64,000 nucleotides of DNA from Lactobacillus sp. MRS-253-APC-2B. Lineage in GTDB: Bacteria; Bacillota; Bacilli; Lactobacillales; Lactobacillaceae. The DNA is taken from the NCBI RefSeq assembly GCF_012843675.1, contig NZ_JABAFO010000001.1, positions 1-64,000 of the forward strand, given 5' to 3'. Under the pieces are notes generated by a model. It worked only from the letters and a program-made list of their open reading frames with translations. It had not been told where the DNA came from and ran no database searches. Numbering within the stretch: position 1 is the first letter of the stretch; the number at the start of each line of letters is the position of its first letter. The position numbers and the translations under genes were made by a program. Shown piece after piece: positions 1-64,000 of the stretch.

Positions 1-177
1 ATATAAAATATAAGAACTTGAAAAGCTCAAATTTAAATTAAGCGAATTGACTTCGCAAATGTTTTTGCATCAATCGTAATGATTGATGACCCTGCACATT
101 TGTGTTCGTCGAAACTGTATTCAGTTTTCAAAGGTCTACCATGTAACCGATTTAGTCGATCAGTTACAACGCTTATT
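1..177 (-). other. rRNA operon leader, upstream of 16S (16S outside window)
   Basis: Read on the minus strand this stretch contains CTTTGAAAACTGAATAC, the boxA-like sequence seen in leaders of lactobacillar rRNA operons, followed by an AT-rich tract running off the left edge. Three strong tandem promoters lie just upstream on the same strand. No 16S sequence is present, so the assignment is inferred from boxA plus promoter architecture. The 16S gene should begin just left of base 1. Confidence 0.75.
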
Positions 178-205
178 ATTTTAACACTTGTAAATTATTT
201 GTCAA
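178..205 (-). promoter_or_regulatory. rRNA promoter, proximal
   Basis: Minus strand: -35 TTGACA at 200-205, 16-bp spacer, -10 TAAAAT at 178-183. It is the nearest of three tandem promoters to the rRNA leader. Confidence 0.75.
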
Positions 206-253
206 GAACTTTTTAAATTCTTTTTTCAAACATTTCAAACAAGCGACTTAAAT

Positions 254-282
254 AATATATCATGAAGTCATTTAACTGTCAA
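254..282 (-). promoter_or_regulatory. rRNA promoter, middle
   Basis: Minus strand: perfect -35 TTGACA at 277-282, 17-bp spacer, -10 TATATT at 254-259. Second of three tandem promoters reading toward the rRNA leader. Confidence 0.75.
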
Positions 283-359
283 CAACATTTTTAATCATCA
301 GCAGTTAATCGAAGCAAAGTTCGCTGTAATCAACGTCTGCCTCATCGACAACGTTAACT

Positions 360-388
360 ACTATACCGATAATCAGAGCCTGAGTCAA
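360..388 (-). promoter_or_regulatory. rRNA promoter, distal
   Basis: Minus strand: -35 TTGACT at 383-388, 17-bp spacer, -10 TATAGT at 360-365. Farthest upstream of the three tandem promoters. The remaining sequence to about 560 shows no gene. Confidence 0.65.
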
Positions 389-569
389 TGCTATTTTCTA
401 TTTTTCTTAACGTTTTTTTCAATCACATACAATCACTAGCGATTGATGTTATATCCAACGCAAAAAGCGATCATTCTTATCTTTAGTTCTCTCAATAATT
501 GGTATTTTTCGATTACGTTACGAGGTGATTTAGAATTGTTTACGTTTTTGTTTAGTTTAAGGATTATTC

Positions 570-598
570 TTCAAAAAGTTCATAATTGCTGTTAAAAT
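570..598 (+). promoter_or_regulatory. Possible promoter of the DedA gene
   Basis: TTCAAA at 570-575 and TAAAAT at 593-598 are separated by 17 bp, about 40 bp before the DedA start. The -35 is weak, so this is only a candidate. Confidence 0.4.
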
Positions 599-640
599 CT
601 TAGCGGTAATTGAATATTAAGAAAACTAAAGGAGTCTCGT

Positions 641-1339
641 ATGTCGACTTTAATCGATTTTATCCTTCACATTGATACTCATCTAATTCAGATCGTTAAT
701 CAATTTGGTGATATCAGCTATCCAATTTTGTTTTTGATCATCTTTATCGAAACTGGGGCAGTAATCCTACCATTTCTGCCTGGTGACTCATTGCTGTTTG
801 CCGCCAGTGCCTTAGCAGCAAACGCAAGCTACCATCTGAACATTTGGATCTTTGCATTTGGTTTCTTGTTTGCCTGTCTTTTGGGTGACTCACTTAATTT
901 CTTGATTGGTCAAAAAATCGGCAAGAGTCTTTCAAATCACTCCTGGTTCGGTAAACTGATCGATAAGCAGAGTCTTGAAAAAGCGGAGGCCTTTTTTGAA
1001 AAACATGGTGCACCAGCCATCATCTTGGCCCGCTATATGCCAATTATTCGTACCTTTGCTCCTTTCGCCGCTGCTGGATCCGGCTTCCCATACCGCCGCT
1101 TTATTTGCTACAGCATCATCGGCTGTGTGAGCTGGGTAACGATCTGCTGTTCATGCGGTTATTTCTTTGGTAACCTGCCTTTCGTTCAGGCTCATTTCTC
1201 GGCTATCATCCTGGCAATCATCGTGGTTACCTTAATGCCTGCCGTAATCAGCTTTATCAAGTCAAAGCTTTCGAACAAGGCGGCGCAAGTAACGATTGAT
1301 ACACCATTGAATCAAGGCCAGGAACAAGATGGTGAATAG
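641..1339 (+). CDS. DedA family membrane protein
   Basis: A 232-residue polytopic membrane protein of the DedA (VTT/SNARE-associated) family. Family hallmarks are visible: a re-entrant PFLPGDSLLF segment near residue 45 and the motif ARYMPIIRTFAPFAAAG near residue 130. DedA proteins are linked to lipid carrier recycling (undecaprenyl phosphate or phosphatidylethanolamine flipping) and membrane homeostasis; which substrate applies here cannot be read. The ATG follows AAAGGAG. The hydrophilic C-terminal tail (about 25 residues) overlaps the 3' end of the convergent TIGR01906-type gene by 78 bp. Confidence 0.9.
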   Translation: MSTLIDFILHIDTHLIQIVNQFGDISYPILFLIIFIETGAVILPFLPGDSLLFAASALAANASYHLNIWIFAFGFLFACLLGDSLNFLIGQKIGKSLSNHSWFGKLIDKQSLEKAEAFFEKHGAPAIILARYMPIIRTFAPFAAAGSGFPYRRFICYSIIGCVSWVTICCSCGYFFGNLPFVQAHFSAIILAIIVVTLMPAVISFIKSKLSNKAAQVTIDTPLNQGQEQDGE

Positions 1340-1918
1340 CCACCAAATTCCAAAGAGAGTCGCAAAAAACGTATCAGGAAACAAGTTGATAATTGGATTG
1401 GCAGTCGCTGAAAACACCCAATTCATATTTGAAAAGGCCAGATAATGAAATCTGATGAAAAAATCATCAAAATCAGCAATCGCTAATAATCCTACAATTA
1501 TCAACAGTGCCAATAGGCTTTTCAAGGGACCTGACAGCTTCCACAGCTGCCAGGTCCTTTTTTCATATCTCAATGCCAGGCCAGCACCAATCAATGCCAC
1601 TATAGTCATCCAAAGAGTCATAATGATCAAATGCCTAACATCGCTAAAATGAGCCACGGCATTATCAGTCATTGGAATACCAGCCAGTGTTAATGGCGGC
1701 TGAGGCCAAGGCAAGATCAAGTATAGCAATAGGTGACCATAATCTCTTAAAACCAGCGCTTTTGAAAGATGCAGAAAATGGTCCGGAATTCTTAAGAGCA
1801 ATGGTGAGATCAACAACGTCAAAAAAAGGGCAAGCCCTGCTACTGCAGTAACCAACAGCAGCAATACAAGGATTGTCCTTACAGCATCAATTATTTGTAT
1901 TTTCAATGATCCATTCAT
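1262..1918 (-). CDS. TIGR01906 family integral membrane protein
   Basis: A 218-residue membrane protein with about five hydrophobic segments, matching in size and position the lactobacillar TIGR01906 family (DUF1461) encoded after the HAD hydrolase. Function is unknown. I start it at the ATG reading MNGSLKIQIIDAV (1918), not at upstream codons inside the HAD gene, because the hydrophobic family-like sequence begins there. It overlaps the HAD gene by 32 bp in another frame, suggesting translational coupling. Its 3' end overlaps the convergent dedA gene. Confidence 0.75.
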   Translation of the reverse strand: MNGSLKIQIIDAVRTILVLLLLVTAVAGLALFLTLLISPLLLRIPDHFLHLSKALVLRDYGHLLLYLILPWPQPPLTLAGIPMTDNAVAHFSDVRHLIIMTLWMTIVALIGAGLALRYEKRTWQLWKLSGPLKSLLALLIIVGLLAIADFDDFFIRFHYLAFSNMNWVFSATANPIINLFPDTFFATLFGIWWLFTILFLALIQWCINRYLRRLVRKL

Positions 1919-2672
1919 CAAGCGTATCCACCGTATAAGTTGGTTTGATTTTTTCTTGTTTAATATCGGCTGGCTTTGACAGACCCGTATAAACCAGCAG
2001 CGTATCAACGCCTGTATTGATACCGGCCTTAACGTCAGTTTGATAATTGTCACCAACCATCAAGACTTCTGACTTTTTCAGCCCGCTTGCCTTTAATGCC
2101 ATCTCAATAATCGTCTTTTGCGGTTTGCCAATCATTATCGGTTCTTGTTGTGTAGCATAGCGAACCAGTTCAACCAAGGCACCAGCACTTGGAATCATCC
2201 CCTCTTCACTAGGTAGGTTGGTATCGCCATTGGTACCAATAAAGGTTGCACCAGCGCGAATTGCCAGTGTGGCAATCTTAAACTGTTCATAAGTTACGTT
2301 GCGGTCAAGTCCGACCACAACATAATCTGGACTCTGATCAGTCAGCTTCATTCCCTTATTCAGCAGTGCATCTTTAAGTCCTCTTTCGCCAATTGCATAG
2401 ACCCGACGCTTTTGTCCCGCGTGCTGATCTAAATAGTCAGCCGTTGCCATCGCCGAGGTATAGACGTTAGCCGAAGTGACATCGATATCATGATTTACTC
2501 TTAAATTTTCAGCAACTTCTTGTGGGCTGCGCGTACTGTTATTGGTTACAAACAGAATCTGCCGCTGATTTTGTTGCAGGCGCCTGACAAATCGTGCCGC
2601 CGCTGGAATTTTATCCTTACCGCGATAAACCGTTCCATCCAGATCAATAAAAAATCCTTGGTATTGTTTCAT
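1887..2672 (-). CDS. HAD superfamily subfamily IIA phosphatase (YutF/NagD-like)
   Basis: A 261-residue haloacid dehalogenase-type hydrolase. Visible motifs: nucleophile loop FFIDLDGTVYRG (residues 8-19), motif II FVTNNSTR (about 60-67), the conserved lysine in IGKPQKTI, and motif III MVGDNYQTDV. This matches the TIGR01457/YutF group, presumed sugar- or nucleotide-phosphate phosphatases. It sits between yutD (4-bp overlap) and the TIGR01906-type membrane gene, a standard lactobacillar cluster. Substrate is not determined. Confidence 0.88.
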   Translation of the reverse strand: MKQYQGFFIDLDGTVYRGKDKIPAAARFVRRLQQNQRQILFVTNNSTRSPQEVAENLRVNHDIDVTSANVYTSAMATADYLDQHAGQKRRVYAIGERGLKDALLNKGMKLTDQSPDYVVVGLDRNVTYEQFKIATLAIRAGATFIGTNGDTNLPSEEGMIPSAGALVELVRYATQQEPIMIGKPQKTIIEMALKASGLKKSEVLMVGDNYQTDVKAGINTGVDTLLVYTGLSKPADIKQEKIKPTYTVDTLDEWIIENTNN

Positions 2673-3268
2673 GCTTTCTCTCGCTTATTGTTCTTATTTT
2701 TAACGATTAGTTTTTGGCGATGCTTGCCGGTTTTAACGCGCCGTACCTCTTGATTGCGACGCTCTTTTAAAGGGGGCTGCCTAAGTGATTGACGAACCTC
2801 TTTAACAGCAGCACCAGACTGATGCTTTTTACCATTTCCTGAAGGCTTGCGTCGATTTGAGGATCGTCTGCCAGAACGATGCGGTTTTCTTGGCTGCTGA
2901 ACTTCTTGATTGTGGACAATAAAATACGCACAGCCAAAGTTGCAGTCTTCATACAGATAGTCTTGAATGGTCTGCACGCCTTGTTCGGGATTATATTGCG
3001 GATTATCCGAACTGTAGAAGCCATGCAGCCGCAGCTGTCCATACCCCCAATCGCCAACAATGTAGTCATACTTACTCAGAATTGAGCTGAAACGATCGGC
3101 AAGTGCCTCTGCATCAAATGCATTTTTATAATCAACAACCAGAGTATATGCATGATTATTGATCAAAAAATGCTCTGAATCCTGCATCAAAACTCGGTAG
3201 GTTCCTTGCCGTTGCAGCTGGCGTTTTTCAATGTACTCTTCGATTTTGCTACGATTAATGTTAGCCAC
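2669..3268 (-). CDS. yutD: YutD family protein with long basic tail
   Basis: YutD (DUF1027) protein: the family core YDYIVGDWGYGQLRLHGFY is clear. Function unknown; always near the HAD hydrolase in Bacilli. From about residue 130 it carries a roughly 70-residue tail dominated by Arg, Lys, Gln and Asn, probably disordered and nucleic-acid or ribosome binding (inference). The start is uncertain. A TTG at 3298 falls at the expected transcription start of the promoter at 3302-3330, so it is unlikely. GTG at 3268 is given, but AAAGGAG is best spaced (8 nt) for an in-frame ATT at 3259. Confidence 0.8.
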   Translation of the reverse strand: MANINRSKIEEYIEKRQLQRQGTYRVLMQDSEHFLINNHAYTLVVDYKNAFDAEALADRFSSILSKYDYIVGDWGYGQLRLHGFYSSDNPQYNPEQGVQTIQDYLYEDCNFGCAYFIVHNQEVQQPRKPHRSGRRSSNRRKPSGNGKKHQSGAAVKEVRQSLRQPPLKERRNQEVRRVKTGKHRQKLIVKNKNNKREKA

Positions 3269-3301
3269 TCCTTTCTTGGTTTTTAACAAATGATCCAAAC
3301 T

Positions 3302-3330
3302 ATTATACTCATTGCCAAGACTTAATGTCG
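3302..3330 (-). promoter_or_regulatory. Promoter of yutD-HAD-membrane protein operon
   Basis: Minus strand -10 TATAAT at 3302-3307. A -35-like TCGACA lies 18 bp upstream, inside the end of the phosphoesterase gene. It places the transcript start near 3295 and constrains the yutD start codon. Confidence 0.6.
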
Positions 3331-3927
3331 AGTCAGCTTTTCGGCTTTTGCCATGGCAATTGCCTCGGCTTGGGCAAGAGTCAGCGGCTCACCAAATGCC
3401 GGCCGGACACTCAGATAATCAAGCTCAGGAGAATCGATGCCAACGTTGACATTTTCTTTTACCGGAACGGCATAATGATGGATGTGACCGTGCAGATTTA
3501 TGATCCGTGGCGCAATCCCCAGCATCATCGGATAATGCGTTAGGTAGTACTGACGATGGTTATATTTGATCAATGCACCAACGTCATGAAACCTAAACTT
3601 AGGCTCACCATTTAAATCATAGTTATGGGCAGCCAGATATTTAAACAGTTCTCTTCGATCATGATTGCCCTTGATTAATACCAGATGACCATGCAGAGCA
3701 TTTAAGATCTCAAAAACTGCCTCATCGGCTTGTTTGGCCGGTTTGGCAAAATAGACGGCAATATCGCCTAAATGATACACGATATCATTTTCAGTAACCT
3801 TGGCATTCCAGTGCTCAATAATCTGTTCATCCATCTGCTTGGTACTGGCAAACGGACGCGGAGCAAAGTCGTCAATTCCCAGCAAATGCTGATCCAAAAA
3901 ATGAGTATCCGATGTCACAAAACGCAT
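3322..3927 (-). CDS. Calcineurin-like metallophosphoesterase
   Basis: A 201-residue metallophosphoesterase. The metal-binding motifs are in order: SDTHFLDQ (6-13), YHLGDIA (near 52), KGNHDR (near 86), LTHYPM (near 130) and NLHGHIHH (near 145). Such enzymes are phosphodiesterases or phosphatases of undetermined substrate. It is monocistronic in appearance, lying downstream of the ackA terminator and upstream of yutD. RBS is GAGGTGAT before the ATG. Confidence 0.85.
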   Translation of the reverse strand: MRFVTSDTHFLDQHLLGIDDFAPRPFASTKQMDEQIIEHWNAKVTENDIVYHLGDIAVYFAKPAKQADEAVFEILNALHGHLVLIKGNHDRRELFKYLAAHNYDLNGEPKFRFHDVGALIKYNHRQYYLTHYPMMLGIAPRIINLHGHIHHYAVPVKENVNVGIDSPELDYLSVRPAFGEPLTLAQAEAIAMAKAEKLTRH

Positions 3928-3945
3928 TTTATCACCTCAAAACAC

Positions 3946-3976
3946 AAAAATGGGACGCTGGCAAGCGCCCCATTTT
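3946..3976 (-). terminator. ackA terminator
   Basis: Inverted repeat AAAATGGG(G)CGCTTGC / CAGCGTCCCATTTT with a T-rich run on the minus strand, just after the ackA stop. Because the stem has A runs on both sides it could act in both directions. Confidence 0.8.
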
Positions 3977-3990
3977 AATTTTAACAGCAA

Positions 3991-5190
3991 CTACTTGCTG
4001 GCCTTTTTAAGTCGTTCGATATCATGAACGATCATTAATTCTTCGTTGGTAGGAATAAGCAGCGTCTTGATCTTGGCGTCATCAGTTGACAGATCACGTT
4101 CAACGCCACGTACGTTATTCTTTTCAGGATCAATTGCAATCCCAAAGTAGCCAAGCTTGTCAGCTACGGCTTGACGAACGGTAATACTATTTTCACCAAC
4201 ACCCGCCGTAAAGACGATTGCATCAGCACCGCCAAGTTCGGCAATGTAGGCGCCAATGTAGCGAACGATCCGGTTGACATAAATATCCCATGCCAGCTGT
4301 GCACGCTCGTTACCTTCATTTTTAGCCTGCTCAACGTCACGCATATCGCTGGAGACACCAGAGATTCCCAGCAGACCTGACTTGTGGTTCAGCATATCAA
4401 CCATTTCATCACTGGAAACGCCCAGCTTCTTTTGAACAAAGGCGACCAACGATGGGTCAACATCCCCAGAACGAGTAGCCATCGTAACCCCAGCTAATGG
4501 TGAAAAGCCCATTGACGTATCAAATGACTTACCGCCTTTAATGGCAGTAATTGAGGCCCCGGCACCAATGTGGCAAGTGATCAGCTTCAGATCTTCCAGC
4601 GGCCGACCCAGCATTTCGGCAGCCCGTGCCGCTACGTAGCGGTGGCTGGTACCATGAGCACCATATTTGCGGGCACCATACTTCTCGTACCATTCGTAAG
4701 GAACACTGTAAAGGGCGTTCATCTTTGGCATGTTGGCATGGAAAGCAGTATCAAAAACGGCAACTGCAAATGCATCCGGCAAAACTTCCTTAAATGCCTT
4801 AATTCCTTGTAATTCAGCAGGATCATGCAGTGGTGCATATTCTGCCAGAGCATCGATCTTGTTCATAACGTCTTCATCGATGACTACTGAGTCCTTAAAG
4901 TACTCACCACCGGCAACGATCCGGTGACCAACAGCCGTAATCTCATCGTAGCTGGCAACGATGTTCAAGTCCAGCAGCTGCTTGAGCAGATATTGAACTG
5001 CGGCTTCATGGTCGGCAAATGGCTTGTCTTCCTTTAGCTTTTGACCATCGCCATACTTGATTTCGGCATGACCGACTTCCAGACCGATTCGTTCAATCTG
5101 ACCTTCTGCTACTACTTCTTCGCTTGGCATGTCAAACAGCTTGAACTTAACGGTCGAACTGCCGGCATTAACAGCAATCGTTTTTGACAT
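3991..5190 (-). CDS. ackA: Acetate kinase
   Basis: Acetate kinase, 399 residues, the usual length. It converts acetyl phosphate plus ADP to acetate and ATP in the cytoplasm, the final ATP-yielding step of the heterolactic acetate branch. The N-terminal phosphate-binding NAGSSTVKFKLF (residues 8-19), the VFDTAFHANMP active-site segment near 145, and the GAHGTSH and FTAGVGEN motifs are present. It follows ytxK by 27 bp, as in Bacillus, at the distal end of the com pilus operon, and ends in a terminator. RBS AAGGAGAG precedes the ATG. Confidence 0.97.
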   Translation of the reverse strand: MSKTIAVNAGSSTVKFKLFDMPSEEVVAEGQIERIGLEVGHAEIKYGDGQKLKEDKPFADHEAAVQYLLKQLLDLNIVASYDEITAVGHRIVAGGEYFKDSVVIDEDVMNKIDALAEYAPLHDPAELQGIKAFKEVLPDAFAVAVFDTAFHANMPKMNALYSVPYEWYEKYGARKYGAHGTSHRYVAARAAEMLGRPLEDLKLITCHIGAGASITAIKGGKSFDTSMGFSPLAGVTMATRSGDVDPSLVAFVQKKLGVSSDEMVDMLNHKSGLLGISGVSSDMRDVEQAKNEGNERAQLAWDIYVNRIVRYIGAYIAELGGADAIVFTAGVGENSITVRQAVADKLGYFGIAIDPEKNNVRGVERDLSTDDAKIKTLLIPTNEELMIVHDIERLKKASK

Positions 5191-5217
5191 TGGCGTAATC
5201 TCTCCTTTAATTAACTC

Positions 5218-6225
5218 TCAACTTTTAAGATTTGCAGCTACCCATGCATCAATCTGATTCATAAAGGCTACAAACTCAGCACGCTTCTTGACTGACGGAA
5301 AACTTCCCAACAAAACCTGTTTGGCTTGCTGACTGCCACCACCCTGACGCTGCAAAAGAAGAATTGATTTTTGAGCAGCCTGATTTTTGAAAAGCTCGGC
5401 TGGCAGATTAATCAATCCTTGGAAATGCGCTACGGAATGAATCCATTTGACAAAGCCCATCGTTTCTTCGGTCTGGAAAAGATTTGAAGGAACCAAAAAT
5501 ACACCAAAGCCACCCGGTTTTAGATAGTTCATCGATTGTTCGATCAACAGGTGATGAACGTATGAATGACCTTTTTGGGCGCGGGTTTGATAATTTTTGG
5601 TATTTTCATCAAGTGGATAGTATCCAACCGGCAAATCCGAGACGGCCAAATCACTTTGCGGAATATCCAAAGCCTCAATGGCATCCTGATGGAACAGCTC
5701 AACCGGCTCTCTTTGCAATGATACGCTGACACTGGCAACAGCCAGCAGCTCATCATCGTTGTCGATTCCATATCCTTGTATTGGCTGATCAATCGCCTCG
5801 CGCAGATGGTTCATTACCGTCGTCAACAGGTTGGCCGTTCCTACAGCCGGATCAAAAATCGTATATGGATGACTGCGATCAATGATTTTTTCAATCAGAT
5901 AGGCCATCATAATGCCCAGTGTATCGGGCGTCATTTGGTGATTGGCCTGAATTGCATCCTTACGAATTACTTTTAACAGATCCAGCTGTAAAAGACGACG
6001 GACGGTTTCACGATCGGTATGCAACAGATCCAGCTGCTGATAAAGCTTGTTTAACTCAGCAACTGTCTCTGGTTTGGGCAAACCATCCTCAATGCGAACC
6101 TTGCCATTGTCAACCAGATTCTCAGCATTTTCAAGAAAAGCATCAAGATAAGAGCTGTTCAGATCTGCCTGCAATAGTTCCGTTGCGCGATCAAATGGTA
6201 CAAATAGTTGTTCTGGTGTTGCCAG
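5218..6225 (-). CDS. ytxK: Class I SAM-dependent methyltransferase, YtxK-like
   Basis: A methyltransferase of the YtxK group (N6-DNA-methylase-like fold). The SAM-binding segment FDPAVGTANLLTTV and the catalytic-type motif AVSDLPVGYYP (standing for the [N/D]PPY motif) are visible, followed by a basic C-terminal region. Homologues begin about 17 residues before the first ATG/GTG/TTG candidate (TTG at 6174). The reading frame extends to a CTG at 6225, giving the family-like LATPEQLFVPFDRATELLQ, with GGGAG 9 nt upstream of the CTG; I choose this start. Its place between comGG and ackA is the classical one. Role unknown. Confidence 0.8.
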   Translation of the reverse strand: MATPEQLFVPFDRATELLQADLNSSYLDAFLENAENLVDNGKVRIEDGLPKPETVAELNKLYQQLDLLHTDRETVRRLLQLDLLKVIRKDAIQANHQMTPDTLGIMMAYLIEKIIDRSHPYTIFDPAVGTANLLTTVMNHLREAIDQPIQGYGIDNDDELLAVASVSVSLQREPVELFHQDAIEALDIPQSDLAVSDLPVGYYPLDENTKNYQTRAQKGHSYVHHLLIEQSMNYLKPGGFGVFLVPSNLFQTEETMGFVKWIHSVAHFQGLINLPAELFKNQAAQKSILLLQRQGGGSQQAKQVLLGSFPSVKKRAEFVAFMNQIDAWVAANLKS

Positions 6226-6287
6226 TTTTGGTCACTCCCATCCTCATTCGTCGTACGAAATTAGTTTACCCATTTTCATCAACAAAT

Positions 6288-6596
6288 TCAAGGAAGCGCC
6301 CTCTCTTCTTGAAACTTAAAGGATGAGCCATCATTTAGAAAAACGATTGTTGATTGACCTTGATGACTGACCGTCCCTAGATTAAAGCGAAAACTGCCAT
6401 GTCTACCCGCCAGATCTGCCATTGTCTGTGCAAGGAAGCGATCACTTAAACGATGAATGAGTTTTTCTTGACTGGCTTGGTAACGATACTGTGTCAGAAT
6501 TGTCGCAGCTGTAAGTCCCATTACGATCATCGCTGCTAAAAGCGTGCTGCTCTGGTGACGGTGCCAGACTGATAATCGCCGTTTGCCGTCGATCAT
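6288..6596 (-). CDS. comGG: Competence pilus protein ComGG-like
   Basis: A 102-residue protein with one hydrophobic segment (about residues 17-36) after a basic, Arg-rich start. It lacks the FTLxE prepilin motif, as is usual for ComGG. Identification is positional: last small gene of the com operon. The start is supported by GGAGGTG 10 nt before the ATG. It overlaps comGF by 155 bp in another frame. Confidence 0.65.
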   Translation of the reverse strand: MIDGKRRLSVWHRHQSSTLLAAMIVMGLTAATILTQYRYQASQEKLIHRLSDRFLAQTMADLAGRHGSFRFNLGTVSHQGQSTIVFLNDGSSFKFQEERALP

Positions 6597-6981
6597 TGCT
6601 TCTTTTCACCTCCATCTTTAATCGCCGCTTGCTGAGCTGACTAAAATTTGCTTCCTTAATCTGATAAAGCATCGGTAAATAGCCACCACCATGCTGCAGC
6701 CTCAAATAGATGCGATCATTTTCAGCTACCAGCTCATAATATTTGTCGGTCGCTGCGCCATATAAAACCACATGTTGACGATCCTGGCAGTGACAAAGAG
6801 CAAATTGACGATCTGATGACTCCAGTTCAGTCACGAACAGATACCAGTCAGTCGGCATATCCAATGAGCGCTGATCAATTTTCTCCGTAGTTTTAACTAT
6901 CTGACCCAAGACAATGATTGCAAACATGCTGATCAGCAGCGCCATTAAACTCTCAGCCAGTGTAAATGCAGCTTTTTTCAA
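6442..6981 (-). CDS. comGF: Minor pseudopilin ComGF
   Basis: Minor pseudopilin: MKKAAFTLAESLMALLISMFAIIV gives a prepilin-type N-terminus (cleavage expected after Ala-4, then FTLAES and a 20-residue hydrophobic helix). At 179 residues it is about 35 longer than typical ComGF. The extra C-terminal part, rich in Ser and Asp, is exactly the region that overlaps comGG out of frame, so the tail may be a by-product of a lost stop codon. Confidence 0.75.
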   Translation of the reverse strand: MKKAAFTLAESLMALLISMFAIIVLGQIVKTTEKIDQRSLDMPTDWYLFVTELESSDRQFALCHCQDRQHVVLYGAATDKYYELVAENDRIYLRLQHGGGYLPMLYQIKEANFSQLSKRRLKMEVKRSNDRRQTAIISLAPSPEQHAFSSDDRNGTYSCDNSDTVSLPSQSRKTHSSFK

Positions 6982-6985
6982 AACA

Positions 6986-7288
6986 TCACCGTCTTTCCAG
7001 TTTTAGAATACATCTTCCAGCTTGCTCAACTACAACCTGATCTTGATCTGCAGTTGCCGTCATTGATGCTTGCACGATGCTAACGCGATGCTTTTGCTCT
7101 TTAAATTCATCACCAGCTTCTTTTGCCAATCGACAGGCCATTAGACGCACATCCGCCTGCTTTTGCTGCTGATTCAGTCCATTCAGGCCGATCATTAAAA
7201 ATACCGCGCTGATAGCTGCAATTGCCAAAGCCATCATGCTTTCACCTAGTATGATTGCCGGTTGGCCCTTTTTGAATTGCCTGAACAT
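6986..7288 (-). CDS. comGE: Minor pseudopilin ComGE-like
   Basis: A 100-residue protein with a short basic leader and a hydrophobic helix (GESMMALAIAAISAVFLMIGL, about residues 14-34) typical of minor competence pseudopilins. The conserved Glu at +5 of prepilins is present in the GES context. The start ATG (7288) is chosen because GGGGGAG lies 5 nt upstream. It overlaps the comGD end by 47 bp, implying coupled translation. Confidence 0.65.
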   Translation of the reverse strand: MFRQFKKGQPAIILGESMMALAIAAISAVFLMIGLNGLNQQQKQADVRLMACRLAKEAGDEFKEQKHRVSIVQASMTATADQDQVVVEQAGRCILKLERR

Positions 7289-7694
7289 GATAGCTCCCCC
7301 ATGCCAATTGAATCCGCATCTGATAATCCGTACCATCTAAAGTTGAAATAAATTCTTCTGTCTGCGGACTTACATAACCGGTCTTTTTCATTTCAATATC
7401 ATTAAAGCGTTTGACAAATAGTGTTTCAGGAACCCTGATCTGTTCTGAGTCATTTGGCCAGCTAAAGACGATCAGATTGCGATGCCTTAAATAGACAACC
7501 CGGGTTGATTCTTGGCTGGTCTTAGATCGAACCTGAGCTGCCTGCCAAGCTTGGCGAAAGATTTGCCAAAACTGCCGCTCTGCATTTTTCTGAACTGCTC
7601 GATGCATTGATGGCCAGCTAATCAATAGCGTCAACGCAACGATTCCTAAGACAATTAGCATTTCAAGCAAGGTAAAGGCCTGCTGGCGTCTCAT
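7242..7694 (-). CDS. comGD: Minor pseudopilin ComGD
   Basis: A 150-residue prepilin-like protein beginning MRRQQAFTLLEMLIVLGIV: basic leader, Ala at -1, FTLLE motif, then a hydrophobic helix. Its ATG overlaps the comGC stop (ATGA). It would be processed by a ComC/PilD-type prepilin peptidase, not encoded in this window. Confidence 0.85.
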   Translation of the reverse strand: MRRQQAFTLLEMLIVLGIVALTLLISWPSMHRAVQKNAERQFWQIFRQAWQAAQVRSKTSQESTRVVYLRHRNLIVFSWPNDSEQIRVPETLFVKRFNDIEMKKTGYVSPQTEEFISTLDGTDYQMRIQLAWGSYHVQAIQKGPTGNHTR

Positions 7695-7999
7695 TTCCGC
7701 TCAGCCCTTCCGTTAACAACCTTGATGTGCTCACTAGTTGCTTTTTGAGCCTGTGCCGCAGTTAGATACTGATTTTCAACCAACTGATCAATACTTTGAG
7801 CTCTTTGACCGGTATCATTTTCATAAAGATCCAGCTGAGTCTGAACGACATTGGTCATTGCATTTTCGTGAATCTTGGTCGCATGTTCACGTTGCGTACT
7901 GAGATTTGGCAAAACAATCAATACCAACAGACTGATGATAAACAAAACGATTGCCATTTCCAGCAATGTAAACGCACGCCGGCGGGTTTTATTCAGCAT
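7691..7999 (-). CDS. comGC: Major competence pseudopilin ComGC
   Basis: Major pseudopilin of the DNA-uptake transformation pilus, 102 residues. N-terminus RRRAFTLLEMAIVLFIISLL shows the class III signal (cleavage after Ala, then FTLLE) and the assembly helix. The RBS AGGAGGTG is strong. It starts one base after the comGB stop. Confidence 0.92.
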   Translation of the reverse strand: MLNKTRRRAFTLLEMAIVLFIISLLVLIVLPNLSTQREHATKIHENAMTNVVQTQLDLYENDTGQRAQSIDQLVENQYLTAAQAQKATSEHIKVVNGRAERK

Positions 8000-8000
8000 T

Positions 8001-9074
8001 TCAATACACCTCCTGCAATGAATAATAAATCGGCAGTAAAATGCTTAGATACATCGAAACAATCCCAGCCGCAATCAGAATAAACAACACAGGCTGTACC
8101 AGTACTAAAATATGCATTGTTGACTGCCGGAATTTTTTAAACCTAAGCCGCGAAAAAATCGTCAGCTCCTGCCCCAATTGCTCATTGGACAAGCCTCGAT
8201 TAATAAAGATTGCCAGTTCATCAGACAAAAAAGGCATGCTTAAGATAAAATCAGTGAGCTGCTTGCCTTGCGAGCCAAGCTCATATGCCATCTGACCAAC
8301 CTGATGCAGCAATGAGTCATCGTCAAAACGGCTGGTCAACTGACAGATCTCATGCAGCGAAAAACCATGCTTTAACAAAATAGCCAGATTCGACGTTAGA
8401 TAATAGTCATAGTAGTCGCGAAAAATCTTGCCAAACAGCGGCCAACGACACTGACGACGAACCTTTTTTAAAGTCGTCATATGTCGCCAGTGCCTAATCC
8501 CCAACAGTCCATAGATTAAAAAAGTGCTGCCAACAACTATGAGTGTTTCACCAAGCGGCCATTGTGCTGAGCTATTCAATTGATTTTCTTGCTGCCAGCT
8601 TCTAAGCTCCGGGAAGACAAAAATCAATAGTGCTCCCAAAATCATCCCCAGCATCAGCAGCAAAATCAATGGGTACTCCAGCAATGACTTCAGTTGACGT
8701 CGCTGCTGAGCCTGAACTTGTAAAAACTGTCCAATCTCTTTTAGCGTAACGGACAGGCTGCCGTGTTGCTCAGCCAATAACAGCTGATAATAAAGCTCGA
8801 TTTTTACATAGGGTTTCAGCGCATCAGCCAGTAAACGACCAGACTGAAGCTGTCGATCAATGCCGGAAAAGAAGCTTGCTTGCTTAGGATAGGCACGCTG
8901 TGAAAATTGAACAGCGTGCTGCAATGAAAAACCAACTGTCAATAGATCATGCATCAATAAAAACCAATCAGCCTGCTGAGCCGTTTTAAAATTAGCCGGC
9001 TTGGTACGATTGGGCCACGCTTTTTTCCAGCCAGCCCTTGGCCACGCAATTTTTGAGCTGCTGATTCCAATCAT
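8001..9074 (-). CDS. comGB: Competence type II secretion membrane protein ComGB
   Basis: A 357-residue GspF/PilC-type inner membrane platform protein for the competence pilus. Two repeated GspF domains are visible, the first starting near ADWFLLMHDLLTVGFSLQHAV, with membrane segments near residues 130-155, 180-200 and 325-350. The ATG at 9074 lies 83 bp inside comGA; no later start fits. The family-like part begins near residue 30, so the first residues may be lineage-specific. Confidence 0.9.
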   Translation of the reverse strand: MIGISSSKIAWPRAGWKKAWPNRTKPANFKTAQQADWFLLMHDLLTVGFSLQHAVQFSQRAYPKQASFFSGIDRQLQSGRLLADALKPYVKIELYYQLLLAEQHGSLSVTLKEIGQFLQVQAQQRRQLKSLLEYPLILLLMLGMILGALLIFVFPELRSWQQENQLNSSAQWPLGETLIVVGSTFLIYGLLGIRHWRHMTTLKKVRRQCRWPLFGKIFRDYYDYYLTSNLAILLKHGFSLHEICQLTSRFDDDSLLHQVGQMAYELGSQGKQLTDFILSMPFLSDELAIFINRGLSNEQLGQELTIFSRLRFKKFRQSTMHILVLVQPVLFILIAAGIVSMYLSILLPIYYSLQEVY

Positions 9075-9966
9075 CGGTCATCCCCGTCCTTTGCTTTACA
9101 AAACTTTCCTGCAGTTCATCATCAATCAACAAATCAAACAGTACTGCCAGATGTTTTTGCACCGTTGGTAAAAGGCGCTGGTAAAAAATCCCGCTGATGG
9201 CCTGCTGCAGATAAGACTCGTCAACATTCAACTGTCTTAGGCGAGCCAATGCTCCATAAACGCTGCGAGCATGAACGGTTGCCATAACCAGATGTCCGCT
9301 CAAGGCAGCTTGAATCGCCATTTGAGCCGTCTGTGGATCACGAATCTCACCAATAATAAAAATCTGCGGACGGTGTCTTAAGCCAACCTTGAGTAATTCT
9401 TGATAGCTCATTGCCGCCAATTCATTAACCTGCAGCTGAACAAATAGCGGCTCGGTAATTTCGACCGGATCCTCAATCGTCATCACAATGCACTGTTTGA
9501 CAAACTGCCGTGCCAAATGATACATCGTCGTTGTCTTTCCTGATCCCATCGGTCCGGCAAACAGCATCAGACCACGCTTTTTGGCAGTCTGCTGCAATTT
9601 TTGCCATTGGGGCGGCACCAGCATCCGGTAGTCATTGCATAAACGATAGATAAACCGAACCACCAACGATTCCTGACCACGACAGTCCCCAACCGTCGAC
9701 AGCCTCAAGTCAACCTTTCCGGCTGGTGCATGCCAGCAAAGCGATCCTGACTGAGGTCGGCGGTGCTCACTAACTGACATATCAGCCCGATACTTTAAAT
9801 AGGCAATCAAACGCTGACCCTGTGGCCGTGGCCATTGCTGATAAAGCTGCAACTGTCCTTCGTGCATGATCAGCAGTCGATAGTAGCTGCGATATGGTAG
9901 AACATAGAGGTCTGAAACTCGGTAGCGAATCAAAACTGCAATATCTCGTGAGAATTCACTTTTCAA
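8992..9966 (-). CDS. comGA: Competence pilus assembly ATPase ComGA
   Basis: A 324-residue GspE/PilB-type secretion ATPase that powers assembly of the competence pilus at the cytoplasmic face. Walker A GPMGSGKTT is at 138-146, the Asp-box/Walker B region FIIGEIRDPQTAQMAIQAALSGH near 205-225 and the His box MATVHA follow. The start is TTG with AAGGGGGG upstream. It is the first gene of comGA-GB-GC-GD-GE-GF-GG. The promoter region carries AAAAAAT-N17-GCATATAG, shared with radC and similar to that of cinA. Coding sequence is intact, so transformation ability is plausible if the regulator is present. Confidence 0.95.
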   Translation of the reverse strand: MKSEFSRDIAVLIRYRVSDLYVLPYRSYYRLLIMHEGQLQLYQQWPRPQGQRLIAYLKYRADMSVSEHRRPQSGSLCWHAPAGKVDLRLSTVGDCRGQESLVVRFIYRLCNDYRMLVPPQWQKLQQTAKKRGLMLFAGPMGSGKTTTMYHLARQFVKQCIVMTIEDPVEITEPLFVQLQVNELAAMSYQELLKVGLRHRPQIFIIGEIRDPQTAQMAIQAALSGHLVMATVHARSVYGALARLRQLNVDESYLQQAISGIFYQRLLPTVQKHLAVLFDLLIDDELQESFVKQRTGMTDDWNQQLKNCVAKGWLEKSVAQSYQAG

Positions 9967-9987
9967 GACTATCCCCCCTTATCATTG

Positions 9988-10019
9988 CTATATGCCAAAA
10001 ATAAAACATTGCATTTTTT
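9988..10019 (-). promoter_or_regulatory. Candidate competence promoter of comG operon
   Basis: Minus strand AAAAAAT (10013-10019), exactly 17 bases, GCATATAG (9988-9995), then 21 bases to the TTG start with the RBS inside. The same two words and spacing occur before radC and, slightly varied, before cinA. Suggested as a competence sigma factor site; no housekeeping -35 is seen here. Confidence 0.6.
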
Positions 10020-10090
10020 ATCTGAATTTAGTTTCTTAAAATAAAAGGCGCCCCCTCAGACCGCAGTCCAAGCGAGCGCAATTATTCATC

Positions 10091-10122
10091 AAAAAAAAGC
10101 CCAAGCATTGCTGCTTGAGCCT
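10091..10122 (-). terminator. yebC terminator
   Basis: Minus strand stem GCTCAAGCA-GCAA-TGCTTGGGC followed by eight T residues, 14 bp after the yebC stop. Confidence 0.85.
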
Positions 10123-10135
10123 TTAAAAGCCGAAA

Positions 10136-10879
10136 TTATTCAGCATCATCATCGTCTTCGATAACCCCTGCTTCGTAAATGTCGGCAACATCATCGTTGT
10201 CAGTCAGTTCATCAATCAAGTGCTTGTATTGACTAACTTTGTCGCTAGGAACAACCGTCGTATTTTGTGGGATCATGGTTACTTCGGCCGTGTCCAGTTC
10301 GTAGCCTTGTTCTTGCAGAGCGTCACGAACACTGGTCATGTCGCTTGGTGCCGTGAAAATCTGGAACTTGTCGTCAGTAGCCTTCATGTCTTCAGCACCT
10401 GCATCCAGAGCATCCATCAGCATGTCGTCTTCGCTCTTGTCCAGACCATCACGCAGGATTTCAATCAGACCCTTGCGATCGAACATGTATGAAACGGAAC
10501 CACTGGCACCCAGTGAACCACCGGAATGCGTAAATGCAGAACGTACAGCGGCGGCCGTCCGGTTCTTGTTGTCAGTCAGGGCAAAGACCATTACTGCAAC
10601 CCCACCTGGGCCATAGCCTTCATAGGTAACTTCTTCAAACTTGGCACCGCCAGCACCCGTAGCCTTTTCAATTGCCCGTTGAATGTTCTTCTTAGGCATG
10701 TTGGCTGCGTGGGCCTTATCGATTACCAGACGCAGTTGAGGGTTGTTTGCTGGATCAGGATCACCTGTTTTAGCGGCTTGGTACAAGTCACGAGAAATCT
10801 TTTGGAAAATCTTGCCACGCTTGGCATCTTGGGCATTTTTACGCCCTTGAATGTTATGCCATTTTGAATGTCCTGACAT
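10136..10879 (-). CDS. yebC: YebC/PmpR family transcription or translation regulator
   Basis: A 247-residue YebC-family protein with the invariant N-terminus [20 protein letters not shown] and the central [10 protein letters not shown] motif. Some members bind DNA; others act on ribosomes stalled at proline-rich sequences. It has an acidic C-terminus ([21 protein letters not shown]). It is single-gene, with its own RBS AGGAGTT and a terminator. Confidence 0.93.
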
Positions 10880-10961
10880 TACTAACTCCTCTTTTCTTAT
10901 ATAGATTTAGATAACAAACATTGAAATTTTACCAAATTAAGCTGGTAAATTCAAGGCTTTA

Positions 10962-11795
10962 TCAGTGATGACGAATAATTCGTAAAATACCGCGCCAAAG
11001 CCACCAAACTAAAGCCAGGATCAACAGCAGCCACGCCATTTGCCATCCCTTGACCAAAACGTCATTACCAATTTTTACAATCGTTGACGCATAGTCCGGC
11101 TCAGTCTGGGCAGCCTGGGCGATACCAAGCTTGATCAACCAGACCAAGCCAAAGTACAGACCAGCTGTCCAAGTCGTTAACCAGCTGAAAATCTGCAAAA
11201 AGCAATGGGTAAACAGACTCCAGACCATCAAAACAGCTAGCGCAATCCCGCTTATAATCAGCATTACATTGACAACGGTCTTGATGGTCGTAATCGTCTT
11301 GGCTGCCGTTTGCACCTCAGAGGTATTCAGTTTTTGATTGACTTGATTTGTCAGCTGACTGTTAAATTGACTGGTGGCCGAATCAGGCAGCATTGAAGTT
11401 GAAAGACCGTATGCTCCCAACTCATCATCGACTTTTAACTGCAGCCTTTTTTCGATATTGGTCAGATCAAGCTTAATGTTTTTACCGGCATAAACCTGTT
11501 TAACGGCTTGTTTGACCAGTCGCTTGGTTTCTTTGGTCGTCAAAAGTGAACCAGAGACGCCATACTCGCTTAAGCTACTATTAACCTGCTCTTTTAGCTG
11601 CGTACTGATTGGTGAATCAGCCAGCTCATCGGCAGCAAAATCAGCATTCAGCACGGTTGCATTCAGCAATAGGCCAACCGCTATGATCAGCGTCAGTAAA
11701 ACACCCAAAAACGATGCCCAAAAATGATGGGGATGAGGTTTTTTAACGGGAGCAGCAGTCTGTTTTTGCTGGCGTCGCATCTCTTCTCGAGACAT
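10962..11795 (-). CDS. Uncharacterised membrane protein with extracytoplasmic domain
   Basis: Not recognised. About 277 residues: cytoplasmic basic start (MSREEMRRQQK, KKPHPHH), a membrane helix at about 28-48, a hydrophilic likely external domain (50-170) with Thr/Lys/Leu-rich helices, then three C-terminal membrane helices near 173-195, 200-222 and 248-270. ATG at 11795 is preferred to the preceding TTG; AAGGTG lies upstream. It follows ccpA by 17 bp, so is probably co-transcribed with it. Possible stress or envelope sensor role is speculation only. Confidence 0.7.
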   Translation of the reverse strand: MSREEMRRQQKQTAAPVKKPHPHHFWASFLGVLLTLIIAVGLLLNATVLNADFAADELADSPISTQLKEQVNSSLSEYGVSGSLLTTKETKRLVKQAVKQVYAGKNIKLDLTNIEKRLQLKVDDELGAYGLSTSMLPDSATSQFNSQLTNQVNQKLNTSEVQTAAKTITTIKTVVNVMLIISGIALAVLMVWSLFTHCFLQIFSWLTTWTAGLYFGLVWLIKLGIAQAAQTEPDYASTIVKIGNDVLVKGWQMAWLLLILALVWWLWRGILRIIRHH

Positions 11796-11812
11796 CAAGA
11801 GTCAATCACCTT

Positions 11813-12829
11813 CTAGTGCGTTGATTGACGCTTCTCAAAACCATGTTCCAAAATAACGTCTTTGGATTCGTCTTCTTCGCCGTCTTCGTCTTTGCTGTTC
11901 ATCAGTTTCGTCAAAAGCCGCATTGATACCGCACCCAAGTCGTACAGTGGCTGCGTAATCGTAGTCAGCTTAGGGCGCGTAATCTCGGTGGTCTTCGTGT
12001 TGTTTGAGGCAACAATCTGGAACTCATCAGGAACCTTAACGCCGTGATCAGTCAAACCGTTCATCAAGCCGGCCGCCACGCCATCATCGCTGACAAAAGC
12101 AGCCTTGGCACCACTGTCAACAATAGCTTGTGATTGCTTGTAGCCTTCAGCATAAGAATCATGTGTTTCAAAGATCAGCTTTTCATCAAAATCCTTGCCG
12201 GCTTCCTGCAGTGCCTGCTTGTAGCCTTCAATTCGGTATCGCTTGTTGATCGTGCTGTCTTTTGAGCCAACTACCAGTGCTACGGGACCATCAACACGCC
12301 CAATCAAGTACTTGACGGCCTGCTTGGTAGCTTCCTGATAGTCAATGCGAACCGTTGGCAACTCGTCATCATTGGTAACTGAACCGGCAACAACGACTGG
12401 AACGTTGGACGAACTGAATTCCTGGCGCAGTTCTTCAGAAATGTCATGACCCATAAAGATGATGCCGTCTACCTGCTTGGCCATCAATCCACGAACCACT
12501 TGCAGTGCCTTGCGGTCATCGGCATCCGAGTTGGTCAGGATCATATTGTACTTGTACATTGATGCAATGTCGTCAATCCCAAGTGCCAGTTCCGCAAAGT
12601 AGGCATTGGTAACGTCAGGGATCACAACACCAACCGTAGTCGTCTTCTTGCTGGCCAGACCACGGGCCACAGCATTAGGGCGGTAGTTCAGCTGCTTGAT
12701 GACATCAAGCACTTTTTTACGCGTTTCTGGTTTAACATTGGGATTGCCGTTAACGACTCGAGAAACGGTCGCCATGGAAACGCGGGCTTCGCGTGCCACG
12801 GTATAAATGGTAACTGATTGTTTTTCCAT
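11813..12829 (-). CDS. ccpA: Catabolite control protein A
   Basis: LacI/GalR-family regulator of 338 residues. With HPr-Ser46-P it binds cre sites and mediates carbon catabolite control. The N-terminal HTH VTIYTVAREARVSMATVSRVVNGNPNV and the hinge RPNAVARGLASKKT are diagnostic, followed by the periplasmic-binding-type effector domain (VGVVIPDVTNAYFAEL). The C-terminus has an acidic loop (SKDEDGEEDESKDV). It is divergent from pepQ, the classical lactobacillar arrangement. Confidence 0.95.
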   Translation of the reverse strand: MEKQSVTIYTVAREARVSMATVSRVVNGNPNVKPETRKKVLDVIKQLNYRPNAVARGLASKKTTTVGVVIPDVTNAYFAELALGIDDIASMYKYNMILTNSDADDRKALQVVRGLMAKQVDGIIFMGHDISEELRQEFSSSNVPVVVAGSVTNDDELPTVRIDYQEATKQAVKYLIGRVDGPVALVVGSKDSTINKRYRIEGYKQALQEAGKDFDEKLIFETHDSYAEGYKQSQAIVDSGAKAAFVSDDGVAAGLMNGLTDHGVKVPDEFQIVASNNTKTTEITRPKLTTITQPLYDLGAVSMRLLTKLMNSKDEDGEEDESKDVILEHGFEKRQSTH

Positions 12830-12891
12830 AGTTTATAAGCCCTTTCTTTGTTGATTTTGGTTGCTTTCATCGGTTTTTCATAACCGCAATC

Positions 12892-12920
12892 AATATAACA
12901 AAATTAACGGTTTTGCGCAA
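12892..12920 (-). promoter_or_regulatory. ccpA promoter
   Basis: Minus strand -35 TTGCGC (12915-12920), 17-bp spacer, -10 TATATT (12892-12897). It lies back to back with the pepQ promoter. The transcript leader is about 55 nt. Confidence 0.65.
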
Positions 12921-12939
12921 ACTTAATGATAAACAAATA

Positions 12940-12948
12940 TGCTATAAT
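12940..12948 (+). promoter_or_regulatory. pepQ extended -10 promoter
   Basis: TGCTATAAT: consensus -10 at 12943-12948 with the TGn extension at 12940-12942. No good -35 is seen, typical of extended -10 promoters. It is divergent from the ccpA promoter. Confidence 0.65.
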
Positions 12949-12998
12949 ATTAACAATTACTTAAAAAAATCTCATCTTATGCGTAAGGAGCAAGACAA

Positions 12999-14099
12999 AT
13001 GAATAAATTAACACAATTACAACAAGCTGTCAATGAAGCCCAGCTTGATGTTGCCTATCTCAGTGATCCGATGACTATCAAGTACCTAACCGGCTTTGGC
13101 AGCGATCCGATCGAACGGGTCTTGGCCCTGCTGGTATTTCCCGACCATGATCCCTTCTTGTTTGCACCAGCACTGGAAGTTGAGGCCATCAAAGATACGG
13201 GATGGCCATTTGACGTCTACGGCTACCTTGACCACGAGCAACCTTATGCAATGATTGCCGAACAAATTAAAAAGCGCGTTGCCGCACCAACTCGCTTTGG
13301 GATTGAACAGGGCTTTTTGACCGTTGCACGCTTAAGAGCTCTGCAGGAACAATTCCCTAAGGCCAGCTTTGACTACGACATGACGCCGACGATTCAGCAC
13401 ATGCGTCTGATCAAGTCACCAGATGAGATTGCTATTTTGGAAGAAAACGGCAAGTGGGCCGATTTTGCTTTTAAGGTTGGTTTTGATGCCGTCAAGATCG
13501 GCGCAACCGAAAATCAGATTGCCGCAGAGATCCACTATGCGCTGCAAAAACACGGTGTCATGCACATGAGCTTTGATACCCTGATTCAAGCTGGTGCCCA
13601 CGCAGCTGAACCACATGGAGCTACTAACGACACCAAGATTCAAGACAACGAGCTGGTATTGTTTGACCTGGGAACCAATGTTGATGGCTACACCAGCGAT
13701 GCTTCCAGAACCGTTGCTGTTGGTACGCTTAACGATAAGCAAAAAGATATCTATCAAGTATGCCTGGAAGCTCAATTAGCCGCCCAAGATGCCGCTAAGC
13801 CTGGCATCACGGCAGCCGAATTGGATAAGATTGCCCGCGATATTATCGATCACGCCGGCTATGGCGAATACTTCATTCACCGCTTAGGTCACGGTATGGG
13901 CATGACTGATCATGAATTTCCTTCAATCATGGAAGGCAACGATATGCTGCTTGAACCAGGCATGTGTTTCTCGATTGAACCAGGGATCTACATTCCAGGC
14001 TTTGCCGGCGTACGGATCGAAGACTGTATCCACATTACCGAAACCGGCAACGAACCGTTTACTCACACGTCCAAAGAGCTGCAGTACGTTGGTCGCTAG
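12999..14099 (+). CDS. pepQ: Xaa-Pro dipeptidase
   Basis: M24-family metallopeptidase of 366 residues that cleaves Xaa-Pro dipeptides in the cytoplasm. Metal ligands are in place: FDLGTNVDGYTSDASRT (two Asp), HRLGHGMGM (His), SIEPGIY (Glu) and GVRIED (Glu). The N-terminal creatinase-like domain covers about residues 1-130. RBS AAGGAG precedes the ATG. Divergence from ccpA suggests possible CcpA control, but no clear cre is visible between them. Confidence 0.95.
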   Translation: MNKLTQLQQAVNEAQLDVAYLSDPMTIKYLTGFGSDPIERVLALLVFPDHDPFLFAPALEVEAIKDTGWPFDVYGYLDHEQPYAMIAEQIKKRVAAPTRFGIEQGFLTVARLRALQEQFPKASFDYDMTPTIQHMRLIKSPDEIAILEENGKWADFAFKVGFDAVKIGATENQIAAEIHYALQKHGVMHMSFDTLIQAGAHAAEPHGATNDTKIQDNELVLFDLGTNVDGYTSDASRTVAVGTLNDKQKDIYQVCLEAQLAAQDAAKPGITAAELDKIARDIIDHAGYGEYFIHRLGHGMGMTDHEFPSIMEGNDMLLEPGMCFSIEPGIYIPGFAGVRIEDCIHITETGNEPFTHTSKELQYVGR

Positions 14100-14145
14100 T
14101 GACAGGCAAGATTAATTAAAATCACGGTTTTTTAGCCAAATTTAT

Positions 14146-14281
14146 AAGAGGCTGGGAATAAAGTTTCAAAACAGAAAAATGGCTGAAGATTGCGTTACTT
14201 AAAACGTTGATCTTCGGCCATTTTTAAAGTTGTTTTATTTTGTCAGAAAAATTCGTTTTTTCCAACCTCTATATTTTATAC
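14146..14281. repeat. Palindromic intergenic element with inner hairpin
   Basis: Outer imperfect inverted arms AGAGGCTGGGAA (from about 14148) and TTCCAACCTCT (ending about 14272) enclose an inner stem, AAAAATGGCTGAAGAT with ATCTTCGGCCATTTTT (14176-14225). The whole pepQ-ytxH gap (about 180 bp) consists of this element. The inner hairpin, T-flanked on both strands, can terminate both convergent genes. It resembles the small interspersed palindromes common in lactobacilli. Confidence 0.6.
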
Positions 14282-14282
14282 A

Positions 14283-14771
14283 TTAATTTTTATCATTCGG
14301 CGTTGACTGAGACGTTTGATCATCTTCAGCCGCCTTGACATCATCATTTGCTTTGGGCTCGTCTGACGTCTTATCGATTACGATATCGTCTTGGTTTGAG
14401 CTGTCGGCTTGAGCCTTGGCAAGTTCGTCTCTGATCTGAGCGGTCTGTTCGTCAAAATCATCGTTGGTAAAATGATCGACCGCTTGATCAGCACTTTTTT
14501 TAACCGCATCCGCCCCTTTTTTTACGGAATCGGCTAAATCATTAAATTTATCGCCAAACTTGTCAACAGCTTGTTCTTTGGCATCTTGAACCATTCCATC
14601 GGCAATATCCAAAGCGTTAATAGCATAATCAGTTGCATAGTCCATTGCCTCATGAGTCTTATCGGCCACGGCCTGTTTGATCTGCTTTTTCTTATCGGCA
14701 CTCAAAGCTTGCCAAGCACCAAAAGCAGCGGCTCCGCCAACCAAAAAACCAGCTAAGACTTTTTTCGTCAT
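14283..14771 (-). CDS. YtxH-like protein
   Basis: A 162-residue small membrane-anchored protein: N-terminal helix VLAGFLVGGAAAFGAWQAL (5-23) followed by the YtxH-type SADKKKQIKQAVADKTHEAM region, then a long amphipathic helical stretch and an acidic, Asp/Ser-rich, probably disordered C-terminus. YtxH proteins are associated with general stress; biochemical role unknown. It is paired with the DUF948 gene 21 bp upstream. Confidence 0.8.
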   Translation of the reverse strand: MTKKVLAGFLVGGAAAFGAWQALSADKKKQIKQAVADKTHEAMDYATDYAINALDIADGMVQDAKEQAVDKFGDKFNDLADSVKKGADAVKKSADQAVDHFTNDDFDEQTAQIRDELAKAQADSSNQDDIVIDKTSDEPKANDDVKAAEDDQTSQSTPNDKN

Positions 14772-14792
14772 AAGTCCAACCTCCTATCAAAA

Positions 14793-15209
14793 TCAGTCTT
14801 CCTTGGAACGATGCAGCTTGCTCAATACGTTGAGCGCCGCTTTTTTACCAGCTGCTGCCAGCAGATGTCTGCTTTGCTTGGCACTTTCATGCTGTGCATT
14901 CAGCCTGTCGGTAAAATGACGCGCCGCCGCATTGACGTCACTGGCACTTTGACCAAGATCAGCAATAGCTTTTACCGCTGGATCCAGTTCAGTTGATTTC
15001 TTGTTCAGATCTTCCAACAATTCGTTGGTATTTCCTAAAACGTTTTCCAGTTCATGCGTCAGCGCATCAACATCTTTGCTTAATCCTTCAATACTTTTAG
15101 TCGTTTCTTCCAATGTCTTTCCCAAACGAGACAAAAACATTCCAATAAAGCAAACCAGCACTACAAACGCGATCGCCGCGATCAGGCCGGCAATTTGTCC
15201 AGCAGTCAT
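14793..15209 (-). CDS. DUF948 domain protein
   Basis: A 138-residue protein with an N-terminal membrane helix (IAGLIAAIAFVVLVCFIGMFL, about 5-25) and a coiled-coil region rich in Leu, Glu, Asp and Asn (30-90), matching the DUF948 family that accompanies ytxH in Bacilli. Function unknown. It likely forms a two-gene stress operon with the YtxH gene. Confidence 0.8.
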   Translation of the reverse strand: MTAGQIAGLIAAIAFVVLVCFIGMFLSRLGKTLEETTKSIEGLSKDVDALTHELENVLGNTNELLEDLNKKSTELDPAVKAIADLGQSASDVNAAARHFTDRLNAQHESAKQSRHLLAAAGKKAALNVLSKLHRSKED

Positions 15210-15327
15210 TTAAAGCTCCTCCTTTGTAGTTACACCAAGTTTAACATATTGGATATTTTTTTGTTAATTATTATTGGTGACTGTCTTATGATATAGTTGT
15301 TTGGAATCTAGATAAGGAGTCGTTTTA

Positions 15328-16170
15328 ATGAATAAGCAGATTCAACAACTGACCCACTCATTTGCCAACGTTGATCTGGATAAGATTGCGCAAAACATCG
15401 TCAATCGTCTGTTTTCGATTTTACTGACGATTGTTGTTTTCTTCGTGATTTTGTGGGCCGGCAAGCTGATCATCAACTACGCTTTTAGCCATACCAAACG
15501 CTTTAAGATGCTGGGTGCTCATCGCATTGCCACGTTTCATACCTTGACGCTTAACATCTATCGGTATACGTGCTTTTTCTTTCTGCTGTATGCCCTGCTT
15601 TCATTGATTGGCGTGCCGGTCGGAACCTTGGTTGCCAGTGCTGGGATCTTCAGTATTGCTTTGGGGCTTGGTGCCCAGGGATTTGTCAGCGACATGGTTA
15701 ATGGTTTTTTTATTCTATTGGAAAAACAGCTTGACGTCGGTGATGTAGTCGTCATTGGCACCGTTAAGGGTACGGTTTCGGGAATTGGTCTGCGAACTAC
15801 TCGCGTTACCAGTGCGGACGGCACCCTCAACTATATTCCCAACCGCAACATTACTACCGTTAGCAATCTTTCCCGCTCAACCTGGCATGCCAGCGTTGAT
15901 ATTCCAATCGGCCCCAACGCACCATTGGCTGAGATTAAAAATGTAATTGAAGACGTTAATCAAAAACTGCTTGCCCAAGGAAAGTTTGGCAAGCATCCCG
16001 CACCCAAGATCGTTGGTCCCGTTACGATTCCAGCTACGGCTTCTACCAAGGCCTCGCTGGTCTATCGCGTAGCTCTTACAACGACCTACGATGCTGAATA
16101 TCAATTGACCAGTGACTGTCTGGCAGCCTATCTGACGGCTTTAAATGATGCTCATGTTTCACTCAGCTAG
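15328..16170 (+). CDS. Small-conductance mechanosensitive channel (MscS family)
   Basis: A 280-residue MscS-type channel that releases solutes on hypo-osmotic shock. Three membrane helices are visible (about 30-52, 72-92, 96-120). The pore helix GLGAQGFVSDMVNGFFILLEKQLDVGDVV and the beta domain GTVSGIGLRTTRVTSADGTLNYIPN are diagnostic. RBS AAGGAG precedes the ATG. It is followed 24 bp later by the Cof hydrolase. Confidence 0.93.
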   Translation: MNKQIQQLTHSFANVDLDKIAQNIVNRLFSILLTIVVFFVILWAGKLIINYAFSHTKRFKMLGAHRIATFHTLTLNIYRYTCFFFLLYALLSLIGVPVGTLVASAGIFSIALGLGAQGFVSDMVNGFFILLEKQLDVGDVVVIGTVKGTVSGIGLRTTRVTSADGTLNYIPNRNITTVSNLSRSTWHASVDIPIGPNAPLAEIKNVIEDVNQKLLAQGKFGKHPAPKIVGPVTIPATASTKASLVYRVALTTTYDAEYQLTSDCLAAYLTALNDAHVSLS

Positions 16171-16193
16171 TTTCTTTAAGAAAGGTTTTGACT

Positions 16194-17030
16194 ATGTCTA
16201 TTCGTTTAATTGCTACCGATATGGATGGCACGTTTTTAAATAATCAGCATGATTATGATCATCAGCGCTTTATAAAGGATTTTAAAAAACTGGCCAAAAA
16301 CGGCATTCAGCTAGTAGCCGCCAGTGGCTCCTCTTATCCACGCCTGCGCCGAGAATTTGCCGATGTGGCTGACCAGATGATCTTTATTTCCCAAAACGGA
16401 TCCGTAATTCACTATGGCGATGAGTTAATTGACTGTTTTCCATTAGATCACGACGACTTAAAAGCGGTCCTGGCTGCATTGACCAGACTGTATGGCGATA
16501 ACGATATCAATCAGCTGGTCGTTTCCGGTCCAACGACCTCATTTGTCGATCAATCCATGGATGAAAAAAATCTGGCCATCGTCAGGCTTTTTTATGAAAA
16601 CGTCAAGCGGGTTCCCAATCTGCTCGATATTTTCAACTATCCGCTTAATGAGCCTCTGACCAAGATCTCCGTTAACTTTGCCGACCATATTGATATTACC
16701 AACGTGACCGGTGAGCTGGATGGCCTTTTACCAGCCAATCTGATCATGGAAAACTCCGGCTTTAATACCGAGCTGATTGGTGATGCACATGCCACCAAGC
16801 GCAACGCCTTAATGGCAATTGCCGATCAATTCAACTTGAGAGCAAACGAGATCATGACTTTCGGCGACAATGAAAACGATCTGGGCATGCTGACAATGAC
16901 CTCGCATAGCTATGCTATGAAAAACGCTGCTCTGCCGATTCGATTGGCTGCAGCCAACGTAACGCGGCTAACCAATCAGGAAAGCGGCGTTTTGGATACG
17001 ATTGAGCGCTATTTTGACTTCCAACGCTAA
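16194..17030 (+). CDS. Cof-type HAD hydrolase
   Basis: A 278-residue Cof/YidA-type HAD phosphatase with cap type C2. Motifs: ATDMDGTFLNN (nucleophile Asp, residues 6-16), SGSSYP (motif II), the conserved Lys in HATKRNAL, and FGDNENDLGML (motif III). Usually a sugar-phosphate phosphatase; substrate unknown. Start ATG (16194) chosen over the preceding TTG because AAAGG is spaced 8 nt from the ATG. Confidence 0.9.
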   Translation: MSIRLIATDMDGTFLNNQHDYDHQRFIKDFKKLAKNGIQLVAASGSSYPRLRREFADVADQMIFISQNGSVIHYGDELIDCFPLDHDDLKAVLAALTRLYGDNDINQLVVSGPTTSFVDQSMDEKNLAIVRLFYENVKRVPNLLDIFNYPLNEPLTKISVNFADHIDITNVTGELDGLLPANLIMENSGFNTELIGDAHATKRNALMAIADQFNLRANEIMTFGDNENDLGMLTMTSHSYAMKNAALPIRLAAANVTRLTNQESGVLDTIERYFDFQR

Positions 17031-17066
17031 AAGAGCAGTCTGCCGCATGCAGACTGCTCTTTTTAA
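17031..17066. terminator. Bidirectional terminator
   Basis: Perfect stem AAGAGCAGTCTGC / GCAGACTGCTCTT with a short loop, between two convergent stop codons (17030 and 17063). A and T tracts on both sides allow termination on both strands. Confidence 0.9.
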
Positions 17067-17551
17067 ACTTCTTCAGTTTCGGTTTCTGGCAGATCAAGTA
17101 CCTCATAATGACGGTCAAACGTATGAACCGCATAGTTAACGGCCTTGAGCAATTCGCGGCGCGTTACGATACCAGTAAACTCACCATGCTCGGAAACGAC
17201 CGTCAAAAACGATTGATCAATCAGTAGGTGCAGATTTTCCTCTACGTCATATGGATTGGTAATCACTGGCGCATCGGTCTGCATCACATCTCTAACCTTC
17301 ATTGTCTGCAACTTATCCAAATTGATACGATCGGTTTCCAGCAGCTCATCGGTAATCATTGAAAGCGACAGCAAGCCACGATAATGACTCTCATTATCAA
17401 CCACAACGATCTTGGCATAGTGATCTTTGGTTAGAACCAAAAACGCATGGTACAGTGAATTGTCTTCATTGACTGTGGCAACCAGACTGGCTGGAATCAT
17501 AAATTTTTCACGTCGATCCATCAGCAGTTGACGAATCTGTTGGTTAATCAT
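17063..17551 (-). CDS. cbpB: CBS-pair protein, CbpB (cyclic-di-AMP receptor)-like
   Basis: A 162-residue protein made of two CBS motifs: MIPASLVATVNEDNSLYHAFLVL (about 18-40) and VRDVMQTDAPVITNPYDVEENL (about 88-110), ending in FTGIVTRRELLKAVN. This matches the CbpB/DarB (YkuL) single-domain receptors that bind cyclic-di-AMP or AMP and modulate Rel (family knowledge). Nucleotide binding here is inferred. Confidence 0.8.
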   Translation of the reverse strand: MINQQIRQLLMDRREKFMIPASLVATVNEDNSLYHAFLVLTKDHYAKIVVVDNESHYRGLLSLSMITDELLETDRINLDKLQTMKVRDVMQTDAPVITNPYDVEENLHLLIDQSFLTVVSEHGEFTGIVTRRELLKAVNYAVHTFDRHYEVLDLPETETEEV

Positions 17552-17633
17552 TTTAAAATCATCCCTTCATCGACCTGCTTTTATTGTAATGCTTTTAGCC
17601 GCTGAATGCGACAGGTATTCCAGATTAAGACAT

Positions 17634-18155
17634 CTATTGGCGTGAAAAGACAAAATGCAGATCGTCAACCGGCTGCAGACTACGATCATAATACTGCACG
17701 TCAAATTGATCTGCATCAACAGAAACAATCGCAAAGGTCCCGCCCAGTTTTTGATACTGTCCGCGCGGCTGGCTGATGCTGCCAGGATTTAGATAAAGAA
17801 TCCCTTGATTGCATTCAACGGCCAATTGATGCGTATGGCCATAGGCAGCAATCGTTGCTCGATTTTCCTTGGCCAAAAGCATTAAAGGCGTCAAGGTAAA
17901 ATTAACCTGATACAGATGACCATGAACGACCAGAATGCGCTCGTGATCAACAACTGCCAGCTGTGTTTTCGGATAGTTCAGTCCCCAGTCGGTATTACCG
18001 ATCACGGTCTTAAATGGCTGCATGACTGGATCGCTGGGCTCAAGATTTGAATCACCGCAATGCATCATCACATTGACTTCACCATTAAAGCGATCGGCAA
18101 TCTTTTGCAAAATATCACGGTCGCCGTGGTTGTCACTGACAAATAATGCCTTCAT
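17634..18155 (-). CDS. YfcE/YsnB-type metallophosphoesterase
   Basis: A 173-residue phosphodiesterase of the YfcE/MJ0936 family. Metal motifs: SDNHGD (7-12), MHCGDSN (31-37), VIGNTDW, VVHGH and AYGHTH. It is the last gene of the murI-rdgB-phosphoesterase operon, conserved in Bacilli (racE-ysnA-ysnB). Natural substrate unknown. Confidence 0.9.
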   Translation of the reverse strand: MKALFVSDNHGDRDILQKIADRFNGEVNVMMHCGDSNLEPSDPVMQPFKTVIGNTDWGLNYPKTQLAVVDHERILVVHGHLYQVNFTLTPLMLLAKENRATIAAYGHTHQLAVECNQGILYLNPGSISQPRGQYQKLGGTFAIVSVDADQFDVQYYDRSLQPVDDLHFVFSRQ

Positions 18156-18202
18156 GACTGTTCCTCCTCTAAAAACTTTGATGTCGCATCATCAGTCTTA
18201 AA

Positions 18203-18802
18203 CTATGCTTGCCACCATTCATTAAAATGCCTCATAAAATCTTCCAGTGCCCGACCACGGTGACTGACGGCATTTTTTTGATCACTGCTCAGCTCGGCCA
18301 TGGCACAATGCAGCTCATCAACATAAAAAAGCGGATCATAGCCAAAACCGTTTTTACCAGTCAGTTCATGGAGAATGTGGCCATTGACGCGGCCATGCGC
18401 CGTCAGTTTGGCACCATTGGGCTTGAGACCTACAATCGTTGTATGAAAATGTGCCGTTCTTTTTTCATCAGGCACCGCGACCATTTTTTCCAACAGTTTG
18501 GCATTATTGGCTGCATCGTCATGATCCTTGGCATAGCGTGCTGAATGAACTCCTGGCTCACCATTTAAAGCGTCAACAACCAATCCAGAATCATCAGCTA
18601 AAACCGGTAAGCCTAACTTTTTGACGGCAGCTTGAGCTTTGATCAATGCATTTTCTTCAAACGTTTGACCATTTTCATCAATCTCAAAAGCTGGAAAATC
18701 AGCCAGCGTTTTGACCACAATGCCTTTTGGTGCCAGCATTTCTGCATATTCACGCGCCTTACCGGGATTTTTGGTGGCAACTACAATCGTTTCCATAGCC
18801 AT
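18203..18802 (-). CDS. rdgB: XTP/dITP diphosphatase (RdgB/HAM1)
   Basis: House-cleaning nucleotide pyrophosphatase, 199 residues, hydrolysing non-canonical XTP, dITP and ITP to monophosphates. Motifs: ATKNPGKAREYAEML (substrate loop), LADDSGLVVDALNGEPGVHSARYA and FGYDPLF, then SHRGRA at the C-terminus. It starts 9 bp after murI. Confidence 0.95.
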   Translation of the reverse strand: MAMETIVVATKNPGKAREYAEMLAPKGIVVKTLADFPAFEIDENGQTFEENALIKAQAAVKKLGLPVLADDSGLVVDALNGEPGVHSARYAKDHDDAANNAKLLEKMVAVPDEKRTAHFHTTIVGLKPNGAKLTAHGRVNGHILHELTGKNGFGYDPLFYVDELHCAMAELSSDQKNAVSHRGRALEDFMRHFNEWWQA

Positions 18803-18811
18803 CTTCCTTTC

Positions 18812-19609
18812 TTACAGTTCCAAATGGGCACACGTATAGTTCTGATTGCTCAGCCACTTTTTAGCACCTGCTTTTAAGATTTCAACGTCACCGGTTGAAT
18901 AAAGCCTGCTTTGTGGCATCATTTCAGTATCATTTAACGCGTCGTGCTGAGTCAGCCACTCTTTGGCAGCATTAACTGCCTCTTTGGCTGGGTCGACCAG
19001 TACTACTTGATAACCAAGCTTTTGCTGAATCTCATCAGCCAAAAACGGAAAATGCGTACAGCCTAAAATCAGTGTTTGAATTGGCTGCTGATCAAAAATC
19101 TTCAACTGTTCGTCAACCGTTTGATAAGCCTGTTCAGTGCCGGTTTGACCATGCTCTACAATTGGAACCAATGGCTGAGCAGCTTTTTCGACTACTTGAA
19201 CGCTCCGATCCTGTCGATGCAGTTCGTGTTCATAGGCATGACTTTCAATTGTCGATGCCGTACCGATCACGCCAACTGATTGATGATGTTTTTGTTGTAA
19301 AGCACCTTTGACGCCGGGAACAATCATACCGATTACTGGAAACGGCATTTCTTTTTGCAAGGTTGGCAAAGCCGCTGCCGTTGCCGTATTGCAGGCTACG
19401 ATCATCATTTTGACGTTTTGGCGCTTAAAAAAGCAAGCGATGTTTAATGCCAGCTGGCAGACATCCTGTTGCGTGCGCGTACCATATGGAAAGTGTCCTT
19501 GATCGCCCACAAAAATAAGTTTTTCATGGGGCAGCTGCTGGTTTACGATCCGGATGACTGATAAACCGCCAAGTCCGGAATCCATAATCCCAATCGGCCT
19601 GTTATCCAT
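18812..19609 (-). CDS. murI: Glutamate racemase
   Basis: Converts L- to D-glutamate for peptidoglycan. 265 residues, with both catalytic Cys motifs: VACNTATAAALP (about residue 73) and LGCTHFPF (about 185), plus the N-terminal MDSGLGGLSV. First gene of murI-rdgB-phosphoesterase. The 240-bp gap to yslB contains AT-rich promoter-like sequence (TATAAT near 19808 for yslB) but no gene. Confidence 0.95.
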   Translation of the reverse strand: MDNRPIGIMDSGLGGLSVIRIVNQQLPHEKLIFVGDQGHFPYGTRTQQDVCQLALNIACFFKRQNVKMMIVACNTATAAALPTLQKEMPFPVIGMIVPGVKGALQQKHHQSVGVIGTASTIESHAYEHELHRQDRSVQVVEKAAQPLVPIVEHGQTGTEQAYQTVDEQLKIFDQQPIQTLILGCTHFPFLADEIQQKLGYQVVLVDPAKEAVNAAKEWLTQHDALNDTEMMPQSRLYSTGDVEILKAGAKKWLSNQNYTCAHLEL

Positions 19610-19850
19610 AATTGCAACACCTTTCTTCCAAATACTTGAAACTCCATTATCTATTTATTTGCTGGCTTTTTCAAGTTTTGCAGCGATTTCTTGTTTTCAC
19701 AACCACTAAATCAGCATCCCGCCTTGCCAGCTGAGCGACTTTCATTTTTAACCCACAATAAAATAAGTTTTTAACGATATTTAAGGAACTAACGCCTAAC
19801 TTTCTATTATAATAAAATATGATTTGCGAAAAGGAAGGATCGTATTTCTG

Positions 19851-20414
19851 ATGAGTCAAAAAACCTACGACCGTTTGATACACAGTCATCGTGGCTTGAT
19901 CGCCGGCACCATGCGTGATGTGATTTTACCAGCAATCCTTGGTAAAGAAACTGATGGCATTCTTTATTGGATTGGCAAAGACCTGGCCCGTGAATATCCG
20001 GTCGCATCAATTGAGGACCTGATTGTTTTGACCGAACAGCTGGGAATGGGAAAACTGGAGCTACGTCAGCAAAATTCAATTCAACACGTTTGGCGGCTTA
20101 GCGGCCCGATCGTTGAAGAACGCTTGGCAGTCGATAAAGAAGAAACCTCATTTTCTCTAGAAGCCGGATTTTTAGCCCAGGAATTGGAATTTCAGCTCAG
20201 TGCCGTTACCGAGGCCGAGGTAATTGAGCACAAGCATAGCTACGTTGAGATTCTAGCCCAAAATGACCCACAGTCCGATGCTGGATCTGAACGGACTGAA
20301 CTGGCAGAATTCATTGAAATTGAAAAGCCACAGCCTCAAACGGAATCTGCTTCTGAAGGCGATACCAGTAAAAATCGCCGCCTCAAGCGCAAAAACAAAA
20401 AGGCCAAAAAATAA
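19851..20414 (+). CDS. yslB: YslB family protein (DUF2507)
   Basis: A 187-residue DUF2507/YslB-like protein: TMRDVILPAILGKETDGILYWIGKDLAREYP and the EAGFLAQELEFQ segment match this family, which has a heme/4-vinyl reductase-like fold. Function unknown. C-terminal 25 residues are Lys/Arg-rich. ATG at 19851 is chosen; AAGGAAGG lies about 12 nt upstream. It is convergent with trxA, a common lactobacillar neighbour. Confidence 0.8.
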   Translation: MSQKTYDRLIHSHRGLIAGTMRDVILPAILGKETDGILYWIGKDLAREYPVASIEDLIVLTEQLGMGKLELRQQNSIQHVWRLSGPIVEERLAVDKEETSFSLEAGFLAQELEFQLSAVTEAEVIEHKHSYVEILAQNDPQSDAGSERTELAEFIEIEKPQPQTESASEGDTSKNRRLKRKNKKAKK

Positions 20415-20447
20415 AGACATCACTCGCCAAACGAGTGATGTCTTTTT
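20415..20447. terminator. Bidirectional terminator between yslB and trxA
   Basis: Stem AGACATCACTCG / CGAGTGATGTCT with 5-base loop, T-run on the plus side and A-run on the other. Confidence 0.9.
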
Positions 20448-20449
20448 GT

Positions 20450-20761
20450 TTACAGGTATTGGTTCAAAACCTGCTTGAGCTGATCAGCAGAGTGATAGCC
20501 GATCAATTGGTCAACCACCTGACCATCTTTTTTGATCATCAGCGTTGGAATACTCATGATGCGGAACTGCTGTGGCGTTGCCGGATTCTCGTCAACGTCC
20601 ATCTTATAAAAGGCAACGTTTGGCATTTGTTCAGATAATGCCTCAACTACTGGTGACTGCATACGGCAAGGACCACACCAGGTTGCCCAAAAGTCGATCA
20701 AAACGACTCCTTGCTGCGTATCCTGTTCAAACGTCTGATCAGTTGTAGTTTTAACTGCCAT
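20450..20761 (-). CDS. trxA: Thioredoxin
   Basis: Thioredoxin of 103 residues with the redox centre WATWCGPCRMQ (CGPC about 28-31) and the cis-Pro loop MSIPTLMI. Cytoplasmic dithiol reductant. The ATG at 20761 (MAVKTTTD) is preferred to the upstream codon; GGGAGCC precedes it. It follows mutS2, as in many lactobacilli, but a 130-bp gap suggests its own promoter. Confidence 0.95.
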   Translation of the reverse strand: MAVKTTTDQTFEQDTQQGVVLIDFWATWCGPCRMQSPVVEALSEQMPNVAFYKMDVDENPATPQQFRIMSIPTLMIKKDGQVVDQLIGYHSADQLKQVLNQYL

Positions 20762-20891
20762 CTTAATGGCTCCCTTCACTAATTGATGATCCTATGTTAA
20801 CAGAAGTAGATTCATTCGTCACTTATTATGCTTACTTTTTATAAGCTTTCAAATAATAATTAGCCAAAATAATTTTAACTCAATCATCTGA

Positions 20892-23270
20892 CTACTGCAG
20901 GTAGACAATCGTTGCCCCATCCCCACCTGCATTAGGCGCAGCATAGGCAAACGACTTAACGCGTGGATTACTGCGCAGATACTCCCAGGTACCCTTGCGC
21001 AATGCCCCGGTGCCCTTGCCATGAATTACCGTAACCGGCGAAAGATTATTGAGTAAGGCATGATCGATAAACTGAGCCAATTCGCTCATTGCCTGTTCGT
21101 AGCGATGACCACGCAGATCCAGCCGTGCCGAGGTATGCCGGGTCTGAACGGTCCGTACCGGTCGGCGCTTTGGCTCTCGTTCCTTTTCGGATTTGACAAG
21201 CTGCTGTTTGGAGATCTTCTCTAAGTCATTTTCATCAATTTCCATCCGTAAGATTCCCAATTGTACTTCCCATTTGTGATTGCCGCGTTTTTCCAAAAGC
21301 TCGCCTTTTTGTCCGTATGACTTGACCAAAACGGCATCGCCCTTATGCAGATCATGCTTTTGCTTGGCCTTTTTCAAAACCGAGTTGTGCTTTAAGCGCG
21401 GATTTTGATGCAGTGCATTTAAGGCGCCTTGTGCATCAATCAGCTCGTTTTCCTTGACGTTGGCACCTTGCGTAATCTCCAGCTGTCGTAAATGATGAAT
21501 GATCTTGTCAGCTTTCTTTTTAGCCTGTGAAACCTGATGATTGGCTTTGGATCGTGCATCCTCATAAAGCTTGTCACGCTGTTCTTCAAAACGAGTCAGC
21601 TTGCCGTTGAGTTCTTGTTCGATAACCTTATTTTTCTCCAGCAGTTTTTCAAGCTCCTCGCTGCGTTCACGAGCCTGCTTGCGCTGTTCAACCAAGTCAC
21701 CAATCATCTTATTGAGATCCTGACTGTCATCACTGACCAGTGACTTGGCCTCAATGATAACATCCTCACCGATTCCCAGCCGTTTAGCAATCGCAATCCC
21801 ATTTGACTGACCAGGAATGCCCAGCAATAAACGATAAGTCGGTCTAAGCGTTGTCTGATCAAACTCCATGCTGGCATTGATGGTTGCTGGCCGCTCATAG
21901 GCAAAGGCTTTTAGTTCTGGGTAGTGTGTCGTAACGACCACGTCACTGTCTAATGCAGCAAGCTTGTCTAAAATCGCCATTGCTAGGGCCGCTCCTTCTT
22001 TAGGATCGGTACCGGCACCCAGCTCGTCAAGTAGGACCAGACTGCGAGCCGTCGCCCGATCCAAGATTGCCTTGACGTTTTCCATATGACCAGAAAACGT
22101 ACTCAGGTTCTGTTCCAATGACTGTTCATCACCAATATCGGCAAAGACCTCATCATAAATGGCGATCATGCTGCCCTCAGCGGCGGGAACAAACATCCCT
22201 GACTGTCCCATCAGCTGAATCAATCCCAATGTCTTTAAGGTAATCGTCTTACCACCGGTGTTAGGACCGGTAATCACGATAGTATGGTAGCCTTGGCCCA
22301 GCTTGATATCGTTGGCAACTGCCTTTTTAGGATCAATCAATGGATGACGCGCGTACTTGAGATTCACAACCCCATCTTGACTGAGCTGTGGCAGCGTTGC
22401 CTTGGTATCGTGCGCCAGCTTGGCCTTGGCATTAACAAAGTCCAGATGTCCCAAAATCTTGGCATTGTTTTGAATGTCCAATCGATAAGGCGCCAGCATT
22501 GTTGAAAGTGCGGCTAATACTCGTCGTACTTCTTGGCGTTCTTCAATCTGTGACTGCCGCAAGCGGTTGTTGAGATCAACCGTGCTGGCCGGCTCGATGT
22601 ACAGCGTCTGACCACTGGCACTTTGGTCATGGACCACGCCCCCAAAACGGCTGCGCTCACGACTCAATACCGGCAGAACGTAGCGCTCATTGCGCACTGT
22701 GATGATTGGCTCACTAAGATATTTGGCCATTTTGCCATGCGTATATTTTTCCATCTGCTGACGAATCTCGGCCTCTGTTTTGGCAATCAGCTGGCGAATT
22801 CCATGCAGCTTGGTGGAGGCTTCATCCAATACGGCCCCGGTGTCTTGATCAATTGACTGTAGGAGACGCTTGGTGATCGAAGGGATCGTTACCAGCTCAT
22901 CGACTTCGTTAGGCAGAACCTGCAGCGTTATTTTTTCGGCATGCAGCCTTTCAAAGAAGTGCTGTACGCTCATGCTGGCTCGCAAAACCTTGGCAATCTG
23001 CGCCAGCTCAGCTCCATTCAAACTGGCTTTGATTTTCAAGCGTTTCATCTGAGGCCGAACGTCAGCCAGCTTAGGAATCGGCATACCGCCCTTTAAGCGT
23101 AGAATATCAGCCCCATCCGTTGTTTCCTGCTGCCAAGAGCGGACCGTTTCATAATCAGACTGTGGCATCAGCTCAGCCAGTTCCTTTTTGCCATCCGCTG
23201 ATACCAGATATTTTGTCAATTGATCTTTAATCCGCTGAAATTCCAGCGTTTCCAGAATCTTTTCGTTCAT
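20892..23270 (-). CDS. mutS2: Endonuclease MutS2
   Basis: MutS2 of 792 residues: MutS-type core ATPase (Walker A ITGPNTGGKTITLKTLGL near 330, signature DIGDEQSLEQNLSTFSGHM, Walker B LVLLDELGAGTDP), a long coiled-coil arm (about 510-600) and a C-terminal Smr nuclease domain (LDLRGHRYEQA, VIHGKGTGALRKG). In Gram-positives it senses collided ribosomes (RqcU) and/or limits recombination. It lies downstream of the CvpA gene. Confidence 0.96.
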   Translation of the reverse strand: MNEKILETLEFQRIKDQLTKYLVSADGKKELAELMPQSDYETVRSWQQETTDGADILRLKGGMPIPKLADVRPQMKRLKIKASLNGAELAQIAKVLRASMSVQHFFERLHAEKITLQVLPNEVDELVTIPSITKRLLQSIDQDTGAVLDEASTKLHGIRQLIAKTEAEIRQQMEKYTHGKMAKYLSEPIITVRNERYVLPVLSRERSRFGGVVHDQSASGQTLYIEPASTVDLNNRLRQSQIEERQEVRRVLAALSTMLAPYRLDIQNNAKILGHLDFVNAKAKLAHDTKATLPQLSQDGVVNLKYARHPLIDPKKAVANDIKLGQGYHTIVITGPNTGGKTITLKTLGLIQLMGQSGMFVPAAEGSMIAIYDEVFADIGDEQSLEQNLSTFSGHMENVKAILDRATARSLVLLDELGAGTDPKEGAALAMAILDKLAALDSDVVVTTHYPELKAFAYERPATINASMEFDQTTLRPTYRLLLGIPGQSNGIAIAKRLGIGEDVIIEAKSLVSDDSQDLNKMIGDLVEQRKQARERSEELEKLLEKNKVIEQELNGKLTRFEEQRDKLYEDARSKANHQVSQAKKKADKIIHHLRQLEITQGANVKENELIDAQGALNALHQNPRLKHNSVLKKAKQKHDLHKGDAVLVKSYGQKGELLEKRGNHKWEVQLGILRMEIDENDLEKISKQQLVKSEKEREPKRRPVRTVQTRHTSARLDLRGHRYEQAMSELAQFIDHALLNNLSPVTVIHGKGTGALRKGTWEYLRSNPRVKSFAYAAPNAGGDGATIVYLQ

Positions 23271-23305
23271 TTAAAACTCCTTTCAGTTTTTAAAGCTGAT
23301 CTTGT

Positions 23306-23836
23306 CTATCCCAATAGATTCAAGGCTGCCTGTGCCATAACCGGGGTGTCTTTAATCATCAGCTGAGCAATTCCTGATTGAGCAAGCTGATTTTGCCACC
23401 ATTGACTGGGAAACAGCTGAAAGATCATCAAAAACATAAAGATAATCAAATAACCGATCAAAACATCAAGTGTCCCACCTGCCAATCGATTAGCCGATCC
23501 AAGCACCGGCAGTCGATTCAGCCAGTTGAGTCTTTTTAACAGCCAGTGTCCCAAAAAAGAAATCGTACTAAAGATGATCATAAATGCCAGACCATTATAA
23601 AAAAACGTGGTGGGGTTGATACTGCCCAACAAACTGCTGCTAACCGACCCACTGCTGCTGTTCAGCTGCGGCAAGAATCCGGATAATGCTCCGCCTAAAA
23701 AACGAGCGCCCAGCTTAGCAGCCAGCCAGCCAATCAGATAGGTACACGTTGAGATCAGCATGCCCAATAAGCCACGATTGGTCCCATTGACCCAGCAGCC
23801 AATCAAAATTACTAAAATTACCGTTGTTAAAATCAT
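23306..23836 (-). CDS. CvpA family membrane protein
   Basis: A 176-residue CvpA/YshB-type protein with four hydrophobic segments (about 3-30, 55-80, 100-120 and near the C-terminus) and the family pattern NRLPVLGSANRLAGGTLDVLIGYLI. Its role in biofilm or envelope function is poorly defined. It is 35 bp upstream of mutS2, the order found in Bacilli, but no zapA precedes it here. Confidence 0.8.
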   Translation of the reverse strand: MILTTVILVILIGCWVNGTNRGLLGMLISTCTYLIGWLAAKLGARFLGGALSGFLPQLNSSSGSVSSSLLGSINPTTFFYNGLAFMIIFSTISFLGHWLLKRLNWLNRLPVLGSANRLAGGTLDVLIGYLIIFMFLMIFQLFPSQWWQNQLAQSGIAQLMIKDTPVMAQAALNLLG

Positions 23837-23881
23837 TTATTGCCTCATTTGTTTATGGCGCTAATTTATCTAATAATAAAT

Positions 23882-23922
23882 AAGACCCAGCATCCGGATA
23901 AACCGCACGCCAGGTCTTGATG
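23882..23922 (-). terminator. Terminator of the ireB-ruvX-DUF1292 operon
   Basis: Minus strand stem AAGACCTGGCGTGCGG / CCGGATGCTGGGTCTT (three G-U pairs, one mismatch) with loop TTTAT and a T-rich tail, about 45 bp after the DUF1292 stop. Confidence 0.7.
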
Positions 23923-23964
23923 ATCTTGAGCCAAACATGCTGGCTTCAGTAGTTTGGATCGGAC

Positions 23965-24282
23965 TTAGGCATTGAAATTGCCTTCATCATCAATAAACGT
24001 ATTGAGCACTTCTTGAACCATTGCCCATTCTTCATCGCTTTCGATTGGCATCAGCTGAATATCGCCGCTGTCAACACCATCCATGTCGTTGGCTGGTTCA
24101 AATGAAAAGGCCTCAATATCAACCTCTTCGGCATTTTCTTCATCCAATGGATAGAGGCAGATGTACCATTTGCCGTTTTGATCGGATTTAAAGCGCATTG
24201 CCTCTTTGTAGAGCTCTTCATTGCCCTTCTCGTCGACCAGCGTAAAGATTTCTTCGTTGTCGCGTGGTTGATTTTCGCTCAT
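23965..24282 (-). CDS. DUF1292 protein (YrzB-like)
   Basis: An acidic 105-residue DUF1292 protein (FTLVDEKGNEELYKEAMRFKSDQNGKWYICLYP is characteristic). Function unknown. Start ATG at 24282 chosen because AAAGGAGCGG lies directly upstream. Third gene of the conserved ireB-ruvX-DUF1292 operon, followed by a terminator. Confidence 0.88.
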   Translation of the reverse strand: MSENQPRDNEEIFTLVDEKGNEELYKEAMRFKSDQNGKWYICLYPLDEENAEEVDIEAFSFEPANDMDGVDSGDIQLMPIESDEEWAMVQEVLNTFIDDEGNFNA

Positions 24283-24301
24283 AAGCCGCTCCTTTAATGT
24301 T

Positions 24302-24739
24302 TTATAGTTTTTGAACCAGCTTGCCGTGTCGATCAAGGTAGTTTTGCAAAATCAAGGTGGCAGCCAGCTCGTCAATTACTTTCTTTTGTTTGCGTCTGGA
24401 GATATCCGCCTGCTCAACCAGCATTCGGTGTGCCTCAACCGTAGTCAGGCGCTCATCTTGAAAATCGATTGGCAGACCAAATTTTTCCACCAGCAGATCG
24501 CCATAATGATGTGAGGCCTCGACGCGCGGTCCTTCGGTATTATTCATGTTTTTAGGCAGACCAATTACAAAGCCGGCCACCGAGCGACTTTTAACCAACT
24601 GCGCCACTCGCTCAAGACCGAATTCGCCAGCCTCTTCATCAATCGGAATAATCTCGACCGCCTGCGCCGTCCAGCCTAATGGATCGCTTTCGGCAACGCC
24701 AACGGTTTTAGAGCCAACGTCTAGTCCAAGCAGTCTCAT
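24302..24739 (-). CDS. ruvX: Putative Holliday junction resolvase / pre-16S rRNA nuclease
   Basis: YqgF/RuvX, 145 residues with RNase H-like fold. N-terminal [17 protein letters not shown] (first catalytic Asp), [17 protein letters not shown], and the [13 protein letters not shown] and [13 protein letters not shown] acidic residues are visible. It acts in 16S rRNA 5' maturation and possibly branch resolution. It overlaps the ireB stop by 4 bp. Confidence 0.93.
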
Positions 24740-24999
24740 TTGGCATCTCCATTATGCTGCAGATAAAAGCGTACCAGTTCTTCGATGATTTCATCACGCT
24801 CATGCTCGCGAATCAGATTGCGCGCATTGTTCAAACGTGGAATATAGGCAGGATCGCCCGAAAGCAGGTAGCCAACGATCTGGTTGATTGGATTATAGCC
24901 TTTTTCCTCTAAGGCTTGGTATACGGTATTTAAGGTTTCTTTGACGTCCTTTGGCTTTTCTTTGCCAAAGTCAAAAAACATGGTCTTGTCACTTGCCAT
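24736..24999 (-). CDS. ireB: IreB family regulatory phosphoprotein
   Basis: An 87-residue IreB/DUF965 protein ([33 protein letters not shown] is near invariant). In Enterococcus it is phosphorylated by the PASTA kinase IreK on Thr and tunes cephalosporin resistance. The N-terminal DKTMFF carries the candidate Thr. First gene of its operon. Confidence 0.93.
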
Positions 25000-25120
25000 C
25001 TTTTCACCCCCGACCTTTCTTTATCAATACTTAATTCTACTATACCACTTAACAAATCACAATCAGCAAGCTTTTCCTTAACCAGACCTTAATCTGCCAA
25101 ACTTGCCCGACAAATTCAAT

Positions 25121-25260
25121 AAAAAAAGAGTGAGAAAAAACTCCGAAAATCAGCTTGCGACCGATCTTCGGAGTCTGTCTTCGAACCTCCGCAAGGCTGG
25201 CTAGGTCGGTCAAATGCTGATTTATCAGTGTTTGAACTGCCAGCCAGCTACTGCGCTGAG
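25121..25260 (-). repeat. Structured two-hairpin intergenic element / terminator of alaS
   Basis: Minus strand: a long hairpin at 25195-25245 with nested helices GGCTGGC/GCCAGCC, TCAAA/TTTGA and CTGAT/ATCAG, then a second at 25141-25173 (CTCCGAA/TTCGGAG) followed by T runs at 25134-25140 and 25121-25128. It contains an open frame of about 71 codons, but its sequence is explained by base pairing. Probably an interspersed repeat acting as alaS terminator, or a small RNA. Confidence 0.6.
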
Positions 25261-25320
25261 GCATTGTTATCTATACGTAGTTAAGAGGTTGAGTTAATTC
25301 CCAGTCTCCTCTGATTTTGA

Positions 25321-27975
25321 CTACTTGTTCAGATATTCAACAGCCTGCTTCAAAGCGGTTGGAATTCCCTCTGGCTTCTTGCCACCGGCTTGAGCCAGGT
25401 TAGGACGGCCACCGCCGCCACCATTGATGGCAGGTGCAATCGCCTTGATAATGTCACCGGCTTTGATGTCTTTAATCTTGTCATCACTGACAGCGACCAG
25501 CATGTTGGCCTTGCCTTCATTGCCGGTTGCCAAAACCAGCACGTCAGACAGCTGCTTGGCGCGCCAACTGTCGGCAAGCTGCCGCAGCTGACCCATGCCA
25601 GCAACATTGACTTGAGCGGCAATCAGCGTACCTTGTTTGGTGTCTTGAACGTTGTCAAAGACTGCATTGGCTTGTTGAGCAGCCAGCTTGGCTTCCAGAG
25701 CCTCGTTTTGCTTTTGTGCTTCTTTAAGCTGACTTTGTAATTCTTCAACACGGTGTGGCACCTCTTTAAGTTGGGCAACCTTCAATTCACCAGCCGTCTG
25801 CGTTAACAGATCATCATGGCTTTGCATAAACTTGAAGGCATCGCTTGAGGTAACCGCTTCAATCCGCCGGACACCGGCACCGACCCCACCTTCGGAAACG
25901 ATCTTGAACAGACCGATTTCGTTGGTATTCTTAACATGATCACCGCCACAGAATTCGGTGTTGTAATCACCAATCTTAACAACCCGGACCTTGTCACCAT
26001 ATTTGTCGGAGAACAGAGCAATGGCATCCATCTTCTTGGCTGCCTCCAGGTCGGTTTCAACCGTCGTGACCGGAATTTCTTTCCAGATCTGTTCATTGAC
26101 CATATCTTCAACGGCCTTCAGATCTTGATCCGTAACCTGGCCAAAGTGGTTGAAGTCAAAGCGCAGGTAGTGCTGTTCAACCAATGAGCCGGCTTGTTGC
26201 GTGTGACCGCCCAAGACGTTGCGCAATGCCTGGTCCAAAAGGTGAGTTGCGGTATGGTTCTTTTCGATCTTCAGGTGACGCAGACGATCAACCTTGAGGG
26301 CATAGCGCGCCCCTTTCTTTAATGGCGATTTCAGTTCAACACGGTGCAGATTCTGCTGATTTGGTGCATGCTGAACGTCAACGACTTCACCAACCAGATT
26401 GCCAAAGTTGTCAATAATGTCACCAGTGTCGGCAACTTGACCACCCATTTCGGCATAAAATGGCGTTACGTCAAAGATTACCTCAACGTCCTCATCACCC
26501 GGCAGTGCTTCTTCGACATGCTGACCAGCTTGTGCCAGACCAATCACCTTAGCGTTTTGGACTTCCAGATCCGTGTAGCCGACATACTTGCTTGGTTCCT
26601 TAAATTCAGTCCAGACGTCGGTTTGAACGCCCATCCCATTATCGATATCACGTGCTTTGCGGGCTCGATTCTGCTGTTCGGTCATGGCAGCCTCAAAGCC
26701 GGCCTCATCAACTTCAAGGCCTTCGTCAGCAGCGTATTCCTTGGTCAGCTCGATTGGGAAGCCGTAAGTATCGTACAGCTTAAAGGCCGTCTTACCATCG
26801 ATTCGGTTGCTGCCGTCTTCTTTGGCACGAGCAATCACATCATTGAGCAGACTCAGACCACCATTTAAAGTCGTGTTGAAGCGTTCTTCTTCCGACTTGA
26901 TGACTGAAGCAATGTAGTCGGCATTCTTCAAGACATCTGGATAGTATGATTCCATAATCTTGCCAACCGTAGGCACCAGCTTGTACAAGAATGGCTTGTC
27001 GATGCCCAGCTTCTTGCCGGCAACGACTGCCCGCCGCAACAGACGACGAATGACGTAGCCACGACCAACGTTAGAAGGCAGAGCGCCGTCACCAATTGCA
27101 AACGTGATCGTCCGAATATGGTCGGCAATAATCTTGAAGAAGACGTCATCATCCTTGTTTTCGCCATACTTTTTAACGCCGCTGAATTCTTCGGCCTGCT
27201 TGATCAGTGGCATAAAGAGATCGGTCTCAAAATTGGTTGGGGCATTTTCAAAAATGGAGACGACTCGTTCCAGTCCCATCCCAGTATCGATGTTTTTATG
27301 TGGCAGCGGCTCGTAGGTATCTTCTGGTGTGTGGTTGAATTGTGAAAAGACAATGTTCCAGATTTCAAGGTAACGTTCGTTTTCACCACCAGGGTAGTTT
27401 TCTGGATCATCTTCAGGTACATTGTTCATTTCCTGGCCACGGTCATAAAAGATTTCCGTGTCGGGACCAGATGGACCTTGACCAATATCCCAAAAGTTGT
27501 CTTGGTTGGCCAGCAGGTGATCTTCGGCAACTCCAGCTTCCAGCCAGCAGCGGTGAGCATCATTGTCCTTTGGGTAATAAGTAACATACAGCTTTTCAGG
27601 ATCAAAGCCGAACCATTCGTCACTGGTCAGCAGCTCCCAGGCCCAAGGAATAACTTCTTTTTTAAAGTAGTCGCCAACTGAGAAATTTCCCAGCATTTCA
27701 AACATTGTGTGGTGACGCGCCGTTTTACCAACGTTTTCAATATCATTGGTTCGAATACTCTTTTGCGAGCTGGTCATGCGCGGATTCTTGGGTACGACCT
27801 CACCATCAAAATACTTTTTCATCGTAGCAACCCCAGAGTTAATCCAGAGCAGCGTTGGGTCATCAACCGGCACCAAAGAGGCACTTGGCATTTCGGTATG
27901 ACCGTGTTGAATAAAGAAATCCAGGTACATGCGGCGTACTTGGGCACTATTAAGGTGCTTTAATTCCTTGCTCAT
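25321..27975 (-). CDS. alaS: Alanyl-tRNA synthetase
   Basis: Class II synthetase of 884 residues with editing and oligomerisation domains. Start at MSKELKHLNSAQVRRMYLDFF (27975), supported by AAAGGAAG. Motif 1/2 region HHTMFEMLGNFSVGDYF and editing-site HTATHLL and CGGDHV are visible; the C-terminal C-Ala domain ends with the Gly-rich NGGGGGRPNLAQAGG. Controlled by a T-box leader. It follows the DEAD helicase gene. Confidence 0.97.
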   Translation of the reverse strand: MSKELKHLNSAQVRRMYLDFFIQHGHTEMPSASLVPVDDPTLLWINSGVATMKKYFDGEVVPKNPRMTSSQKSIRTNDIENVGKTARHHTMFEMLGNFSVGDYFKKEVIPWAWELLTSDEWFGFDPEKLYVTYYPKDNDAHRCWLEAGVAEDHLLANQDNFWDIGQGPSGPDTEIFYDRGQEMNNVPEDDPENYPGGENERYLEIWNIVFSQFNHTPEDTYEPLPHKNIDTGMGLERVVSIFENAPTNFETDLFMPLIKQAEEFSGVKKYGENKDDDVFFKIIADHIRTITFAIGDGALPSNVGRGYVIRRLLRRAVVAGKKLGIDKPFLYKLVPTVGKIMESYYPDVLKNADYIASVIKSEEERFNTTLNGGLSLLNDVIARAKEDGSNRIDGKTAFKLYDTYGFPIELTKEYAADEGLEVDEAGFEAAMTEQQNRARKARDIDNGMGVQTDVWTEFKEPSKYVGYTDLEVQNAKVIGLAQAGQHVEEALPGDEDVEVIFDVTPFYAEMGGQVADTGDIIDNFGNLVGEVVDVQHAPNQQNLHRVELKSPLKKGARYALKVDRLRHLKIEKNHTATHLLDQALRNVLGGHTQQAGSLVEQHYLRFDFNHFGQVTDQDLKAVEDMVNEQIWKEIPVTTVETDLEAAKKMDAIALFSDKYGDKVRVVKIGDYNTEFCGGDHVKNTNEIGLFKIVSEGGVGAGVRRIEAVTSSDAFKFMQSHDDLLTQTAGELKVAQLKEVPHRVEELQSQLKEAQKQNEALEAKLAAQQANAVFDNVQDTKQGTLIAAQVNVAGMGQLRQLADSWRAKQLSDVLVLATGNEGKANMLVAVSDDKIKDIKAGDIIKAIAPAINGGGGGRPNLAQAGGKKPEGIPTALKQAVEYLNK

Positions 27976-27989
27976 GTTATCTTCCTTTC

Positions 27990-28207
27990 CTGGTAAAAAC
28001 AAAAACCCATCCTTGCGAATCAGAGACGCCCTTAGACGCGGTACCACTCTGCTTGCAACGATGGATTTCGTTTACCTCTTTAAAATTTCCGAATTTCGGA
28101 AGCTGATTGTTGAATTGTGAATCTGGGGAGCACTTGATGATGATCGTCGTTTTTCACAGCAGCCAAAACGTTTCTGATAGCTCACATCAAAAAGCATATC
28201 CCAAACA
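27990..28207 (-). promoter_or_regulatory. T-box leader of alaS
   Basis: The T-box core AGAGTGGTACCGCG is at 28038-28051 on the minus strand, and a terminator 3' half with TTTTTGTTTTT lies at 27992-28020, pairing with CCATCGTTGC upstream. Stem I is formed by CTG/CAG, GGGA/TCCC and TTGATG/CATCAA arms. A GCT follows GTGA at 28179-28181 and may be the specifier, though its position is unusual. Uncharged tRNA-Ala should permit readthrough. Confidence 0.85.
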
Positions 28208-28213
28208 GTCCAT

Positions 28214-28242
28214 ATTATAAGCGAGCTGACATTAAAAATCAA
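28214..28242 (-). promoter_or_regulatory. alaS promoter
   Basis: Minus strand -35 TTGATT (28237-28242), 17-bp spacer, -10 TATAAT (28214-28219). The -35 overlaps the end of the helicase gene. Confidence 0.75.
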
Positions 28243-29615
28243 CGACCATTATTCTCACGCTCGCGTCGATGCTGACGCTGACGTTGACGCTTGGCTTTGC
28301 GCATCTCATGACGCTTGGCCAGCTTGCGTTTTTCTTGCTCATCTTCTTTGATAGCCCGCTGGATCCGTTTCTTGTAGCCAGGCTTGACCTTTTTCTTAGT
28401 CTTTTTGACAAAACCGCGCAGCGTCGTATCAAGACTTTCTCTGCGGCGGTGGTAGTTCTTGCGGCGGTTACGATCATAAGTCGTTACGATATGGCCATTC
28501 TTGAACGTTTTAGGCGTAAACTTGATGCCGCGCTCCTCAAGTTTGGCGATCATCTCGTCTTCAGCTGGTGCATAAAGCGTAATGGCTGTTCCTTTCATGT
28601 TGGCCCGTCCCGTTCGACCAACCCGGTGCACGAAGTATTCCAGATCGCTTGGAATGTCATCATTGATTACCAGCGACACACCATCAATATCAATTCCTCG
28701 CGCTGCCAGGTCAGTCGCAACGACATATTGGTAGTCGAGGTTGTGAATCTGACGCATAATGCGTTTCCGTGCCCGTGGCTCAAGACCGCCATGCAGCAGC
28801 GCCACTTTTAGTCCTTGCTGCTGCAGATAATTGGTAATTTCTTCAGCCCGTTGCCGCGTATTGGCAAATACCAGTGCCAGGTATGGATCCCCCAGCGTTA
28901 AGAGCTGGTAGATCATCTCATTTTTGTCTCGGCCTTTGGTTGACATCAGCCAGTTGTCGACATTGGGGTTAATCACCGTTTCGGTTGGAATTTCTTCGAC
29001 GACCGGATTTTCCATGTATTTTTTCAAAAATGGCCGCAGTCCTTGGGGAATCGTGGCCGAAAAGACCATCATCTGCAGATCTTCTGGAAAATGACCAGCA
29101 ATACCGTCAACCTGTTCCAAAAAGCCCATGTCAAGCGTCATATCTGCTTCATCAACAACAAAGCGATGAGCCGTGTGAATATCCAGGGCTTGCGAGTTGA
29201 TGAGATCCAAGATTCGCCCAGGCGTTCCAATGACCAGCTGTGGCTGCTTACGCTGCAGCTGCTCAATTTGATGCTGTTTGTCAGTACCACCAACATAATT
29301 ATGAATTGTAAATTTCTGGGGAGCAAATTTGTTCAGCTGCTTGGCTGCATTATAAATCTGGTAGGCCAGTTCCCGGCTGGGGGTAGTGATTACAACCTGC
29401 ACGTTTTGGTCATTGGGATCTAACTGTTCAAAAATCGGCAGTAAAAACGCATGCGTCTTACCACTACCGGTTTGTGACTGACCAACCACGCTCTTGTTGG
29501 TTAGCACGATTGGAATTACTTTTTCCTGAACTGGGGTCGGCTTAGTGAAATGGAGATCTTTTAAGGCCTCCATTATGAATGGTTGAAAATGAAAGTCAGC
29601 AAATGTTTCAGTCAT
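28239..29615 (-). CDS. DEAD-box RNA helicase (CshB-like)
   Basis: A 458-residue ATP-dependent RNA helicase. Q motif FTKPTPVQEKVIP, Walker A SQTGSGKTH, DEAD box VVDEADMTLDMGF, SAT motif VFSATIP, and the C-terminal HRVGRTGR are all present. The last 80 residues are extremely basic (KKTKKKVKPGYKKR...), typical of CshB-like helicases acting in ribosome assembly or cold adaptation. 23 bp downstream of nrnA. Confidence 0.93.
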   Translation of the reverse strand: MTETFADFHFQPFIMEALKDLHFTKPTPVQEKVIPIVLTNKSVVGQSQTGSGKTHAFLLPIFEQLDPNDQNVQVVITTPSRELAYQIYNAAKQLNKFAPQKFTIHNYVGGTDKQHQIEQLQRKQPQLVIGTPGRILDLINSQALDIHTAHRFVVDEADMTLDMGFLEQVDGIAGHFPEDLQMMVFSATIPQGLRPFLKKYMENPVVEEIPTETVINPNVDNWLMSTKGRDKNEMIYQLLTLGDPYLALVFANTRQRAEEITNYLQQQGLKVALLHGGLEPRARKRIMRQIHNLDYQYVVATDLAARGIDIDGVSLVINDDIPSDLEYFVHRVGRTGRANMKGTAITLYAPAEDEMIAKLEERGIKFTPKTFKNGHIVTTYDRNRRKNYHRRRESLDTTLRGFVKKTKKKVKPGYKKRIQRAIKEDEQEKRKLAKRHEMRKAKRQRQRQHRRERENNGR

Positions 29616-29638
29616 TGAGGTTGGATTTCCTTTCTTGG

Positions 29639-30583
29639 TCAGGCATTGGCAGCCAACTCATCCAGCTGGCTGACCACTGCTTTGATTTCTTGTTCATCGC
29701 GTGCCTTAGCTCCACTGGCCAGTGGATGACCGCCGCCTTGATGCTTTTTGGCCAGTTCATTGATAAATGGACCCTTGGAGCGCAGCCGAATTCGGTAGTG
29801 ACCATCTTCTTGTTGGACAAAGATCGCCCAGGCCTTAACGCCTTGAATCTTGCCTAGTAAAGGCACAACGGCCGAAGTACCCGCTTCAGTCAGTCCGTAG
29901 CGCTTAAGAATCTCATTGGTCAAAATCACATAGGCTGCACCGCTTTCAAGCAGCGTCATGTTTTCATAGACATAAGCCGACAAGCGCGCAAGTGGCAGCG
30001 TAATCGTATCCTCACGCTGACAAATAGCGGCCGCATCGGCTCCTGCTGCCATCAGCTCACCAGCAATGCGCATGGTATTAGGCGTAGTAGCTGGATATAA
30101 AAAGCGGCCCGTATCGCCAACGATACCAGCATACAAGGCGTGAGCTGCCTTTTGGGGCAAAGTCAGTTCTTTTTTGAAATGCTCGTAAAACTCATAAATC
30201 ATCTCCGAGCAGCTGGATGCATCGTCTCTGACCCACATCAGATCACCATACGGCTCGTCATTGGGATGATGATCGATCTTGATCAGCTCATCACCATTAT
30301 TAAAGCGCCGATCATCAATTCGTGGCGCATTGGCCGTATCGGTAACGATCACCAGGGCATCATCATATGCATCGCCTTCAATTTCGTCCATGGTACCGAT
30401 CCAGTCAAATCCCGGAATATGCTTACCAACGACATAGACCTGCTTGTAAGGAAACGAAGCCTTTAAAATCTCAGCCAGCCCAACCTGAGAACCGATTGCA
30501 TCGGGATCCGGGCGCTGATGACGATGAATTATGATCTTGTTGTATTTTTTAATCTGTTCAAGAATTGACGCTAACTCGTCCAT
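29639..30583 (-). CDS. nrnA: Bifunctional oligoribonuclease/PAP phosphatase NrnA
   Basis: DHH/DHHA1 phosphoesterase of 314 residues, degrading nanoRNAs and dephosphorylating pAp. Motifs: IIHRHQRPDPDAIGSQ (about 17-32), VTDTANAPRI, KIDHHPND (DHH), and the DHHA1 GGGHPLASGA near the C-terminus. Likely operonic with the downstream helicase. Confidence 0.93.
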   Translation of the reverse strand: MDELASILEQIKKYNKIIIHRHQRPDPDAIGSQVGLAEILKASFPYKQVYVVGKHIPGFDWIGTMDEIEGDAYDDALVIVTDTANAPRIDDRRFNNGDELIKIDHHPNDEPYGDLMWVRDDASSCSEMIYEFYEHFKKELTLPQKAAHALYAGIVGDTGRFLYPATTPNTMRIAGELMAAGADAAAICQREDTITLPLARLSAYVYENMTLLESGAAYVILTNEILKRYGLTEAGTSAVVPLLGKIQGVKAWAIFVQQEDGHYRIRLRSKGPFINELAKKHQGGGHPLASGAKARDEQEIKAVVSQLDELAANA

Positions 30584-30673
30584 TGATCAATTCCTCCTTG
30601 CACGTATTATGCTATTTTAAAACCATTTCCAAGTATATCAGCAATTGGCGTTTTTGGCTTGTCCATTAGACTC

Positions 30674-30711
30674 AAAAATCCTGATGAGTAACCTACTCAT
30701 CAGGATTTTTT
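30674..30711 (-). terminator. Terminator downstream of yajC region
   Basis: Perfect inverted repeat AAAAATCCTGATGAGT / ACTCATCAGGATTTTT with 5-base loop. It probably was the original yajC operon terminator; an IS605-like element now separates it from yajC. Confidence 0.88.
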
Positions 30712-30712
30712 A

Positions 30713-31040
30713 CAGTCAACCACCATCGGCTAAAGTCGATGGCTTGTGGGCAAACACCCCGATATTGAGTGTCTAAACCACAATTTGCATAGATACGGAC
30801 GATTTACTCAAACAGCCGCAGTTGCTTGAGCAGTGATCATCTAATTACCAATGCCTTTTACGTCCCCAGGTTGCCATAGGGACGATATATCAATAGTTGT
30901 TAGATAGTCAGTCTTATAATGCTGTAATACTCACTTTGATTCTCAGTGATGCAGCTACTAAGTTAATTACTATCTACAAGGATTAGATCATAGTAGGCCT
31001 ATCCATCCCATGACTAAAGTCACGGGATTTCCGGCTAGAC
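30713..31040 (+). mobile_element. IS200/IS605-derived non-autonomous element (omegaRNA-like)
   Basis: About 330 bp with no plausible gene. The left end has a hairpin with bulge (CCAC, CATCG/CGATG, GTGG; 30721-30748) and the right end a hairpin (CCCATGAC-TAAA-GTCACGGG, 31007-31026); both loops carry CTAAAGTC. Between them on the plus strand: CGTCCC/GGGACG (30861-30884), a long-range helix TAGATAGT/ACTATCTA (30901-30908 with 30969-30976), enclosing GCTG/CAGC and TCACT/AGTGA. Such end hairpins are typical of IS200/IS605 elements. The left flank is TTTTAC, like TTAC targets of some members. No TnpA or TnpB is present. Confidence 0.6.
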
Positions 31041-31049
31041 ATAATTAAA

Positions 31050-31520
31050 CTACTTATCAGCGTCGGCACTATCGCTTTGGGCAGGCTTTTGATCATCAGC
31101 AGCTGCTGATTCACTGGCTGGCGCAGCTTCTTGACTTGCTGGTGCTTCACTGGCTTCTTTAGCCGGTTCTTGACTAGCCGCAGCTGATTCGCTGGCTGGC
31201 GTTTCAGCAGTTTCTTGCGTCTTGCTTGGAATTACCCGTGCAATTGCTGAGAGGTCAAAAGTCAAGTAGACCCCTTCACAGTCGATCGTTACCGTTTGAT
31301 CCGTGGTGTTGATTTCATCGATCACACCATGCAAACGACTGATCATAACGACCTGATCACCCTTCTTTAAGTGATTTACCATTGATTGGTGCTCTTTGCG
31401 TTGTTTTTGTTGTGGCCGAATCATGAAGAAGTACATAAAAGCAATCATCAAGACGATAATGATGATGCTGGACATGCCGGATCCGGTACTACTGCTTGCA
31501 GCTAAAATTCCCACTGCCAT
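31050..31520 (-). CDS. yajC: Preprotein translocase subunit YajC
   Basis: YajC, 156 residues: a membrane helix (SIIIIVLMIAFMYFFMI, about 18-34), then the family core RPQQKQRKEHQSMVNHLKKGDQVVMISRLHGVI. The last 60 residues are a low-complexity Ala/Ser/Glu/Pro tail (ASESAAASQEPAKEASEAP), making it about half as long again as typical YajC. Accessory to SecYEG/SecDF. Position after the tgt-like gene is classical. Confidence 0.92.
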   Translation of the reverse strand: MAVGILAASSSTGSGMSSIIIIVLMIAFMYFFMIRPQQKQRKEHQSMVNHLKKGDQVVMISRLHGVIDEINTTDQTVTIDCEGVYLTFDLSAIARVIPSKTQETAETPASESAAASQEPAKEASEAPASQEAAPASESAAADDQKPAQSDSADADK

Positions 31521-31647
31521 TCATCCTCTCTTATTTGATTTGATAATTATATGATCAATAAATAACTTTACCAAAAAAACGGGTCAAATACCACTGGTTC
31601 AACTAAAAACCAGCATTTCTGACCAAATCGAATACCGATTGTTCATT

Positions 31648-32739
31648 CTAGGCCAACCCATTAAAAACGATTGCTGGTGACTGATCATGCATAATGGACT
31701 GACGAGTTTGAACAAACATCTTTTGCAGGTACCAAAGATTATGCTGGCCGATCAGACGCGTCCCCACTGGATCACCCATATGAAGCAGATGTCTAAGATA
31801 GGCTCTTGAGTAGTGTCGGCAAACCTGACAGTCACAATCTTTTGCCAGTGGCTGCAGATCTTTGGCAAAGCGTTCTTTTTTAATCGGCAACAGTCCTTGA
31901 TCACTCAGGGCTTTACCATAATGTCCCCAGTGCGTTGGTAAAGAGGTTTCAATCAGATCAACGCCATTTTGCAATGCACTGATCAGTTGAGCCGGCGATT
32001 GAACATCACTAACCATCCGGAGTTGATTTTTAGGCAGACAATCGATGCTGGCCTTTAAAATCCGATCATACTCATCATCATCGTCAATATCACTGATCCC
32101 ACCAATCACGTAACCATCAAAGCCAAGCTCTAATAAGGATGCGATGCTTTGTGCTCGCAGCTGAGCAAAACCCGCTCCCTGCATCACGCCAAGCACAGCC
32201 GGCGAATCTGGCGTCAGGGCTGCTTTAGCTGCTTTGGCCCAGGCTGAATTAATGGCAACGGCTTTTTCGATATAGTCGTGCGTGGCATAGTAAGGCGGCG
32301 TTTGACTAAGCATCAGCATAATATCGGGCTGCATCTTGGTTTGTGATTCGATTACAGACTGCGGCGTCATCAAACGCACCGCACCGGTCTTAACGTCATG
32401 AAAGCGAACGCCGTCTTTGGTCAGATGATTTTTCTTAACCCGTGGCAGATGCAAAAAGTCGCCAGGCTGAGCAATCACCAGTCCATCCCAATCCATTAGT
32501 CGGTGCAGTCCACCTGATGCCTGAACGATTTCAGTTCCTGGGTTTTGTGAGATGATGCTTGCATCAACGCTGAGTCCTTTAACCTGAGAATGTTCAGCCT
32601 CGATCGGTGCCAGATCATGAATTGTCAATGCAGGTGCCGAAACGATCAAGGCTGGCGTAGCAATCGTTTGTTGACCGACCTTTAACCTGGCTGCCCGCAT
32701 TGATCCGTAAGTTTTTTGTAATTTAAAATCTAGCTTCAA
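31648..32739 (-). CDS. Degenerate tRNA-guanine transglycosylase-like protein
   Basis: A 363-residue protein, same length and overall pattern as queuine/preQ1 tRNA-ribosyltransferase, at the tgt position before yajC. The zinc site is intact (Cys302, Cys304, Cys307, His333). However the catalytic residues are replaced: the DSGGFQ motif is QPGDFL (residues 91-96), the preQ1-specificity Asp of FDECPPY is Ser145, and the nucleophile Asp of the DCVLPTR motif is Glu264 with the following Arg now His270. Only Gln187 and GG213-214 remain. Canonical base exchange is therefore unlikely; the frame is uninterrupted, so selection for another role is inferred. Start is TTG with GAAAGGG upstream. Confidence 0.8.
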   Translation of the reverse strand: MKLDFKLQKTYGSMRAARLKVGQQTIATPALIVSAPALTIHDLAPIEAEHSQVKGLSVDASIISQNPGTEIVQASGGLHRLMDWDGLVIAQPGDFLHLPRVKKNHLTKDGVRFHDVKTGAVRLMTPQSVIESQTKMQPDIMLMLSQTPPYYATHDYIEKAVAINSAWAKAAKAALTPDSPAVLGVMQGAGFAQLRAQSIASLLELGFDGYVIGGISDIDDDDEYDRILKASIDCLPKNQLRMVSDVQSPAQLISALQNGVDLIETSLPTHWGHYGKALSDQGLLPIKKERFAKDLQPLAKDCDCQVCRHYSRAYLRHLLHMGDPVGTRLIGQHNLWYLQKMFVQTRQSIMHDQSPAIVFNGLA

Positions 32740-32787
32740 AACTATTTACCCTTTCATTTTGGCCTGCCCTATCGTCGCACGGTAAGC

Positions 32788-33804
32788 CTATCTTCCTTCA
32801 CCAGGCAGCGGGATTCCTAGATGCTGATAGGCAGCCGGCGTAGCAACGCGTCCCCTTGGCGTACGGGCGATAAAGCCAATCTGCAGCAGATAGGGTTCAT
32901 ACATTTCCTCGATCGTACCCATTTCCTCACCGACATTGGCAGCAATCGTCTTTAGACCAACCGGACCGCCATGATAGTAATCGATCATGGTATGCAAAAT
33001 CCGTCGATCGATCTCATCCAGTCCACGCTCGTCGACTTGCAAAAGCTGCAGAGCCTTGGCCACGGTTGCCGCATCAATAGCATCATTGCCAGCCACTTGG
33101 GCAAAGTCGCGGACCCGTTTTAAAAGACGATTGGCAATTCGCGGCGTACCTCTTGAACGCATGGCCAGTTCCTTAGCGCCGGTCGGTTCAATTGGCATGG
33201 CAAAGATCTTGGCTGAACGAAAGATGATTCTTTCCAGCTCATCTTGGCTGTAATAGGCCATATGCTCGATAATGCCAAACCGGTCCCGCAATGGTGCCGA
33301 TAAGACCCCAGCCCGTGTCGTCGCACCAATTAGGGTAAATGGCGGCAACGGAAAATGAATCGGATGTGCTGTTGGACCTTCGCCAACGACAATATCGATA
33401 TAAAAATCCTCCATTGCCGAATAGAGCATTTCTTCAACCGTTTTGGGCAGTCGATGGATCTCATCAATAAACAAGACATCGCCAGGATGCAGCTCGTTTA
33501 GCATGGCTACCAGATCACCTGGCTTTTCAATGGCTGGGCCACTGGTCGTCTTGATGCCAACGTTCATCTCATGAGCAATCACCATCGCCAAGGTCGTTTT
33601 CCCCAGCCCCGGTGGTCCATACAAAAGCACGTGGTCGAGCGCTTCTTCACGACTGCGGGCGGCTTGGACGTAGACAGACAGTTTCTTTTTGATTTGTTCT
33701 TGACCAATATATTCGGCAAGCCACTGGGGACGCAGGCTCGTTTCACCGGCACTTTCCGCCTCATTTTCAACCTGAGCCGACATCAAGTGCTGATCATCCT
33801 CCAC
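32788..33804 (-). CDS. ruvB: Holliday junction branch migration ATPase RuvB
   Basis: AAA+ motor of 338 residues. Walker [13 protein letters not shown], Walker [11 protein letters not shown], sensor [18 protein letters not shown] and the C-terminal winged helix RTPRGRVAT are present. GTG start with GGAGGG upstream. 16 bp after ruvA. In most lactobacilli queA follows; here the next gene is the tgt-like one. Confidence 0.97.
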
Positions 33805-33820
33805 GAAAATCCCTCCTTTA

Positions 33821-34420
33821 CTAGCTTAACAAGCGCAGTCCCTGACGCAGATAGTCATCGGTCGACATTGCCGACTCCTTGCTAAGCGCTTTTTGTACCT
33901 TTTTAACCGACCGTTCGGGATAGCCCAGCGCACTCAGCGCCGCCAAGGCATCCCGCAGCTCTGGCGTTAGATCTGTATCACTGGCTGGCACATTGAAGTC
34001 CAGTGGCTCATTGGCACGCAATTGATCAATTTTATCATGCAGATCCAAGACGATTTGACCGGCCGTTTTCTTACCGATGCCGGGAAACTTAGTCAGATAG
34101 CTGACATTATCGTTGGCAATGGCATCAATTAATCCTTGATGATCAGGATTGGCCAGAATTGCCAATGCGCTTTTGGGACCAATTCCCGATACGTTGATCA
34201 GCTGCATGAAAAGCTGCTTTTCTTCAGCACTGACAAAACCATACAGGGTAATGGCATCTTCTCTGACCGCCTGATAGACAAATACCTTGACCTTGTCGCT
34301 GACGTTGACCGACCAGCGATATGGATTGGCACAGGCCAGCCGATAACCAACGCCATTAACGTCGAGCACGATATAGGTCGGTGCGGTCTGAACGATTGCT
34401 CCAGTAAGATATTCAAACAA
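33821..34420 (-). CDS. ruvA: Holliday junction binding protein RuvA
   Basis: A 199-residue RuvA with OB domain ([26 protein letters not shown]), HhH domain ([29 protein letters not shown]) and the C-terminal RuvB-binding domain ([14 protein letters not shown]). TTG start. Works with RuvB; no RuvC in Firmicutes (RecU used instead, not in window). Confidence 0.96.
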
Positions 34421-34475
34421 TTTTTATTCCTCACTTTTTAAGGTTGTTTTCATTATAGCACACATGCGTTCGCTT

Positions 34476-36467
34476 TTAGAATGAATGGGCATCGAAATCA
34501 CGCGAATAGGCCTGGTGATGATCTTGAATTCGTTTAAAGAGTTTTTCCAGATCCGTATCGGTAAAATGGATCGTTACTGGCCGACCATGTGGGCAGTTGA
34601 ATGGATTTTGACACTGTGGCAGTTTTTTCAGCAGCGCTTTGGCCTGTTGATCATCCAGATAATGATTGGCCTTAATTGCTCGTTTACAGCTCATCATCAT
34701 GGCCGTTTTCAAACGAAAATGCGCGACGTTCAGTTCTGCATCACTCAAAATCCAATCAATCATTTCTTTGGCCGTTGCCTCTTCTTGTCCCTCAACAAAC
34801 CAGGTGGGATGCTCTGATAAAACAAAGCTGTTTTGCCCAAATGGTTCCAGGTTTAAGCCAACGCCACGTAAGACGTCTAAATGCTCGCTGATCTTTAGCG
34901 CCTCAGCCGTTGAATAGCTTAAAACCATCGGCGTCAAAAAAGCCTGCTGATCATGACCGACTTCACCGATTTCATGCCGAAAACGCTCAAAATTAATCCG
35001 TTCTTGGGCCGCATGCTGATCGACCAGATACAAACCATCTGAAGCCTCTGCCAGCAAAAACGTCCCGTGATATTGCGCCAGATATTGCAGATCCGGAAAG
35101 CGCTGTTCAGCCTGACTGCCGGCATCGTCGATATCCAAGGTCAGCTCTTCGGTCTTAACGTCTGGTGAGTTTGATTGCCCAATCATAGTTGACTGATCTG
35201 ATATTGACTGCTCAAATGGAGCTGCCTGCTCCTCATTTTGGTAGCGCTGATCAAAGGCCTGCAGTGCTGGTTGATTAAGATCGTCTCGTTGTTTGATTAC
35301 CACTGGTTGGGCAGCCAGATGATCATCTTCTTGGGCCTTTTTTTCAACCGAGGCTGCCGCTTGAGTCGGTGCCGGTGTTGCGGCTGGCTGATAGACCGGC
35401 GCCGCTTCACCAAACTGACTTGACTCTGCGCTTGACTTGGCTTTTAGCTGCTGAGCCTGAGAACCAACGTCTGGAATCAGATTCTGATTGGCCAGGCCAT
35501 GAAAGACTGCCTGTTCCAAAAGGCTGGCCAATTGTTCCTCCTTGCTCAGTCGCACCTCGCGCTTGGCTGGATGAACATTGACATCGACCAATACCGGATC
35601 CAGATCGATATTGATCACGGCAAACGGAAACCGTCCCACCATCAGCTTTGACCGATAGCCGGCAATAATTGCCTTGGTTAGTGCGTAACTGCGTACATAG
35701 CGATGATTGATCGTTAGCGTGATGTGACTTCGCTGCGCTCGCGTCAGCTCTGGCTTTGAGATATAACCGGAGATACTGAAGTCGGGATTTTCACCATGAA
35801 TCGGAATCATCATGCGACCAACGTTGACCCCATCGATAGCTGCAATCACTTGCTGCAGCTTACCGTTGCCGGCAGAACGAAATACTTCTCGGCCATCATG
35901 CGTAAACGAGATGGCTACGGCTGGATTAGCCAGAGCCAGCCGATTAACGATGTCGATCAAGTGACTCAGCTCGGTTTTAGGCGACTTTAGATACTTCAGG
36001 CGGGCTGGCGTATTGTAAAACAGCTCCGTCACCAGAATATCCGTTCCTTTCCGTGCAATAGCCGGCTTCAGCGCTTTTTCCTCGCCGCCGCGAATATGAT
36101 AAGACGTTCCTTCCTGCCCCGATACCGCCGTTGTCATGATTACATCAGCAACCGAAGCAATACTTGGCAGCGCTTCGCCACGAAAGCCCATTGTCTGAAC
36201 ACGAAACAGATCGCCAGCCGTTTCAATCTTGCTGGTAGCGTGACGCTTAAAAGCCATTGGCACGTCACTTCTGGCAATTCCATCGCCATCATCGATCACG
36301 CGAATACTGCCCAGTCCCGACTCGGTTACCACAACGTCGATACGCTGACTGTGAGCATCCAAAGAATTTTCGACCAGTTCTTTGACGATCGATGAAGGTC
36401 GCTCAATTACCTCACCGGCTGCAATCTGATTAGCCAATACGCTGCTTAATTGATGAATTTTTCCCAT
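34476..36467 (-). CDS. mutL: DNA mismatch repair protein MutL
   Basis: A 663-residue MutL. GHKL ATPase N-domain (NSLDAHSQRIDVV, DDGDGI, TMGFRGEALPSIASV), transducer domain, a Gln/Ala-rich linker (about 330-450) and a C-terminal endonuclease domain with the metal motif LVDQHAAQERINFE plus the CPHGRP motif. Nicks the new strand in mismatch repair. 11 bp after mutS. Confidence 0.97.
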   Translation of the reverse strand: MGKIHQLSSVLANQIAAGEVIERPSSIVKELVENSLDAHSQRIDVVVTESGLGSIRVIDDGDGIARSDVPMAFKRHATSKIETAGDLFRVQTMGFRGEALPSIASVADVIMTTAVSGQEGTSYHIRGGEEKALKPAIARKGTDILVTELFYNTPARLKYLKSPKTELSHLIDIVNRLALANPAVAISFTHDGREVFRSAGNGKLQQVIAAIDGVNVGRMMIPIHGENPDFSISGYISKPELTRAQRSHITLTINHRYVRSYALTKAIIAGYRSKLMVGRFPFAVINIDLDPVLVDVNVHPAKREVRLSKEEQLASLLEQAVFHGLANQNLIPDVGSQAQQLKAKSSAESSQFGEAAPVYQPAATPAPTQAAASVEKKAQEDDHLAAQPVVIKQRDDLNQPALQAFDQRYQNEEQAAPFEQSISDQSTMIGQSNSPDVKTEELTLDIDDAGSQAEQRFPDLQYLAQYHGTFLLAEASDGLYLVDQHAAQERINFERFRHEIGEVGHDQQAFLTPMVLSYSTAEALKISEHLDVLRGVGLNLEPFGQNSFVLSEHPTWFVEGQEEATAKEMIDWILSDAELNVAHFRLKTAMMMSCKRAIKANHYLDDQQAKALLKKLPQCQNPFNCPHGRPVTIHFTDTDLEKLFKRIQDHHQAYSRDFDAHSF

Positions 36468-36478
36468 TAAGTCTCAAC

Positions 36479-39163
36479 TCACTTTTGTTTTGCCAGTCTG
36501 GTCTGCCATTCATAAACCTGATTCATGATTTCCATTGGCGTCATCCCCATCAGATTCAGATTCTTAAGCTGGCGAATCACCTTTTCTTCCGGACCCGCAA
36601 GCGATTTTTTAACTGCTGGCGCTGGAGCAAACAGTTCTAATTGACCGTCGGGTTCTGAGACAAGCGGTGCCGGAGACGTTTTTTCAGCTACGGCATTGAC
36701 TGGCGCAGCTGATGATTCAACGCTTGGTGCCGTATCGACTGCAGTCGCTTTTTGTGCTTCAGTCGGATTCAGCGCAGTCAGCTTGATCTCGTCTTGACTC
36801 TCCAACTGACTGAGAATCTGGGCAGCACGTTTTAACAGATCAGTCGGCATCCCAGCCAGCTTGGCAACATGAATCCCATACGACTTGTCGGCAGGACCGT
36901 CTTCAATCTTATGCAAAAAGACCAGCTCGCCATTTTCCTCAGTGGCACCTACATGAACGTTGTGCAGATGATTTAATGTCTGCTCCAGATCGGTCAGTTC
37001 GTGATAGTGCGTAGAAAAAAGCGTCTTAGCGCCGATATGATCATGAACGTATTCAATGATCGCTTGAGCCAGTGCCATTCCATCATAAGTTGCCGTTCCC
37101 CGCCCAATCTCGTCAAACAGAATCAAACTATTGGCAGTAGCGTGCTGCAAGGCATTGTTGGCTTCCATCATCTCGACCATAAACGTACTTTCGCCCGCAA
37201 TCAGGTCATCAGCTGCACCGATTCGCGTAAAGATCTGATCGAAAATCGGCAGATCTGCCTGGTCAGCCGGTACAAAACAGCCCATCTGCGCCATCACCGC
37301 CGTTAAGGCCAATTGGCGCATATACGTGCTTTTACCCGACATGTTGGGCCCGGTAATCAACAGAATTGAAGTCTTTGGATCCATCAAAACGTCATTGGGG
37401 ACGTATTTTTGATAGCCCATTACTTTTTCAACTACTGGATGGCGACCGTTTTTAATTATCAAACGATGCTCCTGGTTTAGTTTTGGTCGTACAAAATGAT
37501 AGTCCTCACTCACCACGGCAAAGCTCTGCAGCACATCCAGTTCCGATAATGCCTTAGCCAGTGACTGCAGGCGATTGATTGCCTGTTTGACGGTTTCGCG
37601 CACGCCAACGAACAAGTCGTATTCCAGGGCCGTTGATTTTTCCTGTGCGCCTAAAATCAAGGCTTCTTTTTCCTTTAGCTCCGGCGTGCTGAAGCGCTCA
37701 GCGTTCGTCAGCGTCTGCTTGCGTTCATAACGATCGGTTGGCAGCTTGCTCAAATTAGCCTTGGTAACTTCGATATAGTAGCCAAAGACATGGTTGTAGC
37801 CAATCTTAAGGTTGCTGATACCGGTTGCCTCACGCTCTTTAGCCTGCAGCTGAGCAATCCATTGCTTGCCGTTGTCCATAGCATCACGATATTGGTCTAA
37901 CTGATCATTGTATCCAGATTTGATTACCCCGCCATCTGTTACCGAGATCGGTGGTTCTTCAGCAATTGCGCGCTGAATCAGATCAGCAATATCTGCCAGT
38001 GGATCCAGCTTGGCTACCAGATCGTCAAAAACCGGTGCATCCAGCGTTTCTAAGATATATTTAATCTTTGGTACCTGCAAAAGCGAGGTCTTTAATTGAA
38101 TCAAGTCACGGCCATTTACGCTGCCATAGGCTACTCGACCGGCTAGACGCTCCAGATCGTATACCTGAGTCAGTTCCTGCTGCAGATTGCTTCTTTCAAA
38201 ATAGTTGTCAAGCAGTACCTGAACCTTGTCTTGCCGCTGAACGATCTGCTCTTGGTCAATCAATGGCCGATCCAGCCAGCGTTTGAGCAGTCGACTGCCC
38301 ATTGCCGTCTTGGTTTCATCCAAAAGCCAGGCCAAGGTTCCTTGACGCTTGCCACTGCGCATATTGGTCATTAATTCCAGATTGGTCTTAGAATAATGAT
38401 CGATCTTCATATATGAGCTTGGCTGATATGAAATAGCTTTTTGCAGATGATCAAGCGAGCGTTTTTGCGTTGTCAGCAGATAAGAGACCAGCTGAGCCAC
38501 GACCTGCTTTTCACCTGCTTGCTCCAGATCTTGGGTTAAATAGCTGACTTCAGCATTTTTTAAGATTTCGGGCTGTTTTGAAAGCAAAATGTTGCGCTTG
38601 GTCAATTGCTGCTTAAGTCCATCAACCAATGAGTCGTCAACGACAATTTCCTTGGTTTGCAGATTGATCAATTCGTTAAGTGCTGCATTGCTCCCTTGCA
38701 GCGTGGTCGTTTTTAATTCACCGGTTGCCAAATCGGCATAAGCCAACTCAAAAGTCTGATCCTGCTGTCTTAAAGCAGCCAGGTAGTTATTGCTGCGGGC
38801 TGCATCCCCACTTTGATCCATCTGCGTTCCTGGCGTAATCAAACGCGTCACGGCACGCTTGACCATTCCCTTGGCTTTTTTGGGATCCTCCATTTGTTCA
38901 CAGATTGCTACCTTATAGCCCTTTTCAATTAAAATATCGACATAGCCATCAACCGCCTTATGGGGAACGCCACACATCGGAATCGGGTTGGCAGCACTGT
39001 GATTGCGCGTCGTCAGCGTCAATTCAAGGATTTGCGCACCTTTGACCGCATCATCATTAAATAGTTCATAAAAATCGCCTAATCGATAAAACAAAAAAGC
39101 ATCTGGATATTGGTCTTTAACTTGTTGGTATTGTGCCATCATTGGCGTAAGCTTCTTAGCCAA
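36479..39163 (-). CDS. mutS: DNA mismatch repair protein MutS
   Basis: A 894-residue MutS. Mismatch-binding N-domain ([16 protein letters not shown] contains the Phe-X-Glu wedge), ATPase with Walker [16 protein letters not shown] and Walker [16 protein letters not shown], and HTH near the C-terminus. The linker near residue 845 carries QLELF, a beta-clamp binding motif. First gene of mutS-mutL(-ruvA-ruvB). Confidence 0.97.
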
Positions 39164-39223
39164 AAATTTTCACCTGCTTATCTTTGATTTCTTAATTTTA
39201 ATGACTTTGCGTCTAAAACGCAA

Positions 39224-39259
39224 AACAGGGACTGAAGAACCGCTTCTCCAATCCCTATT
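39224..39259 (-). terminator. rny terminator
   Basis: Minus strand AGGGATTGGAGAAG / TTCTTCAGTCCCT imperfect stem followed by GTTTTG, just after the rny stop. Confidence 0.7.
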
Positions 39260-39261
39260 TA

Positions 39262-40821
39262 CTATTTGGCATAATCGACGGCCCGTACTTCACGAATAAC
39301 CGTAACCTTGATATGGCCAGGATATTCAAGCTGTCCTTCGATTTCCTTTTTAATATCATGTGCCAGAGCCGTTGCCTGTAAGTCGGTAATCTTATCTGGC
39401 TTGACGATTACACGAACCTCACGACCAGCTTGGATGGCATAGCTGTGATCGACGCCCGAATTACGGTTGGCGATCTCTTCTAGTTTCTTGAGCCGTTGAA
39501 TGTATTGCTCAAGTGACTCGCTGCGTGCACCTGGACGAGCACCTGAAATTGCATCGGCAGCTTGAACCAATACGGCAATGATTGACTCTGCCGGTACGTC
39601 GCCGTGGTGCGATGCAATTGTGTTGATTACAACCGGATTTTCTTTATACTTGCGAGTCAGCTCGACCCCCAATTCGACATGTGAGCCATCAACCTCATGG
39701 TCAACAGCTTTACCGATATCATGCAATAAACCAGCGCGTTTCGCTAGGGTAACGTCTTCGCCCAGCTCGGCAGCCATAATTCCTGCCAGCTTGGCAACTT
39801 CAATTGAATGGTCCAAAACATTTTGGCCATAGCTGGTCCGATACTTCATCCGACCAATCGTCTTGATCAGATCTGGATGCATTGCATGCAGTCCCAGATC
39901 AAACACGGTCTGCTCACCAGTTTCACGCAGTTGAGCATCCATATCCTTACGGGCTTTTTCAACTGCTTCTTCGATTCTGGCTGGATGAATGCGACCATCT
40001 TGGATCAGACGCTCTAAAGCCATCTTGGCAATTTCACGCCGCACCGGATCAAAACCGCTTAAAACGACTGCCTGTGGCGTATCGTCGATAATCAGATCGA
40101 TGCCGGTTAAAGTTTCCAAAGTACGAATGTTGCGTCCCTCACGTCCGATGATACGACCCTTCATATCATCATTTGGCAAGGTAACAACGGAAACCGTTGC
40201 TTCTGAAACCGTGTCGGCAGCACTACGCTGAATAGCTTCCACAATCAGCTGCTTGGCCTTTTTATCAGCCGTCAGTTCTGCCGCCTGCTCACTATCACGG
40301 ATCATGACTTCTCGTTCCGTCTTCAATTCATTCTTGATCTGCTTCAAAAGCAGCTCTTTGGCATCTTCATGCGACATCTGAGCTACTTTTTCCAGTTCAG
40401 CCTGACGCTGTTCAATCAATTGCGTTACATGTTGTTGACTTTTTTGAATCTGCTCGTTCCTTTGATCCAGCTTGCGTTCGCGGGAACTGACTGCATTTTC
40501 TCTTTTTTCAAGGGCATTATCCTTGCGATCAAGCGTGGTTTCGCGCTGCAGCATGCGGTCCTCTTGACGCTGAACCTCATCCCGGCGCTTTTTCAGCTCT
40601 TGTTCCACGCTTTCCCGATATCTGTGACTTTCTTCTTTAGCCTCTAAAACAGCTTCTTTTTTGGCCGTCGCAGCATCTTTTTTCGCAGCAGCGATAATTC
40701 CCTCGGCGCTATTGTGCGCCTGTGCAATTTGTTTCTCATAAGAGACTTTTCGAATTACATAGCCGACAATAATACCGACAACCATAGCGAGCGCGGCGAT
40801 TAACAAGCCGAAAGCACTCAT
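39262..40821 (-). CDS. rny: Ribonuclease Y
   Basis: Membrane-anchored endoribonuclease of 519 residues initiating mRNA decay. N-terminal membrane helix ([18 protein letters not shown]), long coiled coil (about 30-190, Glu/Lys/Gln-rich), KH domain ([28 protein letters not shown]) and HD domain ([12 protein letters not shown]) in order. Own promoter and terminator. Confidence 0.97.
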
Positions 40822-40909
40822 CGTTTCACCTCCGCATCAACTATTTTATGTTGTTGGTTGAATTAACAATTAATTAATAGTGAACAAATGAAAATTTGCA
40901 CACAAAATA

Positions 40910-40938
40910 ATTTTAATCGTGCTTAAGAATGGTGTCAA
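40910..40938 (-). promoter_or_regulatory. rny promoter
   Basis: Minus strand -35 TTGACA (40933-40938), 17-bp spacer, -10 TAAAAT (40910-40915). About 85 nt leader before the rny ATG. Confidence 0.8.
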
Positions 40939-40991
40939 CAATTCGAGTTAAACAAATCTTAATGTCTTGACAAAGATTGTTCAAATCTAAA

Positions 40992-41030
40992 TAAAACCCA
41001 GGCCAATCATTATCAGACCTGAGTTTTATG
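40992..41030 (-). terminator. recA terminator
   Basis: Minus strand ATAAAACTCAGGTC / GCCTGGGTTTTAT stem with about 12-base loop immediately after the recA stop. Confidence 0.75.
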
Positions 41031-41032
41031 AA

Positions 41033-42127
41033 TTATTTTTCTTTGGTTTCAGTTGCCATGTCCAGGCTTTCTTGCTGTGGTTTCTTGTCCTTGGCAGTGT
41101 CTTTTTCGCTGTTGGCAGCTGCCGTTAATGAAGCATCCGGTTCCATGCCATAGGCCACTCGAACCTTATTGGTCAGCTCAGCCATCGCTTCTGGATGTTC
41201 TTCAAACCACTTTTTGGCGTTCTCACGACCTTGACCAATTCGCTCATTGCCGTAGGAATACCATGCGCCACTCTTTTTAACCAGATCTTTTTCAACGGCC
41301 ATATCCAAAACCTCACCCGTCTTAGAGATTCCCTGACCGTACATGATGTCGACCTCAGCCTTTCTAAATGGCGGTGCAACCTTATTTTTGACGACCTTAA
41401 TCTTGGCACGGTTACCGATTACCTCGGTTCCATCTTTTAGCTGCTCGCCACGCCGAATCTCCATTCGAATCGTGGAGTAGAATTTAAGGGCGCGGCCACC
41501 CGGCGTCGTTTCTGGATTCCCAAACATCACACCGACTTTTTCACGAATCTGATTGATAAAGATGGCAATCGTCTTGGTCTTATTAATCTCACCAGAAAGC
41601 TTCCGCAAAGCCTGCGACATCAGACGTGCCTGCAGACCAACGTGAGTATCACCCATCTCACCTTCAATTTCGGCTCGTGGAACCAGTGCGGCTACTGAGT
41701 CGACAATAACGATGTCGACCGCCCCACTGGCAATCAAGGCATCCGCAATCTCCAGTCCCTCTTCACCGGTATCGGGCTGAGAGAGCAACAGATCCTTGAC
41801 ATTAACCCCCAATGCCTGAGCATATTGAGGATCCAATGCGTTTTCGGCATCAATGTAGGCTGCCGTACCGCCGCGTTTTTGCACTTCAGCAACGGCATGC
41901 AGCGCTACCGTCGTCTTACCAGAACTTTCTGGACCATACATTTCAATGATTCGGCCACGTGGATAGCCGCCTACCCCCAATGCCTCGTCAATTGCCAATG
42001 AGCCACTGGAGACCGTTGCAATCTTGGTGTCGGCAGCATCGCCCATTCGCATGATGGAACCCTTACCGAAGTTTTTTTCGATCTTGCGCAGTGCATTTTC
42101 CAGCGCTGCCTGTCGTTGATCAGCCAA
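41033..42127 (-). CDS. recA: Recombinase RecA
   Basis: RecA, 364 residues, catalysing strand exchange and LexA/phage repressor cleavage. Walker [13 protein letters not shown] (about 67-78), Walker [13 protein letters not shown], and L2 loop region [22 protein letters not shown] are present; acidic/Lys-rich C-tail. TTG start with GGAGG upstream. It lies 80 bp downstream of cinA, with a LexA-type box between. Confidence 0.98.
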
Positions 42128-42203
42128 AATGTTTTCCTCCTTATGTCCGAAGTTGTCTGTAACTATCTTATCAGTAATCGAGGGTAAAAGACAAGCAAAA
42201 AGT

Positions 42204-42215
42204 GAACATTAGTTC
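42204..42215 (-). promoter_or_regulatory. Putative LexA (DinR) box for recA
   Basis: GAAC-N4-GTTC (minus strand CGAACTAATGTTCA) overlapping the cinA stop codon, about 77 bp before recA. It matches the Gram-positive SOS box core; position relative to a recA promoter (-10-like TAAGAT near 42168) is plausible. Confidence 0.6.
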
Positions 42216-43474
42216 GTTTTATTTTGCAGTGCCCAGTAGACGTACAATAATCCCATTTGAACACTGCGCTGCCGAATCCATTGGCGCGTTGCCATTTTCG
42301 GTGACAGATGCAGCAGCCTGGTCTGAGTTGGCTGACCTTTGATTGCAATCCCGATCCAAACCGTCCCTGCCGGCTGGTTTTCCAAAGCATCGGGACCCGC
42401 AACACCGGTAAATGAGACCCCGACTTTCGCATTCATCTTTTGTTGACAGCCTTCAGCCATTGCCTTAGCGGTTTGAGCACTGACAACACCATACCGATCA
42501 ATAATGTTTGGAGAAACGCCCAGCAGCTGTTCCTTAGCCTGAGCAGCATAGGTTACAAAACCACCATTAAAGACTTTCGAGGCGCCTGGTACGCTGCAGA
42601 TCGTGCTCTGGAACATGCCACCCGTTAAGCTTTCGGCACTGGTGATCGTCCAGTGATGCTCCTGGAGTAATTTGACAACCTGTGCAGCCAGCGTGACATG
42701 CTCGCCAATCCCAAAACAGTATTGGCCAAGTTGTTTAAAAATTGCCTGTTCAGCGGCCGTTAGTCGCAAAAGTGCCTGATCTTCAGTGACATCATGAATC
42801 GTCAGTCGTACCTGAATCTCACCGGGTTGAACGTATGAGGTTGCTAAGACGCCATCAATCCTGGCATCGACCAATATCTGATTAATCTCATCCATCAAAA
42901 GCGATTCTGGTTGGCCCAAAAAATGCAGATTGTGGCTGTAAATAGCCCGCCCGCTGCCAAATTGCTGCTTTAAAAGCGGTATGAGACTTTGCGTGACCAT
43001 TGGCTTGAATTCACGTGGTGGTCCTGGCAAAACGACATAGGTGTGATCTTGATGATTCAAATAGGCCCCAATTGCCATGCCGGTTGGATTGGATAACGGT
43101 TGGCCCCCTTTTAGATAGTAGGCCATTTTAATATTTTCTGGCGTCATTTGCGTCTGTCGGGCTGTAAAATCAGCTTGAATTTTTTGCCACTGATCATCAT
43201 CTAAAGCTAATTCAACACCAATTGCCTTTGCCGTACTGGCCATGGTCTGATCATCAGGCGTTGGTCCCAGACCGCCGCAGACAAAGATCAGCTGAGCCCG
43301 CTTTTGTGCCTGTCTGATGGCTGCTTGAATGCGCTTGGGATCATCATCAGTCGTCGTCTGCCAATATGCATTTATATCGAGCCGTCGCAATTGATCAGCC
43401 AAAAAGCGGGCATTGGTATTGACAATCTGCCCCAAGATAATTTCGGTTCCGATTGAGATAATTTCTGCTTCCAT
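42209..43474 (-). CDS. cinA: Competence/damage-inducible protein CinA
   Basis: A 421-residue CinA: N-terminal MoCF-like COG1058 domain (EIISIGTEIILGQIVNTNARFLA, CGGLGPTPDDQT) and C-terminal NMN amidohydrolase-like domain (TSAESLTGGMFQSTICSVPGASKVFNGGFVTYA). CinA is induced with recA in competent streptococci. Its promoter carries TTTAAAT-N17-GCATATAT, close to the comGA and radC sites. RBS GAGGGGGA. Confidence 0.95.
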   Translation of the reverse strand: MEAEIISIGTEIILGQIVNTNARFLADQLRRLDINAYWQTTTDDDPKRIQAAIRQAQKRAQLIFVCGGLGPTPDDQTMASTAKAIGVELALDDDQWQKIQADFTARQTQMTPENIKMAYYLKGGQPLSNPTGMAIGAYLNHQDHTYVVLPGPPREFKPMVTQSLIPLLKQQFGSGRAIYSHNLHFLGQPESLLMDEINQILVDARIDGVLATSYVQPGEIQVRLTIHDVTEDQALLRLTAAEQAIFKQLGQYCFGIGEHVTLAAQVVKLLQEHHWTITSAESLTGGMFQSTICSVPGASKVFNGGFVTYAAQAKEQLLGVSPNIIDRYGVVSAQTAKAMAEGCQQKMNAKVGVSFTGVAGPDALENQPAGTVWIGIAIKGQPTQTRLLHLSPKMATRQWIRQRSVQMGLLYVYWALQNKTN

Positions 43475-43494
43475 AAGTCATCCCCCTCAACTTA

Positions 43495-43526
43495 ATATAT
43501 GCCGATTATCGGCTAATGCATTTAAA
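43495..43526 (-). promoter_or_regulatory. Candidate competence promoter of cinA(-recA)
   Basis: Minus strand TTTAAAT (43520-43526), 17 bases, GCATATAT (43495-43502), 20 bases to the ATG. Same geometry as the comGA and radC sites. The spacer contains the palindrome GCCGATAATCGGC. Confidence 0.55.
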
Positions 43527-43537
43527 AAATCAAAAAA

Positions 43538-43580
43538 AGCAGCCGCTAAAGCTCATTTGCCTTAGAAGACTGCTTCTTTG
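43538..43580 (-). terminator. pgsA terminator
   Basis: Minus strand AGCAGTC..TAAGGC / GCTTTAGC.GGCTGCT imperfect stem followed by seven T, just after pgsA. Confidence 0.75.
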
Positions 43581-43583
43581 CTT

Positions 43584-44168
43584 TTATTTAAAACCATCCG
43601 CAAAAACGCCCCGCCCCTTAACGAAGTAGTCGATTCCTGAGTAAATCGTAAAGAACAGGCAGATGTAGAGCATGATCTGGCCAAATGGAATATTCCAAAT
43701 GGCAAAGATCACATTATGCATCAACAAGAAGATAATAGCGATAAACTGCGTAGTCGTCTTGATCTTGCCTGGCATCTTGGCAGCCAATACCGTCCCGTTT
43801 TGCTCAACCAAAAGCAATCGTAATCCCGTTACCGAAAGCTCACGCCAGATAATGATAGTCGTTACCCAAGAAGGTACGACGCCTTGACCAGTCAAAACGA
43901 TAAATGCCGTCATGACCAGCAGCTTGTCAGCCAATGGATCTGCAAACTTACCAAAATTGGTTACCAAATGATCGCGCCGCGCAATCCGACCATCTAGATT
44001 ATCGGTAATCGTAGCTGCGATAAATAAAATTGCCGCAATCAGTTCGGCAACCGGAATCGTGGCACCCCAAAAAGTTACGCTTCCCCAGCCAAATGGTACG
44101 ACCATTAAGATTAAGAAAAACGGAATAATAATCAGCCGGACGATGGTTAATTTGTTTGGTAGATTCAA
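43584..44168 (-). CDS. pgsA: Phosphatidylglycerophosphate synthase
   Basis: CDP-diacylglycerol-glycerol-3-phosphate 3-phosphatidyltransferase, 194 residues, making the precursor of phosphatidylglycerol. CDP-alcohol motif DNLDGRIARRDHLVTNFGKF and ADPLADKLL gives the D-G-A-R-G-D-D pattern; about five membrane helices. It ends the ymfF-ymfH-rodZ-pgsA cluster, as in Bacillus. Confidence 0.95.
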   Translation of the reverse strand: MNLPNKLTIVRLIIIPFFLILMVVPFGWGSVTFWGATIPVAELIAAILFIAATITDNLDGRIARRDHLVTNFGKFADPLADKLLVMTAFIVLTGQGVVPSWVTTIIIWRELSVTGLRLLLVEQNGTVLAAKMPGKIKTTTQFIAIIFLLMHNVIFAIWNIPFGQIMLYICLFFTIYSGIDYFVKGRGVFADGFK

Positions 44169-44193
44169 CGAAACTTCCCCCTATTTGATTGAA

Positions 44194-45216
44194 TTAACGC
44201 GTACTGGATGCGGTCGTCTGCGTTGACGAAGCAGTCGTCGAACTTGAACTCAAGTTGCTTGCACTAGTCGTTGATGAAGTGCTTTGTGATGAGCTGGGTG
44301 CCGTCGTCGATGAAGAAGTCGATGAGGCTGAGGACGATTGCGTGGTATTGCCAAGCTTGATCGTGACCGTCCGCGTGTTTGGATAAGTGTTGTTTTGCGT
44401 CAGATCAAGCGTAGTATTGCCGAGCTTGACCGTCGTTGCACTGGCATTGCCAAGCGTTAAGACGATTGTTTGCGCGCTCTTGGCAATCTTGATCGTTTCC
44501 GTTTGGTTGGCACTCATCGTCTTGCTTAGACGCTGCGAGTTGTCTACCGTTACGGCATTCCAAGCCTGGCCGGAAGTCTTGATCGTCAGCGTCGTGTCCT
44601 TGCTCAAGGCATCGCCGGTAAACGTAACGGCACTGCTGGTCCGATTCGTTGCCGTCAGCTTAATATTACTTGACGTTTTCTTTGAGCTTGATGAAGACTT
44701 CTTTTTACTTGAGCTGGAAGACTTCTTGCTTGATTCACCGGAAACCTTAACCGAGCTGTTGTCAATCTTGGTTGATGAATCCTTGTGGCTGCGGACGATT
44801 GCCGTCAGCCAGATAGCAGCCAAAACCACGATAACGACAATAATTGCAATCAGTGTTGGCAGATACTTTCTGGCATCGTTGACCTTGGTAAGCTTGCGTT
44901 TTGAAGTAGCCCGGGTCTCAACGGCTTGAGCAATATGTTCTGAATATTCATCAGTCTTGGCTTTAGGCAGATCGTCATCGTATTCCTTTAACAAATCCTC
45001 GCCGTCCAGGCCAACCGTATCGGCATACTGCTTGACAAACGCCCGCACGTAAAAGTCACCAGGCAGCTCATCAAATTTTTCGTCTTCGATGGCAATCAAG
45101 TAGCGCTTTTGAATCTTGGTTGCCTGCTGCAGGTCATCGAGGGTCAATCCCTTGGCTACCCGAGCATCATGAAGCTTTTTACCAACTTCTGGTCGTTTTT
45201 CTTCGTTTTCACTCAT
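44194..45216 (-). CDS. RodZ-like helix-turn-helix membrane protein (YmfM)
   Basis: A 340-residue protein: N-terminal Xre-type HTH (GKKLHDARVAKGLTLDDLQQATKIQKRYLIAIE, 12-45), a membrane helix (LPTLIAIIVVIVVLAAIWLTAIV, about 120-142), a Ser/Lys-rich external linker, a DUF4115-like beta domain (about 185-285) and a Ser/Thr-only tail of about 50 residues. RodZ links MreB to envelope growth; mreBCD is 6 kb away. The tail is probably wall-spanning. Confidence 0.88.
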   Translation of the reverse strand: MSENEEKRPEVGKKLHDARVAKGLTLDDLQQATKIQKRYLIAIEDEKFDELPGDFYVRAFVKQYADTVGLDGEDLLKEYDDDLPKAKTDEYSEHIAQAVETRATSKRKLTKVNDARKYLPTLIAIIVVIVVLAAIWLTAIVRSHKDSSTKIDNSSVKVSGESSKKSSSSSKKKSSSSSKKTSSNIKLTATNRTSSAVTFTGDALSKDTTLTIKTSGQAWNAVTVDNSQRLSKTMSANQTETIKIAKSAQTIVLTLGNASATTVKLGNTTLDLTQNNTYPNTRTVTIKLGNTTQSSSASSTSSSTTAPSSSQSTSSTTSASNLSSSSTTASSTQTTASSTR

Positions 45217-45299
45217 ACCTAATCCTCATTCTTTATTAAATTTGTCCATAACCTAGACCAGTATAGCATACTATCACCACGACAAATTTTAAGAAACGC

Positions 45300-46598
45300 T
45301 TATTTCGTCGGTGGCACAATCTGATAGACCGAGAGTCGTTCAGGTTTAATAAACTGATCGATCGCAGTCGTCAATTCATCATATTCAATACCACGCAAAA
45401 TCTCGATCTCATCAAGCAGCGTAGCATGATCAAAGTAGCCGCCGCCATAAAGCACCGCTATGTTTTCTGGTGAGTCCAACTGATTGATTAAACGGCCCAG
45501 CATCGCATGCTTAATGTCTTCAAACTGATTCTTGACTGCTTCTAGCTGTTCAGGAGCTTCTTTTAAAATCTGAATCATGGCATCGCTAAATTGCTCCATC
45601 TGATCCGTATCCGTGCTGAACGTTGCCAGATGAAAGCCGCGCTGAATCTCAAAATTATAGTTAAACGAGTCATCAATAATACCCGCATCATATAATCGCA
45701 AAAAATTGGCCGAGGTCTCGTCAAACAGCATTGCCAAAAGCAGATTGATCCGCCACTTATAAAGCAGCCGCTGTTTGCCATCGTCAAGCTGCTGAATACC
45801 ACGCAATCCAACCATGACCTTGGGACGTTCAACCGCCATCGTCAGCGTACGAAATGGAATCACGTCATTGGCATCTGGATCGCTGATCACAGCCAGGCGC
45901 TTAGGCAGACTAGGTGTATCGAAATGCTTTTGGGCCTGATTCTGCTCAACCCACGCTAAAGTCTGATCAATGTCAAGCTTGCCAGCAATAAACAGATTCA
46001 TATTGGCTGGCTGATAAAACGTTCGATAGGCATCATAAAGCATTTCAGCCGTAATTTTTTGAATTGATTCCTGCGTACCAGCAATATCAATGCGCATCGG
46101 ATCATTAGGATACAGATTGCCCAGCATCCCCAAATACAGTCGCCAGCCAGGATCGTCATTGTACATAGTGATTTCTTGACCAATGATCCCCTTTTCTTTT
46201 GCCACAGTCTGCTCAGTAAAATATGGATCCTGTACAAAATCCAGTAATACATCTAGATTTTCATGCAGATGTGAAGTTGTTGAAAACAGGTAGCGCGTCT
46301 GCGTGAAGCTGGTAAATGCATTGGCATCGGCTCCCAGCCTGCCAAACAGATCAAAGGCATCATGATCATCCTTTTCAAACATCTTATGTTCCAAAAAATG
46401 CGCTACGCCGTCTGGAAGCGTCAACAGCTCATCTTTTCCAACTGGCACAAATGCATTGTCGATTGAGCCAAACTCAGTCGACAAAACGGCATAGGTCTTG
46501 TGAAAGCCTTCCATTGGCAGCATGGTTACTAAAAGACCATTTGTCAGGCGTTGTTGATACACGGTTTGATTAAATTTTGGATATTTAAACTGCTGCAT
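45300..46598 (-). CDS. ymfH: M16 family metallopeptidase, catalytic (YmfH)
   Basis: A 432-residue M16 (pitrilysin-like) peptidase. The inverted zinc motif HFLEH (in DGVAHFLEHKMF, about 66-70) and the distal Glu (EKGIIGQEITMY) are intact, so it should be active. It begins at the stop of ymfF (1-bp overlap), suggesting a heterodimer with the inactive partner. Substrate unknown. Confidence 0.92.
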   Translation of the reverse strand: MQQFKYPKFNQTVYQQRLTNGLLVTMLPMEGFHKTYAVLSTEFGSIDNAFVPVGKDELLTLPDGVAHFLEHKMFEKDDHDAFDLFGRLGADANAFTSFTQTRYLFSTTSHLHENLDVLLDFVQDPYFTEQTVAKEKGIIGQEITMYNDDPGWRLYLGMLGNLYPNDPMRIDIAGTQESIQKITAEMLYDAYRTFYQPANMNLFIAGKLDIDQTLAWVEQNQAQKHFDTPSLPKRLAVISDPDANDVIPFRTLTMAVERPKVMVGLRGIQQLDDGKQRLLYKWRINLLLAMLFDETSANFLRLYDAGIIDDSFNYNFEIQRGFHLATFSTDTDQMEQFSDAMIQILKEAPEQLEAVKNQFEDIKHAMLGRLINQLDSPENIAVLYGGGYFDHATLLDEIEILRGIEYDELTTAIDQFIKPERLSVYQIVPPTK

Positions 46599-47854
46599 TA
46601 TTCTTCACCATCCAAAAAATAGACTGCCTGCAGCTGAAGCTTTTGAGCCAATTTAGCAACCTGGTCGTGACTAACCTGCTGCAACGACTCAACGACGTTT
46701 TCAGCCGGCAGGTGGTTGCTCATACAGTCAACCAGCCAGTGTTCAACGATGCCGCCAGGTGCATCCAGACCGGTTTGATACTGGTTGATCAAGGCATCCT
46801 TAACTTCTTGCATAACCATTTCGGTAAAGTCACCTGCTTGAACTGCTTTGACCTGAGCTTCGATTAGTTGCTGGGCTTGGAATCGGTTTTGTGCATCAAT
46901 CCCGGTTTGAATTGCCAAATGACTGCTGAACAATCGTAATTGACTAGAGGCATAATAGGCCAGGCTGGCTTTTTCACGCACATTGGCAAACAGTTTGGAA
47001 TATGGCGTGCCGCCCAGGATTCCATTCATGACCAAGGCTGCATAGTAGTTCTCATCACGATAAAAAACCGGAAAATGATAGGCCAGATTCAATTTGGCCT
47101 GGTTAACGTCTTGATGCTCAGTCAATTCACGTACGCGATGATGAAATGGCTGACGATAGCAGACATCTTGTGGCAATGGTGACTGACGTGGCTTTAATGG
47201 CCAATGACTAAACAAATCAAATACCATTTGCGGATCCACGTTGCCATAAACGAAGATATCAACCTGATCATGATCAAGCATATCATGATAGGTTGAAACC
47301 AGTGATGATGGCGTAATCTTTTCTAGATCTTTTAAACGGCCATAGCTGGGAATGCGCATCAAAGAGCTCTGATCATAATAAAGACGATCCAATTGCCAGG
47401 CTGCATAATATTGCTTATTTTCCTTGATTGAGGCTAATTCGTTAACGACATTTTGCCGCTGTGTCTTAAAGGTTGCCTCATCAAAAGCACCATCTTTAAT
47501 CAGTGGACAAAAGATCATCTGATATAAAATCTCAACCAGGCTGGCAAAAACGCCCGGCTGTGCAAACCGATCATCGACTGCCTCAGCACGGACTCGCAGC
47601 GTATGCGCATAGCCAATGCGACCGACGCTGGCACTGGCATCGGCACCATACAGATGATTTAGTGCCTTGGCAAATGCCGTCTGTGTTGGATATTTGGCCG
47701 TGCTGGTCTCCAAAAGATTAGCCAATAGGTTGCGTGATGCCGGATTGTCAACGGTTTGCGGCGTAGCAAAGTTGACCTGGATTCGATTAACGTGAAACCG
47801 TGACGTCGGCTTGACATGCAGTCTGACGCCTGGCTGCAGATTAAAATCCACCAT
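46598..47854 (-). CDS. ymfF: M16 family peptidase-like protein, non-catalytic (YmfF)
   Basis: A 418-residue M16-family protein without the HxxEH zinc motif (the equivalent region reads NLLANLLETSTAKYP), as in Bacillus YmfF, so probably the structural partner of the downstream YmfH. First gene of ymfF-ymfH-rodZ-pgsA. Confidence 0.9.
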   Translation of the reverse strand: MVDFNLQPGVRLHVKPTSRFHVNRIQVNFATPQTVDNPASRNLLANLLETSTAKYPTQTAFAKALNHLYGADASASVGRIGYAHTLRVRAEAVDDRFAQPGVFASLVEILYQMIFCPLIKDGAFDEATFKTQRQNVVNELASIKENKQYYAAWQLDRLYYDQSSLMRIPSYGRLKDLEKITPSSLVSTYHDMLDHDQVDIFVYGNVDPQMVFDLFSHWPLKPRQSPLPQDVCYRQPFHHRVRELTEHQDVNQAKLNLAYHFPVFYRDENYYAALVMNGILGGTPYSKLFANVREKASLAYYASSQLRLFSSHLAIQTGIDAQNRFQAQQLIEAQVKAVQAGDFTEMVMQEVKDALINQYQTGLDAPGGIVEHWLVDCMSNHLPAENVVESLQQVSHDQVAKLAQKLQLQAVYFLDGEE

Positions 47855-47956
47855 ATTACCCTCATTTCCAAATTAATTGACGAATTGCAATCGTCATGCT
47901 TCATTCTTGCTGATAGATACAATATTTCATCTTACTTGATTCTACGATAAATTACA

Positions 47957-47986
47957 AACGAGGACGCGCTGGTGCACGTCCTCGTT
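47957..47986 (-). terminator. Terminator of the amino acid ABC operon
   Basis: Stem AACGAGGACG / CGTCCTCGTT with 10-base loop; minus strand exits into GTTTGTAATTT. Follows the binding-protein gene. Confidence 0.75.
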
Positions 47987-47997
47987 GATAAATGATT

Positions 47998-48858
47998 TTA
48001 TTTTTTAACTGGCCCCAGGTAATTGCTGCTGATGCCAAACCATTTCTTATTGATCCGACGCAGTTCGCCATTCTTTTGCAGTTTGGCCAGGCCTTCATTG
48101 ACCTTCTTTTGCAGCGTCTTATCACCCTTGCGCATGCCCACGGCAAAATAGTCTTGCGGCATCTTCGAGTCAGTATAGACTTGATAGGCCGAACTGTCTT
48201 TTTGGTGCTTGATGTAGTAGTCGGCATAGACCTCATCCATCAAGATCCCTTGAATTCGGTTGGCATTCAAATCGATAAATGCATCAGGGAAGGTATCATA
48301 GAGCACAGCTTTGTGATTTTTAATGCGGTCTTTCAGCAGTTTAGGGTATTCATCCAAGACCGCAGCCCCCGTTGAACCATTTTGAACCCCCAAGCTCTTG
48401 CCTTTCATATCACTGAAATTATTGATGTGATCTTTTTTCTTGGTAACCAAGACCTGCTTGTTAAGCAAGTAGACTCGGCTAAAGGCAACCTTTTTGGCTC
48501 GTTGCGGAGTCACTGAATAACCATTCCATAATAGATCAATGGTCCCGTTTTTCAGTTCGGTTTCTTTCATCGACCAGTCGATCGTTTGAAAATCAACCTT
48601 GATGCCATACTGCTTAAACACTGCCTTGGCCAGATCGATGTCATAGCCCACCAACTTGCCGTTTTTTTGGCGAAAGCCCATTGGCACGAAACTATCATCA
48701 AGGCCAATCACTACCTTGCCGCGTCGCTGAATCTGCTTCCAGGTATCCTGTGTGTTGGCACGCTGCGTTACGTTTTCGCAGCCGCTCAGCAGCATGACCG
48801 GCAAGATCAGCAGCAACAGCAGCCAATACTTAAACTTCTTCAATTTTCCTGCCCCCAT
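47998..48858 (-). CDS. Amino acid ABC transporter substrate-binding lipoprotein
   Basis: A 286-residue family 3 solute-binding lipoprotein: basic start, hydrophobic signal and lipobox LLSGC (lipid Cys about 27), then GKVVIGLDDSFVPMGFRQKNGKLVGYDIDLAKAV, the typical amino-acid binding fold. Third gene of a permease-ATPase-binding protein operon. The His-type T-box upstream suggests histidine uptake (inference). Confidence 0.92.
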   Translation of the reverse strand: MGAGKLKKFKYWLLLLLILPVMLLSGCENVTQRANTQDTWKQIQRRGKVVIGLDDSFVPMGFRQKNGKLVGYDIDLAKAVFKQYGIKVDFQTIDWSMKETELKNGTIDLLWNGYSVTPQRAKKVAFSRVYLLNKQVLVTKKKDHINNFSDMKGKSLGVQNGSTGAAVLDEYPKLLKDRIKNHKAVLYDTFPDAFIDLNANRIQGILMDEVYADYYIKHQKDSSAYQVYTDSKMPQDYFAVGMRKGDKTLQKKVNEGLAKLQKNGELRRINKKWFGISSNYLGPVKK

Positions 48859-48860
48859 TT

Positions 48861-49502
48861 TTATTGCTGATCCAAGGCCTTAACCTGCAAAATATCGTCA
48901 GCAACTTTTTGAGCAAAGTCCATATCGTGCGTAACCACCAGTTGCGTCATGCCGTCTTTTTTCAAGCCAAGAATCAATTTGGCCACTTCATCTCGCAAAT
49001 TGGGGTCAAGTGCTGAGGTCGGCTCGTCATAGCAAAGAATTTTGGGCTTCATTGCCAGTGCCCGTGCAATCGCCACCCGCTGCTTTTGACCACCTGACAG
49101 CTGGTATGGATAAAGATCACCTTTGCCGTCCAGACCAAGTTCTTTTAAAAGCTCTTCAGCATCTTTTTGAGCCTCATCTTTGGACTTTTTCAAAACCAAG
49201 GTTGGTGCCAAGGTGACGTTTTCAAGCACCGACAGATTCGGAAAGAGATTAAAGTCTTGAAAAACAACGCCAATTACACTGTCAGAGCGTTCCGTTCCTT
49301 GAGGATCAAAAGGACGGCCATCAATCAAGAATTTACCGCTGTCAGCTGCTTCCAACCCGGTAATGCAACGCAAAAGCGTCGTCTTGCCGGCACCGGATGG
49401 ACCAACGATGCATAAAATCTCACCATCTTTAACCGTTAGATTGACACCGTCCAAAATTTGACGACCGCCAAAACTTTTTTTCAGTTCCTGTACTTCCAGC
49501 AT
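48861..49502 (-). CDS. Amino acid ABC transporter ATP-binding protein
   Basis: A 213-residue polar amino acid ABC ATPase: Walker A GPSGAGKTTLLR, Q-loop VFQDFNLFP, signature LSGGQKQRVAIARAL, Walker B ILCYDEPTSALDP, H-loop VTHD. The second ATG (49502, MLEVQELKKSFGG) is used since GGAGG is 8 nt away; the first ATG is only 2 nt from it. Confidence 0.93.
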   Translation of the reverse strand: MLEVQELKKSFGGRQILDGVNLTVKDGEILCIVGPSGAGKTTLLRCITGLEAADSGKFLIDGRPFDPQGTERSDSVIGVVFQDFNLFPNLSVLENVTLAPTLVLKKSKDEAQKDAEELLKELGLDGKGDLYPYQLSGGQKQRVAIARALAMKPKILCYDEPTSALDPNLRDEVAKLILGLKKDGMTQLVVTHDMDFAQKVADDILQVKALDQQ

Positions 49503-49517
49503 ATTCATGGCCTCCTT

Positions 49518-50165
49518 TTATTTAAAGTATGAGTAGCGCTTTTCAACCTTGTTTAGGATAAACGTGCAGATCCCAATCAAAATCAGATAGATCAAGCCGA
49601 CCAAAAGCAATGGTACCAGCGTTACGTCTCGTGCCGTGGCAACGTTGCCGGCCCGCAGCAGATCGCCAAGTCCAATTACGTATACCAAGGATGAGTCTTT
49701 GACCAAGTTGATGACTTCATTACCAATCGAAGGAATCACGATCTTGACCACCTGTGGGATCACAATCTTGCGCAGCGTCTGACCATAGCTCAAGCGCAGT
49801 ACTCGTGCAGCTTCGTATTGGCCTTGATCAATGGATTGAAAGCCGCCACGGAAAATTTCAGCAAAGTAGGCACCATAGTTAAGAATAAAGGCAAACAAAG
49901 CCGCATCATACCGTTGAAAGACAATTCCGACAATCGGCAAACCGTAAAAGACAAAGATCAGCTGCAGCAAAAGTGGCGTTCCTCGCATCAGCCAGACATA
50001 GATCTCAAGGATCCACTGCAGCGGCCGGAACTTAGACGTTAACCCCAAGCTGACCAAAATTCCCAAAGGCAATGAGCCAATCAGCGTCCAGAAAAAAAGC
50101 TTCAAGGTCATGCCGGCGCCCTGCAAAAGCGACGGCAGAATCTCCATAACGTAGTGCATTGACAT
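49518..50165 (-). CDS. Amino acid ABC transporter permease
   Basis: A 215-residue HisM/GlnP-type permease with five hydrophobic helices and the EAA-type loop YEAARVLRLSYGQTLRKIVIPQ. Start ATG at 50165 (MSMHYVMEIL), supported by GAGGGAGG. First coding gene after the tandem T-box terminators. Confidence 0.92.
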   Translation of the reverse strand: MSMHYVMEILPSLLQGAGMTLKLFFWTLIGSLPLGILVSLGLTSKFRPLQWILEIYVWLMRGTPLLLQLIFVFYGLPIVGIVFQRYDAALFAFILNYGAYFAEIFRGGFQSIDQGQYEAARVLRLSYGQTLRKIVIPQVVKIVIPSIGNEVINLVKDSSLVYVIGLGDLLRAGNVATARDVTLVPLLLVGLIYLILIGICTFILNKVEKRYSYFK

Positions 50166-50194
50166 AATAAAACCTCCCTCAAATGCTTCGATAA

Positions 50195-50300
50195 CAAAAA
50201 ACGCCCCCAACAGTCACCTTGACTGTCGAGGACGCCGTAGCGTGATCCCACCTCGGATTTACAAAGGCTTCACAGCCAGTGCCTCATCAAGTTCAAATCT
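50195..50300 (-). promoter_or_regulatory. Second, partial T-box (antiterminator/terminator only)
   Basis: Minus strand GAGGTGGGATCACG (50241-50254) with terminator ACAGTC/GACTGT plus GGGGGCGTTTTTT (50195-50236). Upstream GATTTGAACTTGATGAGGCA parallels the same region of the first T-box, so it is a duplication of the 3' half without Stem I. The UGGG tetrad would pair with the CCCA end of tRNA-His (discriminator C73). Confidence 0.7.
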
Positions 50301-50311
50301 TCAAGGAAAGC

Positions 50312-50587
50312 AAAAACGCCCCCGAGCACATGGCTCAGAGGGCGTTGCCGCGGTTCCACCTCATCATTGCAGCCGGCTCACGCCAGACTGCCTCAGCGAG
50401 TTCAAATTTAAACTCTGTGCTGTAACGGGCTTCCCCGGAGCGACTTACTCAATTCAATCGCCCAACTCGCAGATGTGATTCACTGTTGTCCTCTGGTCGC
50501 TTCCCATCAACCGCGACTCGCTGAGCAGATGACTAAACAGCTACTAGTCTGTTCTTTGTTTTTGTTATCGTTTTTTAATAATTGTCA
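50312..50587 (-). promoter_or_regulatory. T-box leader, histidine type, of amino acid ABC operon
   Basis: Core GAGGTGGAACCGCGG at 50348-50362, terminator AACGCCC...GGGGCGTTTTT at 50312-50347. Stem I distal hairpin GTCGC/GCGAC and helix CTGTT/AACAG enclose a specifier loop reading GAAT-CAC-A (CAC at 50475-50477). The valS leader shows the same layout (GAAG-GTA-G), so CAC (His) is the likely specifier. The antiterminator tetrad is UGGA, which does not match tRNA-His C73. Confidence 0.8.
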
Positions 50588-50589
50588 GT

Positions 50590-50618
50590 ATCTTACTATC
50601 ATCCTGCGATCTTGTCAA
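50590..50618 (-). promoter_or_regulatory. Promoter of T-box ABC operon
   Basis: Minus strand -35 TTGACA (50613-50618), 17-bp spacer, -10 TAAGAT (50590-50595), just after mreD. Confidence 0.8.
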
Positions 50619-50633
50619 TACTTCTGTGTAAAT

Positions 50634-51170
50634 TTAGCGCCGCTCTGTATCGGCAGCCCAGGTAATCAGCTTTTGCAACGGCAGGTACAAAACTATCAAG
50701 TAAACCAGGTTCAATGCTAAAGTCGGCAAGAGCGTGTCCAGCAAAAAGCCAGTCAAGCCAACCTTGGCAATGCCAATCGCTGCATAGGCCCAATAATTAA
50801 AAAGCTCAAAAACCACCATATCAATCAAGAAAATCAAAATAATTATCGGAAAGCTCGGTGTCATATATTTAGCCAGTAATTTGGTTAAGCCAACAACCAT
50901 CGGATAAAGAAACATAAATAGGCCCAAGATTCCAGAATAATAAAGGTCGCAGACAATCCCTGCTGCCACTGCAAAGCCCATTAGCGGAATCTGCACGTCG
51001 CCTTCAAAAAAATAGGCGCAGACCAGCCAGACAATCACCAGCTGGCTAACCATTGCGTATGGGTAATGAAAGAAAAAGTCCGCAAAGACCTTGCTTAGAG
51101 AGCCATCCAGAAACAGTGCAACAAACAGGCCCAAGGGAAATACGTATTTCAACCGGGATAATCTATACAT
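50634..51170 (-). CDS. mreD: Rod shape-determining protein MreD
   Basis: A 178-residue polytopic membrane protein (about five helices), last of mreB-mreC-mreD. MreD links the elongation machinery to MreC. Identified by size, hydrophobicity and position. minC/minD, which often follow in lactobacilli, are not present downstream. Confidence 0.88.
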   Translation of the reverse strand: MYRLSRLKYVFPLGLFVALFLDGSLSKVFADFFFHYPYAMVSQLVIVWLVCAYFFEGDVQIPLMGFAVAAGIVCDLYYSGILGLFMFLYPMVVGLTKLLAKYMTPSFPIIILIFLIDMVVFELFNYWAYAAIGIAKVGLTGFLLDTLLPTLALNLVYLIVLYLPLQKLITWAADTERR

Positions 51171-51182
51171 GTCGCACCGCCT

Positions 51183-52034
51183 CTAATCGTTTAATTCCGC
51201 TACCGTAACGATATTGATCTCGTTAAAGTTGGTGGCTGGCTTGATGTAGACTTTCTTAGCCAAACCATAGTCGTCCTTACCGATGCGAGAGACCTTACCG
51301 ACATAGAGCCCTTTAGGCGTAATCCCGCCCATTCCGTTGGTCATGACCTTGGCGCCTTTTTTGATTTTAGCCGTTGAGGTTACCTGACCCATGATCAATT
51401 CATTGGTTCTGGCATTGTAGCCGGTAATAATCCCGTTAACGTTTTTGCCATCCGAGCCATTAATCACTATTGAAAAACGGTTGGATGACTCGCTAGTATC
51501 ACTGAGCAGTTCAACCTTACTGTTGGTCTTGTTAACCTCAGAGACGCGACCAATCAAGCCACCACCAGAAAGCACTGGCATATTTTTCTTAATGCCGCTG
51601 GTCTGTCCCTTATTGATGACCAACTGTTGCTGCCATGACGAAGGTGTTCTTGACATTACGGCCGCACTGACGGTTGAATAGTCCGTTAGTGAGCTTTTAA
51701 GCTTCAGTTCAGCTTTAAGCTCCTTATTTTCTTTGGCCAGCGTTTGATCGCGAACCTTAACCTGCGCCAGTTCAGAAACTTTTTGCTTGAGTTCACGATT
51801 TTCCGTGTAGGCATTCATCAATTCAGAAACTGAGCTGACGCCACTTTGGACTGCATTAACTGGATAGGCCACAATGTCATCAGCAAAACCAACGATGTCA
51901 TTGCCAAACTGCTGAATCAGTGGCGGTGTCGAACGACGATTGCGCATGGCAACCGAGCCACCCATCAAGCCAAAGCAGGCCACCAGAATTACCACTGTAA
52001 TTACCAAGCGGCGATTCGAAAAAAACTTCTGCAT
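51183..52034 (-). CDS. mreC: Rod shape-determining protein MreC
   Basis: A 283-residue MreC: N-terminal membrane helix (RRLVITVVILVACFGLMGG), coiled coil (about 70-110, LKQKVSELAQVKVRDQTL) and the beta-rich MreC core (SSWQQQLVINKGQTSGIKKNMPVL). Start ATG at 52034 (MQKFFSNRR), with GGAGG upstream; the earlier start in frame lies inside the mreB-mreC hairpin. Confidence 0.93.
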   Translation of the reverse strand: MQKFFSNRRLVITVVILVACFGLMGGSVAMRNRRSTPPLIQQFGNDIVGFADDIVAYPVNAVQSGVSSVSELMNAYTENRELKQKVSELAQVKVRDQTLAKENKELKAELKLKSSLTDYSTVSAAVMSRTPSSWQQQLVINKGQTSGIKKNMPVLSGGGLIGRVSEVNKTNSKVELLSDTSESSNRFSIVINGSDGKNVNGIITGYNARTNELIMGQVTSTAKIKKGAKVMTNGMGGITPKGLYVGKVSRIGKDDYGLAKKVYIKPATNFNEINIVTVAELND

Positions 52035-52066
52035 TTTTATCCTCCAATGCATCCAGATACATTTAA

Positions 52067-52105
52067 CGGGGCTGGGCAAAACAAATCGTTTTGCGACCAG
52101 CCCCG
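52067..52105 (-). terminator. Hairpin between mreB and mreC
   Basis: Strong stem CGGGGCTGG(T)CGCAAAAC / GTTTTGC(C)CAGCCCCG with small loop but no T tract after it. It may attenuate or protect the mreB-mreC transcript rather than terminate fully. Confidence 0.55.
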
Positions 52106-52150
52106 CCCTGTTAACTGTATATCAGTTATTCTCTTTACTCTGAATCGTGA

Positions 52151-53158
52151 CTACTTGCTCTTTTTCATCACGTCGATGCTCTTCAGTGACTCACCAGTCC
52201 CGATAGCAACGCAGTCTAATGGATCATTGGCGATAAATACCGGTACTTTGGTAGCGTCGGCAATAACCTCTGGCAAATGCTTAAGCAAGGCACCGCCACC
52301 AGTCAGGACGATCCCATGATCAATGACATCAGCCGCAATTTCAGGCGAGGTTTCTTCCAACGTTCCCTTGATGGCTTCAATGATGGCTTCCACAACGTCT
52401 TGCAAAGCATTGGAAACGTCAACCGCCGAAACTTCCTTGGTTTGTGGCAGACCGGTTACCAGGTCACGACCGCGAACCTCAGTCGTGCCCATTTCCTTAG
52501 CTGCTTCAACCGAAGCTGAGCCGATATCCCACTTGAGCTTTTCGGCCGTCCGTTCACCGATCAGCAGGTTCTTGTTTTGACGAACGAATTGAGCAATTGC
52601 ATCGTTCATCTTGTCCCCAGCCATTCGAATTGAGCGGCTGGAAACAATCCCACCAAGCGAGATCGTAGCAACATCGGTCGTACCACCACCAATATCAACA
52701 ACCATGCTGCCAGTTGGGTCCATAACCGGCAGACCAGCACCAATTGCAGCTGCAAAAGGCTCTTCGATCACATAGGCATCTCGAGCACCGGCAACCCGCG
52801 TCGCGTCAATTACGGCACGCTTTTCAACTTCCGTAACGCCGCTTGGTACGCAGACCATTACATATGGCTTGCCGCCGTTTTTACCCAAGGCCTTTTCCAT
52901 GTAGTGCTTCATCATGGCAACCGTCGTGTCATAATCAGCAATTACGCCGTCTTTCATTGGGCGAATTGCCACGATGCTTGCTGGCGTACGGCCGATCATG
53001 TCGCGTGCTTCTTCGCCAACCGCAATGACCTCGCCGCTCTTTTTGTTGCGAGCAACTACGGATGGTTCACGCAAAACGATGCCCTTGCCTTCAATGTAAA
53101 CAATAGTATTGGCAGTCCCAAGGTCGATGCCAATATTTTTTGCTCCAATTCCTAGCAA
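52151..53158 (-). CDS. mreB: Rod shape-determining actin homologue MreB
   Basis: MreB, 335 residues from a TTG start (53158, [21 protein letters not shown]); upstream extension lacks family similarity and AAGGGAAG is 7 nt before this TTG. Actin-like phosphate loops GIDLGTANT and [12 protein letters not shown], and the adenosine motif [10 protein letters not shown] are visible. Directs lateral wall synthesis. Confidence 0.95.
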
Positions 53159-53219
53159 TCTGTTTCTTCCCTTCGTATACAAAAGTAGTCGTTCTTTTTC
53201 ATAATACAATAGCGTTGAT

Positions 53220-53228
53220 ATTATACCA
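53220..53228 (-). promoter_or_regulatory. mreB extended -10 promoter
   Basis: Minus strand TGGTATAAT: -10 TATAAT (53220-53225) with TGn extension; -35-like TTAATT 16 bp upstream. Leader about 55 nt. Confidence 0.6.
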
Positions 53229-53328
53229 TAGCCGAACGTTAAATTAACAGACATTACTATACACCAAACGCTAAAGAAAAACAGCATTGCTATTCATCAT
53301 TGGGAGTTCCTTAACCGAATTTTAAAAT

Positions 53329-53967
53329 TCAATTCGCAATTTGACCATTAAATGTCGCATGACTTTCCTGACCTTCACGCCAGCTGTAGTAGTCTTGACT
53401 GCCAATCACCAGACAGTCCAATAAATGCAGTCCCAAAAGCTGGCAGCCCTGCTCCAATCGACTCATAAAGCTCAAATCCTGTCTGGATGGCGCAGGATCA
53501 CCTGAAGGATGATTGTGTGCCATGATCAGGCCAAATGAGTTCCAGTGAAGCGCATAGCGAAAAATCTGATCAGGATAGAGCATGCATTCGGCTTGCCCTC
53601 CCTTAAACAAACAGTGCCGAGCAATAATTTCGTTATGCACGTCCGTACAGAGAATCTCAACTGATTCTTGTGTCTGACCAGCCATCTCGTCCATTAAAAA
53701 CTGACCAACTTCATTGCTGGAATAGGCATGCCCTAAAATCTCGTGCGGACAGGTTAGAATCAAACTGCCCAGCTCAATAGCCGCCAGAACCGGTTTGAGT
53801 CGTTTCCGATCATAGCCTAAAAAGGCATCCTGCTCTTCCATAGTCATGCAGCGAAAAACTGCCGGCGTTGGAAACAGTTCTAAAAAATGATTGGCCAGAT
53901 CCTCTTCCTTGCTAAATACCATGTTGACCAGTGTGACATAACGCTGCTGACAAGTTTTTTCGACCAT
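53329..53967 (-). CDS. radC: RadC family protein (JAB/MPN domain)
   Basis: A 212-residue RadC-type protein: N-terminal helical region without a clear HhH, and a JAB metalloprotease-like domain with AHNHPSGDPAPSRQD (zinc ligands His-x-His, Asp). RadC is a late competence gene in streptococci; biochemical role uncertain. Preceded by AAAAAAT-N17-GCATATAG and RBS GGGGAGG. Confidence 0.9.
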   Translation of the reverse strand: MVEKTCQQRYVTLVNMVFSKEEDLANHFLELFPTPAVFRCMTMEEQDAFLGYDRKRLKPVLAAIELGSLILTCPHEILGHAYSSNEVGQFLMDEMAGQTQESVEILCTDVHNEIIARHCLFKGGQAECMLYPDQIFRYALHWNSFGLIMAHNHPSGDPAPSRQDLSFMSRLEQGCQLLGLHLLDCLVIGSQDYYSWREGQESHATFNGQIAN

Positions 53968-53984
53968 TTGATTACCTCCCCTGC

Positions 53985-54017
53985 CAATACTATATGCAGA
54001 CTAGAGCAGATAGTATT
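53985..54017 (-). other. Hairpin overlapping radC promoter region
   Basis: AATACTAT and ATAGTATT (53985-54017) form an 8-bp stem around the candidate competence -10. No T tract follows, so a folC terminator is less likely than a regulatory palindrome. Confidence 0.4.
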
Positions 54018-54021
54018 TTTT
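53990..54021 (-). promoter_or_regulatory. Candidate competence promoter of radC
   Basis: Minus strand AAAAAAT (54015-54021), exactly 17 bases, GCATATAG (53990-53997), 22 bases to the ATG. Identical words and spacing to the comGA site. Confidence 0.6.
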
Positions 54022-54041
54022 CGGTTAAAAATCAAATAACC

Positions 54042-55376
54042 TTAATTTTCAGCAGCCGAATTAACGAAAAAACTGCGCACTTCTGAGATGAAATACAAAG
54101 AGCCGGTAATCAAAATAGCATCGTCTGCCGAAGCCTCCTTAGAAATTTTTAGCAGTCCTTCCTGCCAGCTGGCAGCTGTTTTAATTGGCCAACGCGTCTC
54201 AATGTCTTGAGCCGCTTTTTTTAAGTCGGCACTTGGCCGCTTGGGACCTGGTCCGGCAAAATTGGTCAGCATTAAATGTACGTTAGGCAAGCTGGCAATC
54301 TCACCCAACATCAACTGATACTGCTTATCTGCCAAAATGGCTACTAAAACATAAATCTCCATGTTTTTAAAATCGTCTTTGATTGTCGTCGTTAAAGCCT
54401 GCATCCCAGGGAGATTATGTGCTCCATCCAAGACTACCAGCGGCGAGTCATTAACGACCTCCAAGCGACCTGGCCAACGCGTATCAGCCAGTCCCTGCCG
54501 AAACGACCCAACGTCAATCGGCAGTCCTTGCTGCTTTAAATAAAGCTGGGCCATGGTAATCGCAACGGCAGCATTGTCAACTTGATACTCACCCAATAGT
54601 CCCAACTGAAATCTTTGACGGTGGATCATCAAGCCATCATATTCAATCTCATTTTTCAATTGATGGTCATTTAGCTTTTTGGCCGTAAATTGGCGACCAT
54701 TTTCATACAATGGTGCCTGCTTGTCTTGAGCAGCCTCTATGATCACCTGACGTGCGGCTTTGGGCAGTCTGCCGATTACGACCGGAACCTTAGGCTTGAT
54801 GATCCCAGCTTTTTGAGCAGCAATCTCGCCCAGCGTATCGCCCAAAACATGCATATGATCGTAACCAACAGAGACGATGCCACTGACCTTGGGTACGATG
54901 ACGTTGGTCGAGTCAAACAGACCGCCAATCCCCACTTCAAGAATGACGACGTCTGGCCGCATTTTGGCAAACCAGGTAAACATAATTGCCGTATCAATCT
55001 CAAATTCAGTTGGACCGCCCTCTGGCAAAACCTCATCCAGATAGTCAACAATCGGCGCAACTTTTTGAACCGTCTTAACCAGCTCATCATCAGGAATCGG
55101 TTGACCATTTAATGAAATACGCTCATTAAAACGAACGATAAACGGTGAAGTAAACGTCCCTACGCTCAGGCCGTCTGCCATCAGCATTGATCTCAGCATA
55201 GCCGTTGTCGACCCTTTGCCGTTGGTTCCCGTAATATGCAGATAATCGAGATTTTCCTGCGGATTGCCCAACTCTTGTAAAAATCGCCGCATACGCTTGA
55301 GTGTAGGAATTTTTTTGAATTTGGTACGACCGTGAATAAACGCCAACGCGTCATCATAGTTTTGAATGTTGGTCAT
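54042..55376 (-). CDS. folC: Folylpolyglutamate synthase / dihydrofolate synthase
   Basis: A 444-residue Mur-ligase-like enzyme adding glutamate to folates. P-loop TGTNGKGSTTAML (about 49-61), TSPFIVRFNERI, and C-domain VLDGAHNLPGM are present. Start ATG at 55376 (MTNIQNYDDALAFIHG) supported by GAAAGGA. It follows valS, as in most Bacilli. Confidence 0.95.
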   Translation of the reverse strand: MTNIQNYDDALAFIHGRTKFKKIPTLKRMRRFLQELGNPQENLDYLHITGTNGKGSTTAMLRSMLMADGLSVGTFTSPFIVRFNERISLNGQPIPDDELVKTVQKVAPIVDYLDEVLPEGGPTEFEIDTAIMFTWFAKMRPDVVILEVGIGGLFDSTNVIVPKVSGIVSVGYDHMHVLGDTLGEIAAQKAGIIKPKVPVVIGRLPKAARQVIIEAAQDKQAPLYENGRQFTAKKLNDHQLKNEIEYDGLMIHRQRFQLGLLGEYQVDNAAVAITMAQLYLKQQGLPIDVGSFRQGLADTRWPGRLEVVNDSPLVVLDGAHNLPGMQALTTTIKDDFKNMEIYVLVAILADKQYQLMLGEIASLPNVHLMLTNFAGPGPKRPSADLKKAAQDIETRWPIKTAASWQEGLLKISKEASADDAILITGSLYFISEVRSFFVNSAAEN

Positions 55377-55446
55377 GATGAATCCTTTCATTTTTACTGC
55401 TCATTATAGAACAATTGTTCGCAAAAGTCGAATTGATTTTAAAAAA

Positions 55447-55481
55447 GCATCCCCAAAGCTCAGATGAACCCTGGGGATGCC
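55447..55481 (-). terminator. valS terminator
   Basis: Minus strand GCATCCCCA / TGGGGATGC followed by six T, about 50 bp after valS. Confidence 0.85.
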
Positions 55482-55532
55482 AACGTATTTAATTTAAACT
55501 AGGTTAAAAAGTCGGGATTAGCAACCCTCGTT

Positions 55533-58190
55533 TTAAGCATTCTTAAGTGATTCAAGACGAGTCTGAGCTGCCTCCAGCTTTTGTTTCCATTCGGCAGCCT
55601 TAGTCCGTTCTTCAGCAACAACGGCTTCTGGAGCATTGTTGACAAATTTCTCGTTGCCAAGCTTCTTTTCCGAGCGTTGAACCTCTTTTTCCAACTTGGC
55701 AATTTCTTTTTCCATCCGGGCTTGCTCTTCTTTAAGATCAACCAGCTCAGCCATTGGAATGTAGACTTCAGCACCGGTTACGATCCCACTCATGGCCAGC
55801 TTTGGTGCCTGCGTATCGGTAGCAATCTGCAGATTGGCTGGGTGGCAGAAGCGCTTGATGTAGTCCTCATTAGCCAAAAGCATGTCAGCATCAGCTTGGT
55901 CATCAGTCTTGATCAGCAGGTCAACCGGCTTGGACATTGGTGCATTGGCTTCGTTACGGATGTTGCGGACAGCAGTGATCAATTCGATCAGACGTTTCAT
56001 CTGTTCTTCGGATTTCTCATCGGTGAACTCATCATGAACGACTGGGTAGTCGGCAATCATGATCGACTTGCCTTCATGAGGCATGTCTTGCCACAGTGCT
56101 TCAGTAACGAATGGCATGATTGGGTGCATCAGTTTAAGCGTTTGGTCGAGCACGTAACCCAAGATGTTCTTGGTGTCGGCCTTTTCTTCATCGGTCCCAT
56201 TGTTGAGCTTTTCTTTGGTCATTTCAATGTACCAGTCACAGAAGTCGTTCCAGATGAAGTTGTACAGACAGCGGCAGGCCTCACCAAAATCAAACGATTC
56301 AAACTGTTCGGTAACCTGCTTGACCGTTGCGTTCAAACGACTCAAAATCCAACGGTCAGCCAGATCCCACTTATCTTGGGCCGGCAGCTTTGGTGCACTT
56401 TGCATGTCGCCAAGGTTCATGATTACGTAACGGCTGGCATTCCAGATCTTGTTGATAAAGTTCCAGGCCGCATCCATCTTCTTATAAGAGAAGCGGATAT
56501 CTTGACCAGGCGTGGAACCCGTAACCAGGAACCAGCGCAAAGCATCCGTACCATACTTTTCGATGACGTCCATTGGATCAATCCCGTTACCCAAAGACTT
56601 GCTCATCTTGCGGCCCTGCTCATCACGAATCAAGCCGTGCAACAAGACGTTGTGGAATGGTGCCTTGCCGGTAAACTCAAGTGACTGGAAGATCATCCGG
56701 GCAACCCAGAAGAAGATGATGTCATAGCCGCTAACCAGCGTGTTGGTTGGGAAGTAGCGCTTAAAGTCAGCAGAATCCGTATCTGGCCAGCCCATCGTTG
56801 AAAATGGCCACAAAGCCGAGCTGAACCAGGTATCCAGCACGTCTTTGTCCTGTTCCCAGTTTTCGGCGTCCTTTGGTGCTTCCATACCAACGTACATTTC
56901 ACCAGTCTGCTTGTTGTACCAGGCTGGAATGCGGTGGCCCCACCATAATTGACGTGAGATGACCCAGTCATGAACGTTTTCCATCCATTGGTTGAAAGTA
57001 TGCTCGAACCGTTCTGGGACAAAGTTGACTCGGTCGGCCGTCTTTTGGTTGGCCAACGCTTTGTCTGCCAATGGCTTCATCTTAACGAACCATTGCGTGG
57101 AAAGGCGCGACTCAACCTGTACGCCCGTTCGTTCAGAGTGGCCAACTGAGTGCACGATTGGGTCAATCTTAAGCATGTAGCCGCCGTCTTCCAAATCTTT
57201 GACGATTGCCTTACGAGCCTCGAAACGATCCATGCCGCAGTATTTGCCGGCATTTTCGTTTAACGAGGCATCTTCATTCATCGTGTTGAGTTCTGGCAGA
57301 TTATGACGCTTGCCGACCAAGAAGTCGTTGGGGTCATGAGCTGGCGTGATTTTAACCATCCCAGTACCAAAGTCTGGCGTTACGTAATCATCGGCAATGA
57401 TTTCGATCTCACGGTTGACCAGTGGTACCATGACATGCTTACCGACCAGTTCCTTGTAACGTTCATCATTTGGGTTTACGGCAACGGCTTCATCACCAAA
57501 CATGGTTTCAGGACGCGTCGTGGCAACTTCAATGTAGTCCTTGCCATTAAACGTCGTGCCATCGGTAAATGGATATTTAACGTGGTAGAAGGCACCCTTG
57601 TCGTCTTTATGGATAACCTCCATGTCAGAAAGCGCCGTCCGTGCCTGTGGGTCCCAGTTGATGATGTAGGTTGCCCGGTAGATTAGACCCTTGTTGTACA
57701 GATCAACAAAGACCTTGCGCACAGCCTTATTCAGCCCTTCATCAAGGGTAAAGCGCTCACGATCGTAGTCTACCGAGATCCCCATCTTGGCCCATTGCTT
57801 GTGAATAATATCGGCATATTCGTCTTTCCAGTCCCAGACTTGCTGAACAAACTTTTCACGACCCAAGTCATAGCGTGAAATGCCTTGTTCGCGCAGACGA
57901 GCTTCAACCTTGGCCTGCGTTGCGATTCCGGCATGATCCATCCCTGGCAGCCATAAAACATCGTAGCCCTGCATCCGTTTTTGACGAATGATCATATCCT
58001 GCAGCGTCGTGTCCCAGGCGTGACCCAAGTGCAGCTTACCGGTAACGTTAGGAGGTGGAATAACGATTGAATATGGTTTGGCTTTCTTATCGCCGCTTGG
58101 CTTAAAGAACCCTTCATCGATCCACCATTGATAGCGCCCTTCTTCAATTGAAGCTGGGTTGAACTTGGTGGACATGTTCTTTTCTGACAT
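55533..58190 (-). CDS. valS: Valyl-tRNA synthetase
   Basis: Class I synthetase of 885 residues. HIGH-type [14 protein letters not shown] (about 49-62), KMSKS in [14 protein letters not shown] (about 527), editing domain in between, and the C-terminal ValS coiled coil ([27 protein letters not shown]). Start ATG with AAAGGGGA upstream. Controlled by a T-box. Confidence 0.98.
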
Positions 58191-58243
58191 GGCAAGTTCC
58201 CCTTTCAGATTTACAGTTGTTGTTGATTGATCGGCATTAAACT

Positions 58244-58495
58244 AAAAAGACCCGCCCTAATAAATTAGGACGAGTCTGCTCGCGGTACCACCTAAATTGA
58301 AACTCTACTGATGAAAGTTTCCGCTCTAACATGGGATATCGGCCATGAACCGGAAGCACCTACTTGGTTTCAGTGCTTCTGCTCGCGAGCTACCTTCAAT
58401 TCGACTGACGGGACTCTTTTTCAGCAACCGAGTCTCTCTGAACGGTCTTGTCGAATCTACTCTCTCGTTCAATGCTTGAATAGCGTAATAATAAA
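58244..58495 (-). promoter_or_regulatory. T-box leader of valS
   Basis: Core TAGGTGGTACCGCGAG (58279-58294) and terminator GGACGAGTCT..GGGCGGGTC-TTTTT (58244-58277). Stem I helices CGAG/CTCG and GATTCGAC/GTCGAATT enclose a specifier loop GAAG-GTA-G; GTA at 58391-58393 is a Val codon. AGAGTA on the 5' side is the usual loop motif. Confidence 0.93.
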
Positions 58496-58525
58496 AGAAA
58501 TTTTTGATAACGTCAAGTCGATTCA
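58496..58525 (-). promoter_or_regulatory. valS promoter
   Basis: Minus strand TTGACG, 17-bp spacer, TATTAT, located just after the tpx-side stop at 58539 and about 300 bp before valS. Confidence 0.7.
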
Positions 58526-58538
58526 AATAATTTTTTAA

Positions 58539-59045
58539 TTATTCGGCTGACTTGCTAAGTTTCTCAACTGCGTTCAATGCTGCCAGATAGTCTGGTTCAT
58601 GCGTCATTTCAGGAACAATCTGTGAATAGACGATCTGACCGTCAGCATCAATGAGGAAGATTGAGCGCGCCAAGACCCCTTCATCAGGAATCAAAAGTTT
58701 CATTGCATAGCCAAATGACTGTTCATAATCAGATAAAAGCTCGGCATTTGGAATATCATTAGCTGCACACCAGCCCTTCTGCTCGTTGACAGGATTGGTG
58801 GAGACCGTAATCAAGCGGACGTCAGGATATTCAGCCATTGCCTTGTTGAATTTGCGTGACTGCAGTGAGCAAACCGATGTATTGATGTCTGGTACGACTG
58901 AAAATAAAGTTGGCTTGCCCAGCAGCTCACGAGTCTTAACACGTTGATTCTGAGCATCAAACAGCTTAAAGTGAGGAATTTCCGTACCTACTTCTGGCGG
59001 ATTGCCTACCAGCTGCATCTTCTCACCATTGACAGTAACTTCCAC
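58539..59045 (-). CDS. tpx: Thiol peroxidase (atypical 2-Cys peroxiredoxin)
   Basis: Tpx-type peroxiredoxin, 168 residues from a GTG start (59045) with AAAGGAG spaced correctly; longer in-frame extension upstream lacks similarity. Peroxidatic Cys in PDINTSVCSLQSRKFN (about 60), resolving Cys in GWCAANDI (about 94). Reduces peroxides using thioredoxin. Confidence 0.94.
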   Translation of the reverse strand: MEVTVNGEKMQLVGNPPEVGTEIPHFKLFDAQNQRVKTRELLGKPTLFSVVPDINTSVCSLQSRKFNKAMAEYPDVRLITVSTNPVNEQKGWCAANDIPNAELLSDYEQSFGYAMKLLIPDEGVLARSIFLIDADGQIVYSQIVPEMTHEPDYLAALNAVEKLSKSAE

Positions 59046-59147
59046 GATGAACGCTCCTTTCAGTTTCACAGCGTTTTTTAATTTTGTGTGGGAACAGTAT
59101 ACCAAATTTAGCACCATTCGAATAGCCAAATCCGGTGTTTGAAATAA

Positions 59148-59182
59148 AAAAGCTGATGCATTAAAAAGTCTTGCATCAGCTT
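59148..59182 (-). terminator. thiI terminator
   Basis: Minus strand AGCTGATGCA / TGCATCAGCT with 11-base loop and TTTTTT tail, right after thiI. Confidence 0.88.
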
Positions 59183-59187
59183 AAATT

Positions 59188-60408
59188 TTACAGCAATTCA
59201 GCAAAAACGTCCTGATTTTGGTTTAGGAATTCGTCACCGGCATGAATCTCTGTAATCTTGATATTGTCCAGTGCTCGCTGCATCAAGCCCTCGACGTCCA
59301 ACCGTGCCTCGTAGGATCGTGCCCGTTTCAGGTTTGGCTTGGTCTTTGGCGAAGGTGGCGTAAAGACCGTGCAGCAGTCCTCATATGGCAGAATCGACAG
59401 CTCGTAGGTATCGATTTCTTCAGCGATCTTGATGATTTCAGTCTTATCAAACGACAACACCGGACGCAGAACCGGCCACGTCGTTACATCGTTAATGGCC
59501 ACCATGCTCTCCATCGTCTGTGAGGCTACCTGCCCAAGGCTCTCACCATTGAAGATGGCCAGGCCGTGTCGCTTCATGGCCAGCGCTGCAGCCAGTCTAA
59601 GCATCAATCGGCGCTGAACGGTCATCAGATAGCCTTCAGGTACTTTTTCTTTAACCGTTTCCTGAATCTCGGTAAATGGGACCTGGATAAACTTGATGCT
59701 GCCACAGTACTTAGCCAGCTTGCTGGTCAGCTCCTTTGACTTGGCCAGTGCTTGTTCGCTGGTGTATGGCGGACTATAAAAGTGCACCATTTCCAAGGAG
59801 ACCCCACGCTTCATGGCCAGATAGGCAGCTACCGGCGAATCGATTCCACCAGAGAGCATCATCATGCCCTTACCGGCTGTCCCAACTGGCAGGCCACCGG
59901 CACCTTTGATCTTTTCACTGGTCAAATAAATCCCGCTCTTGCGAATTTCAACCATCAGATCAATATCTGGATGATGGACGTCAACCGTCAAAAGGTCGGG
60001 AAATTCTTTCAGCAGGTAGGCCCCCAGCTCACGATTCATCTCAAACGTACCCATTGGGAAGCCATGGTCAGCATGCCGAGTACTGATCTTAAACGTTGCC
60101 GGCTTTTTAACCTGTTCTCTAATCATCTTGGCAGCCGCTTTTTTAACGGCCTCAAAGTCACTATCAACACGCAGCGACGGCGAGAAGGTCTGAATGCCAA
60201 AAACCTGCTTTAGGCGGTCCATCACTTGATTACTGTCAGCACCGTTTAAATCAATATGCATCCGGTCTCTTTGCGGATGAATCTTAACCTGATCAAAGCC
60301 ATGCAGCGCCTTAGTGACGTTGGCTCCCAATCGGTCAATGAAGTTCTTTTGATTGCGCCCTTTGGTTGAAAGCTCACCATAGCGCACCATGATTTCATCA
60401 TATTGCAT
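59188..60408 (-). CDS. thiI: tRNA 4-thiouridine synthase ThiI
   Basis: A 406-residue ThiI: N-terminal ferredoxin-like/THUMP region and PP-loop ATPase [19 protein letters not shown] (about 184-202). No rhodanese domain, as in Bacilli. Transfers sulfur from IscS for s4U8 in tRNA. 27 bp after iscS. Confidence 0.95.
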
Positions 60409-60435
60409 TGTTAGAACAAAATTTTCCTTTCAAAA

Positions 60436-61584
60436 CTAGTCGATAATCTTTTTAAAGCCAGCATACAGCTCATCAAAGACCCGGTTGAACTCATCAGCTT
60501 CGGCCAAGGTATTTTGGTCGCCCAGACTGATTCGGACCGCACTGGTAGCAATCGAATCTGGCACCTTCATTGCTGCTAACGTCCCGGCTTCTACATGCTT
60601 TTTGGATGAGCAGGCACTGGTCGTAGAAATATAAATGTCATGCTCTTCAAAAGCATGTACGATTGTTTCGCCGCGAACACCGACGATTGCAAACGTCAGA
60701 ATATGCGGTGCAAATGAGTCATCGTTTTTAGAAATGATCTGAACGTGATCAAAGTCTTTAATGTGATCATAAATCCGCGTCTTAACGGCTTTTTCGCGTT
60801 CAACAACCTCTTTTTCCTCTTGTTTGACCATTCGTAAAGCCCGCGCCATGGCAACAAAGCCGGCCGTATTTTCAGTTCCGTTGCGACGACCACGCTCTTG
60901 GCCACCACCGTCAATCAGCGGGGCCAGCTTGCGGCCGGCTTTGGCATATACAAAGCCGGTCCCGCGTGGCGCATGGAACTTGTGCCCAGAAAAGACTGCA
61001 AAATCGACTCGGTCCGAAAAGACAATGTCATCGATTCCCTTGCCAATCGCTTGAACTGCATCGACCATGAAATGAACCTTTGGGTAGTCTTTTAAGATCT
61101 CACCGATTTCCTTGATTGGCTGAATCGTACCAATCTCGTTGTTGACCACCATCGACTCAACCAAAATCGTATCTGGCCGCAGTGCCTTTTTTACGTCTTC
61201 AGGATTGATGCGTCCCTGATCGTCAACCGGCAGATAGGTAATATCAAATCCCAAATCAGCTAAACGCTCCATTGAATTACGTACCGCAGCATGCTCAACG
61301 CTGGTCGTAATGATGTGCTTGCCATATTGACGCTTTTCAATTGCTGTTCCTTTAATGACCCAGTTGTCGCCTTCTGAACCGCCACTGGTAAAAACAATCT
61401 CACTTGGCAAAACGCTAAACAGGTCCGCGATCTGCTTACGTGCCTGCTCTTGAAGATTCCAAGCCGTCTCGCCAACCTTGTGCAGACTAGAAGGGTTGCC
61501 CCAAATCTTTTGGCAGACTTGATTATACGTATCCAAAACTTCTGGCCAGATCTGTGTCGTGGCACTATTGTCAAAATAAATCAT
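60436..61584 (-). CDS. iscS: Cysteine desulfurase
   Basis: IscS/NifS-type PLP enzyme of 382 residues. Sulfur donor for ThiI. Features: SVEHAAVRN (His stacking PLP), SGHKFHAPRGTGF (Schiff-base Lys), and STTSACSSKKHVEAG (catalytic Cys loop). Usually called NifZ/YrvO in Bacilli; pairing with thiI suggests tRNA thiolation. It has a roughly 100-nt structured leader. Confidence 0.94.
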   Translation of the reverse strand: MIYFDNSATTQIWPEVLDTYNQVCQKIWGNPSSLHKVGETAWNLQEQARKQIADLFSVLPSEIVFTSGGSEGDNWVIKGTAIEKRQYGKHIITTSVEHAAVRNSMERLADLGFDITYLPVDDQGRINPEDVKKALRPDTILVESMVVNNEIGTIQPIKEIGEILKDYPKVHFMVDAVQAIGKGIDDIVFSDRVDFAVFSGHKFHAPRGTGFVYAKAGRKLAPLIDGGGQERGRRNGTENTAGFVAMARALRMVKQEEKEVVEREKAVKTRIYDHIKDFDHVQIISKNDDSFAPHILTFAIVGVRGETIVHAFEEHDIYISTTSACSSKKHVEAGTLAAMKVPDSIATSAVRISLGDQNTLAEADEFNRVFDELYAGFKKIID

Positions 61585-61698
61585 ACTGTGCTTGCTCCTT
61601 TAATGCACGCGGGAAAAAAGTTTTTCCTCGCAAGATATTGCCGCCGATGGATCACATCCGCGACGAAGGTTCGGCTCCTAAAACAACGCTACATTATA
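61585..61698 (-). promoter_or_regulatory. Promoter and structured leader of iscS-thiI
   Basis: -10 TATAAT at 61693-61698 (minus). The leader contains GCCG..CGGC, then GCG(A)GGAAAAA / TTTTTTCC(C)GCG, then GTGC / GCAC enclosing AAAGGAG. The last hairpin could hide the RBS. Class not recognised. Confidence 0.5.
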
Positions 61699-61741
61699 AC
61701 AGATCATGAATCTTTTAACCATGATTGACGTCCGAAAATAA

Positions 61742-61772
61742 AAAACGCGTCAACGAAATGACGCGTTTTTTA
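61742..61772 (-). terminator. ezrA terminator
   Basis: Stem AAAACGCGTCA / TGACGCGTTTT with T run on the minus strand, directly after ezrA. Confidence 0.88.
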
Positions 61773-63479
61773 TTAAGAATTTCGCTTAAGCTCAGCGTAA
61801 TAGCGCTGCTCCATTCGCTTATAAGACCCCGGCTCAACTTTTTCAACGGCTTTTTCCAAGATTTCCAGACTGCCTGGATAGTTATAACGATTGAATTCAT
61901 TTTGTGCCTGAGCAATTGCATCATTAATCTCTTCATGATCAATACTGAGCCGGTTGGCATATTGAATCAGCCGTTCGGTCAGTTCGGCACTATCTCTTAA
62001 GTCATCAGTTTTTTCCTGCAGCGTTTCAAGATCGTCTTGCACGATTAAAAGCTGCTTGGTAATGTCTTCCATATCGATTTTAACTTGATTAATGGCGTCC
62101 GCCAGTTTACCGATCTCATCGCTAACCAAGAAAAAGTAGTCCAGATAGTCTTTTGGAATGCCAGGCAGATTCAATGACTCAACTCGCCGTTTGATTGTAC
62201 GAATCTCAACTGAGAACTTTTGCAGCGTCTTTTTGGCTCGGGTCTCATCGGACTGCAGATCCGCTACGCTGTCGTTGATTTGCTGCTGTTGTTCCTCAAT
62301 TGCCGTCAGCATCTTTTCGTTGTCGGTTTGTCGAGCAACAACCTGACTGTCAATAGCCTCTTCGATCGCCAAAGCTTCTTGGTCTTGATCATATGACGCC
62401 TGCAGCTGCCGCAATTGTTCATCCAGTCCACGTGCATTGGCCAACTCATCATTATTGAGCGTATAGTTGAGACTGAGACGTTCCAGTTCATCAATCAGTT
62501 CACGATTCTGCTGCTTGGCATGACTCAGATGCCGACCAACATCACGCATCAACGGTGAAACTTTTGGTCGGGCATCAAGTTCGCGCTGCATAACGTCATA
62601 GAGTTGATCAATGTGCTGCGTTAATTGGTCGTTAGCCGTTGCTGCCTCATCAACCTTTAAAACCTCCAGATCTGCAGCCGACCGTTCACAAAGCTGATTG
62701 AGCTGGTCGATTTCCTGATCGATCTGGTCATCGGCAAAGTTGTAATGATGTCTTTTCAGCTGGTCATAGCCTTCTTTAAGCTCCTGCAGCTGGGTGGGAA
62801 ATTCAGTCAGCAGCGGCTTATAAACATCTGGAACCTTTTGAATCAATTGATCCAGCTTAGCAGTATCTTCCTGCAGTTCGCTGAGCACGTCTTGAGCGGC
62901 CTCATAATCGCCCTTGGCCGTAAGCGTGGTAAACGTGGTAAAGCGCGTTTCCAGATCAGCCAAGCGTTGACGCAGAGCCGTACTGCTCTTGCCATAACGA
63001 TAACTGTTTTCTTCCAGCTCGCTACGGAACTGCTGATACTGTTTTTTCAGCTGACCAATTGCCTTTTGGTGCTCAGCCTTGGCATCGTCGATTTTTTTCA
63101 AGCCATTCTCCAAGCTTTGCTGCTCACTGATCAGCTTGGCCGTAGCATCTTGAAGCTTGCGTAGATCTGGCTTGACTCTTAACAGATTAAAACCATGCAG
63201 ATCCTGAGCAATTTGATCGGCTAGGTCATCTACTCGACTGGCAGCTGTCAAAAATTCGTCTTGGTATTCTTCTTTAAGCTGATTAAAATCCTTTAGTGAA
63301 TCACCACTCAGCTCTGGGCGCGCATCTTCAGCGAATCGCTCGTCTAAATGAGCTGCCAAGGCGGCGGCTTTTTGATTCAGCATCGCATCAACAGCATTGA
63401 GCGTTCTTTTTTGATAGACGTAAACACCGATGATTACCAATGCAGCAATAATTAAAATTCCGATCAACACTTGAAACAT
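61773..63479 (-). CDS. ezrA: Septation ring formation regulator EzrA
   Basis: A 568-residue EzrA: N-terminal membrane helix (VLIGILIIAALVIIGVYVY, 4-22) followed almost entirely by spectrin-like coiled coil with high Gln, Asp, Glu and Leu content. It limits FtsZ ring number at the membrane. Divergent from msrC, a common lactobacillar pair. Confidence 0.93.
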   Translation of the reverse strand: MFQVLIGILIIAALVIIGVYVYQKRTLNAVDAMLNQKAAALAAHLDERFAEDARPELSGDSLKDFNQLKEEYQDEFLTAASRVDDLADQIAQDLHGFNLLRVKPDLRKLQDATAKLISEQQSLENGLKKIDDAKAEHQKAIGQLKKQYQQFRSELEENSYRYGKSSTALRQRLADLETRFTTFTTLTAKGDYEAAQDVLSELQEDTAKLDQLIQKVPDVYKPLLTEFPTQLQELKEGYDQLKRHHYNFADDQIDQEIDQLNQLCERSAADLEVLKVDEAATANDQLTQHIDQLYDVMQRELDARPKVSPLMRDVGRHLSHAKQQNRELIDELERLSLNYTLNNDELANARGLDEQLRQLQASYDQDQEALAIEEAIDSQVVARQTDNEKMLTAIEEQQQQINDSVADLQSDETRAKKTLQKFSVEIRTIKRRVESLNLPGIPKDYLDYFFLVSDEIGKLADAINQVKIDMEDITKQLLIVQDDLETLQEKTDDLRDSAELTERLIQYANRLSIDHEEINDAIAQAQNEFNRYNYPGSLEILEKAVEKVEPGSYKRMEQRYYAELKRNS

Positions 63480-63607
63480 CTATATCCCACCTAAATTTTG
63501 CACGGTTTATGCTTTGTTTTTTTCACCGTTTAATTTAAAATTCTACTAATTAAAATTATATCATATCTATACTTGACAACTTATTATTTATCGGAGGGAT
63601 TTTTACA

Positions 63608-64000
63608 TTGCCAGATTTTAAGCTTATCAACGCCCAACTGGCCGCCTTGTTGGCAAATGAGACCAATCTGATTGCCAACCTGGCCAATGCCTCAGCACTG
63701 TTAAACGACAGCGTCGATCAATTAAACTGGACCGGCTTTTATCTTTATGATCCTAAAGGCGATGAACTGGTCTTAGGCCCATTCCAAGGTCATCCCGCCT
63801 GCATGCATATCGCAATGAACAAGGGCGTCTGCGGCCAGGCAGCAGCTCAGAAGCAAACCCTGGCAGTCGATGACGTCACCACTTTTCCCGGCTACATTTC
63901 ATGCGATGCGGCTGCTCAGTCTGAGCTGGTCGTTCCGTTGATTAAGCATCGGCGACTGGTGGGTGTCTTAGATTTGGATGCACCAGTCAAGAACCGTTTT
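63608..64000 (+). CDS. msrC: Free methionine-(R)-sulfoxide reductase, GAF domain (partial)
   Basis: Runs off the right edge; 131 codons visible from a TTG start with CGGAGGG upstream. GAF-domain fRMsr: NWTGFYLYD, then three conserved Cys in PACMHIAMNKGVCG and YISCDAAAQSELVVPL, followed by VGVLDLDAP. Repairs free Met-R-sulfoxide. Only the stop is missing. Confidence 0.9.
   Translation, partial: MPDFKLINAQLAALLANETNLIANLANASALLNDSVDQLNWTGFYLYDPKGDELVLGPFQGHPACMHIAMNKGVCGQAAAQKQTLAVDDVTTFPGYISCDAAAQSELVVPLIKHRRLVGVLDLDAPVKNRF

Follow-up and report, generated by a model that had tools for sequence, protein, structure and literature searches.

Two short words stand at a fixed distance ahead of comGA, and the question is whether they belong to a promoter shared by the competence genes of this genome and, if they do, which sigma factor reads it. 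On the minus strand of the window (the whole 64-kb stretch of DNA that was analysed) the sequence from 10019 to 9988 reads, as an earlier note on this DNA had described it, AAAAAAT, exactly 17 bases and GCATATAG, with 21 more bases separating the second word from comGA, whose TTG start is at 9966. Its two further copies were recovered as well: radC carries the same two words at the same spacing (54021-53990, N17), and cinA has TTTAAAT-N17-GCATATAT (43526-43495). The names of comGA, radC and cinA are backed by Pfam (T2SSE, RadC and CinA, respectively). The exact two-word pattern had three matches in the window versus none in 100 shuffles; GCATATA alone is not rare, with seven occurrences in the window, three of them at these promoters (Table 1). 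The core SigX regulon of streptococci, in the accessible part of its description (PMC5069739), comprises comFA, comEA, coiA, dprA, radC, ssbB, comGA-GH, ack, cinA and recA, and comGA, radC and cinA, which the earlier note had named as ComX-induced in streptococci, are all on this list.

Table 1. Predicted promoter elements and genes at the three boxed loci of the window
Feature	Position	Strand	Remarks
comGA -10 box GCATATAG	9988..9995	-	
comGA -35-like element AAAAAATGCA	10010..10019	-	AATGCA at 10015-10010
Shine-Dalgarno stretch AAGGGGGGAT before comGA	9971..9980	-	sequence reading
comGA, type II/IV secretion ATPase	8992..9966	-	TTG start
comGB-like (T2SSF)	8001..9074	-	
Remaining comG row	6442..7999	-	N_methyl pseudopilin-like frames 7691-7999 and 7242-7694; ComGF 6442-6981
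N6 methyltransferase-like gene after comG	5218..6174	-	
Acetate kinase after comG	3991..5190	-	
cinA -10 box GCATATAT	43495..43502	-	
cinA -35-like element AATGCA	43517..43522	-	
cinA	42209..43474	-	
recA	41033..42127	-	downstream of cinA
radC -10 box GCATATAG	53990..53997	-	
radC -35-like element AATACT	54012..54017	-	weak
radC	53329..53967	-	

The box across the competence genes

Over the whole genome under study (G000; 1,979,598 bases in 54 contigs) the exact pattern had four matches (comGA, cinA, radC and a site upstream of rpsF-ssb) versus none for the reversed-pattern controls, so that the outcome feared for such a scan, many random matches and none at other com genes, was not seen. As a search pattern, the proposed WWWAAAT-N17-GCATATAK stood up in these four exact matches and fell short elsewhere, since it misses dprA, comEA, comFA, coiA, comC and ypbB-recQ. 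With these, ten units of G000 carry the box, six of which (comGA, cinA, radC, rpsF-ssb, comC and ypbB-recQ) were first found through the box itself. The other four (dprA, comEA, comFA and coiA) were located by family search, independently of the box, and have it in both G000 and L. mucosae (8 of 8). The box is exact at dprA, rpsF-ssb and comC (a prepilin peptidase by Pfam), and differs by one change at comEA (GCATAAAG), coiA (ACATATAG) and comFA (GCATAGAG) of G000, as it likewise does at comEA and comFA of L. mucosae. All six genes that the earlier note had put forward as a test (comEA, comFA, dprA, ssb, coiA and comC) are thus boxed in G000, three of them (comEA, comFA and coiA) with one change. 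The streptococcal core genes radA and dut are among those outside this look-up.

The ypbB-recQ unit consists of an open frame with an HTH_40 domain and a DEAD helicase read as RecQ, which we take to be ypbB and recQ. Its box (C12:173051-173071 in G000) is found in both genomes, and recQ does not figure in the streptococcal core list as given in the accessible part of PMC5069739. At comFA (C1:222500-225500 in G000) the match with the L. mucosae protein falls into two pieces, residues 1-372 in one frame and residues 356-449 in another; the gene is therefore frameshifted in the G000 assembly, through mutation or sequencing error.

Comparison with L. mucosae DSM 13345 (G018), the sole relative returned by a scan of genome contigs (89% identity in the comGA protein), gave the box at all nine loci examined there; comC, examined in G000 only, lies outside that set, and ypbB-recQ, radC and cinA were examined in G000 and G018 only. 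A pattern combining the box with a Shine-Dalgarno sequence, GCATATAN{6,20}GGRGG, had six distinct sites (seven rows) and no controls in G000, all preceding competence or recombination genes (comGA, cinA, radC, dprA, comC and ypbB-recQ), and six sites (coiA, ypbB-recQ, radC, cinA, comGA and dprA) with two controls in L. mucosae. The distance from box to start codon is 20-27 bp in nine of the ten G000 units and about 175-180 bp at rpsF-ssb. A loosened pattern (AAAT-N17-GCATATA with up to two mismatches) was rejected as mostly noise (595 matches versus 484 controls); at its 26 one-mismatch places, nine of which were read as sequence and 17 judged by open-frame position alone, comC was the sole recognised competence gene.

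Shape of the putative promoter

Nineteen sites at ten loci, aligned on the box, share the arrangement TTWRATGCA, a 14-15 bp spacer with a T-rich end, and GCATATAGYAW. The spacer measures 14 bp, and 15 in coiA of both genomes and comFA of G000. CATA is invariant over the 19 sites, the first G is present in 18 and the last G in 17. None of them has TACGAATA, in keeping with the claim that the site is not the cin-box. The upstream word needed revision: an element does exist upstream, and it is better described as TTWRATGCA at 14-15 bp before the box than as WWWAAAT at 17.

The upstream block (-24 to -15) of the ten G000 sites holds 7.34 bits in its fixed register, compared with 3.13 (sd 0.68) under random register shifts, none of 5000 of which scored as high; RRTGY stands at -20 or -21 in seven of the ten. 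A hold-out matrix of the box only (-3 to +10), trained solely on sites outside the window, placed comGA first, radC second and cinA third of 127,974 window positions (first, second and fourth with a heavier pseudocount). The full-length matrix (-26 to +10), also trained outside the window, ranked comGA and cinA 1 and 2 and radC 19 or 21; the upstream element of radC is weak, and adding the upstream half lowers its rank.

A different box in other Limosilactobacillus genomes

Nine further Limosilactobacillus genomes (G001-G009) were compared with G000 and L. mucosae (hereafter the mucosae pair). The exact comGA-type pattern had no match in any of the nine, which carry a CGTNYTTA-type box at the same place before the same genes. 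Over 51 upstream regions, read from six loci in these relatives, the mucosae-type regular expression matched none, versus 12 of 12 regions of the mucosae pair (the source of the expression, hence not independent); conversely, CGT[ACT][CTA][TCA]T matched 42 of the 51 (one off target) and none of the 12. Most of the relatives' regions that it missed have near versions starting with CGT. Left unused were dprA of G007, where a stretch of just 35 residues matched (on C203), and comEA of the two genomes G003 and G007, in which nothing scored above the cut-off. In G006, dprA matches in two pieces about 48 kb apart (C44:68815-69237 and 20846-21052).

A visual alignment on CGT, sorted by clade, comprised fifty of the relatives' sites (coiA of G007 was counted in the 51-region test and left out of the aligned set). 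Their majority upstream words are tttcgTG in G001 and G002, AATg in G003, G004 and G006, and TTtCGT.Ac in G008 and G009, and are weak in G005 and G007. Thus it is mainly the -10 element that changed in the mucosae group, the upstream half differing from clade to clade. As a putative promoter element, the new box is, among the genomes examined, that of L. mucosae and its close relative, and differs from the box of nine others of the genus.

A wider survey covered 396 genomes of the family with GCATATAN{6,20}GGRGG. At least one match was present in 277 of them, so one or two matches mean nothing. Among 22 genomes of the genus (table read by eye), G317 had seven matches (2 controls) and G262 three (0 controls), and from these counts alone the new box may extend, entirely or partly, to both; the match counts of G212 are exactly those of L. 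mucosae, to which species it probably belongs. Seven genomes of other genera (G184, G189, G271, G316, G344, G347 and G409) had five or six matches and, again by counts alone, may carry the box.

The ComX/SigH sigma factor

In all five loci read, those of G000 and L. mucosae included, rpmG- and nusG-like genes follow a gene of the SigH/ComX type (the neighbours were named by reading their translations). The other flank of this gene encodes a transporter-like protein of 412 aa in the mucosae pair and a protein of about 250 aa, presumably rlmB-like, in the three other loci. The two ComX proteins of the mucosae pair are 83% identical, with dN 0.099 and dS 1.49 (a simple Nei-Gojobori count in which dS is near saturation), and comX is under purifying selection between them. 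ComX of G000 aligns with that of the relatives over regions 2 and 4 at 25-34% identity, and its domain scores are 15.6 bits for PF04542 (cut-off 24), 13 for PF08281 (25.7) and 41.5 for NCBIfam sigma70-ECF (42.9); neither for this protein nor for ComX of G001 did any NCBIfam equivalog attain its cut-off score.

The alignment of ComX comprised 10 of the 11 genomes (G004, with an open frame of 129 aa, was left out), and the comparison proteins outside the mucosae pair all come from one genus. Scaled to the divergence of ComGA, region 2 of the mucosae ComX falls 16.1 points below the similarity expected (the spread of the other 28 pairs being 7.5), a figure whose 16 comparisons share one branch and thus count as one event; region 4 falls 2.3 points below (spread 6.3). 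Region 2 has 24 columns without variation in the four other clades, and the mucosae pair departs from them at 7 (Q62, E63, A64, V67, Q89, D97 and L98 in G000 numbering), while the same test applied to each other clade gave 0/17, 1/18, 0/17 and 0/17. For region 4, with few columns, the pair changes 1 of 6 versus 0/5, 1/6, 1/6 and 3/8 in the other clades.

The mucosae pair lacks the core-binding Gln-Glu of region 2.2 and has SNM and ANM where all eight other aligned ComX proteins have QEA; RpoD keeps this Gln-Glu as well, and ComX Q62-E63 align with it in a profile alignment that includes the RpoD sequences of ten genomes. Changed residue 89 (Gln to Arg) aligns, in the same profile alignment, with the Gln of WWIRQAI in RpoD, which we take to be Q437 of sigma70. 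The substitutions Q437H and T440I of sigma70 suppress a T:A to C:G change at -12, a position at which the two residues face the major groove, according to the accessible part of PMC2613000. Hence one of the changed residues would, by alignment, occupy a position that affects -10 specificity in sigma70.

L. mucosae, G009, G008, G004 and G005 encode a second protein resembling sigma factors, about 200 aa long; in G000 it was not found when searched at E up to 1.

The rpsF-ssb candidate promoter

The fourth exact match (C23:7462-7493 in G000) lies ahead of rpsF, the gene preceding ssb. Downstream of gyrA a hairpin is predicted in all 11 genomes, and the rpsF-ssb box, of either type, falls between its two arms (fold z-score -3.16 in G000). 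The predicted folding energy of the full stretch ranges from -15.7 to -32.6 kcal/mol, the box being spanned by 12 to 20 pairs; for the part contained in a transcript started at the box it is -2.3 to -9.8 kcal/mol. Such a transcript would lack the 5' arm and so escape the terminator; the folding thus suggests that rpsF-ssb transcripts made in competence may evade termination.

A proposed regulon-wide change of promoter and sigma factor

We reason that the sites are, with high probability, late-competence promoters read by ComX/SigH, and that their -10 element changed throughout the regulon together with a matching change in the sigma factor. That ComX itself binds them we hold to be very likely from the sequence comparisons; that the changes in region 2 cause the new specificity is probable, at a somewhat lower level of confidence. 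The direction of change would have been from the CGTNYTTA type to GCATATAG in the mucosae lineage. The earlier reading, an undescribed ComX/SigH-like site in this lineage, is supported as far as the site is concerned, and has to be amended for the sigma factor, which belongs to a known family: because its gene is a SigH/ComX ortholog by synteny, the novelty resides in the site and in the corresponding alteration of the protein.

In the mechanism that we propose, the SigH/ComX-type sigma factor whose gene stands immediately ahead of rpmG and nusG would direct RNA polymerase to promoters composed of TTWRATGCA, a 14-15 bp spacer with a T-rich end, GCATATAGYAW and a short leader with a strong Shine-Dalgarno sequence. 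Once ComX is made, comG, comE, comF, comC, dprA, coiA, cinA-recA, radC, ypbB-recQ and rpsF-ssb would be transcribed, and the boxed units would thereby be induced during competence. The transcripts would carry a short leader, mostly Shine-Dalgarno, if transcription starts, as we assume, at the position known from other promoters. In the L. mucosae lineage the -10 element would have switched and ComX region 2 changed along with it, while the upstream half stayed more similar. The fullest version of the proposal has in our judgement even chances: at least ten promoters would have swapped their -10 element with a remodelled ComX region 2 (the Gln-Glu given up) and become orthogonal to those of the sister species, with the rpsF-ssb promoter placed within the terminator hairpin of gyrA, which a transcript started from that promoter would be unable to form.

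The box and region 2 of ComX may instead have changed separately, region 2 serving core binding or stability and its match with the -10 element being coincidental. Four of the seven changed residues (Q62, E63, A64 and V67) align with region 2.2 of RpoD, its core-binding part, outside the helix that reads the -10 element, and one branch alone carries both changes; against this, the changed columns include the position aligned with Q437 of sigma70, and the box changed on the very branch on which region 4 and the upstream promoter half changed less. We consider such a coincidence unlikely. Much less probable still is that the boxes are relics of a ComX that has lost its function. Weak or lost function is conceivable for a protein that lacks the Gln-Glu and scores below the Pfam cut-offs, and the frameshifted comFA of the G000 assembly would fit it, yet dN of comX is far below dS between the two genomes and the box has been kept at the nine loci common to the pair.

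Three further readings move the box away from ComX. It could be the operator of an activator that is no sigma factor; however, it has two elements at a near-fixed, promoter-length spacing, lies 20-27 bp before the start in nine of the ten G000 units and occupies the same place as the box of the relatives, and we give this reading very little weight. The likeness of TGGCATATAG to a TGN followed by an AT-rich hexamer would fit promoters of the housekeeping type whose -10 is extended (TGG preceding CATATA), but the sites are without a TATAAT-like word and have an invariant C where the housekeeping consensus has T, and in G000 neither the exact pattern nor the box with Shine-Dalgarno is found away from genes of competence and recombination, which leaves this explanation barely credible. 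It is equally hard to credit that the second sigma-like protein, rather than the comX beside rpmG, reads the box: L. mucosae has one, but none was found in G000, which has the boxes, and G004, G005, G008 and G009 have one yet carry the other box.

Several observations weigh against the ComX reading itself: six of the ten units were discovered through the box, the upstream element of radC is weak, comEA and comFA of both genomes and coiA of G000 have boxes with one change, comFA is frameshifted in G000, the rpsF-ssb box is far from its start codon, ssb and recA respond little to SigH in L. sakei, and the mucosae ComX has low sigma-domain scores and no Gln-Glu. Reading by ComX with a jointly changed -10 element is the account that we retain. 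Where a sigma factor serves many promoters, change should be difficult, because each of them has to change as well. Here both states occur in one genus, at the same genes and similar distances, with protein changes mainly in the half that would read the -10 element, so that the order of events and the residues responsible are testable. The box is in addition a marker of the competence regulon in one group of gut lactobacilli.

Comparison with known systems

No description of a ComX/SigH box in lactobacilli was found among the titles and abstracts retrieved from open-licence literature, nor a paper in that literature combining GCATATAG with competence. None of the words 'motif', 'consensus', 'cin-box' or 'binding site' appears in the accessible main text on the L. 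sakei SigH regulon (PMC3364868), and the accessible part of a paper on S. aureus SigH (PMC3486894) yielded no motif.

One close counterpart is the CGTNYTTA box of the relatives, which precedes the same genes at a similar distance from the start and is likewise accompanied by a T-rich stretch and a short upstream word; it differs in the -10 element, and the ComX proteins of these genomes keep QEA, Q and DL in region 2. The streptococcal ComX/SigX promoters resemble those described here in serving the same core genes through one short conserved box near the start and an alternative sigma factor (accessible parts of PMC5069739 and PMC5167698). Their cin-box or com-box is, however, TACGAATA or YTACGAAYW in those sources, whereas the lineage studied here has GCATATAG together with a recognisable upstream TTWRATGCA.

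The SigH regulon of L. sakei shares the same kind of sigma-gene locus (PMC3364868). There, SigH overexpression induces comG, comE, comF, comC and dprA, leaves ssb almost unaffected and affects recA little. The L. sakei list has a methyltransferase and ack2 beside comG, and the window likewise has a methyltransferase and an acetate kinase after comG; the two systems part at ssb, which is hardly induced in L. sakei, while rpsF-ssb is boxed in G000.
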